DNA of 64,000 nucleotides from Neisseriaceae bacterium (GTDB taxonomy: Bacteria; Pseudomonadota; Gammaproteobacteria; Burkholderiales; Neisseriaceae): contig CP046107.1 of assembly GCA_016864895.1 (NCBI GenBank), positions 744,001 to 808,000 of the forward strand. The letters are read 5' to 3'. Shown one piece after another: positions 1-64,000 of the stretch. Position 1 is the first letter of the stretch. Every line of letters starts with the position of its first letter. The position numbers and the translations under genes are program-made. The notes beneath the pieces were generated by a model. It was not told where the DNA came from, did not search any database, and saw only the letters and a program-made list of their open reading frames with translations.

Positions 1-1
1 C

Positions 2-829
2 GTTGATCGTTCTACACGTCGTGTGACTTTTATGGCTTCTACTGAAGGTGGTGTAGAAATTGAAGAAGTAGCGGCTAAAACCCCTGAAAAAATATTCAAA
101 GTAGTCGCAGATCCATTAGTCGGTTTGATGCCTTTTGAGGCAAGGAAAGTTGCTTTTAAGTTAGGTTTAAAAGATAAACAAATTACTCAATTTTCAAAAA
201 TAATGACTGGCCTATATAACGCCTTTGTTGAAAATGACTTCTCTTTAGTAGAAATTAATCCATTATCTGTTCGTAAAAATGGGGAACTTTCGTGTGTAGA
301 TGCTAAAATTGGCATCGATTCTAACGCTTTATTTAGACAGCAAGATATAGCAGAGCTACATGATAAATCACAAGAAAATGAACGTGAACTAAGAGCTTCA
401 GAACTTGGTTTGAATTATGTGGCTCTCGAAGGTAACATCGGTTGTATGGTTAATGGTGCTGGGCTGGCTATGGCTACCATGGACATTATCAAACTTTATG
501 GTGGACAACCTGCTAACTTTTTAGATATTGGTGGTGGTGCAACTAAAGATCGTGTTATTGAAGCTTTTAAAATTATTCTTGATGACAAATCAGTTGAAGC
601 AGTACTGATTAATATTTTTGGTGGAATCGTACGATGCGATATGGTTGCTGAAGCAATTATAGCTGCAGTCAAAGAAATTAATGTTACAGTGCCAGTTGTA
701 GTAAGGCTTGAAGGTAATAATGCAGATATTGGTGCTAAATTATTAGACGAATCTGGCTTGAAAGTCATTTCTGCAAATGGATTAGCTGATGCTGCTGAAA
801 AAGTAGTTACGGCAGCAAAACAAGCTTAA
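2..829 (+). CDS. sucC: Succinyl-CoA synthetase beta subunit, 5'-truncated by window edge
   Basis: This is the C-terminal part of the ADP-forming succinate-CoA ligase beta subunit. The enzyme converts succinyl-CoA, ADP and phosphate to succinate, CoA and ATP in the cytoplasmic TCA cycle. The reading frame is open from base 2 and joins in frame to the first visible Met at 23, so the true start lies left of the window. Visible are the end of the ATP-grasp domain ([12 protein letters not shown]), the NALFRQ segment, and the CoA-ligase domain with [33 protein letters not shown] and RLEGNNA, all typical of SucC. The stop is 12 bases before sucD, so the two subunits are almost certainly one operon. 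Identity is very secure; only the start is missing. Confidence 0.97.
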
Positions 830-841
830 GGAGAATTAAGA

Positions 842-1729
842 ATGAGTATTTTAGTTGATAAAAATACAAAAGTTTTGGTACAAGGATTCACAGGAAAGAA
901 TGGTACGTTCCACTCAGAACAAGCCATTGCTTATGGCACTAACGTAGTTGGGGGTGTGACTCCAGGAAAAGGAGGCCAAACTCATTTAGGCTTACCTGTT
1001 TTCAATACTATGCAGGAAGCAGTAGCAGAAACAAAAGCAGATACCTCAGTTATTTATGTTCCTGCACCTTTTGTATTAGACTCAATCATTGAAGCCGTTG
1101 ATGCGGGTATTAAATTGATTGTTGTCATTACTGAGGGTGTTCCTACACTAGATATGTTGATTGCTAAGCGTTATATAGATACAGTTGGGAATGTCCGTTT
1201 AATCGGGCCTAACTGCCCAGGTATTATCACCCCTGGGGAATGCAAGGTAGGAATTATGCCTGGGCATATTCATATACCAGGCAGTGTTGGTATTATTTCT
1301 CGTTCCGGTACATTAACTTACGAAGCAGTTGGACAGACTAGTAAAATTGGTTTAGGTCAATCTACATGTGTTGGAATTGGTGGAGACCCTATTCCTGGTT
1401 TAAACCAAATTGATGTACTAGAGCTATTTGAAAAAGATCCTAAAACTAAATCTATTGTTTTAATTGGTGAAATTGGTGGTACCGCAGAAGAGGAGGCAGC
1501 CGAATATATTCAATCAAATGTTACCAAGCCGGTAGTAGGCTACATTGCAGGTGTTACCGCACCTAAAGGTAAAAGAATGGGGCATGCTGGTGCTATTATT
1601 TCAGGTGGTAAAGGAACAGCTGAAGAAAAATTTAAAGCATTTGAAAAAGCAGGAGTTACCTATACAAGAAGTCCATCAGAAATCGGTTCTACTTTACTGG
1701 AATTATTAAAATCCAAAGGAATGGCTTAA
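842..1729 (+). CDS. sucD: Succinyl-CoA synthetase alpha subunit
   Basis: The alpha subunit of succinate-CoA ligase carries the phosphohistidine intermediate and binds CoA; it partners the upstream SucC. The 295-residue length is normal (about 290). The N-terminal CoA-binding Rossmann domain shows [12 protein letters not shown] near residues 13-24. The GPNCPG loop is at 122-127, the SRSGTLTYE loop at 153-161, and the active-site His248 sits in MGHAGAI. A good ribosome site (AAGGAG) precedes the ATG, and a Rho-independent terminator follows about 20 bases after the stop, so this closes the sucCD transcript. Nothing is unusual in the sequence. Confidence 0.98.
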
Positions 1730-1748
1730 GATAATTGTACACATTTTG

Positions 1749-1778
1749 AAAAGACGTTAGATAACCTAACGTCTTTTT
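1749..1778 (+). terminator. Rho-independent terminator of sucCD
   Basis: An 8-bp perfect stem (GACGTTAG / CTAACGTC) has a 5-base loop. It is preceded by four A's and followed by five T's, so it can work on both strands. It begins 20 bases after the sucD stop codon. Confidence 0.9.
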
Positions 1779-1947
1779 ATGAATGTTTTGCTCACAAATC
1801 GCTGTACAAGTTTACCTAGTGATGTCAACTCAAAATTTTGATCAAATTAAATACCCCCGCCAAAAACTCTTCCCATGAACCAAAATATGAATTCTAGAAA
1901 TAAAATGTTCTTAATGACTAGCAGTCAATAATAAAATACATTACAAT

Positions 1948-2133
1948 TTACGGGCTTACTCCCTCCTCTAAACAACCAGAAACCTCTCCTAATATATCTT
2001 TGTCATTTAAATAGTTAATTGTCATTTTTGAAAAGTTTTGCCCATAGATAGACTGCAATAGATCATTAAAATTTCTCCAACAACATGGATTATGTACTAA
2101 ATTTCTACCATCTAAAATTAAAATTTTGTTCAC
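1948..2133 (-). CDS. Short barstar-like fragment (possible orphan immunity remnant)
   Basis: A 61-codon frame starts at a GTG that has AGG about 9 bases upstream. The product begins MNKILILDGRNL and continues with NFNDLLQSIYGQ. That pattern, an LDGR-type first strand followed by an aromatic/N-F-N-D-L-L helix and an YG turn, resembles barstar-family ribonuclease inhibitors. It is shorter than the usual 85-95 residues, so it may be truncated or coincidental. No barnase-like partner is visible; the next recognisable material to the right is a decayed surface-protein gene. No terminator or promoter was identified. This is a tentative family guess from a few residues. Confidence 0.3.
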   Translation of the reverse strand: MNKILILDGRNLVHNPCCWRNFNDLLQSIYGQNFSKMTINYLNDKDILGEVSGCLEEGVSP

Positions 2134-2404
2134 TTAAATTACCTGATAATTTAACTAATTAAAAATATTTTCTAAAGCTAAAATCTTAATTAATATTAAT
2201 AACAGAAATATTAACAAGATATTACAAAATTCTGTATTTGACAGTAGCGCAGATAAAAACACATATGTCTTCTTCCAATGTAGTTAATTGCTAAGTTCTG
2301 CTTTAGAAACTTTTGTCTGTTGATATCCTAACCACTTTCTTTATTATTTAAGATTCGATAATCAATTACTACTATTGATAGACATGAATACTCCCACTTT
2401 ATAA

Positions 2405-2881
2405 CCCATAGCCTTTAGAGCGAGGGGAGCATGCCTATTAAATGAATCACCTAAAGCTAAAGTAACTGAAAATTTACCAATTATTAAGGTCATCAAGATA
2501 GGAAATAGTGTTGATCCCAATGGCGAAAAAAGTTTTTTCTTAAAAATTAAGAAAAATGGTGATGAAAGAACTTTATGGGAGTGATCATTTAAGATCACAA
2601 ATGGAGTCCAATGGCATTATAAAAAAGGCGATCAAATCACCAAAATTAATTTAATTAATGGGGGGTACTAAATATCTCACCACAAGTAATGTCAAGATCC
2701 AAAAACAAAGGTACTATAGTTGGACAGATAGAGGAAAAAGCAGAAAAGACCTCGAACATAGATCTCAATTAAATGAAAAAAATTTGGATACGGAAAAAAA
2801 AGTTACAGAACTTAGAAACCAACTATCTAAGCATGATCGTACCATAACTGATAAAAGTGAAAGTGTGAAGCAACATTTTAT
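2405..2881 (+). pseudogene. Decayed coiled-coil surface-protein gene, left part
   Basis: No intact frame exists, but protein-like sequence runs through this stretch in shifting frames. From 2405 one frame reads through GNSVDPNGEKSFFLKIKKNG to a TGA after RTLWE. It continues in the same frame with NGVQWHYKKGDQITKINLI. A change at the G6 run near 2658 moves to another frame with TKYLTTSNVKIQ, and two further shifts bracket a piece reading TIVGQIEEKAEKTSNIDL. The last part is a heptad-like coil (KKVTELRNQLSKHDRTITDK). The alternation of short beta-like modules and coils resembles stalks of trimeric autotransporter adhesins; that is inference. No head, signal peptide or membrane anchor is visible. 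The right end is interrupted by the TnpB element, and the coil resumes beyond it at 4253. Confidence 0.5.
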
Positions 2882-4252
2882 CATGCTCGCCGTAAGACCC
2901 TCATCCTTCAGGGCGGGGATATAAGGCGTCACCACGAAGTGGTTATTCCGTCTTTTAGTGTCTATGCTATCTTATTGACTATTCATAGTTCATTAGTATA
3001 ATCAAGACATGCAAATCAAAAAAGCTTTTAAATTTGAGTGAATACCTAATGGTGAACATATTCGCAAAATGAAGCAGTTTTGTGGTTGTTCTCGTTTTGT
3101 ATTTAATCATGCTTTAGATTGTCAGAATAAGCAGTATGAGGCTGGTAACGGTTTCAAATTCTGCTACAGTAAAATATCGAGCTTACTACCTAAATGGAAA
3201 GATGAGTTCAAATGGCTTAAAGATTGCCATAGTCAAGTGTTACAACAATCCTTAAAAGATCTAGAAGCCTCTTTTCGGAATTTCTTTGCCAAACGTTCTA
3301 GTTTTCCTAAGTTTAAGAAAAAGGGATTGAAAGAAAGCTTTAGATTTCCCCAAGGTGTAAAACTAGAACAAGGTAACAACCGTTTGTATTTACCCAAAAT
3401 AGGCTGGGTAAGATACCGTAATAGTCGTCATGTCATTGGTTCGATTAACAACGTTACCATTAGTCACAAGTGTGGAAAGTGGTATGTTGCTATACAAACG
3501 GAATATGATGTTGAACCACCAATACCATTAGGTAATGAAGTGGGTATAGATATGGGGATTACCCGTTTTGCAACTTTAAGTAACGGTCAATACTTTGAGC
3601 CTATCAATAGTTTTAAAACGGCACAACGTCAGTTAGCTAAATTGCAATGTCAAATGAGCCATAAGAGGCCATTGAGTCACAACTGGAAAAAAGCAAAAAA
3701 TAAAGTATCACGCTTACACTCGAGAATAGCCAATATTAGACGTCATTACCTTCATCAACTCTCTGCTCAAATTAGCAAAAACCACGCCATTGTGTATGTA
3801 GAAGATTTGCAGGTTGGTCACATATCTAAGTCTGCAAAGGGGGATACGACTCATCCTGGTAAAAGAGTAAAGCAAAAATCGGGATTAAATCGTTCTATGC
3901 TAGATCAATCATGGTATGAATTTAGAAGGCAACTGGACTATAAACTGTTATGGCGAGGAGGTCATTTAGTAGCAGTGAATCCTAAGAATACCAGTCGTAC
4001 TTGCCCACAATGCGGGCATATAAGTGCACAGAACCGTCAAACGCAATCAAACTTTGAATGTGTTGCATGTGGATATAAATTAAATGCAGATGAGGTTGGA
4101 GCGATAAATATATTAAGGGCAGGACGTGCCCGGTTAGCCTGTGACGTGAATGATGCAGTAAGGTCATCAGCAACAGGAACCCACCGAAGTGAGTTAGCAA
4201 TACTGCTAAACACCGTAGGAATCCCTGCCCTTTAGGCCGGCGAGGACGTCAA
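2882..4252 (+). mobile_element. IS200/IS605-type element carrying only tnpB
   Basis: The element is about 1.37 kb. It has a TnpB gene, no TnpA transposase, and subterminal hairpins instead of terminal inverted repeats: a CCTTCAGGGCGGGGA-type structure at the left (about 2897-2920) and CCCTGCCCTTTAGG at the right (about 4222-4236). The right boundary is set after GTCAA, matching the TCAA cleavage motif known for IS605-family right ends. The left boundary is set after TTTAT at 2877-2881. Removing exactly 2882-4252 rejoins the flanking coiled-coil gene in frame, which independently supports both ends. There is no target duplication, as expected for this family. The right hairpin has diverged from the usual GGGCGGGGA form, suggesting a decaying copy. 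Confidence 0.8.
3009..4235 (+). pseudogene. tnpB: RNA-guided nuclease TnpB (OrfB), interrupted by an in-frame TGA
   Basis: TnpB proteins are reRNA-guided RuvC-like nucleases that favour retention of IS200/IS605 elements. The family start is the ATG at 3009, giving MQIKKAFKFE and then a TGA at 3039-3041; the frame then continues, in phase, with IPNGEHIRK. The longest open part starts at Met 3069 and has 388 codons. Numbered from there, the catalytic residues are present: Asp161 (GIDMGITRF), Glu245 (VYVEDL) and Asp341 (NADEVGAINI). The zinc ribbon has Cys312/315 and Cys331/334. The nuclease core is therefore preserved and only the first 20 residues are lost if translation restarts at 3069. The 3' end runs into the right-end hairpin. 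No tnpA is present, so movement would need a transposase in trans. Confidence 0.85.
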
Positions 4253-4270
4253 GATCATTACACAAGAAAA
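4090..4270 (+). ncRNA. Predicted reRNA/omegaRNA region at the tnpB 3' end
   Basis: In known IS200/IS605 systems the guide RNA scaffold overlaps the end of tnpB and the right-end hairpin, and the guide is read from the DNA just past the element. By that rule the scaffold here would cover the last part of tnpB and the hairpin at 4222-4236, with the guide starting at 4253 (GATCATTACACAAG...). The limits are inferred from the family, not from a visible promoter or processing site. The altered hairpin may make it non-functional. Confidence 0.3.
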
Positions 4271-4343
4271 AACTATAGACAATCATCAAGCACAGATAAA
4301 CAAAGTAGAGTATACCCGCATTACAGAAAATTATTTTCAATGA
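4253..4343 (+). pseudogene. Decayed coiled-coil surface-protein gene, right part
   Basis: This continues the frame broken by the TnpB element. It reads ITQEKTIDNHQAQINK and then ITENYFQ to a TGA at 4341. The heptad-like pattern matches the coil on the left side. No recognisable C-terminal anchor follows; the next 160 bases up to the thiolase gene show no clear coding. Confidence 0.5.
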
Positions 4344-4506
4344 ATGAGTATAAAAATTATATATTAAAATAAAGATTAAACATAAATTCATAGAACTTGT
4401 GTATGCTCATGGAATGGTAAAAGTCAATAAATAATTCTTGCTAAATATATTTTTTCTTCTTACACTTAGGTTCATTAATTTTGATTAAAAGACAAAAGGA
4501 AAAATT

Positions 4507-5793
4507 ATGGCTAATCAACCTAGAAAAGTAGCAATTATTGGAGGAAATCGTATTCCATTTGCTCGCTCCAATGGCGCCTATATGAAAAAATCAAATTCTG
4601 ATATGTTTACTGCGGCATTAAATGGCTTGATCAAACGTTTTAATTTAGATGGTCAGTTAATAGGAGAAGTCGTTGGTGGTGCTGTATTAAAACATAGCAG
4701 AGACTTTAACATGGTTCGCGAATGTGTTTTAGGTTCTAGCTTAGCACCAGAAACACCTGCTTATGATTTACAACAAGCCTGTGGTACTGGGTTACAAGCT
4801 GCTTTTCAAATTGCCAATAAAATTGCGTTAGGTCTGATAGAATGCGGTATCGCAGGAGGTGTTGATACTACATCTGATGCACCTATCGCAGTTGGTAAAA
4901 AAACCCGTGAAGCTTTAATGCAAGCAAATGCTGCAAAAACCATAGGTGGAAAACTTAAAGCACTCACCAAAATTTCTCTATCTGGTTTAATTGAACCTCC
5001 TCAAAATAAAGAACCTCGTACTCAACTTTCTATGGGAGATCATGCTGCAATTACAGCTCTAGAATGGGGGATTACACGAGAAGATCAAGATGAACTGGCT
5101 TATCTTAGCCATAAAAATTTAGCAGCTGCATATGAAGAAGGTTTTTTTGAAGATTTACTCACCCCTTTTGCGGGATTGGAGAAAGATTCTAATCTAAGGC
5201 CTGACACAACAATAGAAAAATTAGCCACTTTAAAACCAGTTTTTGATAAAGGTGTTAATCCTACCATGACGGCAGGAAACTCTACTCCCCTAACGGATGG
5301 TGCTTCAACCGTGCTACTTGCTTCTGAAAAATGGGCACAAGAACACGAGCTACCAATTCTTGCTTATTTAACTTTTCAACAAACTGCCGCTGTTGATTTT
5401 ATTGGCAGAAATGGTAAACCTGAAGGCTTATTAATGGCACCTGCCTATGCTGTTCCTAGAATGTTACAACGTGCAGGTATTACCCTACAAGATTTTGATT
5501 TTTACGAAATACATGAAGCTTTTGCCTCCCAAGTACTATCAACCTTAAAAGCTTGGGAAAGTGATATTTTCTGCCAACAAAAGCTGGGGTTAAAAAAGGC
5601 CTTGGGTTCAATTGATAGAAGCAAACTAAATGTTAAAGGTTCTTCCTTAGGTTGTGGACACCCATTTGCTGCAACCGGGGGTAGAATTTTGGCAACAGCA
5701 GCTAAACTTATTAATCAAAAAGGTCGTGGTAGAGCATTAATTTCAATCTGTGCAGCTGGTGGCCAAGGCGTCACTGCTATTGTGGAAAAATGA
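4507..5793 (+). CDS. Acetyl-CoA C-acyltransferase (thiolase, FadI-like)
   Basis: This thiolase catalyses the thiolytic cleavage or reverse condensation of 3-ketoacyl-CoA with acetyl-CoA in fatty-acid oxidation or ketone-body-type metabolism. Length is 428 residues, which fits the longer FadI-like class. The nucleophilic Cys92 lies in QQACGTGLQA. The later active-site motifs are HEAFA (about residue 339), GCGHPFAATGG, and CAAGGQG with the second catalytic Cys near the C terminus. The gene stands alone between the eroded accessory region and a terminator. A MaoC-type hydratase lies 3 kb downstream, but no fadJ or acyl-CoA dehydrogenase is visible. Substrate length cannot be told, so no symbol is assigned. 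Confidence 0.9.
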   Translation: MANQPRKVAIIGGNRIPFARSNGAYMKKSNSDMFTAALNGLIKRFNLDGQLIGEVVGGAVLKHSRDFNMVRECVLGSSLAPETPAYDLQQACGTGLQAAFQIANKIALGLIECGIAGGVDTTSDAPIAVGKKTREALMQANAAKTIGGKLKALTKISLSGLIEPPQNKEPRTQLSMGDHAAITALEWGITREDQDELAYLSHKNLAAAYEEGFFEDLLTPFAGLEKDSNLRPDTTIEKLATLKPVFDKGVNPTMTAGNSTPLTDGASTVLLASEKWAQEHELPILAYLTFQQTAAVDFIGRNGKPEGLLMAPAYAVPRMLQRAGITLQDFDFYEIHEAFASQVLSTLKAWESDIFCQQKLGLKKALGSIDRSKLNVKGSSLGCGHPFAATGGRILATAAKLINQKGRGRALISICAAGGQGVTAIVEK

Positions 5794-5830
5794 CTCACCA
5801 ATATCATCTTAAATAAAAATCATCTTTAAT

Positions 5831-5860
5831 AAAAAAGGTCATAACACCTGACCTTTTTTA
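5831..5860 (+). terminator. Rho-independent terminator after the thiolase gene
   Basis: The stem AAAAGGTCA / TGACCTTTT has a loop of about 7 bases and a run of T's, and lies about 40 bases after the thiolase stop. A- and T-rich flanks make it potentially bidirectional. Confidence 0.85.
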
Positions 5861-6224
5861 TTTTACTTTTATCAAAAAAAAATGTAGACAAAGCCGTTGC
5901 CTGTCAAATGCTAGCCATAAAGCAACCCTCTTTTCAGAAATGTCCGAAAATAAATTCCCTTGTTTTGAAATTGGAGAATGATTGACTAATTGATTCATGT
6001 TTAACATCACCAAATTATCTACCATCAACTCCTATTCATACTCACAGGAATGATACTTACTATCAATCAGAACTACTACTTGCCATTCATGGTATCACAT
6101 GATCAGGTAATGATAACTGCACTTGTGACTGAGAAACTAGAAATAACTACTATTGAAAAATTTCCTTTTATCATCACAACCTCCCCACATTATCTTAAAA
6201 TCACAATGCAATCAAATTGATTGG
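5861..6224. other. Intergenic gap, one doubtful 55-codon frame
   Basis: No supported gene was found between the thiolase terminator and nusB. On the minus strand a 55-codon frame (6025 down to 5858) contains NHSPISKQGNLFSDISEKRV. It ends inside the terminator and its AGGAG lies only three bases from the ATG, so it is not called as a gene. It could be a remnant. Confidence 0.4.
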
Positions 6225-6671
6225 TTATGGGTTATCATGATGTCTTAGTACTACAGATAAACGATCTAATACACCATTAATGAATTTATAGCTATCTTCT
6301 TTTGCATATCCTTTAGCTAATTCTATACTTTCATTAATAATAACAGGAAAAGGTGTTTCTGGTAATGTCTTTAGTTCATGGCAGGCGATCAATAAAATTG
6401 CTTTCTCAACCGCATTCACTCCATCCCAACTTCTATCCAAGTAGGGAGTAAGTTCAATTTCATAAGTATCTATCATGGGATAAATACCTAAAAATAAGGT
6501 ATCAAAGAAATTTTCATCGACTTTAGGCTTTTTATCCTGCAAAGCATTTAAAAATGCATCGGTTTCTTTAATGTTCCTCAATAACTCTTGTGCCAAGTAC
6601 TCGGGATTTAAAATTAATTGATAAAGTGCTTGTAGCACAAACTCTCGTGAACGGCGTCTAGGCGTTCTCAT
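6225..6671 (-). CDS. nusB: Transcription antitermination factor NusB
   Basis: NusB is an RNA-binding protein that joins NusE/S10 on boxA RNA in rRNA antitermination complexes. The 148-residue all-helical protein starts MRTPRRRSREFVLQALYQ, the typical basic N terminus that contacts boxA. It shows LDRSWDGVNAVEKAILLIACHEL and PFPVIINESIELAKGYA towards the C terminus, both diagnostic of the family. It lies 20 bases downstream of ribH on the same strand, the classic ribH-nusB pair, and is expected to be cotranscribed with it. Nothing unusual was seen. Confidence 0.97.
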   Translation of the reverse strand: MRTPRRRSREFVLQALYQLILNPEYLAQELLRNIKETDAFLNALQDKKPKVDENFFDTLFLGIYPMIDTYEIELTPYLDRSWDGVNAVEKAILLIACHELKTLPETPFPVIINESIELAKGYAKEDSYKFINGVLDRLSVVLRHHDNP

Positions 6672-6691
6672 ACTATTATATTCCTCAGTAA

Positions 6692-7156
6692 TTATTTCTT
6701 ATATTTTCTTAAATTTTTAATGTGATTAGCCATTTCAACAGCAACATCAGCAGCCTCTAATCCTCTTATTTTTGCCCTTACAATAGCTTGTTCATCATTT
6801 TCTGTAGTCAAAACCATATTTACAATTGGCACATTAAAATCAAGTGATACACGTGAAATACCTCGTGCTGAAATATCAGATACCAATTCAAAGTGATATG
6901 TTTCCCCTCTAATAACAACACCTAATGCAATCATAGCGTCAAAATTATCACTCATTAACAAATTCTGTAGCGCGATAGGAATCTCTAGTGCACCTGGTAC
7001 TGTAACTAAAATAATATTATTTTCTTTAACCTCTCGCTTAACTAATTTCTTAACACAAGCATTTAATAATTCCTCACCAATTCCATTTGAAAACCTAGAT
7101 TGGACAATACCTATCTTTAAACCTTTGCCCTTTAATTGGACTGGATGTGTCTTCAT
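6692..7156 (-). CDS. ribH: 6,7-dimethyl-8-ribityllumazine synthase
   Basis: Lumazine synthase condenses 5-amino-6-ribitylaminouracil with 3,4-dihydroxy-2-butanone-4-phosphate in riboflavin biosynthesis, forming an icosahedral or pentameric shell. The 154-residue length is normal. The substrate loop SRFSNGIGEELL is at 20-31, VPGALEIP at 53-60, and RGETYHFE at 83-90 with the catalytic His88. A strong ribosome site (AGGAAGAG) precedes the ATG. It is the first gene of the ribH-nusB pair and is divergent from dnaJ across about 140 bases. No FMN-riboswitch-like leader was recognised. Confidence 0.98.
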   Translation of the reverse strand: MKTHPVQLKGKGLKIGIVQSRFSNGIGEELLNACVKKLVKREVKENNIILVTVPGALEIPIALQNLLMSDNFDAMIALGVVIRGETYHFELVSDISARGISRVSLDFNVPIVNMVLTTENDEQAIVRAKIRGLEAADVAVEMANHIKNLRKYKK

Positions 7157-7295
7157 CTCTTCCTACTCCATTATATAACCTAGATGTATTATACGTATTT
7201 TTATGATAATAAAACTACATTTATATCATATTGGACTTGATTTTAATAAAAATACCCATATTTATGGAAAATCGATAATTAAAGATATATGAGCC

Positions 7296-8417
7296 ATGAA
7301 TAATAAAAATTTTTATGATGTATTAGGTGTGAGTAAAACGGCTTCTCAAGAGGAAATTACCAAAGCATTCCGTAAATTAGCTATGAAATATCATCCTGAT
7401 AGAAATCCCGACAATAAAGCAGCGGAGGAAAAATTTAAAGAAATTCAAAAGGCTTATGCTGTTTTATCTGATCCAACAAAAAGAAAACAGTACGATCAGT
7501 TTGGAGAAGCTGGTTTTGGTCCTAATATGGGCGGTTTTAGCAGTAGTGATGCATTTGATTTTAGTGATATCTTTAGTCAAATGTTTGGAGGTGGTGTTGG
7601 CGGAAACAGAGGCCGAAACCAGCAGCCTCAAGCATATCAAGGACAAGATCTACAATATGATATTCGAATCACCCTTAAAGAAGCTGCAGAAGGAGTGAAA
7701 AAAACAATTTCAGTCCCTACTGAACAAGAATGTGATGTATGTCATGGAACTGGAGCCAAACCAGGAAGCAAGATAGACACTTGTCCTACCTGCCAAGGAT
7801 CAGGCACAATTAATGTGAGACAAGCTATTTTCCAATTCCAACAAACCTGTCCAAACTGTCATGGAACAGGAAAAATTATTAAGGAGCACTGTATTAAATG
7901 TAGAGGGAAGGGAAGAGTCAAAACTACTAAAACACTGGAAGTTTCTATTCCCGCAGGCATAGATGAAGGTCAATGTATTCGTTTAAACGGACAAGGTGAT
8001 GCAGGTATTAATGGGGGGCCTAATGGTGACTTATACGTGAGGGTACATATTGAACCTGATTCTTTCTTTACTAGAGATGGTTCTAATCTACATTGCGAAG
8101 TGCCTGTCACCTTTCCTTTAGCTGCTTTAGGTGGAGAAGTAGATGTTCCTACTTTAAATGGGAAAATTAAACTGAAAATACCTAAAGGTACTCAAAACGG
8201 TAAAATACTCCGTTTAAAAGGTAAAGGCATTAAATCTATCAGAGGAATTGGCACAGGCGATTTACATTGTCATATATTTGTCGAAACACCTGTTAATCTT
8301 ACAGATAAGCAAGAAGAAATCTTAAAAAAATTTGATGATGTATCAAATAGTCTCCCTTACTCTCAAACACCTAAGCAAAAAAGTTTTTTTGACAAATTAA
8401 AAAGTTTATTTAATTAA
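7296..8417 (+). CDS. dnaJ: Chaperone protein DnaJ
   Basis: DnaJ is the Hsp40 co-chaperone that stimulates DnaK ATPase and delivers unfolded clients. All parts are present in 373 residues. The J domain has the HPD motif at 33-35. A short G/F-rich linker covers about residues 70-105. Four CxxCxGxG zinc-binding repeats start at Cys146, 163, 185 and 199. A beta-rich C-terminal client-binding domain follows. The gene is not next to dnaK in this window and is followed directly by its own terminator, so it looks monocistronic. No sigma-32-type promoter was confidently identified in the 139-base upstream gap. Confidence 0.98.
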
Positions 8418-8420
8418 ATA

Positions 8421-8448
8421 AAAAAACCTGCGAATGCAGGTTTTTTTT
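8421..8448. terminator. Bidirectional terminator between dnaJ and the MaoC-like gene
   Basis: The stem AACCTGC / GCAGGTT has a GAAT loop, with A-rich sequence before and eight T's after. It sits between two convergent genes and can serve both. Confidence 0.9.
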
Positions 8449-8453
8449 ATTGG

Positions 8454-9359
8454 TTACTCTTTGTCTAAAGGTTTTACTTGAGCAGATAAAATAATTATTT
8501 TTTTATCTGGTTTTTCTAACGAATATAACCAATGATTGCTTTCATTATGTGTCACAAATAGTCCGGCACTACCAGGAACCAAAAAAGGCTTGCCAAACTG
8601 AACATTATAGGTACATGATGATGGTAATTGTGCTTCACTGGAGGATAAAATTCTTGCCATCATCCAACTCCCATGTGCAATTATTTGTGGAAAACCAAAA
8701 ATTTTTGCAGTAATAGGTGACATATGGATAGGATTCCTATCACCAGAGATAGAAGCATACTTACGAATGATATCAACTGTAGCTTTGATCGTTTCTTGGC
8801 TAGTAATATTTGATTTATCAAATGGTTCGGAAAACTCCCTAGACATACTGCTTAAGGACGTTTTTTGTTTATGTAACATAGTACTTACTTGTGACCAAAC
8901 CAATTCAGAGCCTACATATACCTCTGTAACTACATCTATTAATAATCCTGCACGATGTTCTCTTATTTTTTCAGTATGTACATAAATATCTACAACCGCA
9001 TCCGTTGCTACTTCTTTATATCGATTGATGGTATTGTATAAATGAACCAATCCCACTGGTGTGTAAGGAAAATCAGGTTCTGTTAATAATTTAATTACCA
9101 TTGGAAAAGCTACTGAGTACAGATAAGTCAGTGGTAAAATTTTGCTATTTGCCAATTGTGTGTTATCTGTGTACTTCTTAACTTCTTCTGGACTGAGTTG
9201 GTAATTTCTCAAAATCAATCTTTTTACAGGAAGATTTGGTAAGACACTCCCAATATGTTTAACTATCAAAGATTTATTTATCATTTGGCCTGCTGCCTTT
9301 AAATAGCCCTTAGTCAAAGAAGGTAAACTATCTAACTCAACATCTTTATACATCAACAT
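8454..9359 (-). CDS. MaoC-like (R)-specific enoyl-CoA hydratase family protein
   Basis: The protein belongs to the hot-dog-fold MaoC dehydratase family, which hydrates or dehydrates acyl-CoA or acyl-ACP substrates. The C-terminal half contains the hydratase signature SGDRNPIHMSP (catalytic Asp and His) followed by a FGFPQIIAHGSWMMA segment. The N-terminal half looks like a second, degenerate hot-dog repeat, giving about 301 residues. The start is placed at the ATG ending at 9359 because AGGAG lies six bases upstream. An upstream in-frame Met at 9428 would add 23 residues without a ribosome site. It is convergent with dnaJ. Substrate is unknown. Confidence 0.85.
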   Translation of the reverse strand: MLMYKDVELDSLPSLTKGYLKAAGQMINKSLIVKHIGSVLPNLPVKRLILRNYQLSPEEVKKYTDNTQLANSKILPLTYLYSVAFPMVIKLLTEPDFPYTPVGLVHLYNTINRYKEVATDAVVDIYVHTEKIREHRAGLLIDVVTEVYVGSELVWSQVSTMLHKQKTSLSSMSREFSEPFDKSNITSQETIKATVDIIRKYASISGDRNPIHMSPITAKIFGFPQIIAHGSWMMARILSSSEAQLPSSCTYNVQFGKPFLVPGSAGLFVTHNESNHWLYSLEKPDKKIIILSAQVKPLDKE

Positions 9360-9540
9360 ATTACACTCCTCACTTAATGTATAGAAAATTTTTCTCTCAA
9401 AAAAAATGCTTTGGATACTATACCACATCTGAATTTAGAATTTACTCGATACAAAATTTTAGAAAAGTTTTTATAAATATTGCTTTTTTTATCAAAATCC
9501 ATTATCTTTAGAACAATAGAGTTAAAATTCTATTAAAAAG

Positions 9541-9602
9541 TAATAACAAATTTATGAAATAACAACAAATCTAATGAAAATAACAACAAATTTAATGGAA
9601 AA
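9541..9602. repeat. Three imperfect tandem repeats upstream of brnQ
   Basis: Three copies of an AT-rich unit of about 20 bases lie head to tail. The core is TAACAACAAAT followed by TTAATG or CTAATG, and the copies begin at 9541, 9560 and 9581. They occupy the middle of the 344-base gap between the MaoC-like gene and brnQ and could be an operator array or simple slippage. No known binding motif was recognised. Confidence 0.6.
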
Positions 9603-9703
9603 AATATGGAATTGTTAATTTAATTTATTAAAATCAGCAATGATCGACTAACTGCTATTCATTTGTTAACTGTGTAACACACGAGAAAAGAATTGAGACA
9701 TTT

Positions 9704-11053
9704 ATGATTAGAATTGTTTTTGTATTAGGTTTGGCTTTATTTGCTTTATTTTTTGGTGCTGGCAATTTAATTTTTCCTATCAAGCTAGGATGGCAAAGTG
9801 GCTCTTCATTTTATCCGGCAGTCATTGGTTTTTTAATCACCGGTGTTGGTATACCTTTACTCGGTTTGATTGCCAGTTCGACCTCCCCTGGTGGTATTCC
9901 TGAAATACTGGATAAGAAGGTCAGTAAATGGTTTTCTTTCTTGCTCATCACAAGTATTTATTTAACCATTGGTCCCCTATTCGCCATCCCCAGAACTGCT
10001 ACTACTTCTTATACTATTGGTGTTGCTCCACACCTTCAGGCTGATTCTAATATTTACTTACTAGTATTTAGTGTTATCTACTTTTTAATTGTGTTAATTT
10101 TCAGTTTAAAGCCATCTGAGATGGTAGAAAGAATTGGTCGCTTTTTAACCCCTGCTTTACTACTGGTTATCGGCATACTATGTACAGTGGCTTTTTTCAA
10201 ACTAAACACAACTGTCACCGAGCTACAAGGTTCAGCCACAGCCTACCGCAACCCTTTTACAGAAGGATTTACTCAGGGTTATCTAACCATGGATGCTATT
10301 GCCTCTGTTACTTTTTCCATTATTTCCCTAACTGTACTCAGAGCTGCAGGAATTACTGAAAAAAGTAAAATACTCAAATACTCTTCTTTAGCAGCTTTGG
10401 TTTCAGGGATTTGTTTAGTTATTGTTTACATTGGTCTGGGTTGGATTGGTAATCATTACCCATTGAGTACTGAACAATTAAACTGGATCACCCAAAATGA
10501 GATGCATGAAGGTGCTTACATCCTAGCTAACGCATCCAACACTCTTTTGAATACTCTCGGACCCATTGTAGTATCACTCATAGTAACTTTAGCTTGCCTT
10601 ACTACTGCCATTGGTCTGACAGTAGCTATCTCAAGCTTCTTCGCCAATTTGCTTGGTTCCTATATCCCGAAGTTAAACTATAATTTCTGTGTTTACTTTT
10701 TTACGCTAACTAGCCTTATTTTATCCAATCAAGGTTTAAATCAAGTTATTAGTGCATCGATACCTATTTTAAATATTCTATACCCTATTACGATTCTGAT
10801 TATTTTTATAGTTCTTTTTAATGAAGTTATCCACATTCCTAAAATTGCGTTTCAAATTACTGTAATTACAACATCTCTAATCAGTATTAGTAATGTACTT
10901 TTCCAAAATATGTCAAAACAAATTTTTACTCCGTTTTATAACGCTTTGGGAATCCCCATCAGTGACTTAACATTTAGCTGGATTATTCCTGCGATAATAA
11001 CACTTATTATTGGTTATTTAATAGCTTATATCCGCAGAGGAACTGATGAGTAA
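9704..11053 (+). CDS. brnQ: Branched-chain amino acid:cation symporter (LIVCS family)
   Basis: BrnQ takes up leucine, isoleucine and valine with Na+ or H+ across the inner membrane. The 449-residue protein is strongly hydrophobic with about 12 membrane spans. It opens with the family hallmark LFFGAGNLIFPIKLGWQSG, followed by GFLITGVGIPLLGLIA. The start ATG at 9704 gives a first span immediately, as in the family. The gene is single, with a repeat-bearing region upstream and a gene-poor gap downstream. In a genome that still has leuCD, import and synthesis of branched-chain amino acids coexist. Confidence 0.95.
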   Translation: MIRIVFVLGLALFALFFGAGNLIFPIKLGWQSGSSFYPAVIGFLITGVGIPLLGLIASSTSPGGIPEILDKKVSKWFSFLLITSIYLTIGPLFAIPRTATTSYTIGVAPHLQADSNIYLLVFSVIYFLIVLIFSLKPSEMVERIGRFLTPALLLVIGILCTVAFFKLNTTVTELQGSATAYRNPFTEGFTQGYLTMDAIASVTFSIISLTVLRAAGITEKSKILKYSSLAALVSGICLVIVYIGLGWIGNHYPLSTEQLNWITQNEMHEGAYILANASNTLLNTLGPIVVSLIVTLACLTTAIGLTVAISSFFANLLGSYIPKLNYNFCVYFFTLTSLILSNQGLNQVISASIPILNILYPITILIIFIVLFNEVIHIPKIAFQITVITTSLISISNVLFQNMSKQIFTPFYNALGIPISDLTFSWIIPAIITLIIGYLIAYIRRGTDE

Positions 11054-11098
11054 ATATTTGTTGGTCAACAGGGGTGGAAACACTAGGTATCGTACTAA

Positions 11099-11284
11099 CT
11101 GATCGATATAGTTGTGATACCATTGCAAGGGTTTGGTGTTGTAAACTCTCTAGAAGTTACTGTTTCTCCTAATTCTAGGAGTCCATATGGAGTATCCCAA
11201 ATAAATTTACCTTATAGGAGTTATCAGAAAATGGCTCAAGGCTCACCTAAAGGCACCTATGTCCTGAAATTCACCAATTGGTAA
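11099..11284 (+). pseudogene. Open remnant without a start codon
   Basis: A 61-codon open stretch follows a TAA and has no usable start at its head. It encodes protein-like sequence including GFGVVNSLEVTVSPNSRSPY and later GSPKGTYVLKFTNW before TAA. It looks like the tail of a lost secreted or structural protein; the family was not recognised. The rest of the gap (11285-11549) shows nothing supportable. Confidence 0.3.
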
Positions 11285-11549
11285 TGATCACTTCACATGG
11301 CTACTCCTGTTCATGATTTTTGTTCAGAATATGGCTTTGCTATCCTATAAAAGCATGTAACAAAACAGATTACAGTACATTAAGCAAAATATATTGATCC
11401 AACCCAATTCAAATAACAAGACCATAACTAAACCATTAACTATTTTATTATCAACCAAATTTACTCAAGATAATAAACTGGTGCAATATTTTGGTTTTTT
11501 TTCAAAAAAAAGTTAGAATGTGAATAATATCTATCAGTCACTATGAATT

Positions 11550-13211
11550 ATGCTTACCTATAGTTCACCTGAAAAAAAAATCTTACCTAAGTCGTATGAA
11601 AAGCCATGGCTACTAATATTACTGACTCTTATTTGGTTATGGGCAGGGATTATAGGTAGAGACTTATGGGGGGAAGAAGGCTATCTTTACGCTTATATTA
11701 ATTCTATGATAGAAACCCAACGTTGGTTATTACCGAATATTTATGGGGTGCCCTATATATCTAGTTCTCCTTTCTACCTGTGGCTAGGTGGCATCTCAAA
11801 ACTTTCTTTGACTTCAATAGGAATTCCTGAGTATATCAGTGTTAGATTTCTAACCTTAGTGATGATATCCACTAGTTTATTAGTTTTAGGTATTGCTACT
11901 AAAAATTTTCTTGGCCATCGCTACAGTCGGGTTACCCCTTTAATGACTATTGGTTGTGTCGGTATTATATTATTTAGTCACAATATTAGCCAACTACCGT
12001 TACTATTCTTTTCTCTAAATCTATATAGTTATGCCTTAAGTCAATACAAGGCCAACAAAATATTCCGTACAGGATTATTAATTTCCTTAAGCTGGATGGT
12101 AGCTTTTTATATACAAAACCTTCCTCCAGTACTGTTATTAATGTTCATTTCAATCTGTTTAACCCTACATCCTGGATGGCGAAACCGACAATATTATCTA
12201 GTTCTACTTGTAAGTATTTTCATATTTTTACCTTTAGCCGCTCTATGGCCTAGTGCCTTGTATATTGTCTATCCTACATATTTTGATATGTGGCTAGATT
12301 TATATTCATTGGGTGTTTATGGTGGCTTTTCATTACCTAAATTTTCACTACCAACTTGGTATTACTTTAAAAATATCATTTGGTATACATTTCCGGCATT
12401 TCCATTGGCGGTATGGGCGATTATTAAACTAAAACAAGAAAGCTATAAAAATCCTATTTATTTTTTCTTTTCACTGTGGATTGCTTTAGGATTTATTTTC
12501 CTACTATTTCAAAGTGATCCTGAAAATAATCAATTAATTTTAATTATTCCCCCTTTGGTTTTTTTAGCAACTTCTCAAATCGATACTTTAAAAAGAGAGT
12601 TTGCTGCTTTTTTAAATTGGTTGGGTATCACCACTTTTGGGCTACTAGCATTATTTATTTGGGCTGAATATATTGCAATTAATCTGAATCTATCTAATGA
12701 ATTATATGCTCGTTCTACTTACTTTAACCCTCTATATCAACCTCATATTTCTATTATGGTTATCTTAATTGCTTTAACTTTCACACCTATTTGGTTATAT
12801 TCAGTTAATAGAAAACATATAGAAGGCAGACAAGCTGTTACTAACTGGGCAACAGGTGTTACTTTTATTTGGCTTTTGATGATGACTTTATTTTTGTCAT
12901 GGTTAGACACTTCCAAAAGTCCTCGTCCTTTAATCACTGAACTGGAAAATATGATTCCTGAAACAACACTAAACAAATTCAATAAACTACAAGTATGTGC
13001 CAATAGTGATGATTTGAAGACGTTAATCAGTTGGAATGAATATAGTCAATTTAAAATCCAGTCCTCAATTAATAAACCTCTTAATTTTTGTCAATATCGT
13101 ATATTGCTCAGCACTGAACAAGAATTTACCGCTAAATATCCTCAAGTTAGAACCACTTGGCACGCTACGCGACAACGCAAGAAAAATAACATTTTTATTC
13201 TATGGGAATAA
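11550..13211 (+). CDS. Membrane glycosyltransferase, ArnT/PMT-like (GT39/GT83 type)
   Basis: A 553-residue polytopic protein resembles the dolichyl/undecaprenyl-phosphate-sugar glycosyltransferases that modify lipid A or proteins on the periplasmic side. The first span is followed by IGRDLWGEEGYLYAYINSMI, the expected acidic periplasmic loop (D/E residues) after TM1. It is followed by WLLPNIYGVPYISSSPFYLWL, similar to the second loop of ArnT-like enzymes. About 10-12 hydrophobic segments follow, then a short soluble C-terminal domain. The acceptor and donor sugar cannot be told. It stands alone, convergent with leuD across a 77-base gap. Confidence 0.75.
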   Translation: MLTYSSPEKKILPKSYEKPWLLILLTLIWLWAGIIGRDLWGEEGYLYAYINSMIETQRWLLPNIYGVPYISSSPFYLWLGGISKLSLTSIGIPEYISVRFLTLVMISTSLLVLGIATKNFLGHRYSRVTPLMTIGCVGIILFSHNISQLPLLFFSLNLYSYALSQYKANKIFRTGLLISLSWMVAFYIQNLPPVLLLMFISICLTLHPGWRNRQYYLVLLVSIFIFLPLAALWPSALYIVYPTYFDMWLDLYSLGVYGGFSLPKFSLPTWYYFKNIIWYTFPAFPLAVWAIIKLKQESYKNPIYFFFSLWIALGFIFLLFQSDPENNQLILIIPPLVFLATSQIDTLKREFAAFLNWLGITTFGLLALFIWAEYIAINLNLSNELYARSTYFNPLYQPHISIMVILIALTFTPIWLYSVNRKHIEGRQAVTNWATGVTFIWLLMMTLFLSWLDTSKSPRPLITELENMIPETTLNKFNKLQVCANSDDLKTLISWNEYSQFKIQSSINKPLNFCQYRILLSTEQEFTAKYPQVRTTWHATRQRKKNNIFILWE

Positions 13212-13237
13212 ATTAAAAGTGGCTCACCAGGTCAAAA

Positions 13238-13277
13238 TTATGAGATAGGCAAAACAAATCTTTTCCTAATCTCATAA
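13238..13277. terminator. Inverted repeat between convergent genes (possible terminator)
   Basis: TTATGAGAT-AGG pairs with CCT-A-ATCTCATAA around a loop of about 15 bases, with one bulged base and no T-tract. Its position between the glycosyltransferase and leuD stops suggests a transcript end, but the structure is weaker than the other terminators here. Confidence 0.4.
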
Positions 13278-13288
13278 CGCCACAGATG

Positions 13289-13924
13289 TTAAAACATCCA
13301 AGGAAATTGTTGTTTACGTTTATCTTCAAATGCCTTAATTTTATCACTATTTTGCAAAGTTAACCCAATCTCATCCAACCCATTTAATAGACAATATTTT
13401 CTGTGTTCTGTAATATCAAAATTAAAAACTTGACCACTTGGAGTAATAACAGTTTGCTCTTGTAAAGAAATTAATAAACAATAACCAACATTATTTTCAA
13501 CTTCACAAAATAATATATCAACTTCTTTTTCTGACAAAATAATAGGCAATAAACCATTCTTATAACAATTATTAAAGAATATATCAGCAAAACTAGGCGC
13601 AATAATCGCTCTGAATCCATATTCTTCTAAAGCCCAAGGTGCATGTTCACGACTAGAACCACAACCAAAATTCCTACGTGTTAATAAAATCTCTGCACCT
13701 TGATAACGAGGCTTATTCAAAGGGAAATCGGGGTTTAAAGGCCGTGTACTATTATCCATTGCTATATCCCCACGATCTAAATAACGCCAAGCATCAAAGC
13801 AATTGTCCCCATAACCTGTACGCTTAATCGATCTTAGAAACTGTTTTGGAATGATGGCATCAGTATCTACATTCACCCTATCTAAGGGAGCTACCAATCC
13901 TTTTAGTTCTTGGAATACTTTCAT
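13289..13924 (-). CDS. leuD: 3-isopropylmalate dehydratase small subunit
   Basis: LeuD is the swivel domain partner of LeuC in isomerising 2-isopropylmalate to 3-isopropylmalate for leucine synthesis. The 211-residue protein has [14 protein letters not shown] near the N terminus and the substrate-recognition segment [24 protein letters not shown] follows. Length and motifs are normal. It lies 30 bases downstream of leuC on the same strand. leuB and leuA, often nearby in relatives, are not in the window. Confidence 0.98.
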
Positions 13925-13954
13925 ATCTCTCTTATCCTTAGTCTTAAAATTATC

Positions 13955-15364
13955 TTACAGCTTCCTATGATCAATAAAATGACCAACAATTGCAGCTGCA
14001 GCAGCCATCTGAGGACTAACTAAATGTGTTCTGCTTAATGCGCCTTGTCTACCTTCAAAGTTCCGATTAGAGGTCGAAGCACAGCGTTCTTTAGGTCCTA
14101 CCTTATCATCATTCATCGCCAAACACATAGAACATCCTGGTTCTCTCCATTCAAACCCTGCTTCCTTAAAAATCTTATCTAACCCTTCCTTTTCTGCTTC
14201 TTCTTTAACCAGGCCTGATCCGGGGACAATTAAAACACGCTTGACAGAATCAGCTTTACTCTTACCTTTAACTACTTCTGCTACTGATCTTAAATCTTCA
14301 ATTCGACTATTAGTACAAGAACCAATAAATACTACATCAACTGCCAATTCTGTAATGGGTGTATTAGGTTCTATCCCCATATATTCATAGGCTCGTTCAT
14401 AACTCTTCTTTTTGACGGGATCGGTAATATTTTCCAAACCAGGGATTGTTTCATCAATAGCAATCACCATTTCAGGAGAGGTTCCCCACGTTACTTGCGG
14501 TTTTATATCCCTAGCATCAAAAGTATAAACCTTATCAAAATATGCACCTTCATCTGACACTAAAGTTTTCCAATACATGACTGCCTTATCCCAGTCTTCT
14601 CCCTTAGGGACAAAGGGTCTACCTTTTAAATAATTCAAGGTAATATCATCAACAGCAACCATACCCGAACGAGCACCCGCTTCAATCGCAAGATTACACA
14701 AAGTCATTCGACCCTCTATACTTAAACCTCGAATGACCTCACCAGTAAATTCAATTGCATAACCAGTACCACCAGCAGTTCCAATCTGACCAATGATATA
14801 TAAAGCAACATCTTTTGCTGTCACTCCCTCTTCTAAATGGCCATTAACTTCTATTTTCATATTGTTAGACTTCTTTGCCACAAGACATTGTGTGGCCATA
14901 ACATGCTCTACCTCAGAAGTACCAATACCATGCGCTAAAGTTGCTAAAGCACCATGTGTAGAAGTATGCGAATCACCACACACAACAGTCATCCCAGGCA
15001 ATGTACCTCCCTCTTCGGGACCTACTACGTGTACAATACCTTGGCGCTTATCCAAAATAAAAGGAAAATAATTTTTAATCTTAAATGCTTTAACATTTTC
15101 ATCCAAAGTATCAACTTGTAGCTTAGAAATAGGATCGAGAATCCCCTTATCCCAATTGTGGGTTGGTGTATTATGATCTGCAGTAGAAATAATGCTAGAT
15201 GCTCTCCATAATCGACGATTAGCCAGCTTCAGTCCCTCAAAAGCCTGAGGAGAGGTAACCTCGTGCACCAAATGACGATCGATATATAACAAAACAGTCC
15301 CATCATCTTCTTGTTTAACAACATGACTATCCCATAATTTATCATATAGTGTTTTTGCGCTCAT
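13955..15364 (-). CDS. leuC: 3-isopropylmalate dehydratase large subunit
   Basis: LeuC is the aconitase-type [4Fe-4S] subunit of isopropylmalate isomerase. It is 469 residues long, normal for the family. The cluster cysteines are visible in [10 protein letters not shown] and in GCSMCLAMN. Other conserved parts are [12 protein letters not shown] and [12 protein letters not shown]. It is preceded by only 22 bases from the CysB-like regulator gene on the same strand and followed by leuD. The three genes therefore probably form one transcript, with the regulator leading. Confidence 0.98.
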
Positions 15365-15386
15365 TATTATTCCTAATTTTATTTTT

Positions 15387-16334
15387 TTAAATCACATAAT
15401 CGACTGCAACTTCATGTATACACTTATCTATTCGCTCCTTGGTTAATTCTGGATTTAATATATTAATTAAATCATAGATATAACCTCTAATATACTGATT
15501 TTTTCTCATGATAATTCTTGTTTCCACTTCAGAAAATAGGTGTGATACCGAAACTACTTCTAAACTTTCATCTAATGTTTCTAGATCAACCGCCATAGAC
15601 TCTATCAATCCAATGCCAAGACCCATTTTAACATAGGTCTTAATCACATCCGCATCAAATGATGATAGAGCCACATTAGGTAAATCTAATCCTGCCTTCT
15701 GAAACATTCTGACTACTGTTTCTTGATTCACGAAACTATAATCATAAGTAATTAATGGGTATTTTAATAGATCCTCTAATTCGATCTCATGCTTATCAGC
15801 TAACTGATGATCAACTGGCATAATTAATTGATAAGACCATGTATTGTATGGCAGATAAACCAACTCAGGATTAAAGTATAAATCTTGATTAATAACACCG
15901 AAGTCAACTTCATATTCCGCGACTAAACGAGCTACCTCCACAGAATTAGTTGGTAAAACTGAAACTCTTATATCTGGGTAACTTTGCTTAAAAGCATACA
16001 TCTTCTTGGGTAACTCATAACGCATAAATCCATATACACCAGCTAAATTAATTTCACCACAGTTTTTATTAGAAAGTTCATCTCCTATTCTTTTAATATT
16101 TTCCGCTTCTCTCAATACTCTCTCTGCTGTTTGTAAAATCAATTGTCCTGGTTCTGTCACCGCAGTAATCCTTTTACCTTGTCGGACAAAAATTTGTATA
16201 CCTAGCTCATTTTCTAATAATTTAATTTGTTTAGAAATACCTGGCTGTGAAGTAAATAAAACTTGAGCTGCATCTGATACGTTTAAATTTTGTTTGTACA
16301 CTTCCAGTACATATCTTAGTTGTTGTAGTGTCAT
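15387..16334 (-). CDS. CysB-like LysR-family transcriptional regulator
   Basis: This LTTR has a winged helix-turn-helix N terminus ([12 protein letters not shown], then [19 protein letters not shown]) and a periplasmic-binding-protein-like effector domain. It aligns along its length with CysB, including the [26 protein letters not shown] segment. The start is placed at 16334 from homology, giving 315 residues; an upstream Met at 16400 would add 22 residues. The CysB effector loop TTHTQARY is replaced here by AGVYGFMRY, so sulfate or N-acetylserine may not be the ligand. It lies 22 bases upstream of leuC, suggesting a role in leucine biosynthesis control rather than cysteine. No operator could be defined in the 99-base divergent gap to the peptidase. 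Confidence 0.85.
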
Positions 16335-16433
16335 AAAATCTAGATATTCTAAAAAATATAATATTTGACTAGAAGAATCATTATAATCAATTAATCCCAT
16401 GTTTCAAAATCTATATTTCAATGGTAATGCATT

Positions 16434-18431
16434 ATGAATAATCTAGAAAATGAATTTATACAAACTGAGTCACAAAAAACAATTGATATAATCACCTCCC
16501 ATGCAGATTGGATGTCTATTAAGAAAAATATCACTAATATTTTAAATAGTGAAGCACATATCGCTTATTGTGAGGAGCATCAAGGGAAAATGTATCATTT
16601 ATTACAAAATCATGAATACCCCAAAGGTGTATATAGATGCTGTAGTGTGAAAGATTATAGAGCTGGCCTCCCTAATTGGGAATTGATATTTAATGTTGCT
16701 GATTTTGATGAAATATTAAATGATGATATTTACCTTGAAGCGTATATGCATTTTGTTGAAAACCCAAATTTAATATTGCTAGTACTAAGTAGTAAAGGTC
16801 AAGATATGCACTATACACTTGAATTTAATATATCCAAAAAAAATATTGTTACTGATGGTTTTAATTTTCCCCTTTCCAAATCATTTGTACAGTGGAGAGA
16901 TGAAAATAGTGTTTGGCTTAATCCCGCATGGGAAGAGAATCAAATAACTTCTAGTGGATATTCTAGACAAGTTTATCTATTAAAACGTGGTCAAAATTTA
17001 TCCGAGGCAACACTTGTTTTTGAAGGTCAACAAGACGATATATTCATAGAAGCGTGGCGCTATTTAGATGTACACAGCACCCCATTAGATGTTATCAAAC
17101 AATCTCATTATTTTTCTCATTTTTCTTACTATATCATTCAAGAAAATTTGCAAATTCTACCACTATCATTACCCAAAAGTTGCCATATTTGTGGTTATCT
17201 CAATAGTTATTTATTAATACATCTAAAACAAGACTGGGTTAAATCTAAAGAAACTTATTTATCAGGAAGCGTGTTAGCTATCAAACTACAAAAGGGGAAA
17301 TTAAAAACTATTATTCCTATATTCATACCACAAGAGCATCAGGTAGTGGAATCAATAGAAACTAGTAAAGATTATATTTTTATTCATTATTTAGATAATA
17401 TTTACAGTAAGGCATATGTAACACTATTTAAAAATGGTGATTTAAAACCCATCAACTTTCCAGAATTAGGCACTATTAACTTTGAATTAATCGACCAACC
17501 ATGGCGCAGTAATATATTTTACATTGCTGCTAATGATTTAACTCATGAACCTACTCTTTATGCTTGGGATGCGAAACGAGAAGAATTAAGTATATTAAGA
17601 CAACAAAAATCTCTTTTTAATACAAATAATATATCTATTCATCAATATTTTGCCTCATCTGAAGACAATACCCAAATTCCTTATTTTTGGTGTGGTACCA
17701 ACCTAACGCATGAAACGCCTACTTTAATTTATTGCTATGGTGGTTTTTCTGTCAATGAACTACCCCATTACATGCCTGTTATTGGTAAACTTTGGTTAGA
17801 AAAAGGATTTTCATTTGTCATTGCCAATATACGTGGTGGAGCAGAATTAGGAGAATACTGGCATCAAGAAGCTGTACGAGAAAATAAATATAAAAGTATT
17901 GAGGATTTAATTGCTGTTATACAAGATTTACAAAAAAATAAAAGAACATCTCCTGCAATGACTGCAATACAAGGTGCTAGTAATGGAGGTTTAATTGTTG
18001 CAAATGCCATGACTGATGTACCTGATTTATTAAAAACTGTTTTATGTGAGGTGCCTATTATTGACATGCAAAATTACACAAAATACGGTAGTGGCTATTT
18101 GTGGAAATCTGAATATGGCGACCCTAATGATCCGAAAATAATTCCCTATTTAGAAAAAATTAATGTATTAAATAAAATTTCTGATAAGATACGATACCCT
18201 GAATTATTTATTACGACAAGTTTAAGTGATGACAGAGTCAGTCCGAAACATGCCCTTTTATTACACAAAAAGATGCTGAATATGGGACATACTAGTAGTC
18301 ATCTGATAAGTTACCATCAAGGAGGCCATGAATCCTTAAACGCTCAAGATGAATATATTCAAGAATTAGCCTATCTGTGGTTTTTTCTATATAATGCAAT
18401 GGGTCTAAATTTCGAGACCATGAAGTCATAA
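16434..18431 (+). CDS. Prolyl oligopeptidase family protein (S9A)
   Basis: A 665-residue serine peptidase with an N-terminal beta-propeller region and a C-terminal alpha/beta-hydrolase domain. The catalytic serine is Ser516 in GASNGGLIVAN, the aspartate is Asp599/600 in LSDDRVSP, and the histidine is His632 in HQGGHES. The ANIRGGAELGEYWHQEA segment is characteristic of S9A. There is no signal peptide, so the enzyme is probably cytoplasmic and cleaves short proline-containing peptides. It is divergent from the CysB-like gene and its stop is 30 bases before parC. Confidence 0.9.
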   Translation: MNNLENEFIQTESQKTIDIITSHADWMSIKKNITNILNSEAHIAYCEEHQGKMYHLLQNHEYPKGVYRCCSVKDYRAGLPNWELIFNVADFDEILNDDIYLEAYMHFVENPNLILLVLSSKGQDMHYTLEFNISKKNIVTDGFNFPLSKSFVQWRDENSVWLNPAWEENQITSSGYSRQVYLLKRGQNLSEATLVFEGQQDDIFIEAWRYLDVHSTPLDVIKQSHYFSHFSYYIIQENLQILPLSLPKSCHICGYLNSYLLIHLKQDWVKSKETYLSGSVLAIKLQKGKLKTIIPIFIPQEHQVVESIETSKDYIFIHYLDNIYSKAYVTLFKNGDLKPINFPELGTINFELIDQPWRSNIFYIAANDLTHEPTLYAWDAKREELSILRQQKSLFNTNNISIHQYFASSEDNTQIPYFWCGTNLTHETPTLIYCYGGFSVNELPHYMPVIGKLWLEKGFSFVIANIRGGAELGEYWHQEAVRENKYKSIEDLIAVIQDLQKNKRTSPAMTAIQGASNGGLIVANAMTDVPDLLKTVLCEVPIIDMQNYTKYGSGYLWKSEYGDPNDPKIIPYLEKINVLNKISDKIRYPELFITTSLSDDRVSPKHALLLHKKMLNMGHTSSHLISYHQGGHESLNAQDEYIQELAYLWFFLYNAMGLNFETMKS

Positions 18432-18461
18432 CCAATAAAAAACTTAACACTAAAAATTTTT

Positions 18462-20747
18462 ATGAGCAATATTTCAACCCCTCTTACGAATTCCCATGAT
18501 ACGATCACATTAGCAGAATATGCCGAAAAAGCATACCTAGAATATGCCATGAGTGTGATTAAGGGTAGAGCGATTCCTAGTATTTCTGATGGACAAAAAC
18601 CAGTACAACGACGTATCTTATTTTCTATGTATGAAATGGGTTTAAGCAATCAAGCTAAACCTGTTAAATCTGCTCGTGTCGTCGGTGATGTGATTGGTAA
18701 ATATCACCCTCATGGAGACACTTCCGCCTATGACGCCATGGTCAGAATGGCACAAGGGTTTACTCTACGCTACCCATTAGTAGACGGAGTCGGTAATTAT
18801 GGCTCTCGGGATGGTGATGGTGCTGCAGCCATGCGTTATACAGAAGCAAGGCTAATGCCTATCTCAGAACTACTCTTGGCAGAAATTAATTTGGGTACAG
18901 TAGATTTTAAACCCAATTATGACGGGGTTAACCAAGAACCAATAGACTTACCCAGTAGACTTCCCATAATACTTTTAAATGGAGCTTCTGGAATTGCAGT
19001 GGGTCTTGCTACAGAAATACCTTCTCATAATTTAAAAGAAGTTGCTCAAGCAACTGTAGCACTTATCAAAAACCCAAATCTTTCTACCAAAGATTTAATG
19101 CAATACATTATGGGGCCAGATTTTGCTACAGGTGGACATATCATTAATTCATCAGAGGAATTACTCAACATCTATACAACTGGAAAAGGCAGTGTTCGAG
19201 TTCGTGCAAAATATAGTGTAGAAAAACTAGCTAGGGGTCAGTGGCGTATCATTGTAAATGAAATCCCTCAAACTACTTCCACACAAAAAATCCTAGCCCA
19301 AATTGAAAGTCAAACGAATCCTAAACCTAAAGGAGGAAAAAAACAACTTACTCAAGAACAAAATAATACCAAATCACTCATACTGTCTATCTTAGACAGA
19401 GTAAGAGATGAATCTGATGGTGAACAACCTATCCGTTTGGTATTCGAACCTAAATATAGTCGCCAAGATCCGAAAGAATTTATCAATACCTTAATGGCAC
19501 AAACAGACCTAGAATTAAACATTCCTATCAATCTCATCATGATTGGTTTAGATGGAAGACCTCAGCAAAAATCACTCAAGAATATACTGGAAGAATGGAT
19601 TATCTTTAGAAAGACTTGTGTAACAAGGCGCTTACAACATCGCTTAACCCAAGTTGAAAAAAGAATGCATATTCTAGAGGGGCGTATGACCGTATTTGTC
19701 CATATTGATGAGGTTATTACCATTATCCGAGAATCAAATGACCCCAAACAAGAATTAATATCTCATTTCAAGCTTACGCAAATACAAGCAGAAGACATTC
19801 TTGAAATTCGATTAAGGCAGTTAGCAAAACTTGAGTGGCTTAAACTTGAAAATGAACTCAATAAATTGAAAGAAGAGGCTCAAGAGCTAATGTATTTATT
19901 GAATAATGAAGATGCAAAAAAGAAATTGATTATTAAAGAAATTCAATCTGATAGTAAAAAATTTGGTGATGAAAGAAGAACTAAAATTGAAGAAACTGAA
20001 CGTTCTTTATTAAATCAAACAACGGCTGATGAACCGATTACTTTAATTCTATCAAAAGAGGGCTGGATGCGTTCCAGAGTTGGACATCACTTAGATTTAA
20101 GTACTACTACTTTCAAAGAAAAAGACGAGCTCCAGCAAATCTTAGAGGCAAGAACTATTTCCCCCATTACATTATTAGATACCACTGGTCAATCTTACAC
20201 AATTGATGCATCTCAAATTCCTAGTGGTCGGGGTGATGGAATTCCTATTGCCACACTAATTGATATCAATCCTAAAGCTAAAATTATCGGTATGTTAACG
20301 GGAGAACCTGAGCAAAAAGTGTTATTAACTAGTTCGGATGGATATGGATTTATTACCAACTTGAAACACATGATGACTAAAATGAGAACAGGAAAAAATA
20401 TTATTACTGTTACAAAAAATCACCAAGCCCTACCTCCTATTCTGCTGAATCATGATGATCTAAAAAATGCTATTTTGATTGCTGTAAGTAATGAAACCAG
20501 ATTAATCGCTTTCCATTTAAATGAAATAAAATTTTTAAATAAAGGTCGAGGACTACAAATTATGTCACTATCAACCCACTATCGATTACAACACGTAATG
20601 GTGACTACTCAGGAAAAATATCATTTACATATCCGCAATCAAAAAAACACTTCAATAGAAACTTATCATATATCCGATATACTAACTAATAGAGGGAAAA
20701 AGGGGAAAGCATATAAATCAACCAACCCTATTATTGGTATTTCCTAA
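18462..20747 (+). CDS. parC: DNA topoisomerase IV subunit A
   Basis: ParC is the DNA-cleaving subunit of topoisomerase IV, which decatenates sister chromosomes. The 761-residue length matches ParC rather than GyrA, and no GyrA-box is present. The catalytic Tyr126 is in [11 protein letters not shown]. The quinolone-determining stretch reads [11 protein letters not shown], with Thr87 and Asp91 where relatives usually carry Ser and Glu. The C-terminal beta-pinwheel is short, as in other ParC proteins. parE is not in the window. The gene follows the peptidase gene by 30 bases and may be read through from it. Confidence 0.97.
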
Positions 20748-20869
20748 AATAGGTATAATTTTATTTGAATAAAGATTCCATATAAACTAATGAAAGAAAA
20801 CATATTTTTATTCCAAGTGATTTTTTTTGTGGTATATTACAGCGTGAATAATACGGATAAGTATTGCCT

Positions 20870-21424
20870 ATGAAAGTTAATTCTATTATTAAATATATTT
20901 TTTATATCATTCTATGTCTAACAACTACCCCAATATTTGCTGATAAAATTAATGATATTATCATAATCAACAACACTAATAGTAATAATACTACACACAA
21001 TTCAAACACTATGATACTCAATAAAGTAGATAACAAAAAACAAGCCGATGATTTACTTATGAATGCTATGGCCATGCTGGGTGTTAATTATAAATGGGGA
21101 GGAAATAATCCCCACAGTGGTATGGATTGTAGTGGGTTTATACAATATATATTTAAAACAAGTCAAGACGTCAATTTACCTAGAACTGCTAGAATGATGT
21201 CCCAGCAAGGAATGCTTATTGCCAGAAATAATTTACAGCCTGGCGACTTAATCTTTTTTGCTACTGGCAAAAGAAATAGAGCAGTTACTCATGTTGGTGT
21301 ATACATTGGTGATGATAAATTTATACATACCCCCCGTACAGGGAAAGCAGTAGAAATCAGATCCTTATCTAATAAATACTGGACCAAAGCATATCTCTGG
21401 GCAAGACGAATTGATAAACAATAG
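20870..21424 (+). CDS. NlpC/P60 family peptidoglycan hydrolase, secreted
   Basis: A 184-residue cysteine peptidase of the C40 family that cleaves peptide stems of murein. The start is the ATG at 20870; a TTG six bases earlier is in frame but unlikely. A signal peptide (hydrophobic core to TTTPIFA, predicted cleavage after residue 24) is followed by an Asn/Thr-rich linker. The catalytic Cys87 is in GMDCSGFIQYIF, with His141 (THVGVYIG) and His153 (FIHTPRT). The stop overlaps the leader of the next small gene, so it heads a cluster with the two glycosyltransferases. A paralogue lies at 54111-54650. Confidence 0.93.
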   Translation: MKVNSIIKYIFYIILCLTTTPIFADKINDIIIINNTNSNNTTHNSNTMILNKVDNKKQADDLLMNAMAMLGVNYKWGGNNPHSGMDCSGFIQYIFKTSQDVNLPRTARMMSQQGMLIARNNLQPGDLIFFATGKRNRAVTHVGVYIGDDKFIHTPRTGKAVEIRSLSNKYWTKAYLWARRIDKQ

Positions 21425-21437
21425 AGAAGATATAGTT

Positions 21438-21659
21438 ATGCCTACTGATTTTTCCCATAGATGGTTGGATAAAAATGGTAATGTTATTGCTTGTAAAGAA
21501 AAAAACAAAGTGATGCAAGAAAATATGCAAGAATTTGCTCACAATGTACAGGATATTTTTGAAGATGCTATTCTTATGGGATGTGAAGAAAATCAGGTTA
21601 AAGAATTTATGATTAAATTAATTGAATCCCTTCCTAATCCATATAATGAGTTATTATGA
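21438..21659 (+). CDS. Conserved hypothetical protein, 73 residues
   Basis: A small acidic soluble protein beginning MPTDFSHRWLDKNGNVIACK. The start is the ATG at 21438; an in-frame TTG at 21411 overlaps the previous gene and lacks a ribosome site. Two helical stretches follow, ending near LIESLPNPY. It has no signal peptide or membrane segment. The stop overlaps the next start (ATGA at 21656), so translational coupling with the glycosyltransferase is likely. Function is unknown. Confidence 0.8.
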   Translation: MPTDFSHRWLDKNGNVIACKEKNKVMQENMQEFAHNVQDIFEDAILMGCEENQVKEFMIKLIESLPNPYNELL

Positions 21660-22414
21660 GTTCTAAAATTTCTGCACTTATTATTGCAAAAAATGAACAT
21701 GATAATATTACCGAATGCCTTAAAAGTGTTTCTTTTTGTGATGAAGTTATTGTCATTGATGATTTTAGTGATGATGACACAGTAGAATTAGCCCAATCTT
21801 TAGGTGCTACTATTTATCAAAGAGCAATGAATGGTGATTATGGGGCACAACAAAATTTTGCAATTTCTAAAGCCAAAAATCCCTGGTTATTACTTATTGA
21901 TTGCGATGAAAGGATTACTGAACCACTAAAAAATGAGATTTTACAAGTTGTACAAAATCCTCCCTTAGTCGCTTATCAAATCAAACGTTTAAATCACTTT
22001 AATGCAAAAAGGGTCTACTTCGGCACTATGCGTCCTGATTATGTATGTCGGTTAATTCCAAGAGAGGGGACATCAATACAAGGCAAAGTACATCAAAAGA
22101 CACAACACCCTTATTCTGAGGATAAATTGAAAAATGGGATGTTACATTACACCTATCAGTCATGGGAAGAATATTATGCAAAATTTGACCGCTACACACA
22201 ACTTTCAGCCGAAAAATATCTCTTCGAGGGTAAAACCTCCCACTTTTTCTTAGATTTAACTTTAAAACCTCTTTGGTCTTTTATTAAAATGTATTTTATT
22301 CACCTTGGTTTCTTAGATGGTAAATTAGGTTTTGTTCTAGCTAAAAATCATTATTTTTATACTTATACCAAATATATGCGTTTTTATTACCTACAACACC
22401 CTATTGTAAAATAG
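21656..22414 (+). CDS. GT2 glycosyltransferase, WaaE/LgtF-like
   Basis: A 252-residue family 2 glycosyltransferase similar to the lipooligosaccharide core beta-glucosyltransferases of the WaaE/KdtX/LgtF group. The GT-A fold shows ALIIAKNEHDNI at the N terminus, then VIDDFSDDDT for nucleotide binding, and a DCDERIT metal-binding motif. The C-terminal half has WEEYYAKFDRYTQLSAEKY, typical of this group. It starts within the stop of the preceding gene and ends 2 bases before the next glycosyltransferase, so the three are one unit. Donor and acceptor are inferred only from family resemblance. Confidence 0.85.
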   Translation: MSSKISALIIAKNEHDNITECLKSVSFCDEVIVIDDFSDDDTVELAQSLGATIYQRAMNGDYGAQQNFAISKAKNPWLLLIDCDERITEPLKNEILQVVQNPPLVAYQIKRLNHFNAKRVYFGTMRPDYVCRLIPREGTSIQGKVHQKTQHPYSEDKLKNGMLHYTYQSWEEYYAKFDRYTQLSAEKYLFEGKTSHFFLDLTLKPLWSFIKMYFIHLGFLDGKLGFVLAKNHYFYTYTKYMRFYYLQHPIVK

Positions 22415-22416
22415 CC

Positions 22417-23232
22417 ATGAACCTCACTTCTGTTGCCTTAATTATTTCTACTTATAATTGGCCCTCAGCATTAGCATTGGTCTTAAAAAGTGCTATAGAG
22501 CAAACTGTACGTGCTAATGAAATTATTATTGCAGATGATGGTTCAACTTTTAAAACAAAATATCTAATTGATTCCTTCATAAAAAAAAGCCCCATACCCA
22601 TTAAACATGTGTGGCAACAAGATTTAGGTTTCCGTCTAGCACAATCTCGTAATAATGCATTAAGAGTTGCGAAGAGTAGTTATATTATTTTTATTGATGG
22701 CGATACTATTTTACATCCTAGATTTATCGAAGATCATTTATACCATCTAGAGCCTAACACTTTTGTAGTAGGTTCACGAGTGCTTCTCAGAGAAAGTAAC
22801 ACTCAAAAGTTCTTAGAGAAACAATTTTTCTATTTTAACTTTCTTACTACTAAAGCTTCTAACAAACAAAATGCTATTTACAGTCGTTTTTTATCTAATA
22901 AAACAGCTAAAAAAAGACGTGAACCAATACAAGAACTAATTTTTAAAATCCGAGGTTGTAATCTTGCTTGTTTTTATCAAGACATCCTAGAAGTTAATGG
23001 TTTCAATGAAGACTTTTATGGTTGGGGGCGTGAAGATTCAGAATTCGCCTTTCGATTACTAAGCAAAGGATTATGGATTAAACATATTAAATTTAATGCT
23101 ATACAGTACCATTTATATCATCCAGAAAACACAAACAAGAACCTGGAAAAAAATAATGCTCTTCTTGAAAATATTCAGAAGAGCGATTCCTACCAATGTT
23201 CTAATGGTTTAACTCAATTAATTAATAAATAA
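22417..23232 (+). CDS. GT2 glycosyltransferase with galactosyltransferase-type C terminus
   Basis: A 271-residue GT-A glycosyltransferase: ALIISTYNWP, then IIADDGST, and the metal motif IDGDT. A C-terminal GWGREDSEFAFRL motif is characteristic of the Glyco_transf_7C module found in beta-1,4-galactosyltransferases and LOS/capsule enzymes. It follows the WaaE-like gene by 2 bases. The last 11 bases overlap the end of sodC on the other strand, so the two genes are convergent and share sequence. It is probably part of surface glycan assembly; the sugar cannot be told. Confidence 0.83.
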   Translation: MNLTSVALIISTYNWPSALALVLKSAIEQTVRANEIIIADDGSTFKTKYLIDSFIKKSPIPIKHVWQQDLGFRLAQSRNNALRVAKSSYIIFIDGDTILHPRFIEDHLYHLEPNTFVVGSRVLLRESNTQKFLEKQFFYFNFLTTKASNKQNAIYSRFLSNKTAKKRREPIQELIFKIRGCNLACFYQDILEVNGFNEDFYGWGREDSEFAFRLLSKGLWIKHIKFNAIQYHLYHPENTNKNLEKNNALLENIQKSDSYQCSNGLTQLINK

Positions 23233-23806
23233 TACCACAAGCAATCTTTTCTCCCGCGTTACTCATGAGTTGAGTTTCAGAATTGTCTGGATGACTATGC
23301 AAAACAACTGAATGTCCTAAAATATTTCTAGTAGCATCATTACAACCAATACACCAACTATTCGTGGTTGTTTTAAAGGTATAATCAACATTACCGTCTT
23401 TATTCGCTAAAAATACACCAACATCCCCTCTATGATAACCACCGTTTTCCGAACGATGATATTCCCCCCGTGTAGGATTCCAACGACCTCCAGCAGAGCT
23501 AGCATCATCTGAAGAACAGTCTGGGTTTTCATGAATATGAATAGCATGTAATCCAGGTAAGACATTTTTAGCCTTTAATTGCAACAATACAGTGCCCTCT
23601 TTTAAGACGGAAATTTCGACCGTTCCGATCACTCGGCTACCATTTTTCGCTTCCAAAGGAATAATAACCTGCTCATCGGTTCCTAGTATTTTTATTCTTG
23701 TATCAGAAGCTGCTCTTATATCATTAGAGGATTGATTAAAACTACAAGCTACCAATACTATTAAAACAAGGGATAAACAAGTAAATATTTTGTTTTGGCT
23801 TCTCAT
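23222..23806 (-). CDS. sodC: Cu/Zn superoxide dismutase-like lipoprotein with altered active site
   Basis: A 194-residue SodC-family protein exported to the cell envelope. The start at 23806 gives a lipoprotein signal with lipobox LVAC and Cys21. Copper ligands His90 and His92 (HIH), His170 (VVLHSHPD) and zinc-site residues His117, His125 and Asp128 (YHRGDVG) are visible, as is the Cys97-Cys190 disulfide. Two key positions differ. The bridging histidine of GGHxNP is Arg108 (GGRWNP), and the substrate-guiding arginine before ACG is Lys187 (GEKIACG). Activity may be reduced or changed. It follows gdhA by 31 bases on the same strand and overlaps the convergent glycosyltransferase stop. Confidence 0.85.
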   Translation of the reverse strand: MRSQNKIFTCLSLVLIVLVACSFNQSSNDIRAASDTRIKILGTDEQVIIPLEAKNGSRVIGTVEISVLKEGTVLLQLKAKNVLPGLHAIHIHENPDCSSDDASSAGGRWNPTRGEYHRSENGGYHRGDVGVFLANKDGNVDYTFKTTTNSWCIGCNDATRNILGHSVVLHSHPDNSETQLMSNAGEKIACGIIY

Positions 23807-23837
23807 GTTGAAATATTCTATAACAATTTGATTGATT

Positions 23838-25187
23838 CTACACAACACCTTGTTCCAACATTGCTTCAGCAACTTTTTTAAACCCAACAATATTGGCACC
23901 ACGTACATAATTAATATAGCCATCTCCTTCGGTTCCATGCATAACACAAGAATCATGGATTTTAACCATTAAATCATGCAAGTGCATATCTACTTTTTCA
24001 GCATCCCACACTAAACGTAAAGCATTTTGACTCATTTCCAGACCCGAAGTTGCCACACCTCCTGCATTACTCGCTTTACCTGGAGCATACAATATTTTGT
24101 TACGCAAAAAGACCTCAACTGCTTCCAAGGTAGATGGCATATTAGCACCTTCTGCAATACACTTACATCCTTGTTTAATTAGTAATTCTGCATCATTTTT
24201 ATCTAGCTCATTTTGAGTTGCACAAGGTATTGCAATATCACAAGGAATAGACCAAGGTCGCTGATTAGCAAAATATTGTACGCCTTCCGATTCATGCTCT
24301 GTAGCATAGACCGATAAACGCTCACGACGATGATTCTTCAGATGAAGTAAACTTTCTAACTGTTCTTCTGTAATTCCTTCCGGAAAATAAACAAATCCAT
24401 TTGAATCTGAAACAGTTAATACAATAGCACCATTCTTTAATAACTTGTCAACAGCAAACTGAGCAACATTACCCGAACCGGACACAACGACCCGTTTACC
24501 TGACATACTCTCCCCGTTAGTTTTTAACATACAATCAACAAAATAAACAGTACCATATCCGGTAGCTTCTGGACGAATCAAACTTCCTCCATAACTCATA
24601 CCTTTCCCTGTTAACACAGAAGCAAATTCATTTCGTATTTTCTTATACTGCCCAAACAAAAAGCCAATCTCTCTACCGCCAACCCCAATATCTCCAGCAG
24701 GCACATCCGTAAAAGCACCAATATGACGATACAATTCAGACATAAATGACTGACAGAATCTCATCACTTCATTATCTGATTTCCCCTTAGGATCGAAGTC
24801 TGAGCCACCCTTACCTCCGCCCATAGGTAAAGTGGTAAGTGCATTTTTAAAAACTTGTTCAAATGCTAAAAATTTCAACACACCTAAATCAACGGTTGGA
24901 TGGAACCTAAGTCCACCTTTATAGGGGCCGATTGCTGAGTTCATTTGTACACGGAATCCACGGTTAACTCTTACTTCACCTGCATCATCAACCCAAGGAA
25001 CACGAAACATAACCACACGCTCAGGCTCAACAAGGCGCTCTAATAAACCCTTTTGCATGTAACAAGGATTTTCTTCTAAAAATGGGGAAATACTTGAAAA
25101 AACTTCTTGTACTGCTTGGTGAAATACTGTTTGAGTAGGATCTTGTTTTTTAATCTTTTCTATCAATGTTTCTAGTACCGGCAACAT
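23838..25187 (-). CDS. gdhA: NADP-specific glutamate dehydrogenase
   Basis: GDH interconverts 2-oxoglutarate plus ammonia and glutamate. The start is the ATG at 25187 with GGAGG six bases upstream, giving 449 residues, standard for the hexameric bacterial type. Visible motifs are GPYKGGLRFHP, the catalytic-lysine loop LPMGGGKGGSDFDPKG, DVPAGDIGVGGREIG, and the Rossmann SGSGNVAQ. SodC is encoded 31 bases downstream on the same strand, probably cotranscribed. It fits an amino-acid-centred metabolism with GGT and BrnQ. NADP preference is from overall similarity. Confidence 0.96.
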   Translation of the reverse strand: MLPVLETLIEKIKKQDPTQTVFHQAVQEVFSSISPFLEENPCYMQKGLLERLVEPERVVMFRVPWVDDAGEVRVNRGFRVQMNSAIGPYKGGLRFHPTVDLGVLKFLAFEQVFKNALTTLPMGGGKGGSDFDPKGKSDNEVMRFCQSFMSELYRHIGAFTDVPAGDIGVGGREIGFLFGQYKKIRNEFASVLTGKGMSYGGSLIRPEATGYGTVYFVDCMLKTNGESMSGKRVVVSGSGNVAQFAVDKLLKNGAIVLTVSDSNGFVYFPEGITEEQLESLLHLKNHRRERLSVYATEHESEGVQYFANQRPWSIPCDIAIPCATQNELDKNDAELLIKQGCKCIAEGANMPSTLEAVEVFLRNKILYAPGKASNAGGVATSGLEMSQNALRLVWDAEKVDMHLHDLMVKIHDSCVMHGTEGDGYINYVRGANIVGFKKVAEAMLEQGVV

Positions 25188-25475
25188 TATATCCTCCAAT
25201 CGAACAAATTACAAAATACTAACTATTTTAAAAATCTAATTAGGACTATCATTTATAGTTCTAGCAAATAAATCTACTAACAAACCCTTTTAATTATATT
25301 ATTAATAGGTGTTTTGTGGAAATTTATTTTTTAATCATCTGTCCACCACCCCATCGAAATATAAAAAATTTTATAAATAAAGCCTACCATTTGATCCAAT
25401 CAAAACAAATTTATGAATTGAGAAGTTATAGAACTTGAGCTAAAATGAGCAACCAAGATATTAACGAGGTGGAAT

Positions 25476-26141
25476 ATGGATTTTGAAAAAGCACGCTATA
25501 ATATGGTTGAACAACAAATAAGACCATGGGAGGTTTTGGATTTAACACTGTTAGAGGTGTTAAGCGATATTCCTAGGGAGAGATTTGTCCTTCCCGATCA
25601 GCTAGAGATTGCGTATGCAGAATTAGCGCTTCCTTTAAAAAATGGTTCTACTATGTTAGAACCAAAAATAGTGGCACGTCTAATTCAATCATTAGAACTT
25701 AATCCTCAAAAGCATGTTCTTGAAATAGGTACGGGATCTGGCTACGCTACTGCTATTCTTTCTAAGCTTGCTAAAGAAGTAGATACATTAGATAAAGATC
25801 AAGAGCAGCTAGATTTTGCCAAGAATGTCCTAGATGAACTAGGTTTAAATAATATTCAGTATTATGCCCAAAATGGTCTGAATCAAACAACTTACCAAGA
25901 AATTGGAAATCTATATGATGCTATTTATGTCGGTGGTGCAGTTTACTCAATACCCACTTTCTTACTGAATACTTTGAAACCAAATGGTAAATTAATTGCT
26001 ATTGTTGGTGAGACACCAATAATGCAAGCCACTATTTACCATAAAAATGGCACAGATATTACTAGAAAATCTCTTTTTGAAACTAATGTCCACTATTTAG
26101 AAGAAAATTCAAATACATTCAGTGGCAAATTTTTGTTTTAA
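25476..26141 (+). CDS. Protein-L-isoaspartate O-methyltransferase-like protein
   Basis: A 221-residue SAM-dependent methyltransferase of the PIMT family. It begins MDFEKARYNMVEQQIRPW and has IPRERFVLP, the family's substrate-side motif. Motif I of the SAM site reads VLEIGTGSGYATAIL. A GAGGTGGA ribosome site precedes the ATG. PIMT repairs isoaspartyl residues; the betaproteobacterial branch that begins this way is often annotated as PIMT but has not always been shown to repair proteins, so no symbol is given. It is single and convergent with alr (18-base gap). Confidence 0.88.
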   Translation: MDFEKARYNMVEQQIRPWEVLDLTLLEVLSDIPRERFVLPDQLEIAYAELALPLKNGSTMLEPKIVARLIQSLELNPQKHVLEIGTGSGYATAILSKLAKEVDTLDKDQEQLDFAKNVLDELGLNNIQYYAQNGLNQTTYQEIGNLYDAIYVGGAVYSIPTFLLNTLKPNGKLIAIVGETPIMQATIYHKNGTDITRKSLFETNVHYLEENSNTFSGKFLF

Positions 26142-26159
26142 CGTATCATTAAGTGAATA

Positions 26160-27224
26160 TTACTCAATATAGATTTTATGCGCTCTTTTGAGATGACATA
26201 ATAATTCGTGGGAAATTGTATTGGCCTTAGATGCAATATCACTAACGGAGATATGCTCTCCCCAAAGTTCTACTTCACTACCAATTCCTTGACTTTCTCG
26301 GTTAAGCTCTACAGATAGCATATCCATAGAAACTCTACCCACCACTCTACTTTGTACCCCATCAATCCAGACAAAATTATCTTGCGAAGAGACTCTTGGA
26401 TAACCATCTGCATAGCCACATGCAACCAACCCCACTCTCATATCATAGGGTGCAGTAAATATTCCACCATAACCAATACTTTCACCTTTTTTTAGCTCTC
26501 TGACCGAAAAAACTTCTGAATGTAAATGCATGACAGGTTTCAAATGGATATCTTTGGGTATATTAGGAATCGGATTAAGGCCATATAATGCTATACCTAT
26601 CCTAGCAATGTCTTGATAAGCATAAGGATGATATAAAACGCCTGAAGAATTACAAATGCTTTTTAAATTACCTGATGCATGCGTGGTAGTAATAAAACGA
26701 TCTAATTGCTGTCGAGTAAAATTAGATTGCAACTCATCTGCAGAAGAAAAATGTGTCATGTCAACAATACTATTAACTCGAGAGTGATTCTTAAATTTTG
26801 TTAAAACATTATCAAACTCCATCGGCATAAATCCTGCACGTCGCATACCTGTGTCCAACTTGATCCAAACATCAATTTGATTATGCCATATATGATTTAA
26901 AAACCATTCTACTTGTTGTAAATGATGAATAACTGGTGTTAATTGATAATGATCTACCGCCTTATATTCTGTTTGTGAAAAAACACCTTCTAGCAATATG
27001 ATAGGGTTTGTAATACCATGATTTCTTAATTCTAAAGCCTCCTCTAAAAAAGCAACTGCAAAACCATCCGCATATTCTTGCAGTGCTTGAGCACATCGAA
27101 TAGCACCATGGCCATAAGCATCTGCTTTAAGCACAGCCAAAGAAACGCCTTTATGTTTTTGTTTTAAATAAATAAAATTATTAACCAAATGGCTTAAATA
27201 GATGTATGCTTTTAATGGTCTCAT
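26160..27224 (-). CDS. alr: Alanine racemase
   Basis: A PLP enzyme making D-alanine for peptidoglycan. The start is the ATG at 27224; an in-frame TTG two codons upstream is unlikely. The 354-residue protein has the PLP lysine in AVLKADAYGHG (Lys33 from this start). The opposite-face catalytic tyrosine lies in SIGYGGIFTAP, and DTGMRRAGF and ARIGIALYG are further family motifs. It lies 67 bases downstream of gyrA on the same strand and is convergent with the PIMT-like gene. The symbol could equally be dadX; no dadA is nearby, favouring alr. Confidence 0.96.
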   Translation of the reverse strand: MRPLKAYIYLSHLVNNFIYLKQKHKGVSLAVLKADAYGHGAIRCAQALQEYADGFAVAFLEEALELRNHGITNPIILLEGVFSQTEYKAVDHYQLTPVIHHLQQVEWFLNHIWHNQIDVWIKLDTGMRRAGFMPMEFDNVLTKFKNHSRVNSIVDMTHFSSADELQSNFTRQQLDRFITTTHASGNLKSICNSSGVLYHPYAYQDIARIGIALYGLNPIPNIPKDIHLKPVMHLHSEVFSVRELKKGESIGYGGIFTAPYDMRVGLVACGYADGYPRVSSQDNFVWIDGVQSRVVGRVSMDMLSVELNRESQGIGSEVELWGEHISVSDIASKANTISHELLCHLKRAHKIYIE

Positions 27225-27291
27225 ACTCAATCAACAAAAATAAGTCAGAAATGTTCCCAACTTATTTTACGTAACTAATGAATAATCATTC

Positions 27292-29868
27292 CTAATCAAT
27301 CAATTCTTCTGTTTCCTCTTTGCTTTCAGCAACCTTTTCCATACATACTAAGGTCTCCCCCCTATCTAAATTAATGAGACGAACTCCTTGTGCTCTTCGA
27401 CCTGTTTCTCTAATCTGGTTGACATACGTACGAATTAAAATACCTCCCGAAGTAATTAACATCACATCATCAGTTTCTTCAACAAGCGATGCTGCCACTA
27501 ACATACCATTTCGCTGCCCTGTATCGATATCAATCACTCCGTAGTTGCCTCTACGCCCCTTAGGGTAGCTATCAATATTCGTTCTTTTACCATAACCATT
27601 TTCTGTGGCGGTTAGCACCATGGCGTTTTTGTCCGTTTCTGGATGCATCGCTAATAAACTAATAACTTTGGAACCATCGGATAATCTCATACCCCGGACA
27701 CCTTGAGATGTGCGCCCCGTTGGTCTAATACCGTTCTCATCAAATCTTATTACTTTACCCCGATCAGAAAATAACATAATCTCATGCATTCCACTTGTTT
27801 TAACAACACCAACCAAGCTATCTTGCTCAGATAAAGTAATAGCAGCAATCCCTAAATTTTTAGCACCAGAGAAGTTCATTAAGGATGTTTTCTTCACGAT
27901 ACCTAAACTAGTACACATGAATACATATTCACTGTCTGTAAATTCTTTGACTGGTAAAATTGCACTAATTGTTTCATTATCAGATAAATTTAATACATTG
28001 GTCACAGGCCTCCCCCTACTGACACGACTACCAATAGGTAACTTATAAACCTTGATCCAATAACATTTCCCTAAAGAAGTAAAACATAATAAATAGTCAT
28101 GCATATTAGCAACAAAAAGGGTTTTAATAAAATCCTCTTCCTTAGTTGCTGTTGCCTGCTTCCCTCTGCCTCCTCTGTTTTGAGATTGATAATCTTCCAC
28201 CGGCTGAGCTTTAATATACCCCTCATGTGAAAGTGTCACAATCATATCTTGAGGTTGAATTAAGTCTTTATCATCAATATCGCCACCAATAGGGTCTATT
28301 TCTGTTTTCCTAGCATCCCCAAAATCTATTTTAATTTGATTTAATTCATGACGAATAATTTCAGTAACACGTTCTCTTTTAGCGAGAACATCAGTCAAAT
28401 CTAACATTACTTCAATCACTTCTTCATACTCAGAAATGATTTTATCTTGCTCCAAACCTGTTAATCGCTGTAAACGCATATCTAAAATAGCCTGAGCTTG
28501 CACTTCAGATAATTGATATCCATCAGCCTTCAATCCAAAGTCTTCACTAATTTCTTCTGAACGAAATAAGTTAATGTCTACCCGCTCTAACATTGATGCA
28601 ACCAAACCGTATCGCCAGGTTCTAGCTAGCAATGCTGTTTTTGCTTCCCAAGGTGTAGTACTCGATTTGATTAGTTGAATAATTTCATCTACGTTAGTAA
28701 GCGCAACTGCTAACCCCTCTAATACATGCCCTCGATTACGTGCCTTTTTAAGTTCAAAAACAGTTCGCCTATAAACTACCTCTCTCCGATGTTTTAAAAA
28801 CTCAACAATAAAACATTTTAAATTAAGTTGTTTAGGATTCCCATCCACTAGAGCTACCATATTTATGCCAAAAGTATCCTGTAATTTTGTCAATTTATAC
28901 AATTGATTTAAAATAACTTTTGCATTCTCATTACGTTTTAACTCAATAACAATACGAATTCCAGACTTATCCGATTCATCACGTAAGTCAGCAATACCAT
29001 TTATACTCTTATCCCTAACCAATAAGCCAATTTTCTCCACTAATTTAGCTTTATTGACTTGATAAGGAATTTCATCAATAACGATCGCTGTCCTATCGCC
29101 TGCCTTATGAATGGTTTCTATATGGGTTTTACCGCGTATCACCACTCTGCCTCGACCTGTTCTATATCCTTCTCTTATCCCTGAGATACCATAAACAGTT
29201 GCACCCGTAGGAAAATCTGGTGCGGGAATAATATCAATCAATTCATCAACTGAAATATCTTCATTATCTAATACCGCTACACAAGCATCAATCACTTCAG
29301 AAATATTATGTGGTGGTATATTAGTAGCCATACCGACAGCAATACCTGAAGATCCATTGACTAATAAAATGGGTATCTTAGAGGGTAAAACCACAGGCTC
29401 TTTTTCGCTATTATCGTAGTTAGGACTGAAATCTACAGTTTCTTTATCTAAGTCTGCTAGTATTTCTTGGGCTATTTTGTGCATACGAATCTCAGTATAT
29501 CGCATAGCCGCAGCCCCATCTCCATCAATAGAACCAAAATTACCTTGTCCGTCTATCAATTGATAACGCATAGTAAAATCTTGTGCCATCCTAACAATCG
29601 TATCGTAAACTGCCTTATCCCCATGAGGATGATATTTACCAATCACATTACCCACAACTCTAGCAGACTTTTTAAAGGGCTTATTCCAATAATTACTTAG
29701 TTCATTCATGGCATAAAGTACTCTTCGATGCACGGGCTTCATTCCATCTCTCACATCAGGCAAGGCTCTACCAACAATAACACTCATGGCATAATCTAAG
29801 TAGGACTGCTTCATTTCCTCTTCTAAACTAATTGGAAATGTTTCTTTAGCAACAAACGACTCCGACAT
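27292..29868 (-). CDS. gyrA: DNA gyrase subunit A
   Basis: GyrA is the DNA breakage-reunion subunit of gyrase. The 858-residue protein has the catalytic Tyr124 in [11 protein letters not shown] and a GyrA-box (QNRGGRG) in the C-terminal wrapping domain, separating it from ParC. An acidic tail ends in EETEELID. The quinolone-determining region reads YHPHGDKAVYD: Lys85 occupies the position of E. coli Ser83, an unusual wild-type residue, while Asp89 (E. coli Asp87) is kept. The codon is AAG on the coding strand. The start has a GAGAAAG ribosome site. alr follows on the same strand. Confidence 0.98.
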   Translation of the reverse strand: MSESFVAKETFPISLEEEMKQSYLDYAMSVIVGRALPDVRDGMKPVHRRVLYAMNELSNYWNKPFKKSARVVGNVIGKYHPHGDKAVYDTIVRMAQDFTMRYQLIDGQGNFGSIDGDGAAAMRYTEIRMHKIAQEILADLDKETVDFSPNYDNSEKEPVVLPSKIPILLVNGSSGIAVGMATNIPPHNISEVIDACVAVLDNEDISVDELIDIIPAPDFPTGATVYGISGIREGYRTGRGRVVIRGKTHIETIHKAGDRTAIVIDEIPYQVNKAKLVEKIGLLVRDKSINGIADLRDESDKSGIRIVIELKRNENAKVILNQLYKLTKLQDTFGINMVALVDGNPKQLNLKCFIVEFLKHRREVVYRRTVFELKKARNRGHVLEGLAVALTNVDEIIQLIKSSTTPWEAKTALLARTWRYGLVASMLERVDINLFRSEEISEDFGLKADGYQLSEVQAQAILDMRLQRLTGLEQDKIISEYEEVIEVMLDLTDVLAKRERVTEIIRHELNQIKIDFGDARKTEIDPIGGDIDDKDLIQPQDMIVTLSHEGYIKAQPVEDYQSQNRGGRGKQATATKEEDFIKTLFVANMHDYLLCFTSLGKCYWIKVYKLPIGSRVSRGRPVTNVLNLSDNETISAILPVKEFTDSEYVFMCTSLGIVKKTSLMNFSGAKNLGIAAITLSEQDSLVGVVKTSGMHEIMLFSDRGKVIRFDENGIRPTGRTSQGVRGMRLSDGSKVISLLAMHPETDKNAMVLTATENGYGKRTNIDSYPKGRRGNYGVIDIDTGQRNGMLVAASLVEETDDVMLITSGGILIRTYVNQIRETGRRAQGVRLINLDRGETLVCMEKVAESKEETEELID

Positions 29869-30087
29869 ATTGACTTTCTCAAAGAATAAAACATGTGTAT
29901 TCTATCATACTAAAAACTTGCAAGGGACTTTTCTCAAATGCCAGTTGCCATTTTGTGTCTTTTCTCTTACCATTAACAAATCTAGTATCTATCTAGCAGA
30001 TATACCATCATAAATTAAAATTACATCAATTAAATTTAAGTAAATAATAAGAATAAGTCTACATAACTTTTAGGATTGGGATCTAAA

Positions 30088-30486
30088 GTGAAAATCTATG
30101 ATTTTTTTGTCAACACATCAAAACAATTTAAGCTTCATTACATACTAAAACAGTATGTCATATCATTGTTGTTTTGCATGCTTTGTTTATATCTGGTATA
30201 TGATTCCCTGGTAATGGCAAATGACTCTAATCCAATCTTAATATTATTTGTCAGTACTTGGTTCATTCTCAACACACTGTTATTTCCTTTTGCTAGGTTT
30301 GCATTAGATTCGATCATCAACTACATTGTTACTGGGAATCAATTAAAAACCCCTAAAATTATTTCTTACCTGGTCAAAATATTCTATCTCGCTCTATGTT
30401 GGGCGTACGCAATTTTATTGGCACCTATTGGTATCCTTTTTTATCTCATCATTAAAATCAGAGGCAGTGATCAAGATTACTATTAG
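30088..30486 (+). CDS. Hypothetical inner-membrane protein
   Basis: A protein of about 132 residues with three to four hydrophobic segments (LLFCMLCLYLVY, ILILFVSTWFIL, a third before a TGNQ loop, and ALCWAYAILLAPIGILFYLI). It has a short polar C-terminal tail. No ATG is available at the head; GTG at 30088 with GGGA upstream is preferred over TTG at 30076. It is divergent from gyrA. Codon and amino-acid use look genuine. No family was recognised. Confidence 0.6.
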   Translation: MKIYDFFVNTSKQFKLHYILKQYVISLLFCMLCLYLVYDSLVMANDSNPILILFVSTWFILNTLLFPFARFALDSIINYIVTGNQLKTPKIISYLVKIFYLALCWAYAILLAPIGILFYLIIKIRGSDQDYY

Positions 30487-30548
30487 ATAATAACAAAAAT
30501 ATCAGGCATGGTTCATCATATTTAGTTATTCTAGTTATTCGAATACCT

Positions 30549-30747
30549 TGTGCATAACTTTGTGAATAACTCACTAAATAAATAAAAATTTGGTTTAAAA
30601 TAAGGCCAATTGATTTTGGTTGATAGCTAAATTTAATGACAAGAAATAATAATTATTTATTATTTTTCAATTAGTTAATATATATAATAATTTTTGTTTA
30701 TTGTTTTGAGCTTGGGGAATTAGTCATCATCCTAAATCTGTGAATAA
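30549..30747 (-). promoter_or_regulatory. Cluster of three DnaA-box matches in an AT-rich gap (candidate oriC)
   Basis: The 302-base gap 30487-30788 contains three exact matches to TTATNCACA, all in the same orientation (read on the minus strand): 30549-30557 (TTATGCACA), 30561-30569 (TTATTCACA) and 30739-30747 (TTATTCACA). The stretch between the second and third is very AT-rich, like a DNA unwinding element. dnaA, dnaN or mnmG are not next to it. It could be a replication origin, a DnaA-titrating site or a DnaA-regulated promoter for earP. Confidence 0.45.
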
Positions 30748-30788
30748 CTTGTAGTTTTTTATACTTACTTTTAGAAATACTTTAAATA

Positions 30789-31898
30789 ATGAACAAAAAA
30801 AATATATGGATTTTTTCATCGGTTATCGATAACTTTGGTGATGCAGGTGTTGCTTATAGGATTGCTCGCGAAATATCCTTAAACAAAGAATTTAAAATTT
30901 TTTTATTTATTGATGATATCATTACTTTAGCAAAACTTGAAAATTCCCTATCCCTACAGCATCAAAAACAAATCAGACACAATATAATCATCATCCAATG
31001 GAATTCATCTTGCTTTTCTGGCCTTGCCACTCCTGATATTATTCTCGAAACCTTTGGTTGTTTTTCAGAAAAACCACTTAACAATCAAAAATTAGAATCC
31101 ATTCCACAAATTAATATCGAATACTTAAGTGCCGAAGATTGGACGCTTAATTACCATTTAAAACCCTCTTTATTGGGCACACAAAAAAAATTTTTCTATT
31201 TCCTTGGTTTCAATGAAAATAGTGGGGGGTTATTCATTGAAAACAATTACACACAAGAAGAGATGGAATTCAAAAAACATGATACTAACATATTAAATTT
31301 CGTACAAAAATATAAAATTCCATTTAACCTAAAAAGAAAAAAAATTTTTATCTTTGGCTATGAATCAAACATATGGCATCAATGGACTAATATCTGGCGT
31401 CAACTTAATATCAACTATGAGCTATGGATAGCTGAAAAAAAAGTATTAAACTCTATGCGAGAAAATCGTATTCACACAGTATCTCTTCCTTTTGTCAACC
31501 AAACGGATTTTGACAAACTACTATGGTTATCTGATATTGCCATTGTTCGTGGTGAAGATAGTTTTATTAGAGCTCAGCTCGCAGGAATTCCTTTTTTTTG
31601 GCACATTTATCCTCAAAAAAATCAATTACACTTAAAAAAATTAAGTGCCTTTTGGTGCCAAGTCACTCCATACTATGAAAATGAAATTTTTTTTCACCAC
31701 CAACGTTTGTCACTAGCTCTAAACGAAGGGATTGTTCTCTCTGATAAAGAGTGCTATACCAGTTGGAATATATTATTACAATATCAAGAAAATTGGCTAA
31801 AAAATACACAATCATGGAGAGATTTTCTATTATCTCAATCTACAGCATATGAAAAATTAACACAGTTTATCAAAAAACAGTTAGAATTACCCCTTTAA
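30789..31898 (+). CDS. earP: EF-P arginine rhamnosyltransferase
   Basis: EarP transfers rhamnose from TDP-rhamnose onto Arg32 of elongation factor P, an activation used in Neisseriaceae, Pseudomonas and other beta/gammaproteobacteria. The 369-residue GT-B (GT104) protein begins with WIFSSVIDNFGDAGVAYRIA, carrying the conserved acidic residues Asp14 and Asp18 at the acceptor site. The C-terminal nucleotide-sugar site shows RGEDSFIRAQLAG. It sits 28 bases upstream of efp, the classical pairing. No TDP-rhamnose (rml) genes are in the window; they must be elsewhere for the modification to work. Confidence 0.96.
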   Translation: MNKKNIWIFSSVIDNFGDAGVAYRIAREISLNKEFKIFLFIDDIITLAKLENSLSLQHQKQIRHNIIIIQWNSSCFSGLATPDIILETFGCFSEKPLNNQKLESIPQINIEYLSAEDWTLNYHLKPSLLGTQKKFFYFLGFNENSGGLFIENNYTQEEMEFKKHDTNILNFVQKYKIPFNLKRKKIFIFGYESNIWHQWTNIWRQLNINYELWIAEKKVLNSMRENRIHTVSLPFVNQTDFDKLLWLSDIAIVRGEDSFIRAQLAGIPFFWHIYPQKNQLHLKKLSAFWCQVTPYYENEIFFHHQRLSLALNEGIVLSDKECYTSWNILLQYQENWLKNTQSWRDFLLSQSTAYEKLTQFIKKQLELPL

Positions 31899-31926
31899 AT
31901 GTTCAATATAACACTGAGGATTATGT

Positions 31927-32487
31927 ATGAAAACAGCGCAAGAATTACGCATAGGTAATGTTTTTATGGTCGGAAACGATGCTATGGTTGTACAAAAAAC
32001 AGAATATAATAAATCTGGTCGTAATGCTGCCGTTGTAAAAATGAAATTAAAAAATTTACTTAATGGCAATATCACTGAATCTGTGTATCGTGCTGATGAC
32101 AAATTAGATGATATTATTCTTGAGAAAAAACAATGTACTTATTCCTATTTTTCTGACCCTATGTATGTCTTTATGGATGAAGAATTCAACCAGTATGAAA
32201 TTGAAGCTGACAATATGGTTAATAGCATTCATTACATTGTAGATGGCATGGAGGATATTTGTGAAGTAACTTTTTATCAAGGTAAAGCAATATCTGTAGA
32301 ACTCCCTACTATTATCGTTAGAGAAATACAGTATACAGAACCTGCTGTAAAGGGAGATACCTCAGGGAAAGTGATGAAACCGGCGACATTAATAGGAGGC
32401 TATGAAATAAGCGTGCCTTCCTTTGTTGAAAATGGAGATAAGATAGAGATTGATACTCGGACTAATGAATTCAGAAAAAGAGCCTAA
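31927..32487 (+). CDS. efp: Elongation factor P (Arg32 type)
   Basis: EF-P rescues ribosomes stalled at polyproline. All 186 residues and three OB/KOW-like domains are present. The loop tip reads NKSGRNAA with Arg at residue 32, the residue rhamnosylated by EarP. The sequence is very close to neisserial EF-P (YFADP-type segment [21 protein letters not shown] terminus [13 protein letters not shown]). A GAGG ribosome site precedes the ATG. It lies between earP and eno and is probably cotranscribed with earP. Confidence 0.98.
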
Positions 32488-32546
32488 AGCCTCAAGACCA
32501 TTTTTGGTATTTTTTAATTCAGACAACATTAACACTAAGATATTAA

Positions 32547-33845
<1,299 letters not shown>

Positions 33846-33876
33846 ATCAATTTCATCTAAGAGTAAGAGATTGAGA

Positions 33877-33907
33877 AATAATAAAATAATGAAATTATTT
33901 TATTATT
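33877..33907. terminator. Perfect A/T-only palindrome after eno
   Basis: Fourteen bases (33877-33890) pair perfectly with 33894-33907 around a GAA loop; both arms contain only A and T. It starts 32 bases after the eno stop. An A/T-only stem is weak per base pair, but its length and position suggest a transcript end or RNA-stabilising hairpin. Confidence 0.55.
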
Positions 33908-33933
33908 CGGTAATAGCTATGTTTAATATAATA

Positions 33934-33958
33934 AAAAATGTGAAATAATGACATTTTT
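33934..33958 (+). terminator. Second hairpin downstream of eno
   Basis: AAAAATGT pairs with ACATTTTT around a 9-base loop, giving an A-rich leader and a T-rich exit on either strand. Together with the preceding palindrome it could terminate eno. The remaining gap to slt shows no gene. Confidence 0.55.
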
Positions 33959-34154
33959 CACTCTAGTAGCACTCAAATTTGAGGAATTTAAGTAAACTGT
34001 CCGTGTCAAAATATGAACAAGTGAATAAAATGGCTAATAATAGTTATTAAATTGACGCTTAGCCATGTTCTTTAAAGCATGGTTTTGCGTTGCTCCTGTT
34101 AAATATATTTAATCACATATATACAAAGGGTCATTTTTCTTCCCTACTAAACGA

Positions 34155-36026
34155 TTACATAAAACCTAGACGTGCTTTCAGACTTTTGTTTGAAAAACCA
34201 CTAAATAAGTGAGAGTAATAAACAGTATTACTCATGACTTTTTTTACGTATTCTCTAGTTTCATCAAAAGGAATTGTTTCTACATAAACAGCACCTTCTA
34301 AGCCATTTTGACGCCACCTTTTAGCCCTTCCTGGACCTGCGTTGTAAGCTGAAGTAGCCAATGGCTCTGAGTTAAATTGTTTATATAAATCAGCCAAATA
34401 CCATACCCCCATATTAATATTATTATCCATATTATTTAATAAGTGATACCCATCTAGACCAATTTTTCGAGCAATCACTTGTGCGGTTCCAGGCATAATT
34501 TGCATCAATCCTGATGCTCCCACTGAGCTTTTAGCGATCATAATAAAACGACTTTCTTGTCGAATTAATCCAAATACCCATGCAGATTCTATACCATAAA
34601 GGTCAGTATATTTCTCAACAATATTTTTATAAGGAAATGGAAATCTTAACTGATAGTCTAACAAACTATCACTCATATCTGCACTTAAAATAGACATTTC
34701 ATAAAATTGATTTTGTAACGCCAACTGAGAAGCTAAAATAAGTTTATCGTCTGCAAAATTTTTGATAGCATATCGCCATTGATCTTGAGCTGCTATTCTC
34801 ATTTGACGATCCCCCATATCCAATGAGTTCCTAAATAAAACCAATGATCGATGAATCTGACTATCTTGTGCTAAAGCCATTGCTGAAGAGGAACGCCCAC
34901 CTGAAGTATTAGATTTCACATTTAAAGGCTTACCCAACTCTTCATGCCCTAAAATTGCATAAAAGTTTCTTCCACTTGCCACTACTTTTTCATACAATAT
35001 TCTTGCATTCGTCCTATCACCTAAAGCAGCTTTTGCCCTACCTTGCCAGTACCACCAAGTTGGTGTCTCACGCAATTTTTTTGGCATCATTTGAATAATC
35101 TGACTAAGTTGACTCCACAATTTTAAACGGAGTGCTGAACGAGCATACCACTCCCACTGCTCATTAGATAATTGTGTTTTATCAGATTTATTAAAATGTT
35201 GCAATGCAGATACCATATCCAAGTCTCTGGCTTTAGAAAGCCCCACCAATCCCTCTACAAAACCAATATCATCTTGATCTACATTGCCATATAACTTGTA
35301 AATAAATTCATCAATATCATGCCTATTCCTACCTTTTGGGGTAATACCGGGCATAATCTTGGCTATTTTGGAGGCTTTAGAACCGTCATATACCGATATA
35401 TTGGGTATTGGTTGTCCAACTGCATTAGCCAAATTTTTTGCTAACGTAATATAATTATTAGAAATTAGTATTCTTACTCTTCTCCACACATCATTTTGGT
35501 CGATCATCCCTCTAGAAGCGGCTACTTCTATCATTTTATTACAACCTTCTGGTAGTTTTTCATTACTCTTAACCAACTCTCCAGACATATTAGATAATGA
35601 TATTCCTCTTTGTGAATATCCAGCTATAGTTGCATAACAATTGACTTCCAGATTATTGGTATTGGAGGGTAACAATTTATACTGACTTAGAAATTCTGCC
35701 CAATTGGCCTGCTTACCTAAAATTTTTAACAATCCTATCCTTATCTGTTCAACCATACTATTTTGTTGACCCGTTTGAAAAGATAAAAAGTGGTATGCAT
35801 CTTCTGTTTGTTTCTGTTTTAATGAAATCAAAGCTGTTTGGTATAAAGAATAATCATACATAACTTTTGATTCATTTTGCTTTGGAAAGGTTGTGACAGG
35901 TGCAATAATTCTTGATTCAAAGTGCTGGACAGTCTGGTGTGTATTGCCTTCTTGATTATTATTAGCACAAGCTAGTAGTATTCCCAAAATTGAAGTTAAG
36001 ATTATTCTTTGTTTTATTTTTAGCAT
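34155..36026 (-). CDS. slt: Soluble lytic murein transglycosylase (Slt70-type), lipoprotein form
   Basis: A 623-residue GH23 enzyme that cleaves the MurNAc-GlcNAc bond of peptidoglycan with 1,6-anhydro product. The start is taken at the ATG 36026, giving the signal RIILTSILGILLAC with lipobox LLAC and Cys20; a TTG five codons upstream is less likely. A long helical superhelical domain precedes the C-terminal catalytic domain, where the glutamate lies in LIRQESRF, followed by VGASGLMQIMPGTAQ and ATSAYNAGPGRAKRW. It starts 18 bases after the trkH stop and is probably cotranscribed. Confidence 0.94.
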   Translation of the reverse strand: MLKIKQRIILTSILGILLACANNNQEGNTHQTVQHFESRIIAPVTTFPKQNESKVMYDYSLYQTALISLKQKQTEDAYHFLSFQTGQQNSMVEQIRIGLLKILGKQANWAEFLSQYKLLPSNTNNLEVNCYATIAGYSQRGISLSNMSGELVKSNEKLPEGCNKMIEVAASRGMIDQNDVWRRVRILISNNYITLAKNLANAVGQPIPNISVYDGSKASKIAKIMPGITPKGRNRHDIDEFIYKLYGNVDQDDIGFVEGLVGLSKARDLDMVSALQHFNKSDKTQLSNEQWEWYARSALRLKLWSQLSQIIQMMPKKLRETPTWWYWQGRAKAALGDRTNARILYEKVVASGRNFYAILGHEELGKPLNVKSNTSGGRSSSAMALAQDSQIHRSLVLFRNSLDMGDRQMRIAAQDQWRYAIKNFADDKLILASQLALQNQFYEMSILSADMSDSLLDYQLRFPFPYKNIVEKYTDLYGIESAWVFGLIRQESRFIMIAKSSVGASGLMQIMPGTAQVIARKIGLDGYHLLNNMDNNINMGVWYLADLYKQFNSEPLATSAYNAGPGRAKRWRQNGLEGAVYVETIPFDETREYVKKVMSNTVYYSHLFSGFSNKSLKARLGFM

Positions 36027-36044
36027 AAGTAATAATTCCAATAT

Positions 36045-37514
36045 TTAACTTTCCCAATACACGGGTAAAAATAAAATAAATACGGTAAAAATTTCTAATC
36101 GACCAATCAACATAGTGAAAGCACACACCCATTTTTGAAAATCACTCAAAATATTTAAGTCCGCCATGGGACCAAGATATCCAAGTCCTGGACCTGCATT
36201 TGTGATTGAGGCAATAATAAAGGAAAACGCTGAAACAGCATCTACTCCGGTAAAAAGTAATATTAAAGTCGCAATCACCACAGTCATCAAATACACTAAA
36301 ATGAATGCCATCACATTTAATGATATCTTATTGGGAACAATATTACCATTTACCTTAACGGTTTTAACCGCGTTAGGATGAATTAACAACAACATTTCTC
36401 GGTACATAAACTTGAACTGAATAATAATACGAATCATTTTAATACCACCACCAGTTGACCCAGAATTTGACAATATGTTCGCCAACATATACATGATTAT
36501 CCCAACATATATCGGCCATTGAGTAAAATCTACTGAACTAAATCCACAAGCTGTACCAATCGAAACATAATTAAATGCAACATACCTTAGTGAAGTCAAA
36601 AAACCAGATAATCCTTGTCCATAAAATCCCATATACCATAAATAAACTGTAGAAATTAAAATACTCAAAAGTAATACTTTTAAAAATATTCTCACCTCTT
36701 CATCTTTCCAGTATATGATGAGGCTTCTATTTTTTATGACCATTATATGATTCAAAAAACTAATAGCCCCAATTAACATCGTGATCATCAAAATTATCTC
36801 AATTGTAACTGAATTAAAATGACCAATACTGTCTGAATAAGTTGAAAACCCACCTAAAGAAATACTGGAGAATGCATGGCACACCGCATCAAACCAACTC
36901 ATCCCAGCTAATTTAAGTACTATCACAACGATAACAGTAAAAATTATATAAATCCCCCACAAAGATTTAGCTGTTTGTGCAATTCTGGGTGTTAATTTTT
37001 TATCTTTATTGACTCCTGTAATCTCCGCTCTCAAAATATTCATTCCACCAATACCTAGGGTTGGGATAATCGCTACTGCCAACACTATAATCCCCATACC
37101 ACCGAACCAATTAAGCATATGTCGCCATAAATTTAGCGAAGGTTGCAAATGCTCAACATTGGCAAAAACACTAGAACCAGTTGTCGTTAAGCCTGAAATA
37201 GCCTCAAAATAAGCGTCTGTAAAACTCAAACTGTCCGAAAAATAGATAGGGATAGACGCTGCAAAAGCAAATAAAATCCATAATAAGAAAGCTAATAAAA
37301 AACCATCTCTTGCTTGTAACTCTCTATTATATTTTTTAGTCAACTGCCTAATTATAAAAGACGAAATAATCATTACTAACGAGGTAAACAACCAAGTTTC
37401 TAGAAGCCCATCGCCAAAGTAATAAGAAGCCAGTGCTGGAGCCCATAATAGGCAAGAAAACAAAATATTCAATCTCGCAAGATTGTAAATAATTGGTAAA
37501 AAACGATTAACCAT
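36045..37514 (-). CDS. trkH: Trk-type potassium uptake protein, membrane subunit
   Basis: TrkH is the ion-conducting dimeric channel/transporter subunit for K+ uptake, gated by TrkA (not in this window). The start at ATG 37514 has a GGGG ribosome-site-like run 8 bases upstream and gives 489 residues. Four pore loops with selectivity-filter glycines are visible: SGLTTTGSSVF, SSISLGGFST, GTACGFSS and ASITNAGPGLG. The hydrophobic profile fits the SKT superfamily. The stop is 18 bases before slt. It is divergent from lpxB. Confidence 0.95.
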   Translation of the reverse strand: MVNRFLPIIYNLARLNILFSCLLWAPALASYYFGDGLLETWLFTSLVMIISSFIIRQLTKKYNRELQARDGFLLAFLLWILFAFAASIPIYFSDSLSFTDAYFEAISGLTTTGSSVFANVEHLQPSLNLWRHMLNWFGGMGIIVLAVAIIPTLGIGGMNILRAEITGVNKDKKLTPRIAQTAKSLWGIYIIFTVIVVIVLKLAGMSWFDAVCHAFSSISLGGFSTYSDSIGHFNSVTIEIILMITMLIGAISFLNHIMVIKNRSLIIYWKDEEVRIFLKVLLLSILISTVYLWYMGFYGQGLSGFLTSLRYVAFNYVSIGTACGFSSVDFTQWPIYVGIIMYMLANILSNSGSTGGGIKMIRIIIQFKFMYREMLLLIHPNAVKTVKVNGNIVPNKISLNVMAFILVYLMTVVIATLILLFTGVDAVSAFSFIIASITNAGPGLGYLGPMADLNILSDFQKWVCAFTMLIGRLEIFTVFILFLPVYWES

Positions 37515-37643
37515 ATTTGTGAGCCCCAACTATGTTAAAGTAAGTCATTGCATTAGTAATGGTCATTAATTAAATAAGTCATAAAGAAAACAGCTTATCA
37601 TTGTATAATAAACTTTTACTATTACCTATACTTAGAAAAAAAA

Positions 37644-38810
37644 ATGAGTATAAAAAATCTAAATATTGCAATAACGGCTGGTGAACCATCTGGCGATTTG
37701 CTTGGTTCCTATTTGATAAGTGCTTTAAAAAAAACATACCCTAATGCTCATTTTTTTGGTATTGGTGGACCTTTGATGATCGATCAGGGTTTTACCAGTT
37801 TCTTTAAACAAGAAAACTTAGCAGTAATGGGTTATTTTGAAGTGGTAAGTAAATTACCCAAAATCCTGTTGATTAGAAAACAAATCACTAACATTATCTT
37901 AAAAAAAAAACCAGATATTTATATTGGTATCGATGCACCGGATTTCAATTTTAAAATAGAACAAAAGGTTCATCGACAAGGGATTCCAACTATTCATTAT
38001 GTCAGTCCATCTGTGTGGGCTTGGAAATCTAAAAGAGTAGAAAAAATCATACAATTCACAGATAATATTCTATGTCTTTTCCCTATGGAACCTCCTATTT
38101 ACCACAACAAAGGAGGAAATGCAATTTATGTGGGACATCCTTTAGCCAATCAAATTTCTTTAAATATTAATCAACTGGATTCAAGACAATTACTCAGTTT
38201 ACCTAACAACATTCTAGTTGCCACACTTATGCCTGGTAGCCGTGAAAGTGAGATTAAATATATGGCACCATTATTCTTGGAAACCGCCAAACAACTATTC
38301 GAAGCCTATCCTTCAATTCAATTTTTTATGCCTATTAATAACCAAAAGAATCAGGATCTCATTCGAAAGATAATCCAAACAAAGAAATTAGACTTCCTCC
38401 CAATTCGATTAATAACTGAAACTGACAATAAGTACAATTATCTAGCAGCCTCTAATGTTGCTTTAGTCGCTAGTGGCACTGCCACCTTAGAGGTTGCTCT
38501 ATGTAAATGTCCTATGGTTATTAGTTATATCATTTCTCCTATAACCCACCACTTAGTTAAACCATTCATCCAGACCGATACATTTGGACTGCCTAATATT
38601 CTTTTACAAGAACGGGTAGTACCTGAATATATTCAAGAGAATGCAACAGCTGACAACTTATTTAAAGCCTGCCAAATTTACCTCGATAATCCTAAAAGAT
38701 GCCAAGAAGTTATTCAAAAATTTTATCAATTGCATCAAACATTAAGGCAAGACTTTCCTACAATTACTACTCAAGCGATATCGAAAATACTCCATCAAAC
38801 AGAGCAATAA
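37644..38810 (+). CDS. lpxB: Lipid-A-disaccharide synthase
   Basis: LpxB condenses UDP-2,3-diacylglucosamine with lipid X in lipid A synthesis; a peripheral membrane GT19 enzyme. The 388-residue protein has AGEPSGDLLGSYL at 11-23, YVSPSVWAWKSKR, ATLMPGSRESEIKYM and ASGTATLEVAL. Length is normal. The stop touches the alaS stop on the other strand with no spacer. The other lpx genes are not present here, unlike the lpxD-fabZ-lpxA-lpxB cluster of many proteobacteria. Confidence 0.97.
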   Translation: MSIKNLNIAITAGEPSGDLLGSYLISALKKTYPNAHFFGIGGPLMIDQGFTSFFKQENLAVMGYFEVVSKLPKILLIRKQITNIILKKKPDIYIGIDAPDFNFKIEQKVHRQGIPTIHYVSPSVWAWKSKRVEKIIQFTDNILCLFPMEPPIYHNKGGNAIYVGHPLANQISLNINQLDSRQLLSLPNNILVATLMPGSRESEIKYMAPLFLETAKQLFEAYPSIQFFMPINNQKNQDLIRKIIQTKKLDFLPIRLITETDNKYNYLAASNVALVASGTATLEVALCKCPMVISYIISPITHHLVKPFIQTDTFGLPNILLQERVVPEYIQENATADNLFKACQIYLDNPKRCQEVIQKFYQLHQTLRQDFPTITTQAISKILHQTEQ

Positions 38811-41435
38811 TTACTTATCCTGTAGTACCTTATTGATGGAGGTTAACACTTCTGGTAGTTTTATATTGTACAATGCTACTCCCTGTGCCAAATCTGAACG
38901 CCCTCCTCCTTTCCCATTAATGGGCTTTAGTATGTATTTAACCAGATCTCCCGCCTTCACGCGGTCACTAATTGGTTTGGAAACACCGACACAAACGGAC
39001 ACTTTATCCTCAATAATTGAGTAAACAACAACTACCAAGTTATCAAATCTTCCAGTTAACTCGGGAATAGCTTCTCTTAGCATATTAGGTTCAAAAGGTA
39101 ACTCCTCCACAATCAAAGTAAAATCACCAACTTTTTGTACCTTTTCAATTAGATCATTGCTAACTTTTTTCAAAATTTCAGCTCTCATCTGAATAAGACT
39201 CAGTTCTAATTTCTTACTATTACGTAAAATATTTTCGAGTTTAGGTAACAAGTCATCCACAGTCTGTGCTTTTAATTCTTGCAATATCGCAGCAATTAAC
39301 CTTTCTTGACTTTGCATCCATAAAATTGAAGCTTTTCCTGTAATAGCTTCAATTCTTCTAACACCAGAAGCAATACCCCCCTCAGTTATAATTTTAAAAA
39401 ATCCAATCTGTCCTGTTCTTGCCACATGGGTACCCCCACATAGTTCTGCCGAGAAATCTCCCATTTGAACGACACAAACTTCATCCCCATATTTTTCGCT
39501 AAATAAAGCCATTGCGCCCTTATTAATAGCCTCATCATACGACATAATCTGCTTGGATACTTCTGAATCTTGCATAATCTCTTGATTAACTAAAGACTCA
39601 ATACTGATTAACTCCTGTTCTGTCAAACCATTCGAATGTGTAAAATCGAACCTTAACTTTTGACTAGTTACTAAAGAACCTCGTTGTTCGACATGTTTTC
39701 CAATTACACGTCTCAAAGCTGCATGTAACAAATGAGTTGCACTATGGTTTCTCATGATATCTAAGCGAGTAGGAGCATCAATCATAGTAGTAATAAATTG
39801 TCCTATATGAATTGAATCATCTATGACACTACCCATATGCCCGAACACCTCAGATTTAATTTTTTGAGTATTGTTCACTTGAAATACAGGTTTTTTATCA
39901 ATGTAAAAATAACCTATGTCGCCTATTTGCCCACCACTTTCAGCATAGAACGGTGTTTTATCCAAAACGACAGTACCTTGATCTTGTCGGCCTAGCTGAG
40001 AAACAGGTTCTCCATCTTGATTATAAAGAGCCAAAATTTTTGCATCGTCTTCATGTCTATCGTAGCCAATAAATTGAGTAGTAGGTCCTGCATATTCAAG
40101 CTGACGCTCAGACTTAAATCGAGAAGCTTGTCTTGCTCTTTCCTTTTGCAATTTCATTTCCTGAGTAAACTCATCTTGTTCGACTATGATATTTTTTTCA
40201 CGACATATTTCTATTGTCAAATCTAAAGGGAACCCATATGTATCATATAATTTAAAAGCAATTTTTCCTGGTAAAACCTTAAGATTAGCATTTAAAAATT
40301 CTTGTAAATAGCCCATCCCTTGTGCAAGAGTTTGTGAGAATTTTTTTTCTTCATCCAACAAAGTTTTCTGTATCACGTCTTGTTTTTTTATTAACTCAGG
40401 ATAAGCCTCTCCCATTTCAATAATCAAATCAGGAACTAAACGGTATAAAAAGGGATTTTTCTGCCTTAATTTATAGCCATGTCGAATTGCTCTTCGAATA
40501 ATACGTCTTAATACATAAGAACGACCTTCATTACCCGGATAAACCCCATCAGCAATCAAAAAACTACAAGTACGAATATGATCAGCAATAACATTTAAAG
40601 AGGAGTTATTTTTTTCAAATGAAATACCTACTTCCCTTGCTACTGCCCGAATCAAGTGTTGGAATAAATCAATCTCAAAATTACTATGTACTTGTTGCAT
40701 CACCGCTGCAATTCTTTCCAATCCCATTCCCGTATCAACTGAAGGTCTAGGTAAAGAATTCATCTGCCCTTTATCATCACGGTTATACTGCATGAATACA
40801 CAATTCCAAATTTCCACAAATCTATCGCCATCTTCATCTTGACTACCTGGCGGGCCTCCAAAAACCTCGATCCCATGATCATAAAAAATTTCAGTACACG
40901 GCCCACACGGTCCTGTATCTCCCATTTGCCAAAAATTATCAGAAGCATACTTAGCACCTTTATTATCCCCAATCTTGATAATTTTCTCTTTGGGCAATCC
41001 TATTTTTTCATACCAGATATCATATGCCTCGTCATCTTCTGCATACACGGTTACTAACAATTTTTCCTTAGGAATACCTAACCAATCACTAGAAGTCAAG
41101 AATTCCCATGAATATTCAATAGCCTTCTCTTTAAAGTAATTACCAAAGCTAAAATTACCTAACATTTCAAAAAAAGTAAGATGTCTAGCTGTATAACCAA
41201 CATTTTCTAAGTCATTGTGTTTACCGCCTGCACGTACACATTTTTGTACTGTTGTAGCCCTAACATAAGGCCGAGTATCAGATCCTAAAAATACCTGCTT
41301 AAATTGATTCATCCCCGCATTCACAAATAAAAGGGTAGGATCATTATTAGGAACCAATGGACTTGAAGACACTATGGTATGTTCTTTTGATTCAAAAAAA
41401 CGTAAAAAACTTTCTCTGATTTCTGATGTTTTCAT
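38811..41435 (-). CDS. alaS: Alanyl-tRNA synthetase
   Basis: AlaRS charges tRNA-Ala and edits mischarged Ser/Gly. The 874-residue protein has the class II catalytic domain (motif 1 region PYVRATTVQKCVRAGGKHND, motif 3 VDTGMGLERIA). It has an editing domain with zinc ligands NHSATHLLHAALR and ELCGGTHVA, and the C-terminal DHHA1 domain with GGGRSDLAQG. Everything expected is present. The stop is directly adjacent to the lpxB stop, so the two transcripts are convergent. Confidence 0.98.
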   Translation of the reverse strand: MKTSEIRESFLRFFESKEHTIVSSSPLVPNNDPTLLFVNAGMNQFKQVFLGSDTRPYVRATTVQKCVRAGGKHNDLENVGYTARHLTFFEMLGNFSFGNYFKEKAIEYSWEFLTSSDWLGIPKEKLLVTVYAEDDEAYDIWYEKIGLPKEKIIKIGDNKGAKYASDNFWQMGDTGPCGPCTEIFYDHGIEVFGGPPGSQDEDGDRFVEIWNCVFMQYNRDDKGQMNSLPRPSVDTGMGLERIAAVMQQVHSNFEIDLFQHLIRAVAREVGISFEKNNSSLNVIADHIRTCSFLIADGVYPGNEGRSYVLRRIIRRAIRHGYKLRQKNPFLYRLVPDLIIEMGEAYPELIKKQDVIQKTLLDEEKKFSQTLAQGMGYLQEFLNANLKVLPGKIAFKLYDTYGFPLDLTIEICREKNIIVEQDEFTQEMKLQKERARQASRFKSERQLEYAGPTTQFIGYDRHEDDAKILALYNQDGEPVSQLGRQDQGTVVLDKTPFYAESGGQIGDIGYFYIDKKPVFQVNNTQKIKSEVFGHMGSVIDDSIHIGQFITTMIDAPTRLDIMRNHSATHLLHAALRRVIGKHVEQRGSLVTSQKLRFDFTHSNGLTEQELISIESLVNQEIMQDSEVSKQIMSYDEAINKGAMALFSEKYGDEVCVVQMGDFSAELCGGTHVARTGQIGFFKIITEGGIASGVRRIEAITGKASILWMQSQERLIAAILQELKAQTVDDLLPKLENILRNSKKLELSLIQMRAEILKKVSNDLIEKVQKVGDFTLIVEELPFEPNMLREAIPELTGRFDNLVVVVYSIIEDKVSVCVGVSKPISDRVKAGDLVKYILKPINGKGGGRSDLAQGVALYNIKLPEVLTSINKVLQDK

Positions 41436-41907
41436 TTTTATATTAGCTTTTATTTAATTAGCTTTTAGCATGGAACTTTTATTCTATCCTAAATTAGTAT
41501 TATTTGGCTATACGCCATAGAAACTGGCTAGTTGCTACACTGTATGATGGATAATTTGGGATTGTGACTGTTTAATAGCAACTGATTGGTATTAAGCCCA
41601 AGGTGAATATTGTGTTTTCTTAAGATTCTCTGCATTTATAACTCAATATTACAAAGATATCTGTCATTTGAGAAGGAGATGACCACATAAATCTGTTTGT
41701 CAAATATGTACCTAAAGTTTATTTGTACTGTGGTAAGTGAAATGATTGGAAAAAGACACTACCAAATTAAGTCCAAACTGGTAGAATAACTTGTAGTCTG
41801 CTTTATTCTGCAGGAAGCTACCACTTTGCAGTTACACCTTGTCTACTTGCCTTAAAAGACAGGCCTCACAAGGAGTCCCATAACTTTTTTCAATAAGAAA
41901 CTAAAAA
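41436..41907. other. Gene-poor gap upstream of alaS
   Basis: The 472 bases hold no supported gene. Short protein-like runs broken by stops occur on the minus strand between about 41750 and 41890 but could not be matched to a family. An alaS promoter is expected at the left edge but was not resolved. Confidence 0.5.
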
Positions 41908-42519
41908 CTACTTCTTTTCTATTACTGCACCTAGTTGGGTAGGATCTTGTTTCAATGCTTTTGAACAGATCAATTGTAATCTATAGTTGGTGGGGTCAAC
42001 ATAAAATCCTCTTACGAAAATACCTTGCAGCTGATCTGTATCTAACAACAAAGCATAGTCTTCCAACAATTCATCTAATTTATTAATTTCTTCTGTTTGA
42101 ATATACAAATCTGCCAAATCAACGATATATTCTACTTCTCGGTATCGTTTATTAGAATTAATTAACTCTGATAATATTTCTGCCGCTTGCCGATAATAAC
42201 CTAGTTCCTTGAAAAGCCTATACTCTTGCAACTTGTCAATAGCTTCACTAGAAACAACACCTTTGTTCTTAATTGTCAGCACCCGACCAGATTCACCTTG
42301 CGCCTGAATATCAATGACATCATCACGACCAGTAAAATTTTCAGATTGAGTAGTATTTTGTGATAATTCATGATTCGTAGATTTATTACCACGGAACAAA
42401 CTTTCTTGTCTAAATATATTATTCTTCTGAATCTTTTTTTGATCAGATCGCCTTAACACAATCAAGACTAGTAAAAAGACAAAAAGAATTAAAATAATCA
42501 AACCACTACTACCAGACAT
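41908..42519 (-). CDS. Membrane-anchored protein with TPR-like/FimV-like C terminus
   Basis: A protein of about 203 residues with one N-terminal membrane segment (LIILILFVFLLVLIVLRR), a polar linker, and a helical C-terminal part (KLQEYRLFKELGYYRQAAEI, then DLADLYIQTEEINKLDELLED). That pattern resembles tetratricopeptide-type helices of FimV-like proteins. The start is uncertain: ATG at 42519 is preferred, while a GTG at 42534 adds five residues. Neither has a clear ribosome site. It may share a transcript with the tiny membrane peptide gene upstream. Function is unknown. Confidence 0.7.
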   Translation of the reverse strand: MSGSSGLIILILFVFLLVLIVLRRSDQKKIQKNNIFRQESLFRGNKSTNHELSQNTTQSENFTGRDDVIDIQAQGESGRVLTIKNKGVVSSEAIDKLQEYRLFKELGYYRQAAEILSELINSNKRYREVEYIVDLADLYIQTEEINKLDELLEDYALLLDTDQLQGIFVRGFYVDPTNYRLQLICSKALKQDPTQLGAVIEKK

Positions 42520-42678
42520 ATATTTCACTACCACTACACAAATAATTGTAAATTATATACTATCCGGATCACCAAATACCACGGTGGCAAAAAAAATAAA
42601 ATACCAAGCTACATGATATTTATTTTTGCTCAATACACAAAATACCAAATATATAACCCCACTGTGTCACGCCACATT

Positions 42679-42765
42679 CTACTCTTTCATGCGCTCTATT
42701 GCATACAAAGCTATATAAAAAACGATAAAAAACAAACTCAACAATACTAATGACAATGAACCCAT
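42679..42765 (-). CDS. Tiny single-span membrane protein, 28 residues
   Basis: This frame encodes MGSLSLVLLSLFFIVFYIAL and then YAIERMKE: one hydrophobic helix with a short charged tail. It has a near-perfect ribosome site, GGAGG eight bases before the ATG, which is the best support for it being real. An in-frame ATG five codons upstream overlaps that ribosome site and is less likely. The size and layout recall small oxidase or transporter accessory subunits (CydX, CcoQ, KdpF types), but no partner gene is adjacent. Function is not assigned. Confidence 0.6.
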   Translation of the reverse strand: MGSLSLVLLSLFFIVFYIALYAIERMKE

Positions 42766-42981
42766 ATACCTATCCTCCATTAAAAAATCTTAGTTGAGAG
42801 GATAACAATTAAATGTAACATTTTCATGACTTATTGATAATTCATAACTCGTCGATAATAAATGTTGTCTTAAAATAACATTTAATACAAATATGAATTA
42901 TACTATAGGTACTTAGAATATTTTATTTCCTGCATTTATTCTGTTTAATAAATAAGCAATTTTTTAACTTTTTGGAATACA

Positions 42982-43938
42982 ATGAAAACCATTCAATCTA
43001 ACTTAATTTTATTTTCTGTTCTTATATCGTTGAGTAAATTTAACTTTTCTCATACTTATTTACTACCTGATATAGCAGTCTCTGAAACTGAAAATCATAT
43101 TGTGATTAATATTCCTAATGTACGACTTTATGTTTATAAAGAAAAAATTTATGATATTGATTACCCAATCGCTGTAGGGAAAGGTCTCAGCCAAACGCCA
43201 GTTGGAAATTACCAGATAGGTGTTCGAGCTCATAATCCAACATGGTATATACCATTGAGTATTCAAAAAGAACGCAAACAAAAAGGCCTCGAGGATGTTA
43301 AAAAAATCCTACCCGGTGCTGACAACCCATTAGGCCCTCTGTTTATTCGCTTCGGGGAAAGTGAACTTGGTCTTGGTATTCATGGAACTAATGTTCCTAG
43401 TAGTGTTCCAGGTATTAGGAGTCATGGGTGCATACGCATGAAAAATGAAGATATTATTCAATTAGATAAGAAAATTAAAAAAGGTGACTTTGTTAGTATA
43501 ACTTATCAACTATACGCTCTAAATCTGGATGACAATAACCAGCTTTGGTTCCAAAAATACCCCAACCCATATAAACTAGAGGATCAGAACTTACAACAAA
43601 TTAAGACCACATTAAACTTATGGGAACAAGAAACAGGTCAACTCATTGATAAAGTGAAACTGAGTCAAGCATTAAAAAAATCTCAGCCTAAGCCAATTTG
43701 TTTAACCTGCACTCAGAAATTCCCCAAAATATCAGGGAAGCTTCAATCTATTGCGTGGACTGAAGGTAAAATAGAAATTCGAGCTACTGAGTACTCAAGA
43801 ACCATGGATAAAATGAAAATAGATGAGTTTCTTTTTAATCCCATGATCAAACTTCCTCAAAGTATTTGGGAGCCTAAACCACAAAAAACAGTGGATGATC
43901 TCAGTAATTCTATTGAAAAAATAGATAATTTATTGTGA
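42982..43938 (+). CDS. L,D-transpeptidase (YkuD family), exported
   Basis: A 318-residue exported enzyme of the ErfK/YbiS/YcfS/YnhG type that forms L,D-crosslinks in murein or attaches proteins to it. An N-terminal signal segment (LILFSVLISLSKF) leads into the YkuD domain: IPNVRLYVY, AVGKGLSQTPVG, then IHGTNVPSS with His134, and the catalytic RSHGCIRM with His148 and Cys150. The C-terminal region of about 150 residues has no clear family; it includes a CLTC pair. It stands alone, with long gene-poor gaps on both sides. Confidence 0.92.
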   Translation: MKTIQSNLILFSVLISLSKFNFSHTYLLPDIAVSETENHIVINIPNVRLYVYKEKIYDIDYPIAVGKGLSQTPVGNYQIGVRAHNPTWYIPLSIQKERKQKGLEDVKKILPGADNPLGPLFIRFGESELGLGIHGTNVPSSVPGIRSHGCIRMKNEDIIQLDKKIKKGDFVSITYQLYALNLDDNNQLWFQKYPNPYKLEDQNLQQIKTTLNLWEQETGQLIDKVKLSQALKKSQPKPICLTCTQKFPKISGKLQSIAWTEGKIEIRATEYSRTMDKMKIDEFLFNPMIKLPQSIWEPKPQKTVDDLSNSIEKIDNLL

Positions 43939-44880
43939 CAATGAACATCTCTTTCATATGAGTCAGGCGAAAATTCCCTGTTGAAAAATTAATAAAAGGT
44001 AATTTGTTAAAATATTAACTTTATTTATTGTTTAACCCTAGGAATACTGGTCAAATTTCTACAAAAATAGGATGAAGGTAAAGATGAATTTTCTTTCCTA
44101 GATCTCACTGAAAATTCAAATAATTGAATTATTGTTTATACTTTAATATGGTATTGTTCGCTCTTGATCTGCCATCAGTAACCATTAAATGTTGGTAGTG
44201 ATTAAAAGCTAACGGTAACCAATACTATTATATACACTCTATCAGTGAGGCGTAACTACTTTATTTTGACAAGAAAATTATTATTGTTGCTATTCAATGA
44301 TCAATACAGTCTGGCTTCATGCACATACCACACTTTAAGAGAGTTTAGGCTGTAATGATATCGACCTCTATGTGAGTGTCACCAATCATAATGATTCGCT
44401 TGTGACTGAGTATTAAAACCATCAACATCCCCCCATTATAGGGTGATCGATACGTTTGGGTAACAATAATATTTTTTATGTCAAAGTAACATTTCAAAAA
44501 ACTTTGTTGAACAAAAAAATTAAATAAACATCCTAATATGTCGGACATCCACAATGGGTAACCTCTCCATAAATTCATCAAAAAAAAAAAAAAAAAAAAA
44601 AAAAAAAGAAAAAGATACTGGTTCAGATACGATTTTTTTGGAGCCACAAAATAAGTAGCTTGACCATACTAGAAAAGAAAATCTTTTTTTTGGATCAATA
44701 GGATGGTAACAATAGTAAATTTAAAACCGTATTAAAAGATCCACAAATATTTATAAAATATTTATAATAGACAAATATTCATAAATAATTTAAATATTCC
44801 GACAGAGTTAAGAAAATCATAAAAAGTAAAAATATAGAAAATAAAAAAATTATAATAATCAATATTATATAAAACTTTAT
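43939..44880. other. Gene-poor gap with a 28-A homopolymer
   Basis: About 940 bases without a supported gene lie between the L,D-transpeptidase and the hisE remnant. The most striking item is an uninterrupted run of 28 A's at 44580-44607. A minus-strand frame across it is only open because the run reads as poly-Phe and is not called. Confidence 0.6.
44580..44607. repeat. Homopolymer tract A28
   Basis: Twenty-eight consecutive A's (T's on the other strand), far longer than any other homopolymer in the window. Such tracts are slippage-prone and can be phase-variable, but here no gene or promoter is clearly attached. A consensus or assembly error is also possible. Confidence 0.95.
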
Positions 44881-45094
44881 TGTTTTCAAAAAAATTGGTT
44901 GGATAAGCTGGATAATTTTTGAATACATCAAAAAATAGCAAACTCACTTATCTTAATAAAAATATCAGATTTATTATTCCGCAGCATGGTATTTTAAGTT
45001 ATCATAACAATTGTCACCGAGAGAGACATTATTGACCGAATTAGAAACCGAAGCAAAATGCTTTTAGAATAGCAGAAAAAGCATCTGTAAATTG
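44881..45094 (+). pseudogene. hisE: Remnant of hisE (phosphoribosyl-ATP diphosphatase)
   Basis: No intact frame exists, but pieces of HisE appear in the right order in shifting frames. FKKIG starts near 44885. KISDLLFRSMVF (44959-44994) matches the family's E-x-S-D-L-L-x-H-x-x-V-L-L helix. LSYHN and then [15 protein letters not shown] (45008-45052) match the LSPxDVLxEL segment. IAEKAS (45069-45086) is the near-terminal EKASR motif. At least three frameshifts and several stops separate them. The position also fits: hisE lies just upstream of tatABC in many betaproteobacteria. HisE catalyses the second step of histidine biosynthesis, so this copy is dead. Confidence 0.7.
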
Positions 45095-45110
45095 TAACCT
45101 AGGAGAAAGA

Positions 45111-45311
45111 ATGGGTAGTTTAAGTATATGGCATTGGCTAGTTGTAGCACTGGTAATTATATTGATCTTTGGAACAAGTAAATTAAAAAATGCAGGCAAG
45201 GATTTGGGTTCGGCTATTCACGACTTTAAGAAAGGTCTCAATGGAGAAGAAAAACCTAAAATAAAAGGAGACAATACTGCACAACCAATAGAGGATGATA
45301 GCAACCAATAA
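45111..45311 (+). CDS. tatA: Sec-independent protein translocase subunit TatA
   Basis: TatA oligomers form the conduit of the twin-arginine pathway for folded proteins. The 66-residue protein has one membrane helix ([13 protein letters not shown]), the hinge [14 protein letters not shown], an amphipathic helix continuing to AIHDFKKGL, and a short polar tail. A TAGGAGA ribosome site precedes the ATG. It is the first gene of tatABC, 23 bases before tatB. A short hairpin (ATGCTTTT / AAAAGCAT, 45058-45084) in the old hisE sequence lies in its leader. Confidence 0.96.
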
Positions 45312-45334
45312 CTCTGCTAACAATATATAATTTT

Positions 45335-45790
45335 ATGTTTGATTTAAGTTTTGCTGAAATATTAGTTATCCTCATTATTGCACTTGTTGTTTTAGGCCCT
45401 GAAAAATTACCAAGATTTGCACGCTTCATAGGCAGTACAGTCAATAAAGTGAAAAATTTCAGCCATCAAATCCAGTCAACACTAATAGAACAAACTGAAG
45501 ATATAAAAATCAATCATTTTAGTCAATCAATTAAAGAAAGCATGGATGACTTTACTCAACAGGTCAAAAAGGATTTTTCTGATCTACGAAATGATCTCCC
45601 GACTATGCCGGAAAATCTTTTGTTAGAGGAAGAATTATCTGACGATACAGATTCAAGATACATCGATAAGCCAGTAATTAAATCCTCTTTACTAAATAAA
45701 CGGAGAAAAAGCCAACGTAACAAATACAAACAACAAATAAGTTTTAATAAAAAAATATCTCAATCTAAAATAAATCGTCATCTAAAATGA
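45335..45790 (+). CDS. tatB: Sec-independent protein translocase subunit TatB
   Basis: TatB forms the substrate receptor with TatC. The protein has 151 residues. The N-terminal helix (MFDLSFAEILVILIIALVVL) carries the conserved Glu8, followed by the LGPEKLPRFARFIG hinge and amphipathic helix. The rest is a long charged helical tail rich in Lys and Asp. It lies between tatA and tatC, and its last codons overlap the tatC start, so translation is coupled. Confidence 0.96.
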   Translation: MFDLSFAEILVILIIALVVLGPEKLPRFARFIGSTVNKVKNFSHQIQSTLIEQTEDIKINHFSQSIKESMDDFTQQVKKDFSDLRNDLPTMPENLLLEEELSDDTDSRYIDKPVIKSSLLNKRRKSQRNKYKQQISFNKKISQSKINRHLK

Positions 45791-46539
45791 GCAAACAACA
45801 CAAAGATCTAAAAAAATATAAATCGTTAACCGAACATTTAATTGAGTTACGATCAAGATTGATTAAAATTATTCTGGTCATAATTATTTTGATTATTACC
45901 CTTACCCCTTTTTTGCATCAAATCTTAACCTACGTCACACAGCCTATGCTTGCCTCTTTGCCTGAAGGTAATAAAATGAGCATCACAGGTGTTTTAGAAG
46001 GAATTATTGTCCCTATTAAAGTATTATTAACAATGGCCTTCATTCTCTCCTTACCTTTCACTTTGTATCAAATTTGGGCTTTTATTGCACCAGGACTTTA
46101 TAGAAAAGAAAAAAAAGTTGTATTCCCTATTCTACTTTCCAGTTTTTTATTATTCTTTTTGGGGATGGGTTTTTGTTATTTTATATTTTTCCCAGCACTT
46201 TTTACTGTTGCCTCTACTTTTACTCCTGGAGATGTTGCTTATTATGTTCCTACTATCAATAACTATATTTCGTTCATTTTAACTATGTTTTTGGTTTTTG
46301 GGCTAGCATTTCAAGTCCCAATTGTAATGTTTGTACTAAATACAATGGATATCGTTTCTAGACAACAGTTTAAAGATTTCAGAGCTTATGCCATTATTGC
46401 TGCTTTTACTATTGCTGCTATCACTACACCTCCAGATATTATTTCACAATTTTTCTTGGCAGTCCCTCTGGTTTTATTATATGAGTTAGGTCTGGTTACC
46501 TGCAGATTTAATAAAACTACCCAATCTACCCAGTTTTAA
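45787..46539 (+). CDS. tatC: Sec-independent protein translocase subunit TatC
   Basis: TatC is the six-span core receptor recognising twin-arginine signals. The 250-residue protein shows LTEHLIELRSRLIK at the N terminus, YQIWAFIAPGLYRKEKK with the conserved loop glutamates, and FGLAFQVPIVMFVL in the later spans. It ends with TPPDIISQFFLAVPLVLLYE. Its ATG overlaps the tatB stop. It is convergent with mltD. Together with tatA and tatB the system looks intact. Confidence 0.97.
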   Translation: MSKQHKDLKKYKSLTEHLIELRSRLIKIILVIIILIITLTPFLHQILTYVTQPMLASLPEGNKMSITGVLEGIIVPIKVLLTMAFILSLPFTLYQIWAFIAPGLYRKEKKVVFPILLSSFLLFFLGMGFCYFIFFPALFTVASTFTPGDVAYYVPTINNYISFILTMFLVFGLAFQVPIVMFVLNTMDIVSRQQFKDFRAYAIIAAFTIAAITTPPDIISQFFLAVPLVLLYELGLVTCRFNKTTQSTQF

Positions 46540-46547
46540 AATAACCA

Positions 46548-47951
46548 TTAACGACTTGACTTCTTGATATTTTGAATCTTATTACTTTTTTTAATCATTT
46601 TAGGTGACTTAATTTTTTTATTTTTTTTATTAGATACCTTAACAATACCACTCATCCTTGATTTGTAATTAGAAAATTTACTTGATTTTCTATAAGCAAT
46701 ACTTTTATTTTTAGAAAAAGATACAGGTGATTCAAATTCATTTAAACTGAGTATTGAGAATTGATCTGAAGGTAATTCGGAAATGCTATCACCTTTTGGA
46801 ACTTTAAAGAAAACAGTTTTCCCAGCAGGAATAGTTCCTGAACTAAAATTATTATAACCATGTAAATCTTTTACAGAAATGTTAAGTACCTTTGATATTT
46901 CTCCAATGGGTTGAGCATTCCGTAGTTTCAAGGCATACCAGTTCGATTGATCTTTCTTCACCATAAGATTATAGTTGTCAAAAAAACGACGATAACTACT
47001 CCTCGGTATTAATAAATTACGATTATTATTTGGTATATAAATAGCCGCTTTATAGCTAGGATTAAGGTTTTGAATCTCAGATAATGGAACATTAGCCAAC
47101 TGAGCTATAGTATGTAATGCTATAGGATGACTAATTTTTACATTCTCAAAATAAGGCTTATTAATCAAATTAACTAAAGACAAATGATATGCCTTATGAT
47201 TTTTAATAATATTTCTTACTGCTAATAACTTAGGTACATAATTGGTTGTTTCTTTAGGTAATCTTAGATTATCAAAACTAGGCAATAAACCTTTTGCTTG
47301 CGCCTGATTTATAGCTTTTTGCACCCTATTTTCGCCTGCATTATAAGCAGCAATTGCCAATGACCAATCACCAAACAAACTATACAAATATTCTAAATAG
47401 TCTAGAGCAGCCATAGTAGCCGCATAAAAATCATCTCGACCATCATATAAGTTGGTTAAATCAAGTCCATAGCGCTTACCAGTTGCTGGCATAAATTGCC
47501 AAATGCCCTTTGCCCCTACATGGGACTTAACACCAGGGGTAAAACGACTTTCTATAAACGGTAACAAAGCGATCTCACCTGGCATATTTCTTCTTAACAC
47601 TTCTTTGATGATAAAATGCATATAAGGTGCACTTCTTATTAAAGTTTGATTAAAATATTCAGGATGTGTGATAAAGGATTCTTCATATCTTCGGATCAAA
47701 TCAGGTCGAACATCATCAACATGAAACATCTTAGTTAATTGATTAATTAAGTTAAGATCAATATCTTGAGAATTAATATTTTTATTTAATGGTTGTGTAT
47801 TTAAAAAAACAATATACCCCTCTATATTCTCAGATATCTCTCGATTTATGGCAGACTCTTTACTTATTTGTGTATTTGTTGCATAGTAATACTGGCTAAA
47901 CAATAAACCAAGCACAGGAACCCAATTTATCAATCTCCTGATCTGTTTCAT
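46548..47951 (-). CDS. mltD: Membrane-bound lytic murein transglycosylase D-like protein
   Basis: A 467-residue exported GH23 transglycosylase. The N terminus is a signal segment (WVPVLGLLFSQYYYA) without a clear lipobox. The catalytic glutamate is in LPFIESRFTPGVKSHVGAKG, followed by IWQFMPATGKRYGL and AIAAYNAGENRVQKA. After the catalytic domain come two LysM-like regions (around LNPSYKAAIYIPNNNRNLLI and WYALKLRNAQPIGEISKVLN). The last 45 residues are a strongly basic Lys/Ser tail, perhaps binding teichoic-like or nucleic polymers; that is speculative. It lies 31 bases downstream of rho on the same strand. Confidence 0.92.
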   Translation of the reverse strand: MKQIRRLINWVPVLGLLFSQYYYATNTQISKESAINREISENIEGYIVFLNTQPLNKNINSQDIDLNLINQLTKMFHVDDVRPDLIRRYEESFITHPEYFNQTLIRSAPYMHFIIKEVLRRNMPGEIALLPFIESRFTPGVKSHVGAKGIWQFMPATGKRYGLDLTNLYDGRDDFYAATMAALDYLEYLYSLFGDWSLAIAAYNAGENRVQKAINQAQAKGLLPSFDNLRLPKETTNYVPKLLAVRNIIKNHKAYHLSLVNLINKPYFENVKISHPIALHTIAQLANVPLSEIQNLNPSYKAAIYIPNNNRNLLIPRSSYRRFFDNYNLMVKKDQSNWYALKLRNAQPIGEISKVLNISVKDLHGYNNFSSGTIPAGKTVFFKVPKGDSISELPSDQFSILSLNEFESPVSFSKNKSIAYRKSSKFSNYKSRMSGIVKVSNKKNKKIKSPKMIKKSNKIQNIKKSSR

Positions 47952-47982
47952 ATTTTAGTATCCTAATTTAAGTCTATCACTA

Positions 47983-49248
47983 TTACTTACCCTTCATGAG
48001 TTCAAAAAAATCAGCATTACCCTTAGAACGTTTTAACTTATCTAGTAAAAATTCCATGGCTTCTACATCATCCATCGGATGTAAGAATTTACGTAGTAGC
48101 CACATTTTTTGTAACTCATCATTTGGAACCAGTAATTCTTCCTTTCGAGTACCAGATCTATTAATACTAATAGCAGGAAATACTCTTTTTTCAGCTAAAC
48201 GTCTCTCTAAATGCAATTCTAGATTACCCGTACCTTTAAACTCCTCATAAATCACATCATCCATCCTACTGCCAGTTTCAACCAAAGCTGTTGCAATAAT
48301 GGTTAATGAACCACCCTCTTCTATATTTCGAGCAGCGCCAAAAAAACGTTTAGGTCGATGTAATGCATTAGCATCTACACCTCCAGTTAAAATTTTTCCG
48401 GAAGCGGGGGCAACAGTATTGTAAGCTCTTGCCAATCTCGTAATAGAGTCTAGTAAAATGACTACATCCTTCTTATGTTCAACTAAACGTTTAGCTTTTT
48501 CAATCACCATCTCTGCTACTTGAACATGTCTCTGTGCTGGTTCATCAAACGTAGAAGCAACAACTTCACCTCTCACCGAACGACTCATGTCAGTGACTTC
48601 TTCAGGCCGTTCATCTATCAACAAAACCATTAATTCGACATCTGGATAGTTGGCTGTTATAGAATATGCTATTTTTTGTAGCATAACAGTCTTTCCTGTC
48701 TTAGGGGGCGCTACCAACAATGCTCTTTGACCACAACCAATAGGAGCAATTAAATCAATCGCTCGTCCAGTTAGATTTTCATCATTTGGCTTATCTGACT
48801 CCAGTACTATTCTAGAAGTAGGGAACAGAGGTGTCAAATTTTCAAACAATATCTTATGTTTACAAAGCTCTGGATCATCACCATTAATAATATCAGGCTT
48901 AACTAAAGCAAAATAGCGTTCTCCATCTTTAGGTGCTCTCACACCGCCTTCAATAGTATCTCCTGTTTGTAAATTAAAACGTCGAATCTGACTGGGACTG
49001 ACGTAAATGTCATCAGGACTGGCCAAATAGGAAGTATCGGCACTTCTTAAAAAACCAAATCCATCAGGTAGGATTTCTAGGGTTCCTTTACCAGTAAAAC
49101 TCTGTCCATTTTTAACAAATTGTCTGACGATTGCAAAAACTAAATCTTGCTTTCTAAAACGGTTAGGGTTTTCTATTTCAAGTGATTCTGCCATCTCCAA
49201 TAGCCGAGAGACGTGCAAATTCTGTAATTCTGATACATGCATAGTCAT
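47983..49248 (-). CDS. rho: Transcription termination factor Rho
   Basis: Rho is the hexameric RNA helicase ending many transcripts. The 421-residue protein has the N-terminal RNA-binding cold-shock-like domain ([19 protein letters not shown]), Walker A APPKTGKT at 180-187, Walker [17 protein letters not shown] and the Q/R-loop motifs [20 protein letters not shown]. The C terminus ELMKGK is normal. The start could be Met3 (MHVSELQ) by comparison with neisserial Rho; neither Met has a strong ribosome site. Nothing suggests loss of function. Confidence 0.98.
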
Positions 49249-49534
49249 AAATAATTCTTGAGTTTAATTTTGATTTAATAAAACAATGACAACCTTGTCC
49301 GAGATGTGTAAACTCTCACGAGCACACGCGAAAATCTGCCCTTCTTGATCCTTTCATCATATCTTTAAGTTATAGGGAATGTCAACAAAACTGATTAGAA
49401 AAAATATAATATCGAATAAATAAATATTAACTATATGTTTTTTATATATTTTCATTTTGGTAAAAAGTTTCTATTTTATTTATTTAATTTCTCATCTATA
49501 CTCTAAGGTGTGTGATTTGCTCAAAGGAGGATAT

Positions 49535-50014
49535 ATGATTTTCAATTTTGAAACTGCTGCTATTATAGATACAATACCGGACACTCCTTCCTGTGAAACT
49601 CAATTTCAGATTTACGGGAAAAGGAAAAAATTTTCAGGGCCTATTAGGACAATTAAATGCTTTAGAGATAATGGACTAGTAAAAAAGATTATGAGTTCTC
49701 CTTCAAAAGGTGAAGTGTTAGTCATTGATGGAAATGCTTCTTATTTTAGTGCATTGATGGGAGGTATGATTGCTAAAGCTGGTATGGATAATGGTTGGGC
49801 AGGTGTTATTATCAATGGAGTCATTCGTGACTCTGTAGAAATTGACCAAATGTATTTTGGGGTAAAAGCACTGGGCACCAACCCAAAAAAAAGTAGTAAA
49901 GAAGGAATAGGTGAATTGGATATCCCCGTAACCTTTGGTCATGTCACTTTCCAACCGGGCTATTATGTGTATAGCGACGAAGATGGTATTTTAGTAACCA
50001 CACACCTTGTATAA
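49535..50014 (+). CDS. rraA: RraA family protein (putative regulator of RNase E)
   Basis: The ATG at 49535 follows AAAGGAGG and gives 159 residues; in-frame sequence upstream is not needed. The family's compact fold shows VIDGNASYFSALMGGMIAKA, NGWAGVIINGVIRDSVEID and LGTNPKKSSKEGIGELDIPV. Family members either inhibit RNase E or act as 4-hydroxy-4-methyl-2-oxoglutarate aldolases; the IRD arginine/aspartate pair shared by both is present, so the function cannot be separated by sequence alone. It is divergent from rho and single. Confidence 0.88.
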   Translation: MIFNFETAAIIDTIPDTPSCETQFQIYGKRKKFSGPIRTIKCFRDNGLVKKIMSSPSKGEVLVIDGNASYFSALMGGMIAKAGMDNGWAGVIINGVIRDSVEIDQMYFGVKALGTNPKKSSKEGIGELDIPVTFGHVTFQPGYYVYSDEDGILVTTHLV

Positions 50015-50142
50015 GAATTACAGTGAATGGTAGTGATTTGATTATCACATCACTTGTATTTAGTAACATGATATTCATTTGTCTCTGTCCATTCCTCCTG
50101 TAACACAAAAACCTATAAATATAGGATAACTGTTCGATTTTT

Positions 50143-50211
50143 GGTTTTTTTTGATATGATAATTTCAATATTTATTTCTAATTCATATAAACTTAAATTA
50201 TCAAAAAAACC
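50143..50211. repeat. Long inverted repeat downstream of nhaP2
   Basis: GGTTTTTTTTGAT...ATAATTT at 50143-50165 pairs with AAATTATCAAAAAAACC at 50195-50211, with a few unpaired bases and a 29-base loop. It lies between the ends of rraA and nhaP2 and may terminate either transcript. Confidence 0.5.
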
Positions 50212-50274
50212 TCTGGCTATGAATAGAACTTAAGTTTTTCACTTTAATACAATATTATTTTAATAATAGATGTT

Positions 50275-52011
50275 CTAAGAAGGAATTTTGAGATACAGTT
50301 GAGTTATTTTATTATTTTCATCTGTATCTTTTACCGTCAGATAAAATCCATCTCCCAAAGGTACTCTATCACCAGCAGAAGGTAAAGAGTCGAGCTCTCT
50401 CTTAACATAATCACTCGCAGTTAGCTCTTTAGAGACATCATCCAAATTAATACCATACGCTACTGCTAAATCTTGCATCAATAAATCTCTATCTACATTA
50501 AATTCACCGTAAAACTTCAAATTCTCACTAAATTCCTGTCCCATATTATTAAATCTTCTTGCAAGACTTTCTGAGGCTTCTGCTGGAGCCACATACCAAA
50601 TAAAATCTTTTTCTTGCATTTGGGTACTAAACTTAGTATCTACCAATTCATCATCTCTTAACATGGAAAAAAAACGAATACTTTCGTCACCCACTTCCCT
50701 ACCCAGCTTAAAAGGGTTTTTACCAATAGCTTCTGAACCCTTCTGTACCTTATAACCAAATAAATCAACAACAGCTTTATCACCTACCCAAATAGCTTGC
50801 GTGGCATTGGCGCCAATCTTAGCTGGTAGTGTAACTTTAAATAATTTTGCCATATATGGGATCGTAGATCCTTGAATAATCAAGGAAAAAATTACAATTG
50901 CAAAACCAATATCGAACAAAAAGTAAGCATCTTTTACGCCCATCATTACTGGTAAAATAGCCAGAGTCACAGGCACTGCACCTCTTAAGCCAACCCAACT
51001 TATGTAATACTTCTCATTTTTAGTAAAATTAAAAAACATCAAACTTGTCCAAACTGCAAAAGGTCTGGCTACAAAAATTAAAAGTAGCGCAATTAACATA
51101 GCACTCGGTGCTGAAGAAATAAGTCGATCAACCGACACAAGCAAACCCAGTACCAAAAACATGGATGCTTGTGCTAACCAGGCTAATCCATCTGTCACAC
51201 TTAATACGTAACCGATTTTATTTCTTTGTAAATTTCCAATTATAATACCAGAAATATAGACAGATAAAAAACCACTTCCTCCTGATAGATTAGTTAATGC
51301 AAAAACTAATAAACCACCGGAAACAACTAAAAGAGCATATAATCCTTGTGGTAAAGATATGCGTACCAAAGTAATGCCTAAAATAATACCACCAACAATG
51401 CCTACAACAAACCCAAGACTTAGCTGTTGCACTAACATTAATAGTATAGAACTAAAACTAGTTATGTCTGGTTGTAAAATCAATTCGATTAAAATGGTCA
51501 CTAATAAAATAGCCATAGGATCATTGGCTCCTGATTCAATTTCCAAAGTTGCCTTAACTTTATCTATCAATCTAACGCCACTATTTCTCAATAAACCAAA
51601 TACAGCAGCTGCATCAGTTGAACCAACAATAGCCGCAATTAAGAATCCCATCTTCCAATCTTTATTAACTGGTAATAAAAAGGTAGCAAACACACCTAAG
51701 CAAAGTACTGTTGCTATTACCCCCCAAGTTGCCAATACCCCTGCTGGTTTTAATACCATTTTGATGCTCTGTAATTTAGTATTTAGCCCACCATCCAACA
51801 AAATTACTGCTAAACAGAGTTGGCTGACAAAAGTGGCTAAATAAAAATTATTAAATTTGATACCTCCTATCCCATCTTCTCCCGCTAGCATTCCAACAAA
51901 TAGAAAAATTAACAGGAAAGGGAACCCAATTCTCGCGGATAAAGTAGTTGCAATAATACTAAAAAAAAGTAATGCCCCAAATAAGAGAAAAAAAGCATTA
52001 ATGGTACCCAT
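50275..52011 (-). CDS. nhaP2: Potassium/proton antiporter NhaP2 (CvrA) family
   Basis: A CPA1-type K+(Na+)/H+ antiporter used in cell volume and pH control. The 578-residue length equals that of E. coli NhaP2. Twelve or more spans are present, with GSTDAAAVFGLLR and the ion-binding ESGANDPMAILL motif, and GLRGAVPVTLAI towards the end of the transport domain. A cytosolic RCK_C-like segment (FGYKVQKGSEAIGKNPFKLG) and a CorC/HlyC-like C-terminal module (DGFYLTVKDTD) follow. It is the last gene of a minus-strand row with pcs, ackA and the NlpC/P60 gene. Confidence 0.93.
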   Translation of the reverse strand: MGTINAFFLLFGALLFFSIIATTLSARIGFPFLLIFLFVGMLAGEDGIGGIKFNNFYLATFVSQLCLAVILLDGGLNTKLQSIKMVLKPAGVLATWGVIATVLCLGVFATFLLPVNKDWKMGFLIAAIVGSTDAAAVFGLLRNSGVRLIDKVKATLEIESGANDPMAILLVTILIELILQPDITSFSSILLMLVQQLSLGFVVGIVGGIILGITLVRISLPQGLYALLVVSGGLLVFALTNLSGGSGFLSVYISGIIIGNLQRNKIGYVLSVTDGLAWLAQASMFLVLGLLVSVDRLISSAPSAMLIALLLIFVARPFAVWTSLMFFNFTKNEKYYISWVGLRGAVPVTLAILPVMMGVKDAYFLFDIGFAIVIFSLIIQGSTIPYMAKLFKVTLPAKIGANATQAIWVGDKAVVDLFGYKVQKGSEAIGKNPFKLGREVGDESIRFFSMLRDDELVDTKFSTQMQEKDFIWYVAPAEASESLARRFNNMGQEFSENLKFYGEFNVDRDLLMQDLAVAYGINLDDVSKELTASDYVKRELDSLPSAGDRVPLGDGFYLTVKDTDENNKITQLYLKIPS

Positions 52012-52074
52012 AAATTTTTTGTTTCTAAGTAAATTAATTAAAATGGAGCCGGATCAAGAAATAAACTCATTTGC

Positions 52075-52794
52075 TCATTGATTATTATTTTTAAACCAAG
52101 TTCGCCATAAACACACAACGAAAATATACAGTGAACTCACCCACCATAATATCCAAACAATATCATTCCCTCCCGTACTGATATGATCATTGGCCAAAAT
52201 CAAACTAGTAGCAAACCATATACCTGTTGCTAAAATATTTAATGGCATCAATTCCTTAACCCTAAAAGGATGTAGAAATTTTATTTTTGAAAAGGTTAAT
52301 ACACAAAGAACTAAACAAACGATTAAATTAAACCAAAAGCCCATGTCTAGCAAATAAAAATACAAAGCGACTATATTCCAAGTTGCGGGGAACCCAACAA
52401 AGTAGTTATCAGTACTCTTCATCCCTATATTCGAAAAACAGTACAAAGAACTAATCAGAATACACCCTAAAATAAATAGGGTAGTATTCTCAGGGAATGG
52501 TACATAGTAATACATAAATAACACAGGAATAAAAACATAAGTTAGATAGTCTGTAATTAAATCCAATACTGATCCATCTACCTGGGGTAAAATATTTTTA
52601 ACATTAAATTTACGTGCTAATGTCCCATCTATGCCGTCTATAATTAATGAAACTGCTAACCAAAAAATACAAGCAACAGGATTATCATTAACAATCGAAA
52701 GCAAGGCCAAAGCTGCCAAGACAACGCCAGTGGCAGTAAATAAATGTACTGCCCAGGCCACAGTTTTTTGTACTGGTGAATCGCTTAAAGTCAT
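52075..52794 (-). CDS. pcs: Phosphatidylcholine synthase
   Basis: Pcs condenses CDP-diacylglycerol directly with choline to give phosphatidylcholine in the inner membrane. The 239-residue multi-span protein has the CDP-alcohol phosphotransferase motif in its Pcs-specific form: Asp53, Asp56, Gly57, Ala60 and Arg61 in DGIDGTLARKF, then LPQVDGSVLDLITDY with Asp73, Asp78 and Asp82. TDNYFVGFPATWNIVALYF is another Pcs hallmark. It is distinct from the PssA at 60191. Choline must be imported. It sits 72 bases after ackA and 63 bases before nhaP2 on the same strand. Confidence 0.9.
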   Translation of the reverse strand: MTLSDSPVQKTVAWAVHLFTATGVVLAALALLSIVNDNPVACIFWLAVSLIIDGIDGTLARKFNVKNILPQVDGSVLDLITDYLTYVFIPVLFMYYYVPFPENTTLFILGCILISSLYCFSNIGMKSTDNYFVGFPATWNIVALYFYLLDMGFWFNLIVCLVLCVLTFSKIKFLHPFRVKELMPLNILATGIWFATSLILANDHISTGGNDIVWILWWVSSLYIFVVCLWRTWFKNNNQ

Positions 52795-52866
52795 ATTCAG
52801 TCTTACTCAATTTAATAACTCAATAATTCTAACAGAAAATAATACAATTCATGACATTTTATCAAT

Positions 52867-54069
52867 CTAACACGTAAATCCAACCAATCTAGCTGTATCT
52901 CTGGCAATCATTAATTCTTCGTTAGTTGCCACTACTAAAGCAATTGGATCACTACCTTCTTGACTAATTAAGCTCACTTCACCAGATGGTAATTTTTCGT
53001 TAGCCTCATTATCAATTCTAAAACCAAAGATCTTCAGCTGTTCTAACACTTCTCGTCGAATAATGACTGAATTCTGCCCGATACCACCTGTAAATACGAA
53101 AGCGTCTATTCCTCCCATAGCCACAATCATACCAGCTGCCAATTTTGCTATTCTATATACAAACATATCAATTGCTAATTGGGCTCGCGTATTTCCTTCT
53201 TGTGCAGCCTCTGTAATGGTTCTTAGATCACTTGAAATCCCCGAAATTCCCGTTAGGCCACTTTTCTTATTCAACAAATCTGTAATTTCTTGGATATCCA
53301 TATTCAAATTATCATGCAAGAAAGAAAAAATACTGGGATCAATATCACCACTTCTTGTCCCCATGATTAAACCTTCTAAAGGCGTTAATCCCATTGTAGT
53401 ATCAACAGATTTCCCATCTTTAATGGCACATAATGAAGCCCCATTCCCCAGATGCGCAACTAACATGCGACTAACAGATATATCATGATTTGCTAAAAAT
53501 TGGTTAGTTCTATCACTAACATAACGATAACTAGTTCCATGCATTCCATATTTTCTAATACTATATTTTTCATAATACTCATAAGGAATAGCATATAAAT
53601 AAGCTTTCTCAGGCATAGTCTGATGATAGGCAGTATCGAAAACACCCACATGAGGTATGTTATCAAAAGCCTTCATTGCCACTCGAACACCTGTTAAATT
53701 AGCAGGTGTATGTAAAGGAGCCAAAGCCTTATGTTTCTCCACAACATCAAGAACTGTTTGTGTAATAATTTGCGATTCTTTAAAACATTCCGCACCATGC
53801 ACAAGTCGGTGTCCCACAGCCTTAATTAAGTGGTTTAAGTTTCTTTCCTTAAGACTTTGCATCAAAACATCAACTGCCCCCTCGTGAGTTGGATTATCTG
53901 ATAAATCAACTAATGTTTTCTGCCCTTGATAATCAATATTAAGATAAGCATCTGGTAAATTTAACTTTTCCGCTAAATAACTAATAACTACATTACCTGA
54001 TTGATAATCAATAACAGCACCTTTTAGGGACGAGCTTCCACAATTAAACGATAAAATTAAATTTTCCAT
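52867..54069 (-). CDS. ackA: Acetate kinase
   Basis: AckA interconverts acetate plus ATP and acetyl phosphate plus ADP. The 400-residue protein shows SFNCGSSSLKGAVID at the N terminus, VGHRLVHG, VFDTAYHQTMP, VAHLGNGASLCAI and FTGGIGQNS, all family motifs with the catalytic Asp and Arg regions kept. The ribosome site is AAGGAGG. pta is not adjacent, unlike in many bacteria. The NlpC/P60 gene lies 41 bases upstream on the same strand. Confidence 0.97.
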   Translation of the reverse strand: MENLILSFNCGSSSLKGAVIDYQSGNVVISYLAEKLNLPDAYLNIDYQGQKTLVDLSDNPTHEGAVDVLMQSLKERNLNHLIKAVGHRLVHGAECFKESQIITQTVLDVVEKHKALAPLHTPANLTGVRVAMKAFDNIPHVGVFDTAYHQTMPEKAYLYAIPYEYYEKYSIRKYGMHGTSYRYVSDRTNQFLANHDISVSRMLVAHLGNGASLCAIKDGKSVDTTMGLTPLEGLIMGTRSGDIDPSIFSFLHDNLNMDIQEITDLLNKKSGLTGISGISSDLRTITEAAQEGNTRAQLAIDMFVYRIAKLAAGMIVAMGGIDAFVFTGGIGQNSVIIRREVLEQLKIFGFRIDNEANEKLPSGEVSLISQEGSDPIALVVATNEELMIARDTARLVGFTC

Positions 54070-54110
54070 ATTTGATCCTCCTTAAATATTAAAATTGTTT
54101 AAAGTCAATT

Positions 54111-54650
54111 TTATTTAACAAAATAAGTCCTAGCGCCTGTGAACTTCTTGCGCCAATAGGGGCTGTTTAAATAACCTATTTGTACGTAACTCCTAACATT
54201 GGGTGCATGCACAAATCTATCATGTCCTAAATAAATACCTACATGCGAATACTTCTGGCCAGTAGTGTTAAAAAATACTAAGTCACCAATTTTTAATTGG
54301 TTTTTACTAATAGGAATACCTGCATTAGCCATCTCACGAGCTGTTCTTGGAAGACTGATATGTACCGTATTCTGGTAAACATTTAAGACCAGTCCACTAC
54401 AATCGAACCCTGAATTTCGGCTACTCCCACCATAAGTATAAGGCATACCTAGTAAACTCATGGTATACATGACAATCTCCGGATAAGCTTGCTGATAAGA
54501 AACATGTGCTATCCTCACAGATGGGTTGGATCGACCATCTCCCAAGTAGACTGAATGATTGCCTGTTACTGATTCTGTAACATTCACACAGGCAACTAAA
54601 AAAGTCGAGATTATTAATAATAAAATCTCATGCTTTACTATCATTTTCAT
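54111..54650 (-). CDS. NlpC/P60 family peptidoglycan hydrolase, lipoprotein
   Basis: A 179-residue C40 peptidase with a lipoprotein signal (ILLLIISTFLVAC, Cys21). The catalytic Cys84 is in SGFDCSGLVLNVY, with His136 (YSHVGIYLG) and His148 (DRFVHAPNV). It is a paralogue of the protein at 20870-21424: both share the GG-(N)-x-SG-x-DCSG and LPRTAR segments, but that one is secreted without a lipobox. It heads the minus-strand row NlpC/P60-ackA-pcs-nhaP2. Confidence 0.93.
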   Translation of the reverse strand: MKMIVKHEILLLIISTFLVACVNVTESVTGNHSVYLGDGRSNPSVRIAHVSYQQAYPEIVMYTMSLLGMPYTYGGSSRNSGFDCSGLVLNVYQNTVHISLPRTAREMANAGIPISKNQLKIGDLVFFNTTGQKYSHVGIYLGHDRFVHAPNVRSYVQIGYLNSPYWRKKFTGARTYFVK

Positions 54651-55504
54651 AAATTTTTAACCTACTAATTTTGAATTTGGGTTACTAGCATCATCTCAAT
54701 ATATTATTTCATCATACTGGAATAAGCTGGTTCTAAGAATAAATCCGTAGAGTAACTTTGGCTACAGCTTCTCATTTAACACTCTAAACTCTCATCACTT
54801 TGAGCTGTATTTATCTTGAAAGGTTAACACCTAGTGCTTGATACAATTGTCCTAAACCATCACTTTTCTAGCAACTGCTAATATCTAATAATCAGTAGCA
54901 CTAAACTAATGTACCTTAAACATTTTTTCACCCAAGACATGTTTAATCAAATACAGCCCGTATGAATGGCATTTAATTCCTTTCTCATGGCCAAAGTAAT
55001 CCTTAAACGATTACTAATATACACCAATCATAATTAATACCTAATTACCAGTATCACTTATCATGTATCTAAAATTAGAATAACATCAATAACTTCTAGA
55101 AAAAATTCAGAATATTGTTGCACTCCTTAAGAACATGATAATAATGAATAATTTAAAATTATCGGAATAGTCAATATTGGTAAAATCATATATACTAAAA
55201 TCAAAAAATAACCTATAAAATTAATAGACAGAGCATCTATATAAAGAATTTCTCAACACTGGAAACACTACTGACCTACTCCCGTCGTAATCAATCACCC
55301 TAGAACCAAACTCGAACAAATGGTAATAACACTATGGCAATTAAACATTCAACCTCAAATGAATCATGTATAAAATCTTAATTTATTTAATTATTACACA
55401 TAAAGAATATAAAGTTAAGCAACAAAAATACCTTTTCTGCTACTTTCATGAGATAATTGTCCTGAGCATTTTTTTGACCAGCTCAATTTAATTTAGGATA
55501 TCAC
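54651..55504. other. Gene-poor gap between the NlpC/P60 gene and xseB
   Basis: No supported gene in about 850 bases. On the minus strand 55010 down to 54906 is open and protein-like (KDYFGHEKGIKCHSYGLYLI, then HVLGEKMFKVH to a TAG), without a start. It may be the tail of a lost gene; family unknown. The xseB promoter was not resolved. Confidence 0.4.
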
Positions 55505-55729
55505 ATGAGTAAAGAACAACTTTCCTTTGAAAAAGCCATGAAAGAATTAGAAGATATTACTGCCAAAATGCAAGATAAAGATATCTGCTTGGAGGATTCT
55601 CTAACCTACTACCGACAGGGTGTTGAACTGATAAATTTTTGTCAAAAAAAATTAGTAGAGGTAGAACAAAAAATCGAAATATTAAATTCACAAAATGAGT
55701 TGGAGGATTTTAATCAAAATGGGCTCTGA
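55505..55729 (+). CDS. xseB: Exodeoxyribonuclease VII small subunit
   Basis: XseB is the small subunit of exonuclease VII, which degrades single-stranded DNA and works in repair. The 74-residue helical protein has SFEKAMKELEDITAKM near its N terminus and LEDSLTYYRQGVELINFCQ, the diagnostic family segment. Length is normal. It overlaps the ispA start, the usual proteobacterial xseB-ispA arrangement. dxs is not directly downstream. Confidence 0.95.
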   Translation: MSKEQLSFEKAMKELEDITAKMQDKDICLEDSLTYYRQGVELINFCQKKLVEVEQKIEILNSQNELEDFNQNGL

Positions 55730-56609
55730 ATTCATTACATGGATGAACAATCAGAAAAAACTCATCGAATCTATACTCAATGAGTATCTACCTAGTCCTG
55801 AATCAATACCCAATAATCTAAGCGAAGCCCTACGCTATGCGTTATTAGGAAAAGGTAAAAGAATTCGCCCCTTACTTGTCATAGCAGCTTCCGAAATTGG
55901 AGACACTGATCCCGAAGCTTTAAAACAATACATCGCTGCTGTTGAACTGATACATACCTACTCACTAATTCATGATGATTTACCTGCGATGGACAATGAT
56001 GACCTAAGGCATGGGAAACCTACCTGTCATAAAATTTATGGAGAAGGACTAGCCTTATTAGCAGGAGATACATTACAGACATTAGCTTTTGAGATTTTAA
56101 CTCAGAATAATCATCTACCTGCCTATCAAAATCTAGAAGCAATCAAACAATTAAGTTCTGCATGTGGATTCTATGGTATGGCGGGAGGACAAGCCTTAGA
56201 TTTGTCAAACACGAACAGACATATTACCTTGAAAGAGCTTACCATAATGCATCTAAAAAAAACAGGTGCACTAATAATTGCTTCAGTTCACCTAGGCCTA
56301 TTATCATGCCATAATTACCGAGATGATGTTGCTGTTGACCTAAAACAAGTAGCAGAAAAAATAGGTCTTGTATTTCAAATCATCGATGATATTCTTGACT
56401 ATGAGTCCTCAACAGAAGTTCTCGGCAAAACTGCTGGAAAAGATAAAAAATATAACAAACCTACATTTGTAAGTCTACTAGGTATAAGCGCTGCTAAGCA
56501 GTACGCTCACAACCTAACAGACGAAGCAATCTCTATCGCTGAAAATTATTTACCCAACAGCCAACATTTAATTGATATTGCTAATTTCATATTAAAACGT
56601 AATTTCTAA
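55719..56609 (+). CDS. ispA: Farnesyl diphosphate synthase (geranyltranstransferase)
   Basis: IspA makes FPP from IPP and DMAPP/GPP for undecaprenyl and quinone synthesis. The ATG at 55719 is preferred (296 residues); GGAGG lies 12 bases before it, within xseB. A Met at 55695 is also in frame. The first aspartate-rich motif is DDLPAMD at 86-92, and the second is FQIIDDILDYE. GKGKRIRPLLV at 45-55 is the IPP-binding segment. The gene's last base directly precedes the last base of ggt on the opposite strand. Confidence 0.96.
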   Translation: MGSEFITWMNNQKKLIESILNEYLPSPESIPNNLSEALRYALLGKGKRIRPLLVIAASEIGDTDPEALKQYIAAVELIHTYSLIHDDLPAMDNDDLRHGKPTCHKIYGEGLALLAGDTLQTLAFEILTQNNHLPAYQNLEAIKQLSSACGFYGMAGGQALDLSNTNRHITLKELTIMHLKKTGALIIASVHLGLLSCHNYRDDVAVDLKQVAEKIGLVFQIIDDILDYESSTEVLGKTAGKDKKYNKPTFVSLLGISAAKQYAHNLTDEAISIAENYLPNSQHLIDIANFILKRNF

Positions 56610-58391
56610 TTAATATCCCATCACTTTACCATCTGGATTACGGGTATCAGAAGCACCTTCTAGCAGGCCGTTAGGGTTAACTTTTATGGTTTGAGTTTTA
56701 CCCATTGATGGCTTAATAACTACCTTATGTCCCCTTTTCTTCAAAAGATTAATGGTATCCACACTTAAAGGTTTCTCTACTCTCAACTCATTAGGAAGTA
56801 ACTGATGATGCACTCTAGCAGCTGCAGTTGCTTCTGCTGGATTTAATTTAAATTCAATATCGTTTAATATCATTTGCAACACTGTAGTAATAATCCTTGC
56901 TCCCCCTGGACTTCCAGTTACCAAATGTAATTGATTATTATAAAAAACAAAAGTAGGAGACATTGATGATAAAGGCCTTTTCCCTGGCGCTACCTGATTA
57001 GCTTCATTCCCCATTAACCCATAGATATTAGCAACGCCGGGTTTTAATGCAAAGTCATCCATTTCATTATTTAATAAAATACCTGTGCCTTTAACCACAA
57101 TACCATTACCAAAGTTACCATTCAAAGTATAAGTTACAGATACCGCATTTCCCTCCTTATCAATCACAGAAAAATGGGTTGTTTCCTCACTTTCGTAAGG
57201 GAATGGATTACCGGGATTCACTGTTGATACTTTAGAAGCTTTAGCTGTTATTTTTTTAGATAATTCATCTGCATATCTCTTTGAAACAAGACCTTTTACA
57301 GGCATGGATACAAAATCTGGATCACCCAAATATTTCTGCCTATCTGCATAAGCTAACTTCATTGCCTCTACCATATAGTGAATTGTTTGTGCACTATTTT
57401 GTCCCCACTGATACAATGGCCAACGTTCCAAAATATTTAATATCTGAATGATATGTATACCTCCTGAAGATGGTGGGGGCATTATAGCAACTTTATACCC
57501 TTTGTATGTTCCCCAAATAGGATCTCTTTCGATCACTTTATAACTACTTAAATCTTGCTTAGTAATCCAGTGATAAGGTGCCATCTCTGCTACAATTTTA
57601 TCAGCTATATCCCCTTCATAAAAAGCCTTTGCTCCTTGTTTGGCAATTAAACGTAACGATTTGGCAAGATCTTTTTGGATCAACCAATCTCCATTTTTTA
57701 GTGGCTGACCGTTTTTAAAGAAAATTTTTCGTGTAGAATCCCATTTACCTAAAAAATTGGCACTACCAGACAGTTTTTTCTCTAAAGCTGGAGAAACTTC
57801 AAAACCACTATCAGCCAATTCAATAGCAGGCTCTATAAGTTTATTCCATGGTAACGCTCCTCCTTGTCGCCAGGCGTACTCTAATCCGGCAACAGTACCA
57901 GGAACACCCGAGGCATAGTGAGTATTAATTGATTTACCATCAATAACAGCACCATCTTCTGATAAAAAAGAATCCTTATTCGCATTCATAGGCGCCACTT
58001 CTCTAAAATCAATTGCCCTGACTTTTTGATTCTTTTGATCATAAGCTAACATAAAACCACCACCACCTATATTCCCTGCATTAGGCAATACAACAGCCAA
58101 AGCAAATGCAATACCTACAGCCGCATCAATGGCATTACCTCCATCTTTTAGTATATCTAAACCTACTTTGGAAGCTAGCTCGTGCTCTGAAACAACCATA
58201 CCATTCTTGGCATATACTGGGAAAAATACTGATGTACCTAGGTCATAGGCAGCACCTGCCTGCTGGGCTACCGTTGTCTGATGATATACTTTATTAGAAG
58301 TACCCGATGCAGAAATATTGGAATTATTCTCCTTAGCCACACTAAATGAGAATAACAAGCCTACTAACAAAATGAGAAATTTTCGTTGCAT
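56610..58391 (-). CDS. ggt: Gamma-glutamyltranspeptidase, periplasmic
   Basis: GGT hydrolyses glutathione and other gamma-glutamyl compounds and is made as a self-cleaving proenzyme. The start is the ATG at 58391 with GGAGGG upstream, giving 593 residues and a cleavable signal (FLILLVGLLFSFSVA). The autoprocessing threonine begins TTHFSVIDKEGNAVSVTYTL. MSPTFVF, then GSPGGARIITTVLQM, complete the gamma-glutamyl site. The GNAIDAAVGIAFALAV segment is near the N terminus of the large subunit. The enzyme supplies glutamate and cysteinylglycine, in line with gdhA. It is convergent with ispA without a spacer. Confidence 0.96.
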   Translation of the reverse strand: MQRKFLILLVGLLFSFSVAKENNSNISASGTSNKVYHQTTVAQQAGAAYDLGTSVFFPVYAKNGMVVSEHELASKVGLDILKDGGNAIDAAVGIAFALAVVLPNAGNIGGGGFMLAYDQKNQKVRAIDFREVAPMNANKDSFLSEDGAVIDGKSINTHYASGVPGTVAGLEYAWRQGGALPWNKLIEPAIELADSGFEVSPALEKKLSGSANFLGKWDSTRKIFFKNGQPLKNGDWLIQKDLAKSLRLIAKQGAKAFYEGDIADKIVAEMAPYHWITKQDLSSYKVIERDPIWGTYKGYKVAIMPPPSSGGIHIIQILNILERWPLYQWGQNSAQTIHYMVEAMKLAYADRQKYLGDPDFVSMPVKGLVSKRYADELSKKITAKASKVSTVNPGNPFPYESEETTHFSVIDKEGNAVSVTYTLNGNFGNGIVVKGTGILLNNEMDDFALKPGVANIYGLMGNEANQVAPGKRPLSSMSPTFVFYNNQLHLVTGSPGGARIITTVLQMILNDIEFKLNPAEATAAARVHHQLLPNELRVEKPLSVDTINLLKKRGHKVVIKPSMGKTQTIKVNPNGLLEGASDTRNPDGKVMGY

Positions 58392-58827
58392 CAAAACCCT
58401 CCCTCCATATTTTTATCAAATTACCAATACCACGTATTCAAGATATAAAATATTAAATTGTGAACTTTTTTATCCCTAAATTCTTAAAACTTCTAATCCT
58501 ACAATCAATCTATGGTTACATAACGTAACCTTACCTCATCTAACTTAATGATTTTATTATAAAGTATAATCTGAAAAATAACATCCTATTCAGTCTCCAA
58601 TTTATTTTTTAATCTTATTAATTTTAATAAAATCAAACATATATAACAAAAAATAAATATACTTTTTTTCAAAGGTAGATAAAATAGCACTCAACTCATT
58701 TAATAAAAATGTTACTAATCACTATTTTCAACCAAGTTCGATCAGAATTAGAAAATTAATTTAAGAACAGGTACGATAAAGATAAAAAATAAGTTATTAA
58801 AATTGTCAGAATTAAGAGGCATCATCT

Positions 58828-59005
58828 ATGACGAAAAAAATTAGTATTTATCACTATATTGATGTTAGGTACAAATGTAACCTGTACTAGACTTTACGTA
58901 AAAACTGGGAAATACTACTCCTCCCGGCAGAATAGCCAGAGTAATCTTTTGATTTTTTATTGGATTGATCAACTCCTCAATAAAGTATACGCCAATATCC
59001 AATAA
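58828..59005 (+). pseudogene. Small secreted-protein gene with a frameshift in an A7 run
   Basis: ATG at 58828 follows AAGAGG and reads MTKK into an A7 run. With seven A's it shifts into a short stop-ended frame. With six A's it would read KLVFITILMLGTNVTC, a signal-like segment, and continue through TGKYYSSRQNSQSNLLIFYW to a TAA at 59003, a 58-residue product. The length to that stop is one base too long for a single frame. It may be phase-variable or dead. Family unknown. Confidence 0.4.
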
Positions 59006-59060
59006 TTATACATAGTAAATGATCCCACTCTGCAAACCCTAGACTTGAGAGTGAGGGTAT

Positions 59061-59382
59061 TCATTTGAATAGGTGAAAAGACTGATATTCTTTTGCCTTC
59101 TGGGAGATAATGTCCAAAGTGGTATTAATACAATCCTCTAAAGATGCAAAAAAATGATTTTCATATATATTGAAATCACTATCGTCTATCCAAAAAGACT
59201 CTGATACTCTAACATCCTCATCCTGATCTGTTACTAGGATTAAATCAAATACTTGTTTTTTGCTTAAAACACAGAAGTATTGATTTTTATCGTTTTTATA
59301 TATCTAGTTTGTAGTTTGAGGCATCATGACCTAAATCTAAAAAAAATGTAATAGATTTAACTAATTCATTATATTCGATCAT
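59061..59382 (-). pseudogene. Immunity-like small acidic protein gene, single-base frameshift
   Basis: ATG at 59382 with GGA seven bases upstream opens MIEYNELVKSITFFLDLGHD and reads to ASNYKLDI before a stop. One base out of frame the sequence continues KNDKNQYFCVLSKK, DLILVTDQDEDVRVSESFW and FFASLEDCINTTLDIISQKA to a TGA at 59061. Total length is 322 bases, exactly one base more than 107 codons, so a single insertion (near the T5 runs at 59283-59298) broke it. Small, acidic and next to a toxin-like remnant, it resembles immunity proteins of polymorphic toxin systems; the family was not recognised. Confidence 0.55.
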
Positions 59383-59422
59383 TAGTTATCCAGACATAGG
59401 TGTTTATTTTTGATATACGTAT

Positions 59423-59653
59423 TTAAAACAACGACAATGTTTTTTTGACGTGTGTGTCACTTGGCTTAATTTTATCTACACCACATTTTGCTTCTACACA
59501 AGCATTTTTTTTAAGTTTTCCCTGTACCTTTTCCAAAGACAAAAATCATTTCTTCTCTACCATTTTTTCTTGTACCCTCCATTTGGCATGTATATGTTTG
59601 GAAAAACTAAAGTGAGTGTAAGTAAAAGGCAATAAATATTTCTTAATCATCAT
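59423..59653 (-). pseudogene. Toxin-C-terminus-like remnant with an in-frame stop
   Basis: From ATG 59653 the frame reads MMIKKYLLPF into SKHIHAKWRVQEKMVEKK, meets a TGA at 59546-59548, and stays in phase through LEKVQGKLKKNACVEAKCGV and KIKPSDTHVKKTLSLF to a TAA at 59423. The basic composition and the EAKCG motif resemble nuclease-type C-terminal toxin domains. The end lies 40 bases before the start of the acidic immunity-like gene on the same strand, the usual toxin-immunity order. The N-terminal delivery part is absent. Confidence 0.4.
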
Positions 59654-59677
59654 GATTTACTTTGGTTCACTCATCGG

Positions 59678-59702
59678 TGCCTAGTGCGCCCAACACTAGG
59701 CA
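59678..59702. repeat. Perfect 9-bp hairpin upstream of the toxin-like remnant
   Basis: TGCCTAGTG pairs with CACTAGGCA around CGCCCAA. It is GC-richer than its surroundings and has no T-tract. It could be a recombination-site or element-end relic. Confidence 0.6.
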
Positions 59703-60190
59703 TCACTTGTTTTAATGTAACATAAAATCAAAACTATATGAATAAAACTTTCAATAAAAATATGGAATTCTATGAATAAAAAATTGAATAATTAAACAAA
59801 ATATTTATACATATATGGGGAAATGACCTGAATACAAATCAAACAAAGATGCAACAAAACTTACTAAATATTACGAAAACATTATGACAGGAATAAGCAA
59901 CATAACTTATATGGAAACATACGAATATATTAGGTATGGTTGTAACATTAGAAAATGAAAAGATAAAAGAGGAACTAAACTAACATATGTATTCCTATAA
60001 TCCATTTTTAGAAATGATCCGAACTCATTAAAAATGAACATACCATGGAAGCTTAATTTTAAGAAAATAAATCAAATTCGCCAAAAATAAATTAGCCATA
60101 ACAAACAATTGAAAAAATTTCCAAAAATTTATTCCAAATATTGGAAGATAAGTTTCCCACTCTACTTAAACATTTCGACCAATTACATTA
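59703..60190. other. AT-rich gap before pssA, no gene seen
   Basis: About 490 bases of AT-rich sequence with frequent stops in all frames; no ribosome sites with convincing frames and no terminator of standard form for pssA were found. Confidence 0.5.
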
Positions 60191-60937
60191 CTAAATTGGA
60201 AACTCTCCATTATATCTTTTTAAAGCCCATATATAGCTAACAACAGCATAAAGAAAAAAAGCAAAGAAATACACAATAGGAGTTTCGGTTGCAACTAATA
60301 GTAATAGTATCACCAAAATACACCAGTCATTATAGTTCTGGAATTTTTTACTTTTAACACCCTTAAAACTCCAAAATTTAACCGGTGCTATCATCGATAA
60401 ACCTGAAAACAAAACTAATAAAATAGCAATTTGCCCGGCGTAATTATAATCTGGGAAATATTCAAACCACATCCAAACATAACCAACAACAATTGATGCC
60501 GCAGAAGGACTGGGCAAACCTGTAAACCATTTTTTATCTGCTATATCTACCAGTGTATTGAATAAAGCTAACCTTAATGCTGCACAAGCACAATAAATGA
60601 AAGCTAACATATAACCGAACTTACCAAAATTATTTAGCAAAGCCATATATAAAATTAAAGCCGGTGCTAAACCAAAACTAACCATATCAGCAATACTATC
60701 TAGCTGTTCACCAAAAGCCCCCTGTTTACCAGTCATACGGGCTATCCGACCATCCATCCCATCCAACAATAAAGATACTATAATTGACCAACCCGAATGA
60801 TCATACCTCCCATTAATTGCCTCAGTAATGGCAAAAAATCCGAAAAATAACGCGCCCAATGTAAACGCATTAGGTAAAAAATAAAATCCAGTTTTTTCCT
60901 GCCAAGTTTCACTCGTTTGGTTTGTTACATTACTCAT
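60191..60937 (-). CDS. pssA: CDP-diacylglycerol-serine O-phosphatidyltransferase
   Basis: PssA makes phosphatidylserine from CDP-diacylglycerol and serine, feeding Psd for phosphatidylethanolamine. The 248-residue membrane protein belongs to the type II (CDP-alcohol phosphatidyltransferase) class. The signature is exact: Asp59, Asp62-Gly63, Ala66-Arg67, Gly76, Asp80 and Asp84 across DGMDGRIARMTGKQGAFGEQ. FYFLPNAFTLGALFFGFFA opens the protein and FTGLPSPSAA is another family mark. psd lies about 1.1 kb upstream on the same strand, separated by an unusually long gap. Confidence 0.95.
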   Translation of the reverse strand: MSNVTNQTSETWQEKTGFYFLPNAFTLGALFFGFFAITEAINGRYDHSGWSIIVSLLLDGMDGRIARMTGKQGAFGEQLDSIADMVSFGLAPALILYMALLNNFGKFGYMLAFIYCACAALRLALFNTLVDIADKKWFTGLPSPSAASIVVGYVWMWFEYFPDYNYAGQIAILLVLFSGLSMIAPVKFWSFKGVKSKKFQNYNDWCILVILLLLVATETPIVYFFAFFLYAVVSYIWALKRYNGEFPI

Positions 60938-62059
60938 AATAAACTCATAAATAATTATTTTAATTAATTTTTTATCCTTTTAAAAAACTGCTTTTAGTCG
61001 ATCTACTTATCTCGAAATCAATATTTAATCCAATAATTAATCCATTGTTGGATGATCCTGTAAGTACGCTCTTTTGCAACACTACATTCTCTACTTTAGT
61101 GAGTTTCATTGTAAAGGATGATCTAATAAATAACAACCTACACAGATCTCTTTCAAAATATGATTAATACTATCTTATAACACATACGATTACTATCTAA
61201 TAAATACGTGTTATAAAGAATGGATATATCTTTTTTTTTTAGAAAGTAATAATAAATTCGTTTGATATATTAAAACCGATATATGAGAACCGATATATTA
61301 AAATCAACTGTATCAATTAAAATACCAACCATATTTTCTCATATTATCCAAAATAGAAAAATTATAGCCCTTAAAAAATATAGAACAATTGATCAAATTA
61401 ACCAACATATTAGTAAAACTTAGGCTATTCACACTAATAAAGCCCTTAAATTATCAAAATAACACACCAAATCTCTAGAGTTTTTATATAAAAATTTTCG
61501 TATCTTGATACTTTAGATTTCTGTTTCTAACTTATCTCTCCCGACCCTTAAATCCAATGCACACATCTGAGATTTTATAAGTAACCATAAACTAAAAAGT
61601 TTTTAAATGCAACTAGCCAAAAAACTTACAGTCAACTTTTTTATCGCCCTCTAATCAGAAAAACACCTAAAATGAAACCTGCATTAATTCTGACAATACA
61701 ACAAAAAAATTTCTAAATTTTTCTCTTAATTCATGTATTTATTTAACATAATAACTAATTTAATTAATATTTCCTTATTTTTGTCGGATCCTATTTTCTC
61801 TAATTGCCTTGTAATCCATTCAAGTCAAACGAACTAATACCACCCCGAGAACAGGGGATCTTTCCAATGTTTTAATTAGGGTACTATTTACCTATCAGCT
61901 ATTTAGCGCCATCAACTTCATAAGCAACAATACACAATAGCCTCCTGTCCTTAGTTAAGGTCAACAAAAATCAAAAGCACTCTCTTGTGCTTTTAGTTTT
62001 CCTAACTCATTATTCAAGCTATTACAAGCCATGCGTCCAAAACTAATTATACAATCTGA
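60938..62059. other. Long gene-poor gap between psd and pssA
   Basis: About 1.1 kb with no supported gene. The stretch is very AT-rich in the middle (61200-61760). Near the right end a minus-strand 23-codon frame (MACNSLNNELGKLKAQESAF...) overlaps the psd terminator and is not called. pssA and psd are often adjacent in relatives, so this gap may hold a deleted gene or inserted and decayed DNA. Confidence 0.5.
61973..61994 (-). terminator. Rho-independent terminator of the accD-psd side
   Basis: The stem AAAAGCAC / GTGCTTTT has a six-base loop and is followed on the minus strand by GATTTTTG. It lies about 65 bases past the psd stop. Confidence 0.75.
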
Positions 62060-62710
62060 TCAATTAAGTTGTGCCAATATGGAACTTGTCGCTTTAACTT
62101 TATCCCCGATGACTACCTTAGGTTCAGCATCAACTGGCAAATACAAATCTACTCGGGAACCAAAACGGATAAATCCATAACGCTCACCTCTGGATAATTT
62201 ATCACCTTTTTTAGCATAACAAAGAATTCGCCTCGCAATCAACCCTGCTACTTGTACAAAAGTAACAGACTGACCATTGCATGCTTTTAATAAAATTGCA
62301 TTACGTTCATTGTCAGAACTAGCCTTATCCACTGCAGCATTCAGAAAACTTCCCGCATAATATTCGACTTTTTCTACTATGCCAGCAACAGGAACACGAT
62401 TAGAATGAACATTAAACACATTCATAAAAATACTTATTTTTAATGCTTCTTCGAGACGAAAGGGATCCATTGTTCTTTCTACAGTAATCACTTTTCCATC
62501 TGCAGGAGAAACCACTGATAATTCATCCTCATTAGGCAAATTACGGCTAGGATCCCTAAAGAACTGTATCACAAAAACTGTGATAACATAAAGAATAAGA
62601 TTAAATAACCAACATCCTATCAAAAGTGCTCCCCAACAAACTAGTAACATCAGTATAATATAGGGATGCCCCTCTCGGGCTATATATGGGTGAGGGTAAT
62701 TATTTTTCAT
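62060..62710 (-). CDS. psd: Phosphatidylserine decarboxylase proenzyme
   Basis: Psd decarboxylates phosphatidylserine to phosphatidylethanolamine after self-cleavage that makes a pyruvoyl group. The 216-residue protein is of the short type. Two N-terminal membrane segments ([20 protein letters not shown]) are followed by [10 protein letters not shown] and [15 protein letters not shown]. The cleavage site is Gly-Ser in [15 protein letters not shown] near the C terminus. With PssA it gives PE; with Pcs, PC is also expected. It lies 68 bases downstream of accD. Confidence 0.95.
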
Positions 62711-62778
62711 GTTAAATTCTCTATTTTCAGAAACCTTCGAACTGCCGATTCTATCACTTCTTATCTACTTAATATATC

Positions 62779-63645
62779 TTAGGCACTAAATTTTTTATCC
62801 ATCACTAATGAAATCAAATTAAAGATAGAGTCTCGCATATCTCTACGATCCACAATTTGATCCAAAGCGCCTTTCTCCATCAAAAATTCAGATCTTTGAA
62901 AACCTTCAGGCAATGTTTCTCGTACTGTTTGCTCAATCACCCGAGGGCCTGCAAAACCTATCAAGGCTCCAGGTTCTGCAATAACAAAATCTCCCAAAAA
63001 AGCAAAACTAGCTGACACACCACCCATAGTAGGGTTGGTTAACACTGAAATAAAAGGAAGTCTTTTATTATTTAATAGATGTAATGCTGCTGATGTTTTA
63101 GACATTTGCAATAGTGAAGTCAATCCCTCTTGCATCCTAGCACCACCTGATGCCGAAAAACAAATAAATGGTCGATTATTTTCTGTGGCCTCATGTACTG
63201 CTCTCACAAATTTCTCACCCACCACAGAACCCATAGAACCTCCGATAAACCTAAATTCAAAGACTGCTATGACAACCGGTAATCCTTGTAATGTTCCTCT
63301 GCCTGTAATCAAAGCGTCCTCTTCTCGAATCTCTTTTCTGGCAGCACTTAAACGATCTGAATATTTTTTTGTATCCTTAAATTTGAGAAAATCAACTGGT
63401 TTAATTTGACTATTCACTTCCTCGAATGAATCTTTGTCCAGGAAAATACTAATCCTCTCTCTGGCTGAAATAGGATTATGGTAATTGCACTTAGGACATA
63501 CTTGTAAGTTTTTGTTCAGGTCGGTAGTGTAAAGTGTTGTCAAACAAGACTGACATTTCTGCCACAAACCTTCTGGAATAGGTGACTTATCAACACCGCC
63601 ATCTTTTTTTATTTTTGGGGGTAAAATTTTATCTAACCAAGACAT
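62779..63645 (-). CDS. accD: Acetyl-CoA carboxylase carboxyltransferase beta subunit
   Basis: AccD with AccA transfers carboxyl from carboxybiotin to acetyl-CoA, giving malonyl-CoA for fatty acids. The 288-residue protein has the N-terminal zinc ribbon (CQSCLTTLY then CPKCNYH), [32 protein letters not shown] and the oxyanion-hole region [27 protein letters not shown] follows. It lies 24 bases after trpA, the common proteobacterial trpA-accD neighbourhood. Confidence 0.97.
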
Positions 63646-63669
63646 AATTTACTCAACCTTTCATCTTTC

Positions 63670-64000
63670 CTATATAGTTTTTGTCGCTCTTTTTAAATCT
63701 TTCACTAAGCTGGTGATATGTTGTAATGAGTGAGTACCATTGTTTTCTATTTCCTCAATAATACGACTTCCCACAACTGCACCGTCTGCGACTTGAGAAA
63801 CTGCCTGTACACTTTCAAAATCTTTAATGCCAAAACCCACCACAATGGGAATATTAGTATCTGTTTTTATAAAACGAATCTTCTTTTCCACTTCTGCCAT
63901 ATCCAATCGATCAGAACCAGTCACCCCCTTTAGAGAAACATAGTATAAAAAACCTCCTGCACGAGTAGCTATCATTTTAACGCGCTCCATTGATGTTGTG
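63670..64000 (-). CDS. trpA: Tryptophan synthase alpha subunit, 5'-truncated by window edge
   Basis: TrpA cleaves indole-3-glycerol phosphate and channels indole to TrpB. Only the C-terminal part of about 110 residues is in the window: the frame continues past Met at 63990 to the edge (TTSMERVKMIA). It shows GFLYYVSLKGVTG, the phosphate-binding loop PIVVGFGIKD and ADGAVVGSRIIEEI. Nothing in the visible part suggests decay. accD follows on the same strand. Confidence 0.96.
   Translation of the reverse strand, partial: TTSMERVKMIATRAGGFLYYVSLKGVTGSDRLDMAEVEKKIRFIKTDTNIPIVVGFGIKDFESVQAVSQVADGAVVGSRIIEEIENNGTHSLQHITSLVKDLKRATKTI

Follow-up and report, generated by a model that had tools for sequence, protein, structure and literature searches.

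The stretch of DNA analysed here (the window, 64,000 nucleotides) covers positions 744001-808000 of a genome assembled as a single contig of 1,607,491 bp (GCA_016864895.1). According to the available text of PMC12175528, this assembly belongs to the Neisseriaceae symbiont HaMa of the louse Hoplopleura acanthopus, collected from Microtus arvalis, and the genome is likely that of this rodent-louse symbiont. The same text gives Polyplax serrata from Apodemus flavicollis as the louse host of the symbiont Neisseriaceae bacterium PsAf. A third louse symbiont in this group, N206 of Neohaematopinus pacificus, is named in PMC9376444. PsAf is a member of the same genus and the closest relative. In the window, an interval of 1,172 bp lies between an intact ykuD-domain gene and the intact tatA, and the flanks are collinear with PsAf on both sides. 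At this place PsAf carries ykuD-hisF-hisI-hisE-tatA-tatB-tatC, all open, in the same order and with the same flanks as in the window; the hisE stop is followed by the tatA start after 14 bases only. The interval almost certainly holds decayed remains of hisF and, from hisI, the 3' end, together with nearly the whole of hisE; these genes are intact in PsAf and would have eroded here after selection had lapsed. The features are listed in Table 1.

Table 1 Features of the ykuD-tatA region and remains of other his genes. Positions are those of the window unless another locus is named; residues refer to the PsAf proteins.
Feature	Position	Strand	Description
ykuD-domain gene	42982-43938	+	Intact upstream flank, PF03734; PsAf ortholog precedes hisF
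hisF debris	43973-44294	+	PsAf HisF residues 7-129
28-A run	44580-44607	+	Within the dead his stretch; no A or T run in the window is longer
hisI 3' end	about 44701-44788 (end approximate)	+	DNA similarity only
hisE fossil	44781-45092	+	PsAf HisE residues 1-106 of 107; frameshift-aware alignment and blastn
FKKIG	44885-44899		HisE motif
ISDLLFRSMVF	44962-44994		HisE motif
LSPRETLLTEL	45011-45043		HisE motif
IAEKAS	45069-45086		HisE motif
tatA	45111-45311	+	Intact, PF02416; 82% identical to PsAf
tatB	45335-45790	+	Intact, PF02416; 70% identical to PsAf
tatC	45787-46539	+	Intact, PF00902; 80% identical to PsAf
hisA	other locus		Full-length wreck; 13 frameshifts, 3 stops; 0/60 shuffles as high
hisC	hisC-hisB-hisH locus		Wreck of residues 5-164; 6 frameshifts, 1 stop; 0/60 shuffles as high
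hisH	hisC-hisB-hisH locus		51 bp stub; residues 197-213 of 217
Broken hisZ-like gene	L148 1213-2348 (contig about 1435404-1436539)	minus	3 frameshifts, 1 stop over 380 residues, without shuffle control

The first-pass annotation had read a dead hisE just before tatA from four HisE motifs, and this claim holds. The four motifs are confirmed, with their order kept and spread over three frames, and the similarity to HisE in a frameshift-aware search is strong. The best path against PsAf HisE runs through 9 frameshifts and 2 stops in 312 bp and scores 109, a value reached by none of 200 dinucleotide shuffles (mean 27.2, sd 3.8, maximum 42) and, in a second shuffle control, by none of 60. With HisE queries from 29 further relatives, 25 beat the best of 40 shuffles each, those of L006, L016, L029 and L030 failing to do so. 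At the DNA level, positions 44888-45106 are identical to the PsAf locus in 158 of 224 columns (71%, blastn E=7e-18). Plain tblastn with PsAf HisE found nothing significant in the region (best E=1.3; none at 1e-2), a result to be expected where the frame is interrupted so often. The fossil thus has the marks of a pseudogene: similarity beyond chance, the same place as the PsAf gene and a lost codon-position pattern. A functional HisE was not found, there being no single open frame of about 107 codons, no ORF matching PsAf HisE and no match to PF01503 above the curated cut-off in this genome; nor did an intact hisE come to light elsewhere, the whole genome being without a PF01503 match.

The span first assigned to the pseudogene, 44881-45094, does contain hisE and is too short, since the wreck starts at 44781 and debris of hisF and hisI lies upstream. 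Calling the remains a dead hisE was accordingly right for that gene and too narrow for the debris, which comprises hisF, hisI and hisE. The hisF debris scored 87 in the frameshift-aware alignment (4 frameshifts, 5 stops), with 0/60 shuffles as high, and one piece of it, 44014-44124, was found by tblastn (E=4.9e-4). For the end of hisI the similarity lies in the DNA, where positions 44701-44832 match the end of PsAf hisI and the start of hisE (69%, blastn E=2e-5); for hisI alone at the protein level, 1 of 60 shuffles was as high as the real score, and plain tblastn gave nothing significant in the region. Nothing was recognised with confidence in the stretch from the hisF debris to the hisI end, and an Rfam search over 43000-47000 returned no family. 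Apart from the run of 28 A in this stretch, only two homopolymer runs of A or T in the window reach 10 bases, at 37901 and 61231, and neither is longer than that.

The location of the fossil fits that of hisE in relatives, where, as the first reading had supposed, hisE before tatA is common. A same-strand tatA lies downstream in 24 of 30 hisE loci (30 of the 56 PF01503 matches were examined), and 59 of 80 TatC loci have HisE (80 of 361 examined; the search for a same-strand HisE reached up to 4 kb upstream of TatC), counts in which some loci are shortened by contig ends and for which the script scored strand without printing positions.

The rest of the histidine pathway has fared no better. 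In PsAf, nine his proteins are named by NCBIfam: hisF, hisI and hisE are open at the locus described above, and the further genes lie at three places, as hisD-hisG, hisC-hisB-hisH and hisA; in the present genome they are wrecked or gone. A profile survey covered 61 genomes, namely this one and 60 relatives. Matches to PF01503 (HisE), PF01502 (HisI) and PF01634 (HisG) were each found in 56 of the 61, and to PF00475 (HisB) in 57, of which 56 were above the cut-off; the whole-genome profile search of this genome found none of the four. Some of these four families are missing from each of six genomes (G022, G024, G026, G034, G042 and G046); of the six assemblies, all but G046 are below 90% completeness or split into more than 200 contigs. 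PF00977 (HisA/HisF) matched in all 61 genomes. The one match in this genome lies in a frame of 503 codons, covers 43 of 228 positions at 22.8 bits (30.6 bits when frame neighbours are counted) and was rejected as a real HisA or HisF for being a short, weak piece.

HisD, HisC and HisH were examined here only at their old loci and in the compared stretches. Wrecks of hisA and hisC and a stub of hisH are recognisable (Table 1). The signal for hisB at its old locus is within chance (4/60 shuffles as high), and plain tblastn found nothing significant there. Beside the old neighbours of hisG, 39/60 and 9/60 shuffles were as high as the real score, and beside those of hisD 48/60 and 1/60, the last value being borderline; no trace of either gene is claimed, and tblastn for both over the two contig ends gave nothing below E=2. 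The neighbours of hisD-hisG sit at the two contig ends; on a circular chromosome, ~7 kb would separate them. The ~7 kb block (L131 2350-3491 and L132 1-5750) contains several long ORFs, is unlike the hisD-hisG locus of PsAf and resembles it only over 69 columns ahead of the following gene. In stretch L133, tandem Na+/glutamate symporter genes (558-1826 and 2914-4164) each have the same 51 bp dead hisH end in front of them; the PsAf stretch compared has a single symporter gene, against two here.

The first-pass annotation had further proposed that histidine biosynthesis was caught in the act of being lost. This part is not supported: the HisG, HisI, HisE and HisB families are without a match, and the other his loci are wrecked, stubbed or replaced. 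The codon positions bear on the age of the loss. Identity to PsAf at first, second and third positions is 86.1/92.6/61.8% in 12 intact genes, 75.8/83.5/70.4% in seven pooled fossil pieces (733 aligned bases) and 71.2/80.6/69.7% in the hisE fossil, the fossil values being from local alignments, which favour the best-preserved pieces. All fossil identities quoted are from blastn or strict local alignments, as loose global alignments inflate identity via many gaps. The G+C content of the hisE fossil is 23.8%, compared with 30.6% in PsAf hisE and 24.4% at the third positions of intact genes. The coding pattern has been largely flattened, and the break in hisE is not a recent one. The loss of the pathway is finished at these loci, with hisZ alone lightly broken, and the gene content suggests that this bacterium is likely no longer able to make histidine.

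HisZ is a regulatory subunit that resembles histidyl-tRNA synthetase. In both genomes the hisZ-like gene adjoins a gene named here as adenylosuccinate synthase. With 253.2 bits, the PsAf protein falls narrowly short of the TIGR00443 cut-off (271.65), and the name hisZ is ours; a second match in each genome is an open frame of 426 codons, named here histidyl-tRNA synthetase. Per kb of matched DNA, hisE has 29 frameshifts, hisA 19, hisC 14, hisF 12 (in its recognisable piece) and hisZ 2.6. This order suggests that hisZ broke later than the other his genes, although a longer period of weak selection would look alike.

Were the HisE motifs chance matches in AT-rich DNA, the silence of plain tblastn and the four HisE queries that stay within their shuffles would be readily understood; this explanation is refuted by a score that no dinucleotide shuffle reached and by the blastn match at the collinear place, which leave it practically no room. 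Sequencing or assembly errors might instead have broken an intact hisFIE, and the 28-A run in the stretch is of a kind that is error-prone. Such an origin is extremely improbable, however, as hisE has its 9 frameshifts beside 12 intact genes, the substitutions extend over all codon positions, the G+C content is lowered and four other his loci have suffered the same fate. A loss of the pathway still in progress today is suggested by the few breaks in hisZ, and is very unlikely in view of the missing HisE, HisI, HisB and HisG matches, the heavy shredding of hisA, hisC and hisFIE, and the lack of any trace of hisB, hisG and hisD where these were sought.

It is also conceivable that the dead stretch was co-opted as a promoter-bearing leader of tatABC and for this reason was not deleted. 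The intact upstream neighbours of tatABC are lost, and on both strands of 43850-45400 there are 16 promoter-like sites compared with 9.8 (sd 2.8) in shuffles; a TCCACA-17-TATAAT promoter-like site lies at 44740-44768, and the scan of 43850-45400 found no terminator-like site. The excess of promoter-like sites is modest, however, the PsAf scan has no site at the matching place, and better conservation of one part of the fossil over the rest is not in evidence, so that co-option is rather unlikely. Since the excess is only modest, a promoter inside the fossil is not claimed. A fuller reading, in which the dismantling can be followed from the vanished hisG-hisD and hisB-hisH through the shredded hisFIE and hisA to hisZ as the last to break (perhaps owing to a second use), with the dead hisFIE now the leader that drives tatABC, is doubtful as a whole.

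Under the preferred reading, erosion after selection lapsed, the shared ancestor of PsAf and this symbiont would have had a complete histidine pathway. Histidine supplied by the host, or by the blood on which it feeds, may have relieved the pathway of selection, and the his genes would then have eroded under AT-biased mutation and deletion, with tatABC, at the end of that block, remaining under selection. Transcription of tatABC may start at the old upstream promoter and cross the 1.2 kb of untranslated wreckage, or it may start at a newer promoter within this wreckage. With regard to supply, PF00497 amino-acid binding proteins have no match in this whole genome, compared with two in PsAf, a pattern that runs opposite to the simple expectation that uptake replaced synthesis. 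A gene for an OPT oligopeptide transporter is open in both genomes (83% identical).

The loss of hisFIE is part of a general erosion, as other PsAf genes of the window are also missing. PsAf has 40 ORFs of 60 codons or more in the collinear 39 kb, and 12 of them lack a matching ORF in the window; one of the 12 falls beyond the window end, and the other 11 include hisF, hisI and hisE. Two of the unmatched ORFs are short, with 69 and 71 codons, and the other six resemble GNAT, LOG-family, lipoprotein, short-chain dehydrogenase, crcB and hflX genes (names assigned here).

Individual places along the window differ in what is left. A crcB-like remnant lies at 55098-55271 (tblastn 46% over 59 residues, E=2e-6); its counterpart in PsAf is an open gene. 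At 60966-62059, between two collinear neighbours, the hflX-like gene of PsAf has no counterpart. A stretch of ~1.8 kb (58400-60190) is without blastn similarity to the compared PsAf stretch, in which the flanking genes are nearly adjacent.

These symbionts were reportedly first described by Rihova et al. in Molecular Ecology in 2021. Among the literature matches listed, no title or start of an abstract concerned the his wrecks; the 2021 description and the supplements lay outside this search, and the loss may be reported. The word histidine is absent from the main text of PMC12175528 and PMC9376444, as far as that text was available.

The locus is a clear case of ordinary symbiont genome reduction, and one that can be read unusually well thanks to its intact collinear sister. 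PsAf and the present genome form a close pair of louse symbionts, with open his genes in one and ruins in the other, which lets gene-by-gene decay be followed locus by locus and raises the question of the fate of the export operon tatABC once its upstream neighbours die.

Two other Neisseriaceae in the survey (G002 and G010) are like this genome in being without a HisE, HisI or HisG match and in having no HisB above the cut-off. They differ in that no convincing HisE remnant precedes tatA in the 6 kb examined, a single 19-residue match (E=0.056) being found in G002. Their losses look like separate ones, since genomes of the same genus (G013 and G018) retain HisE. In the insect symbiont Sodalis glossinidius, whose genome is shrinking, the pseudogenes are, in the available text of PMC7067036, likewise frameshifted, drifting towards AT and kept for a while in a host-bound bacterium. 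Unlike in the case presented in that text, an intact collinear sister here lets each broken gene be read against its original.
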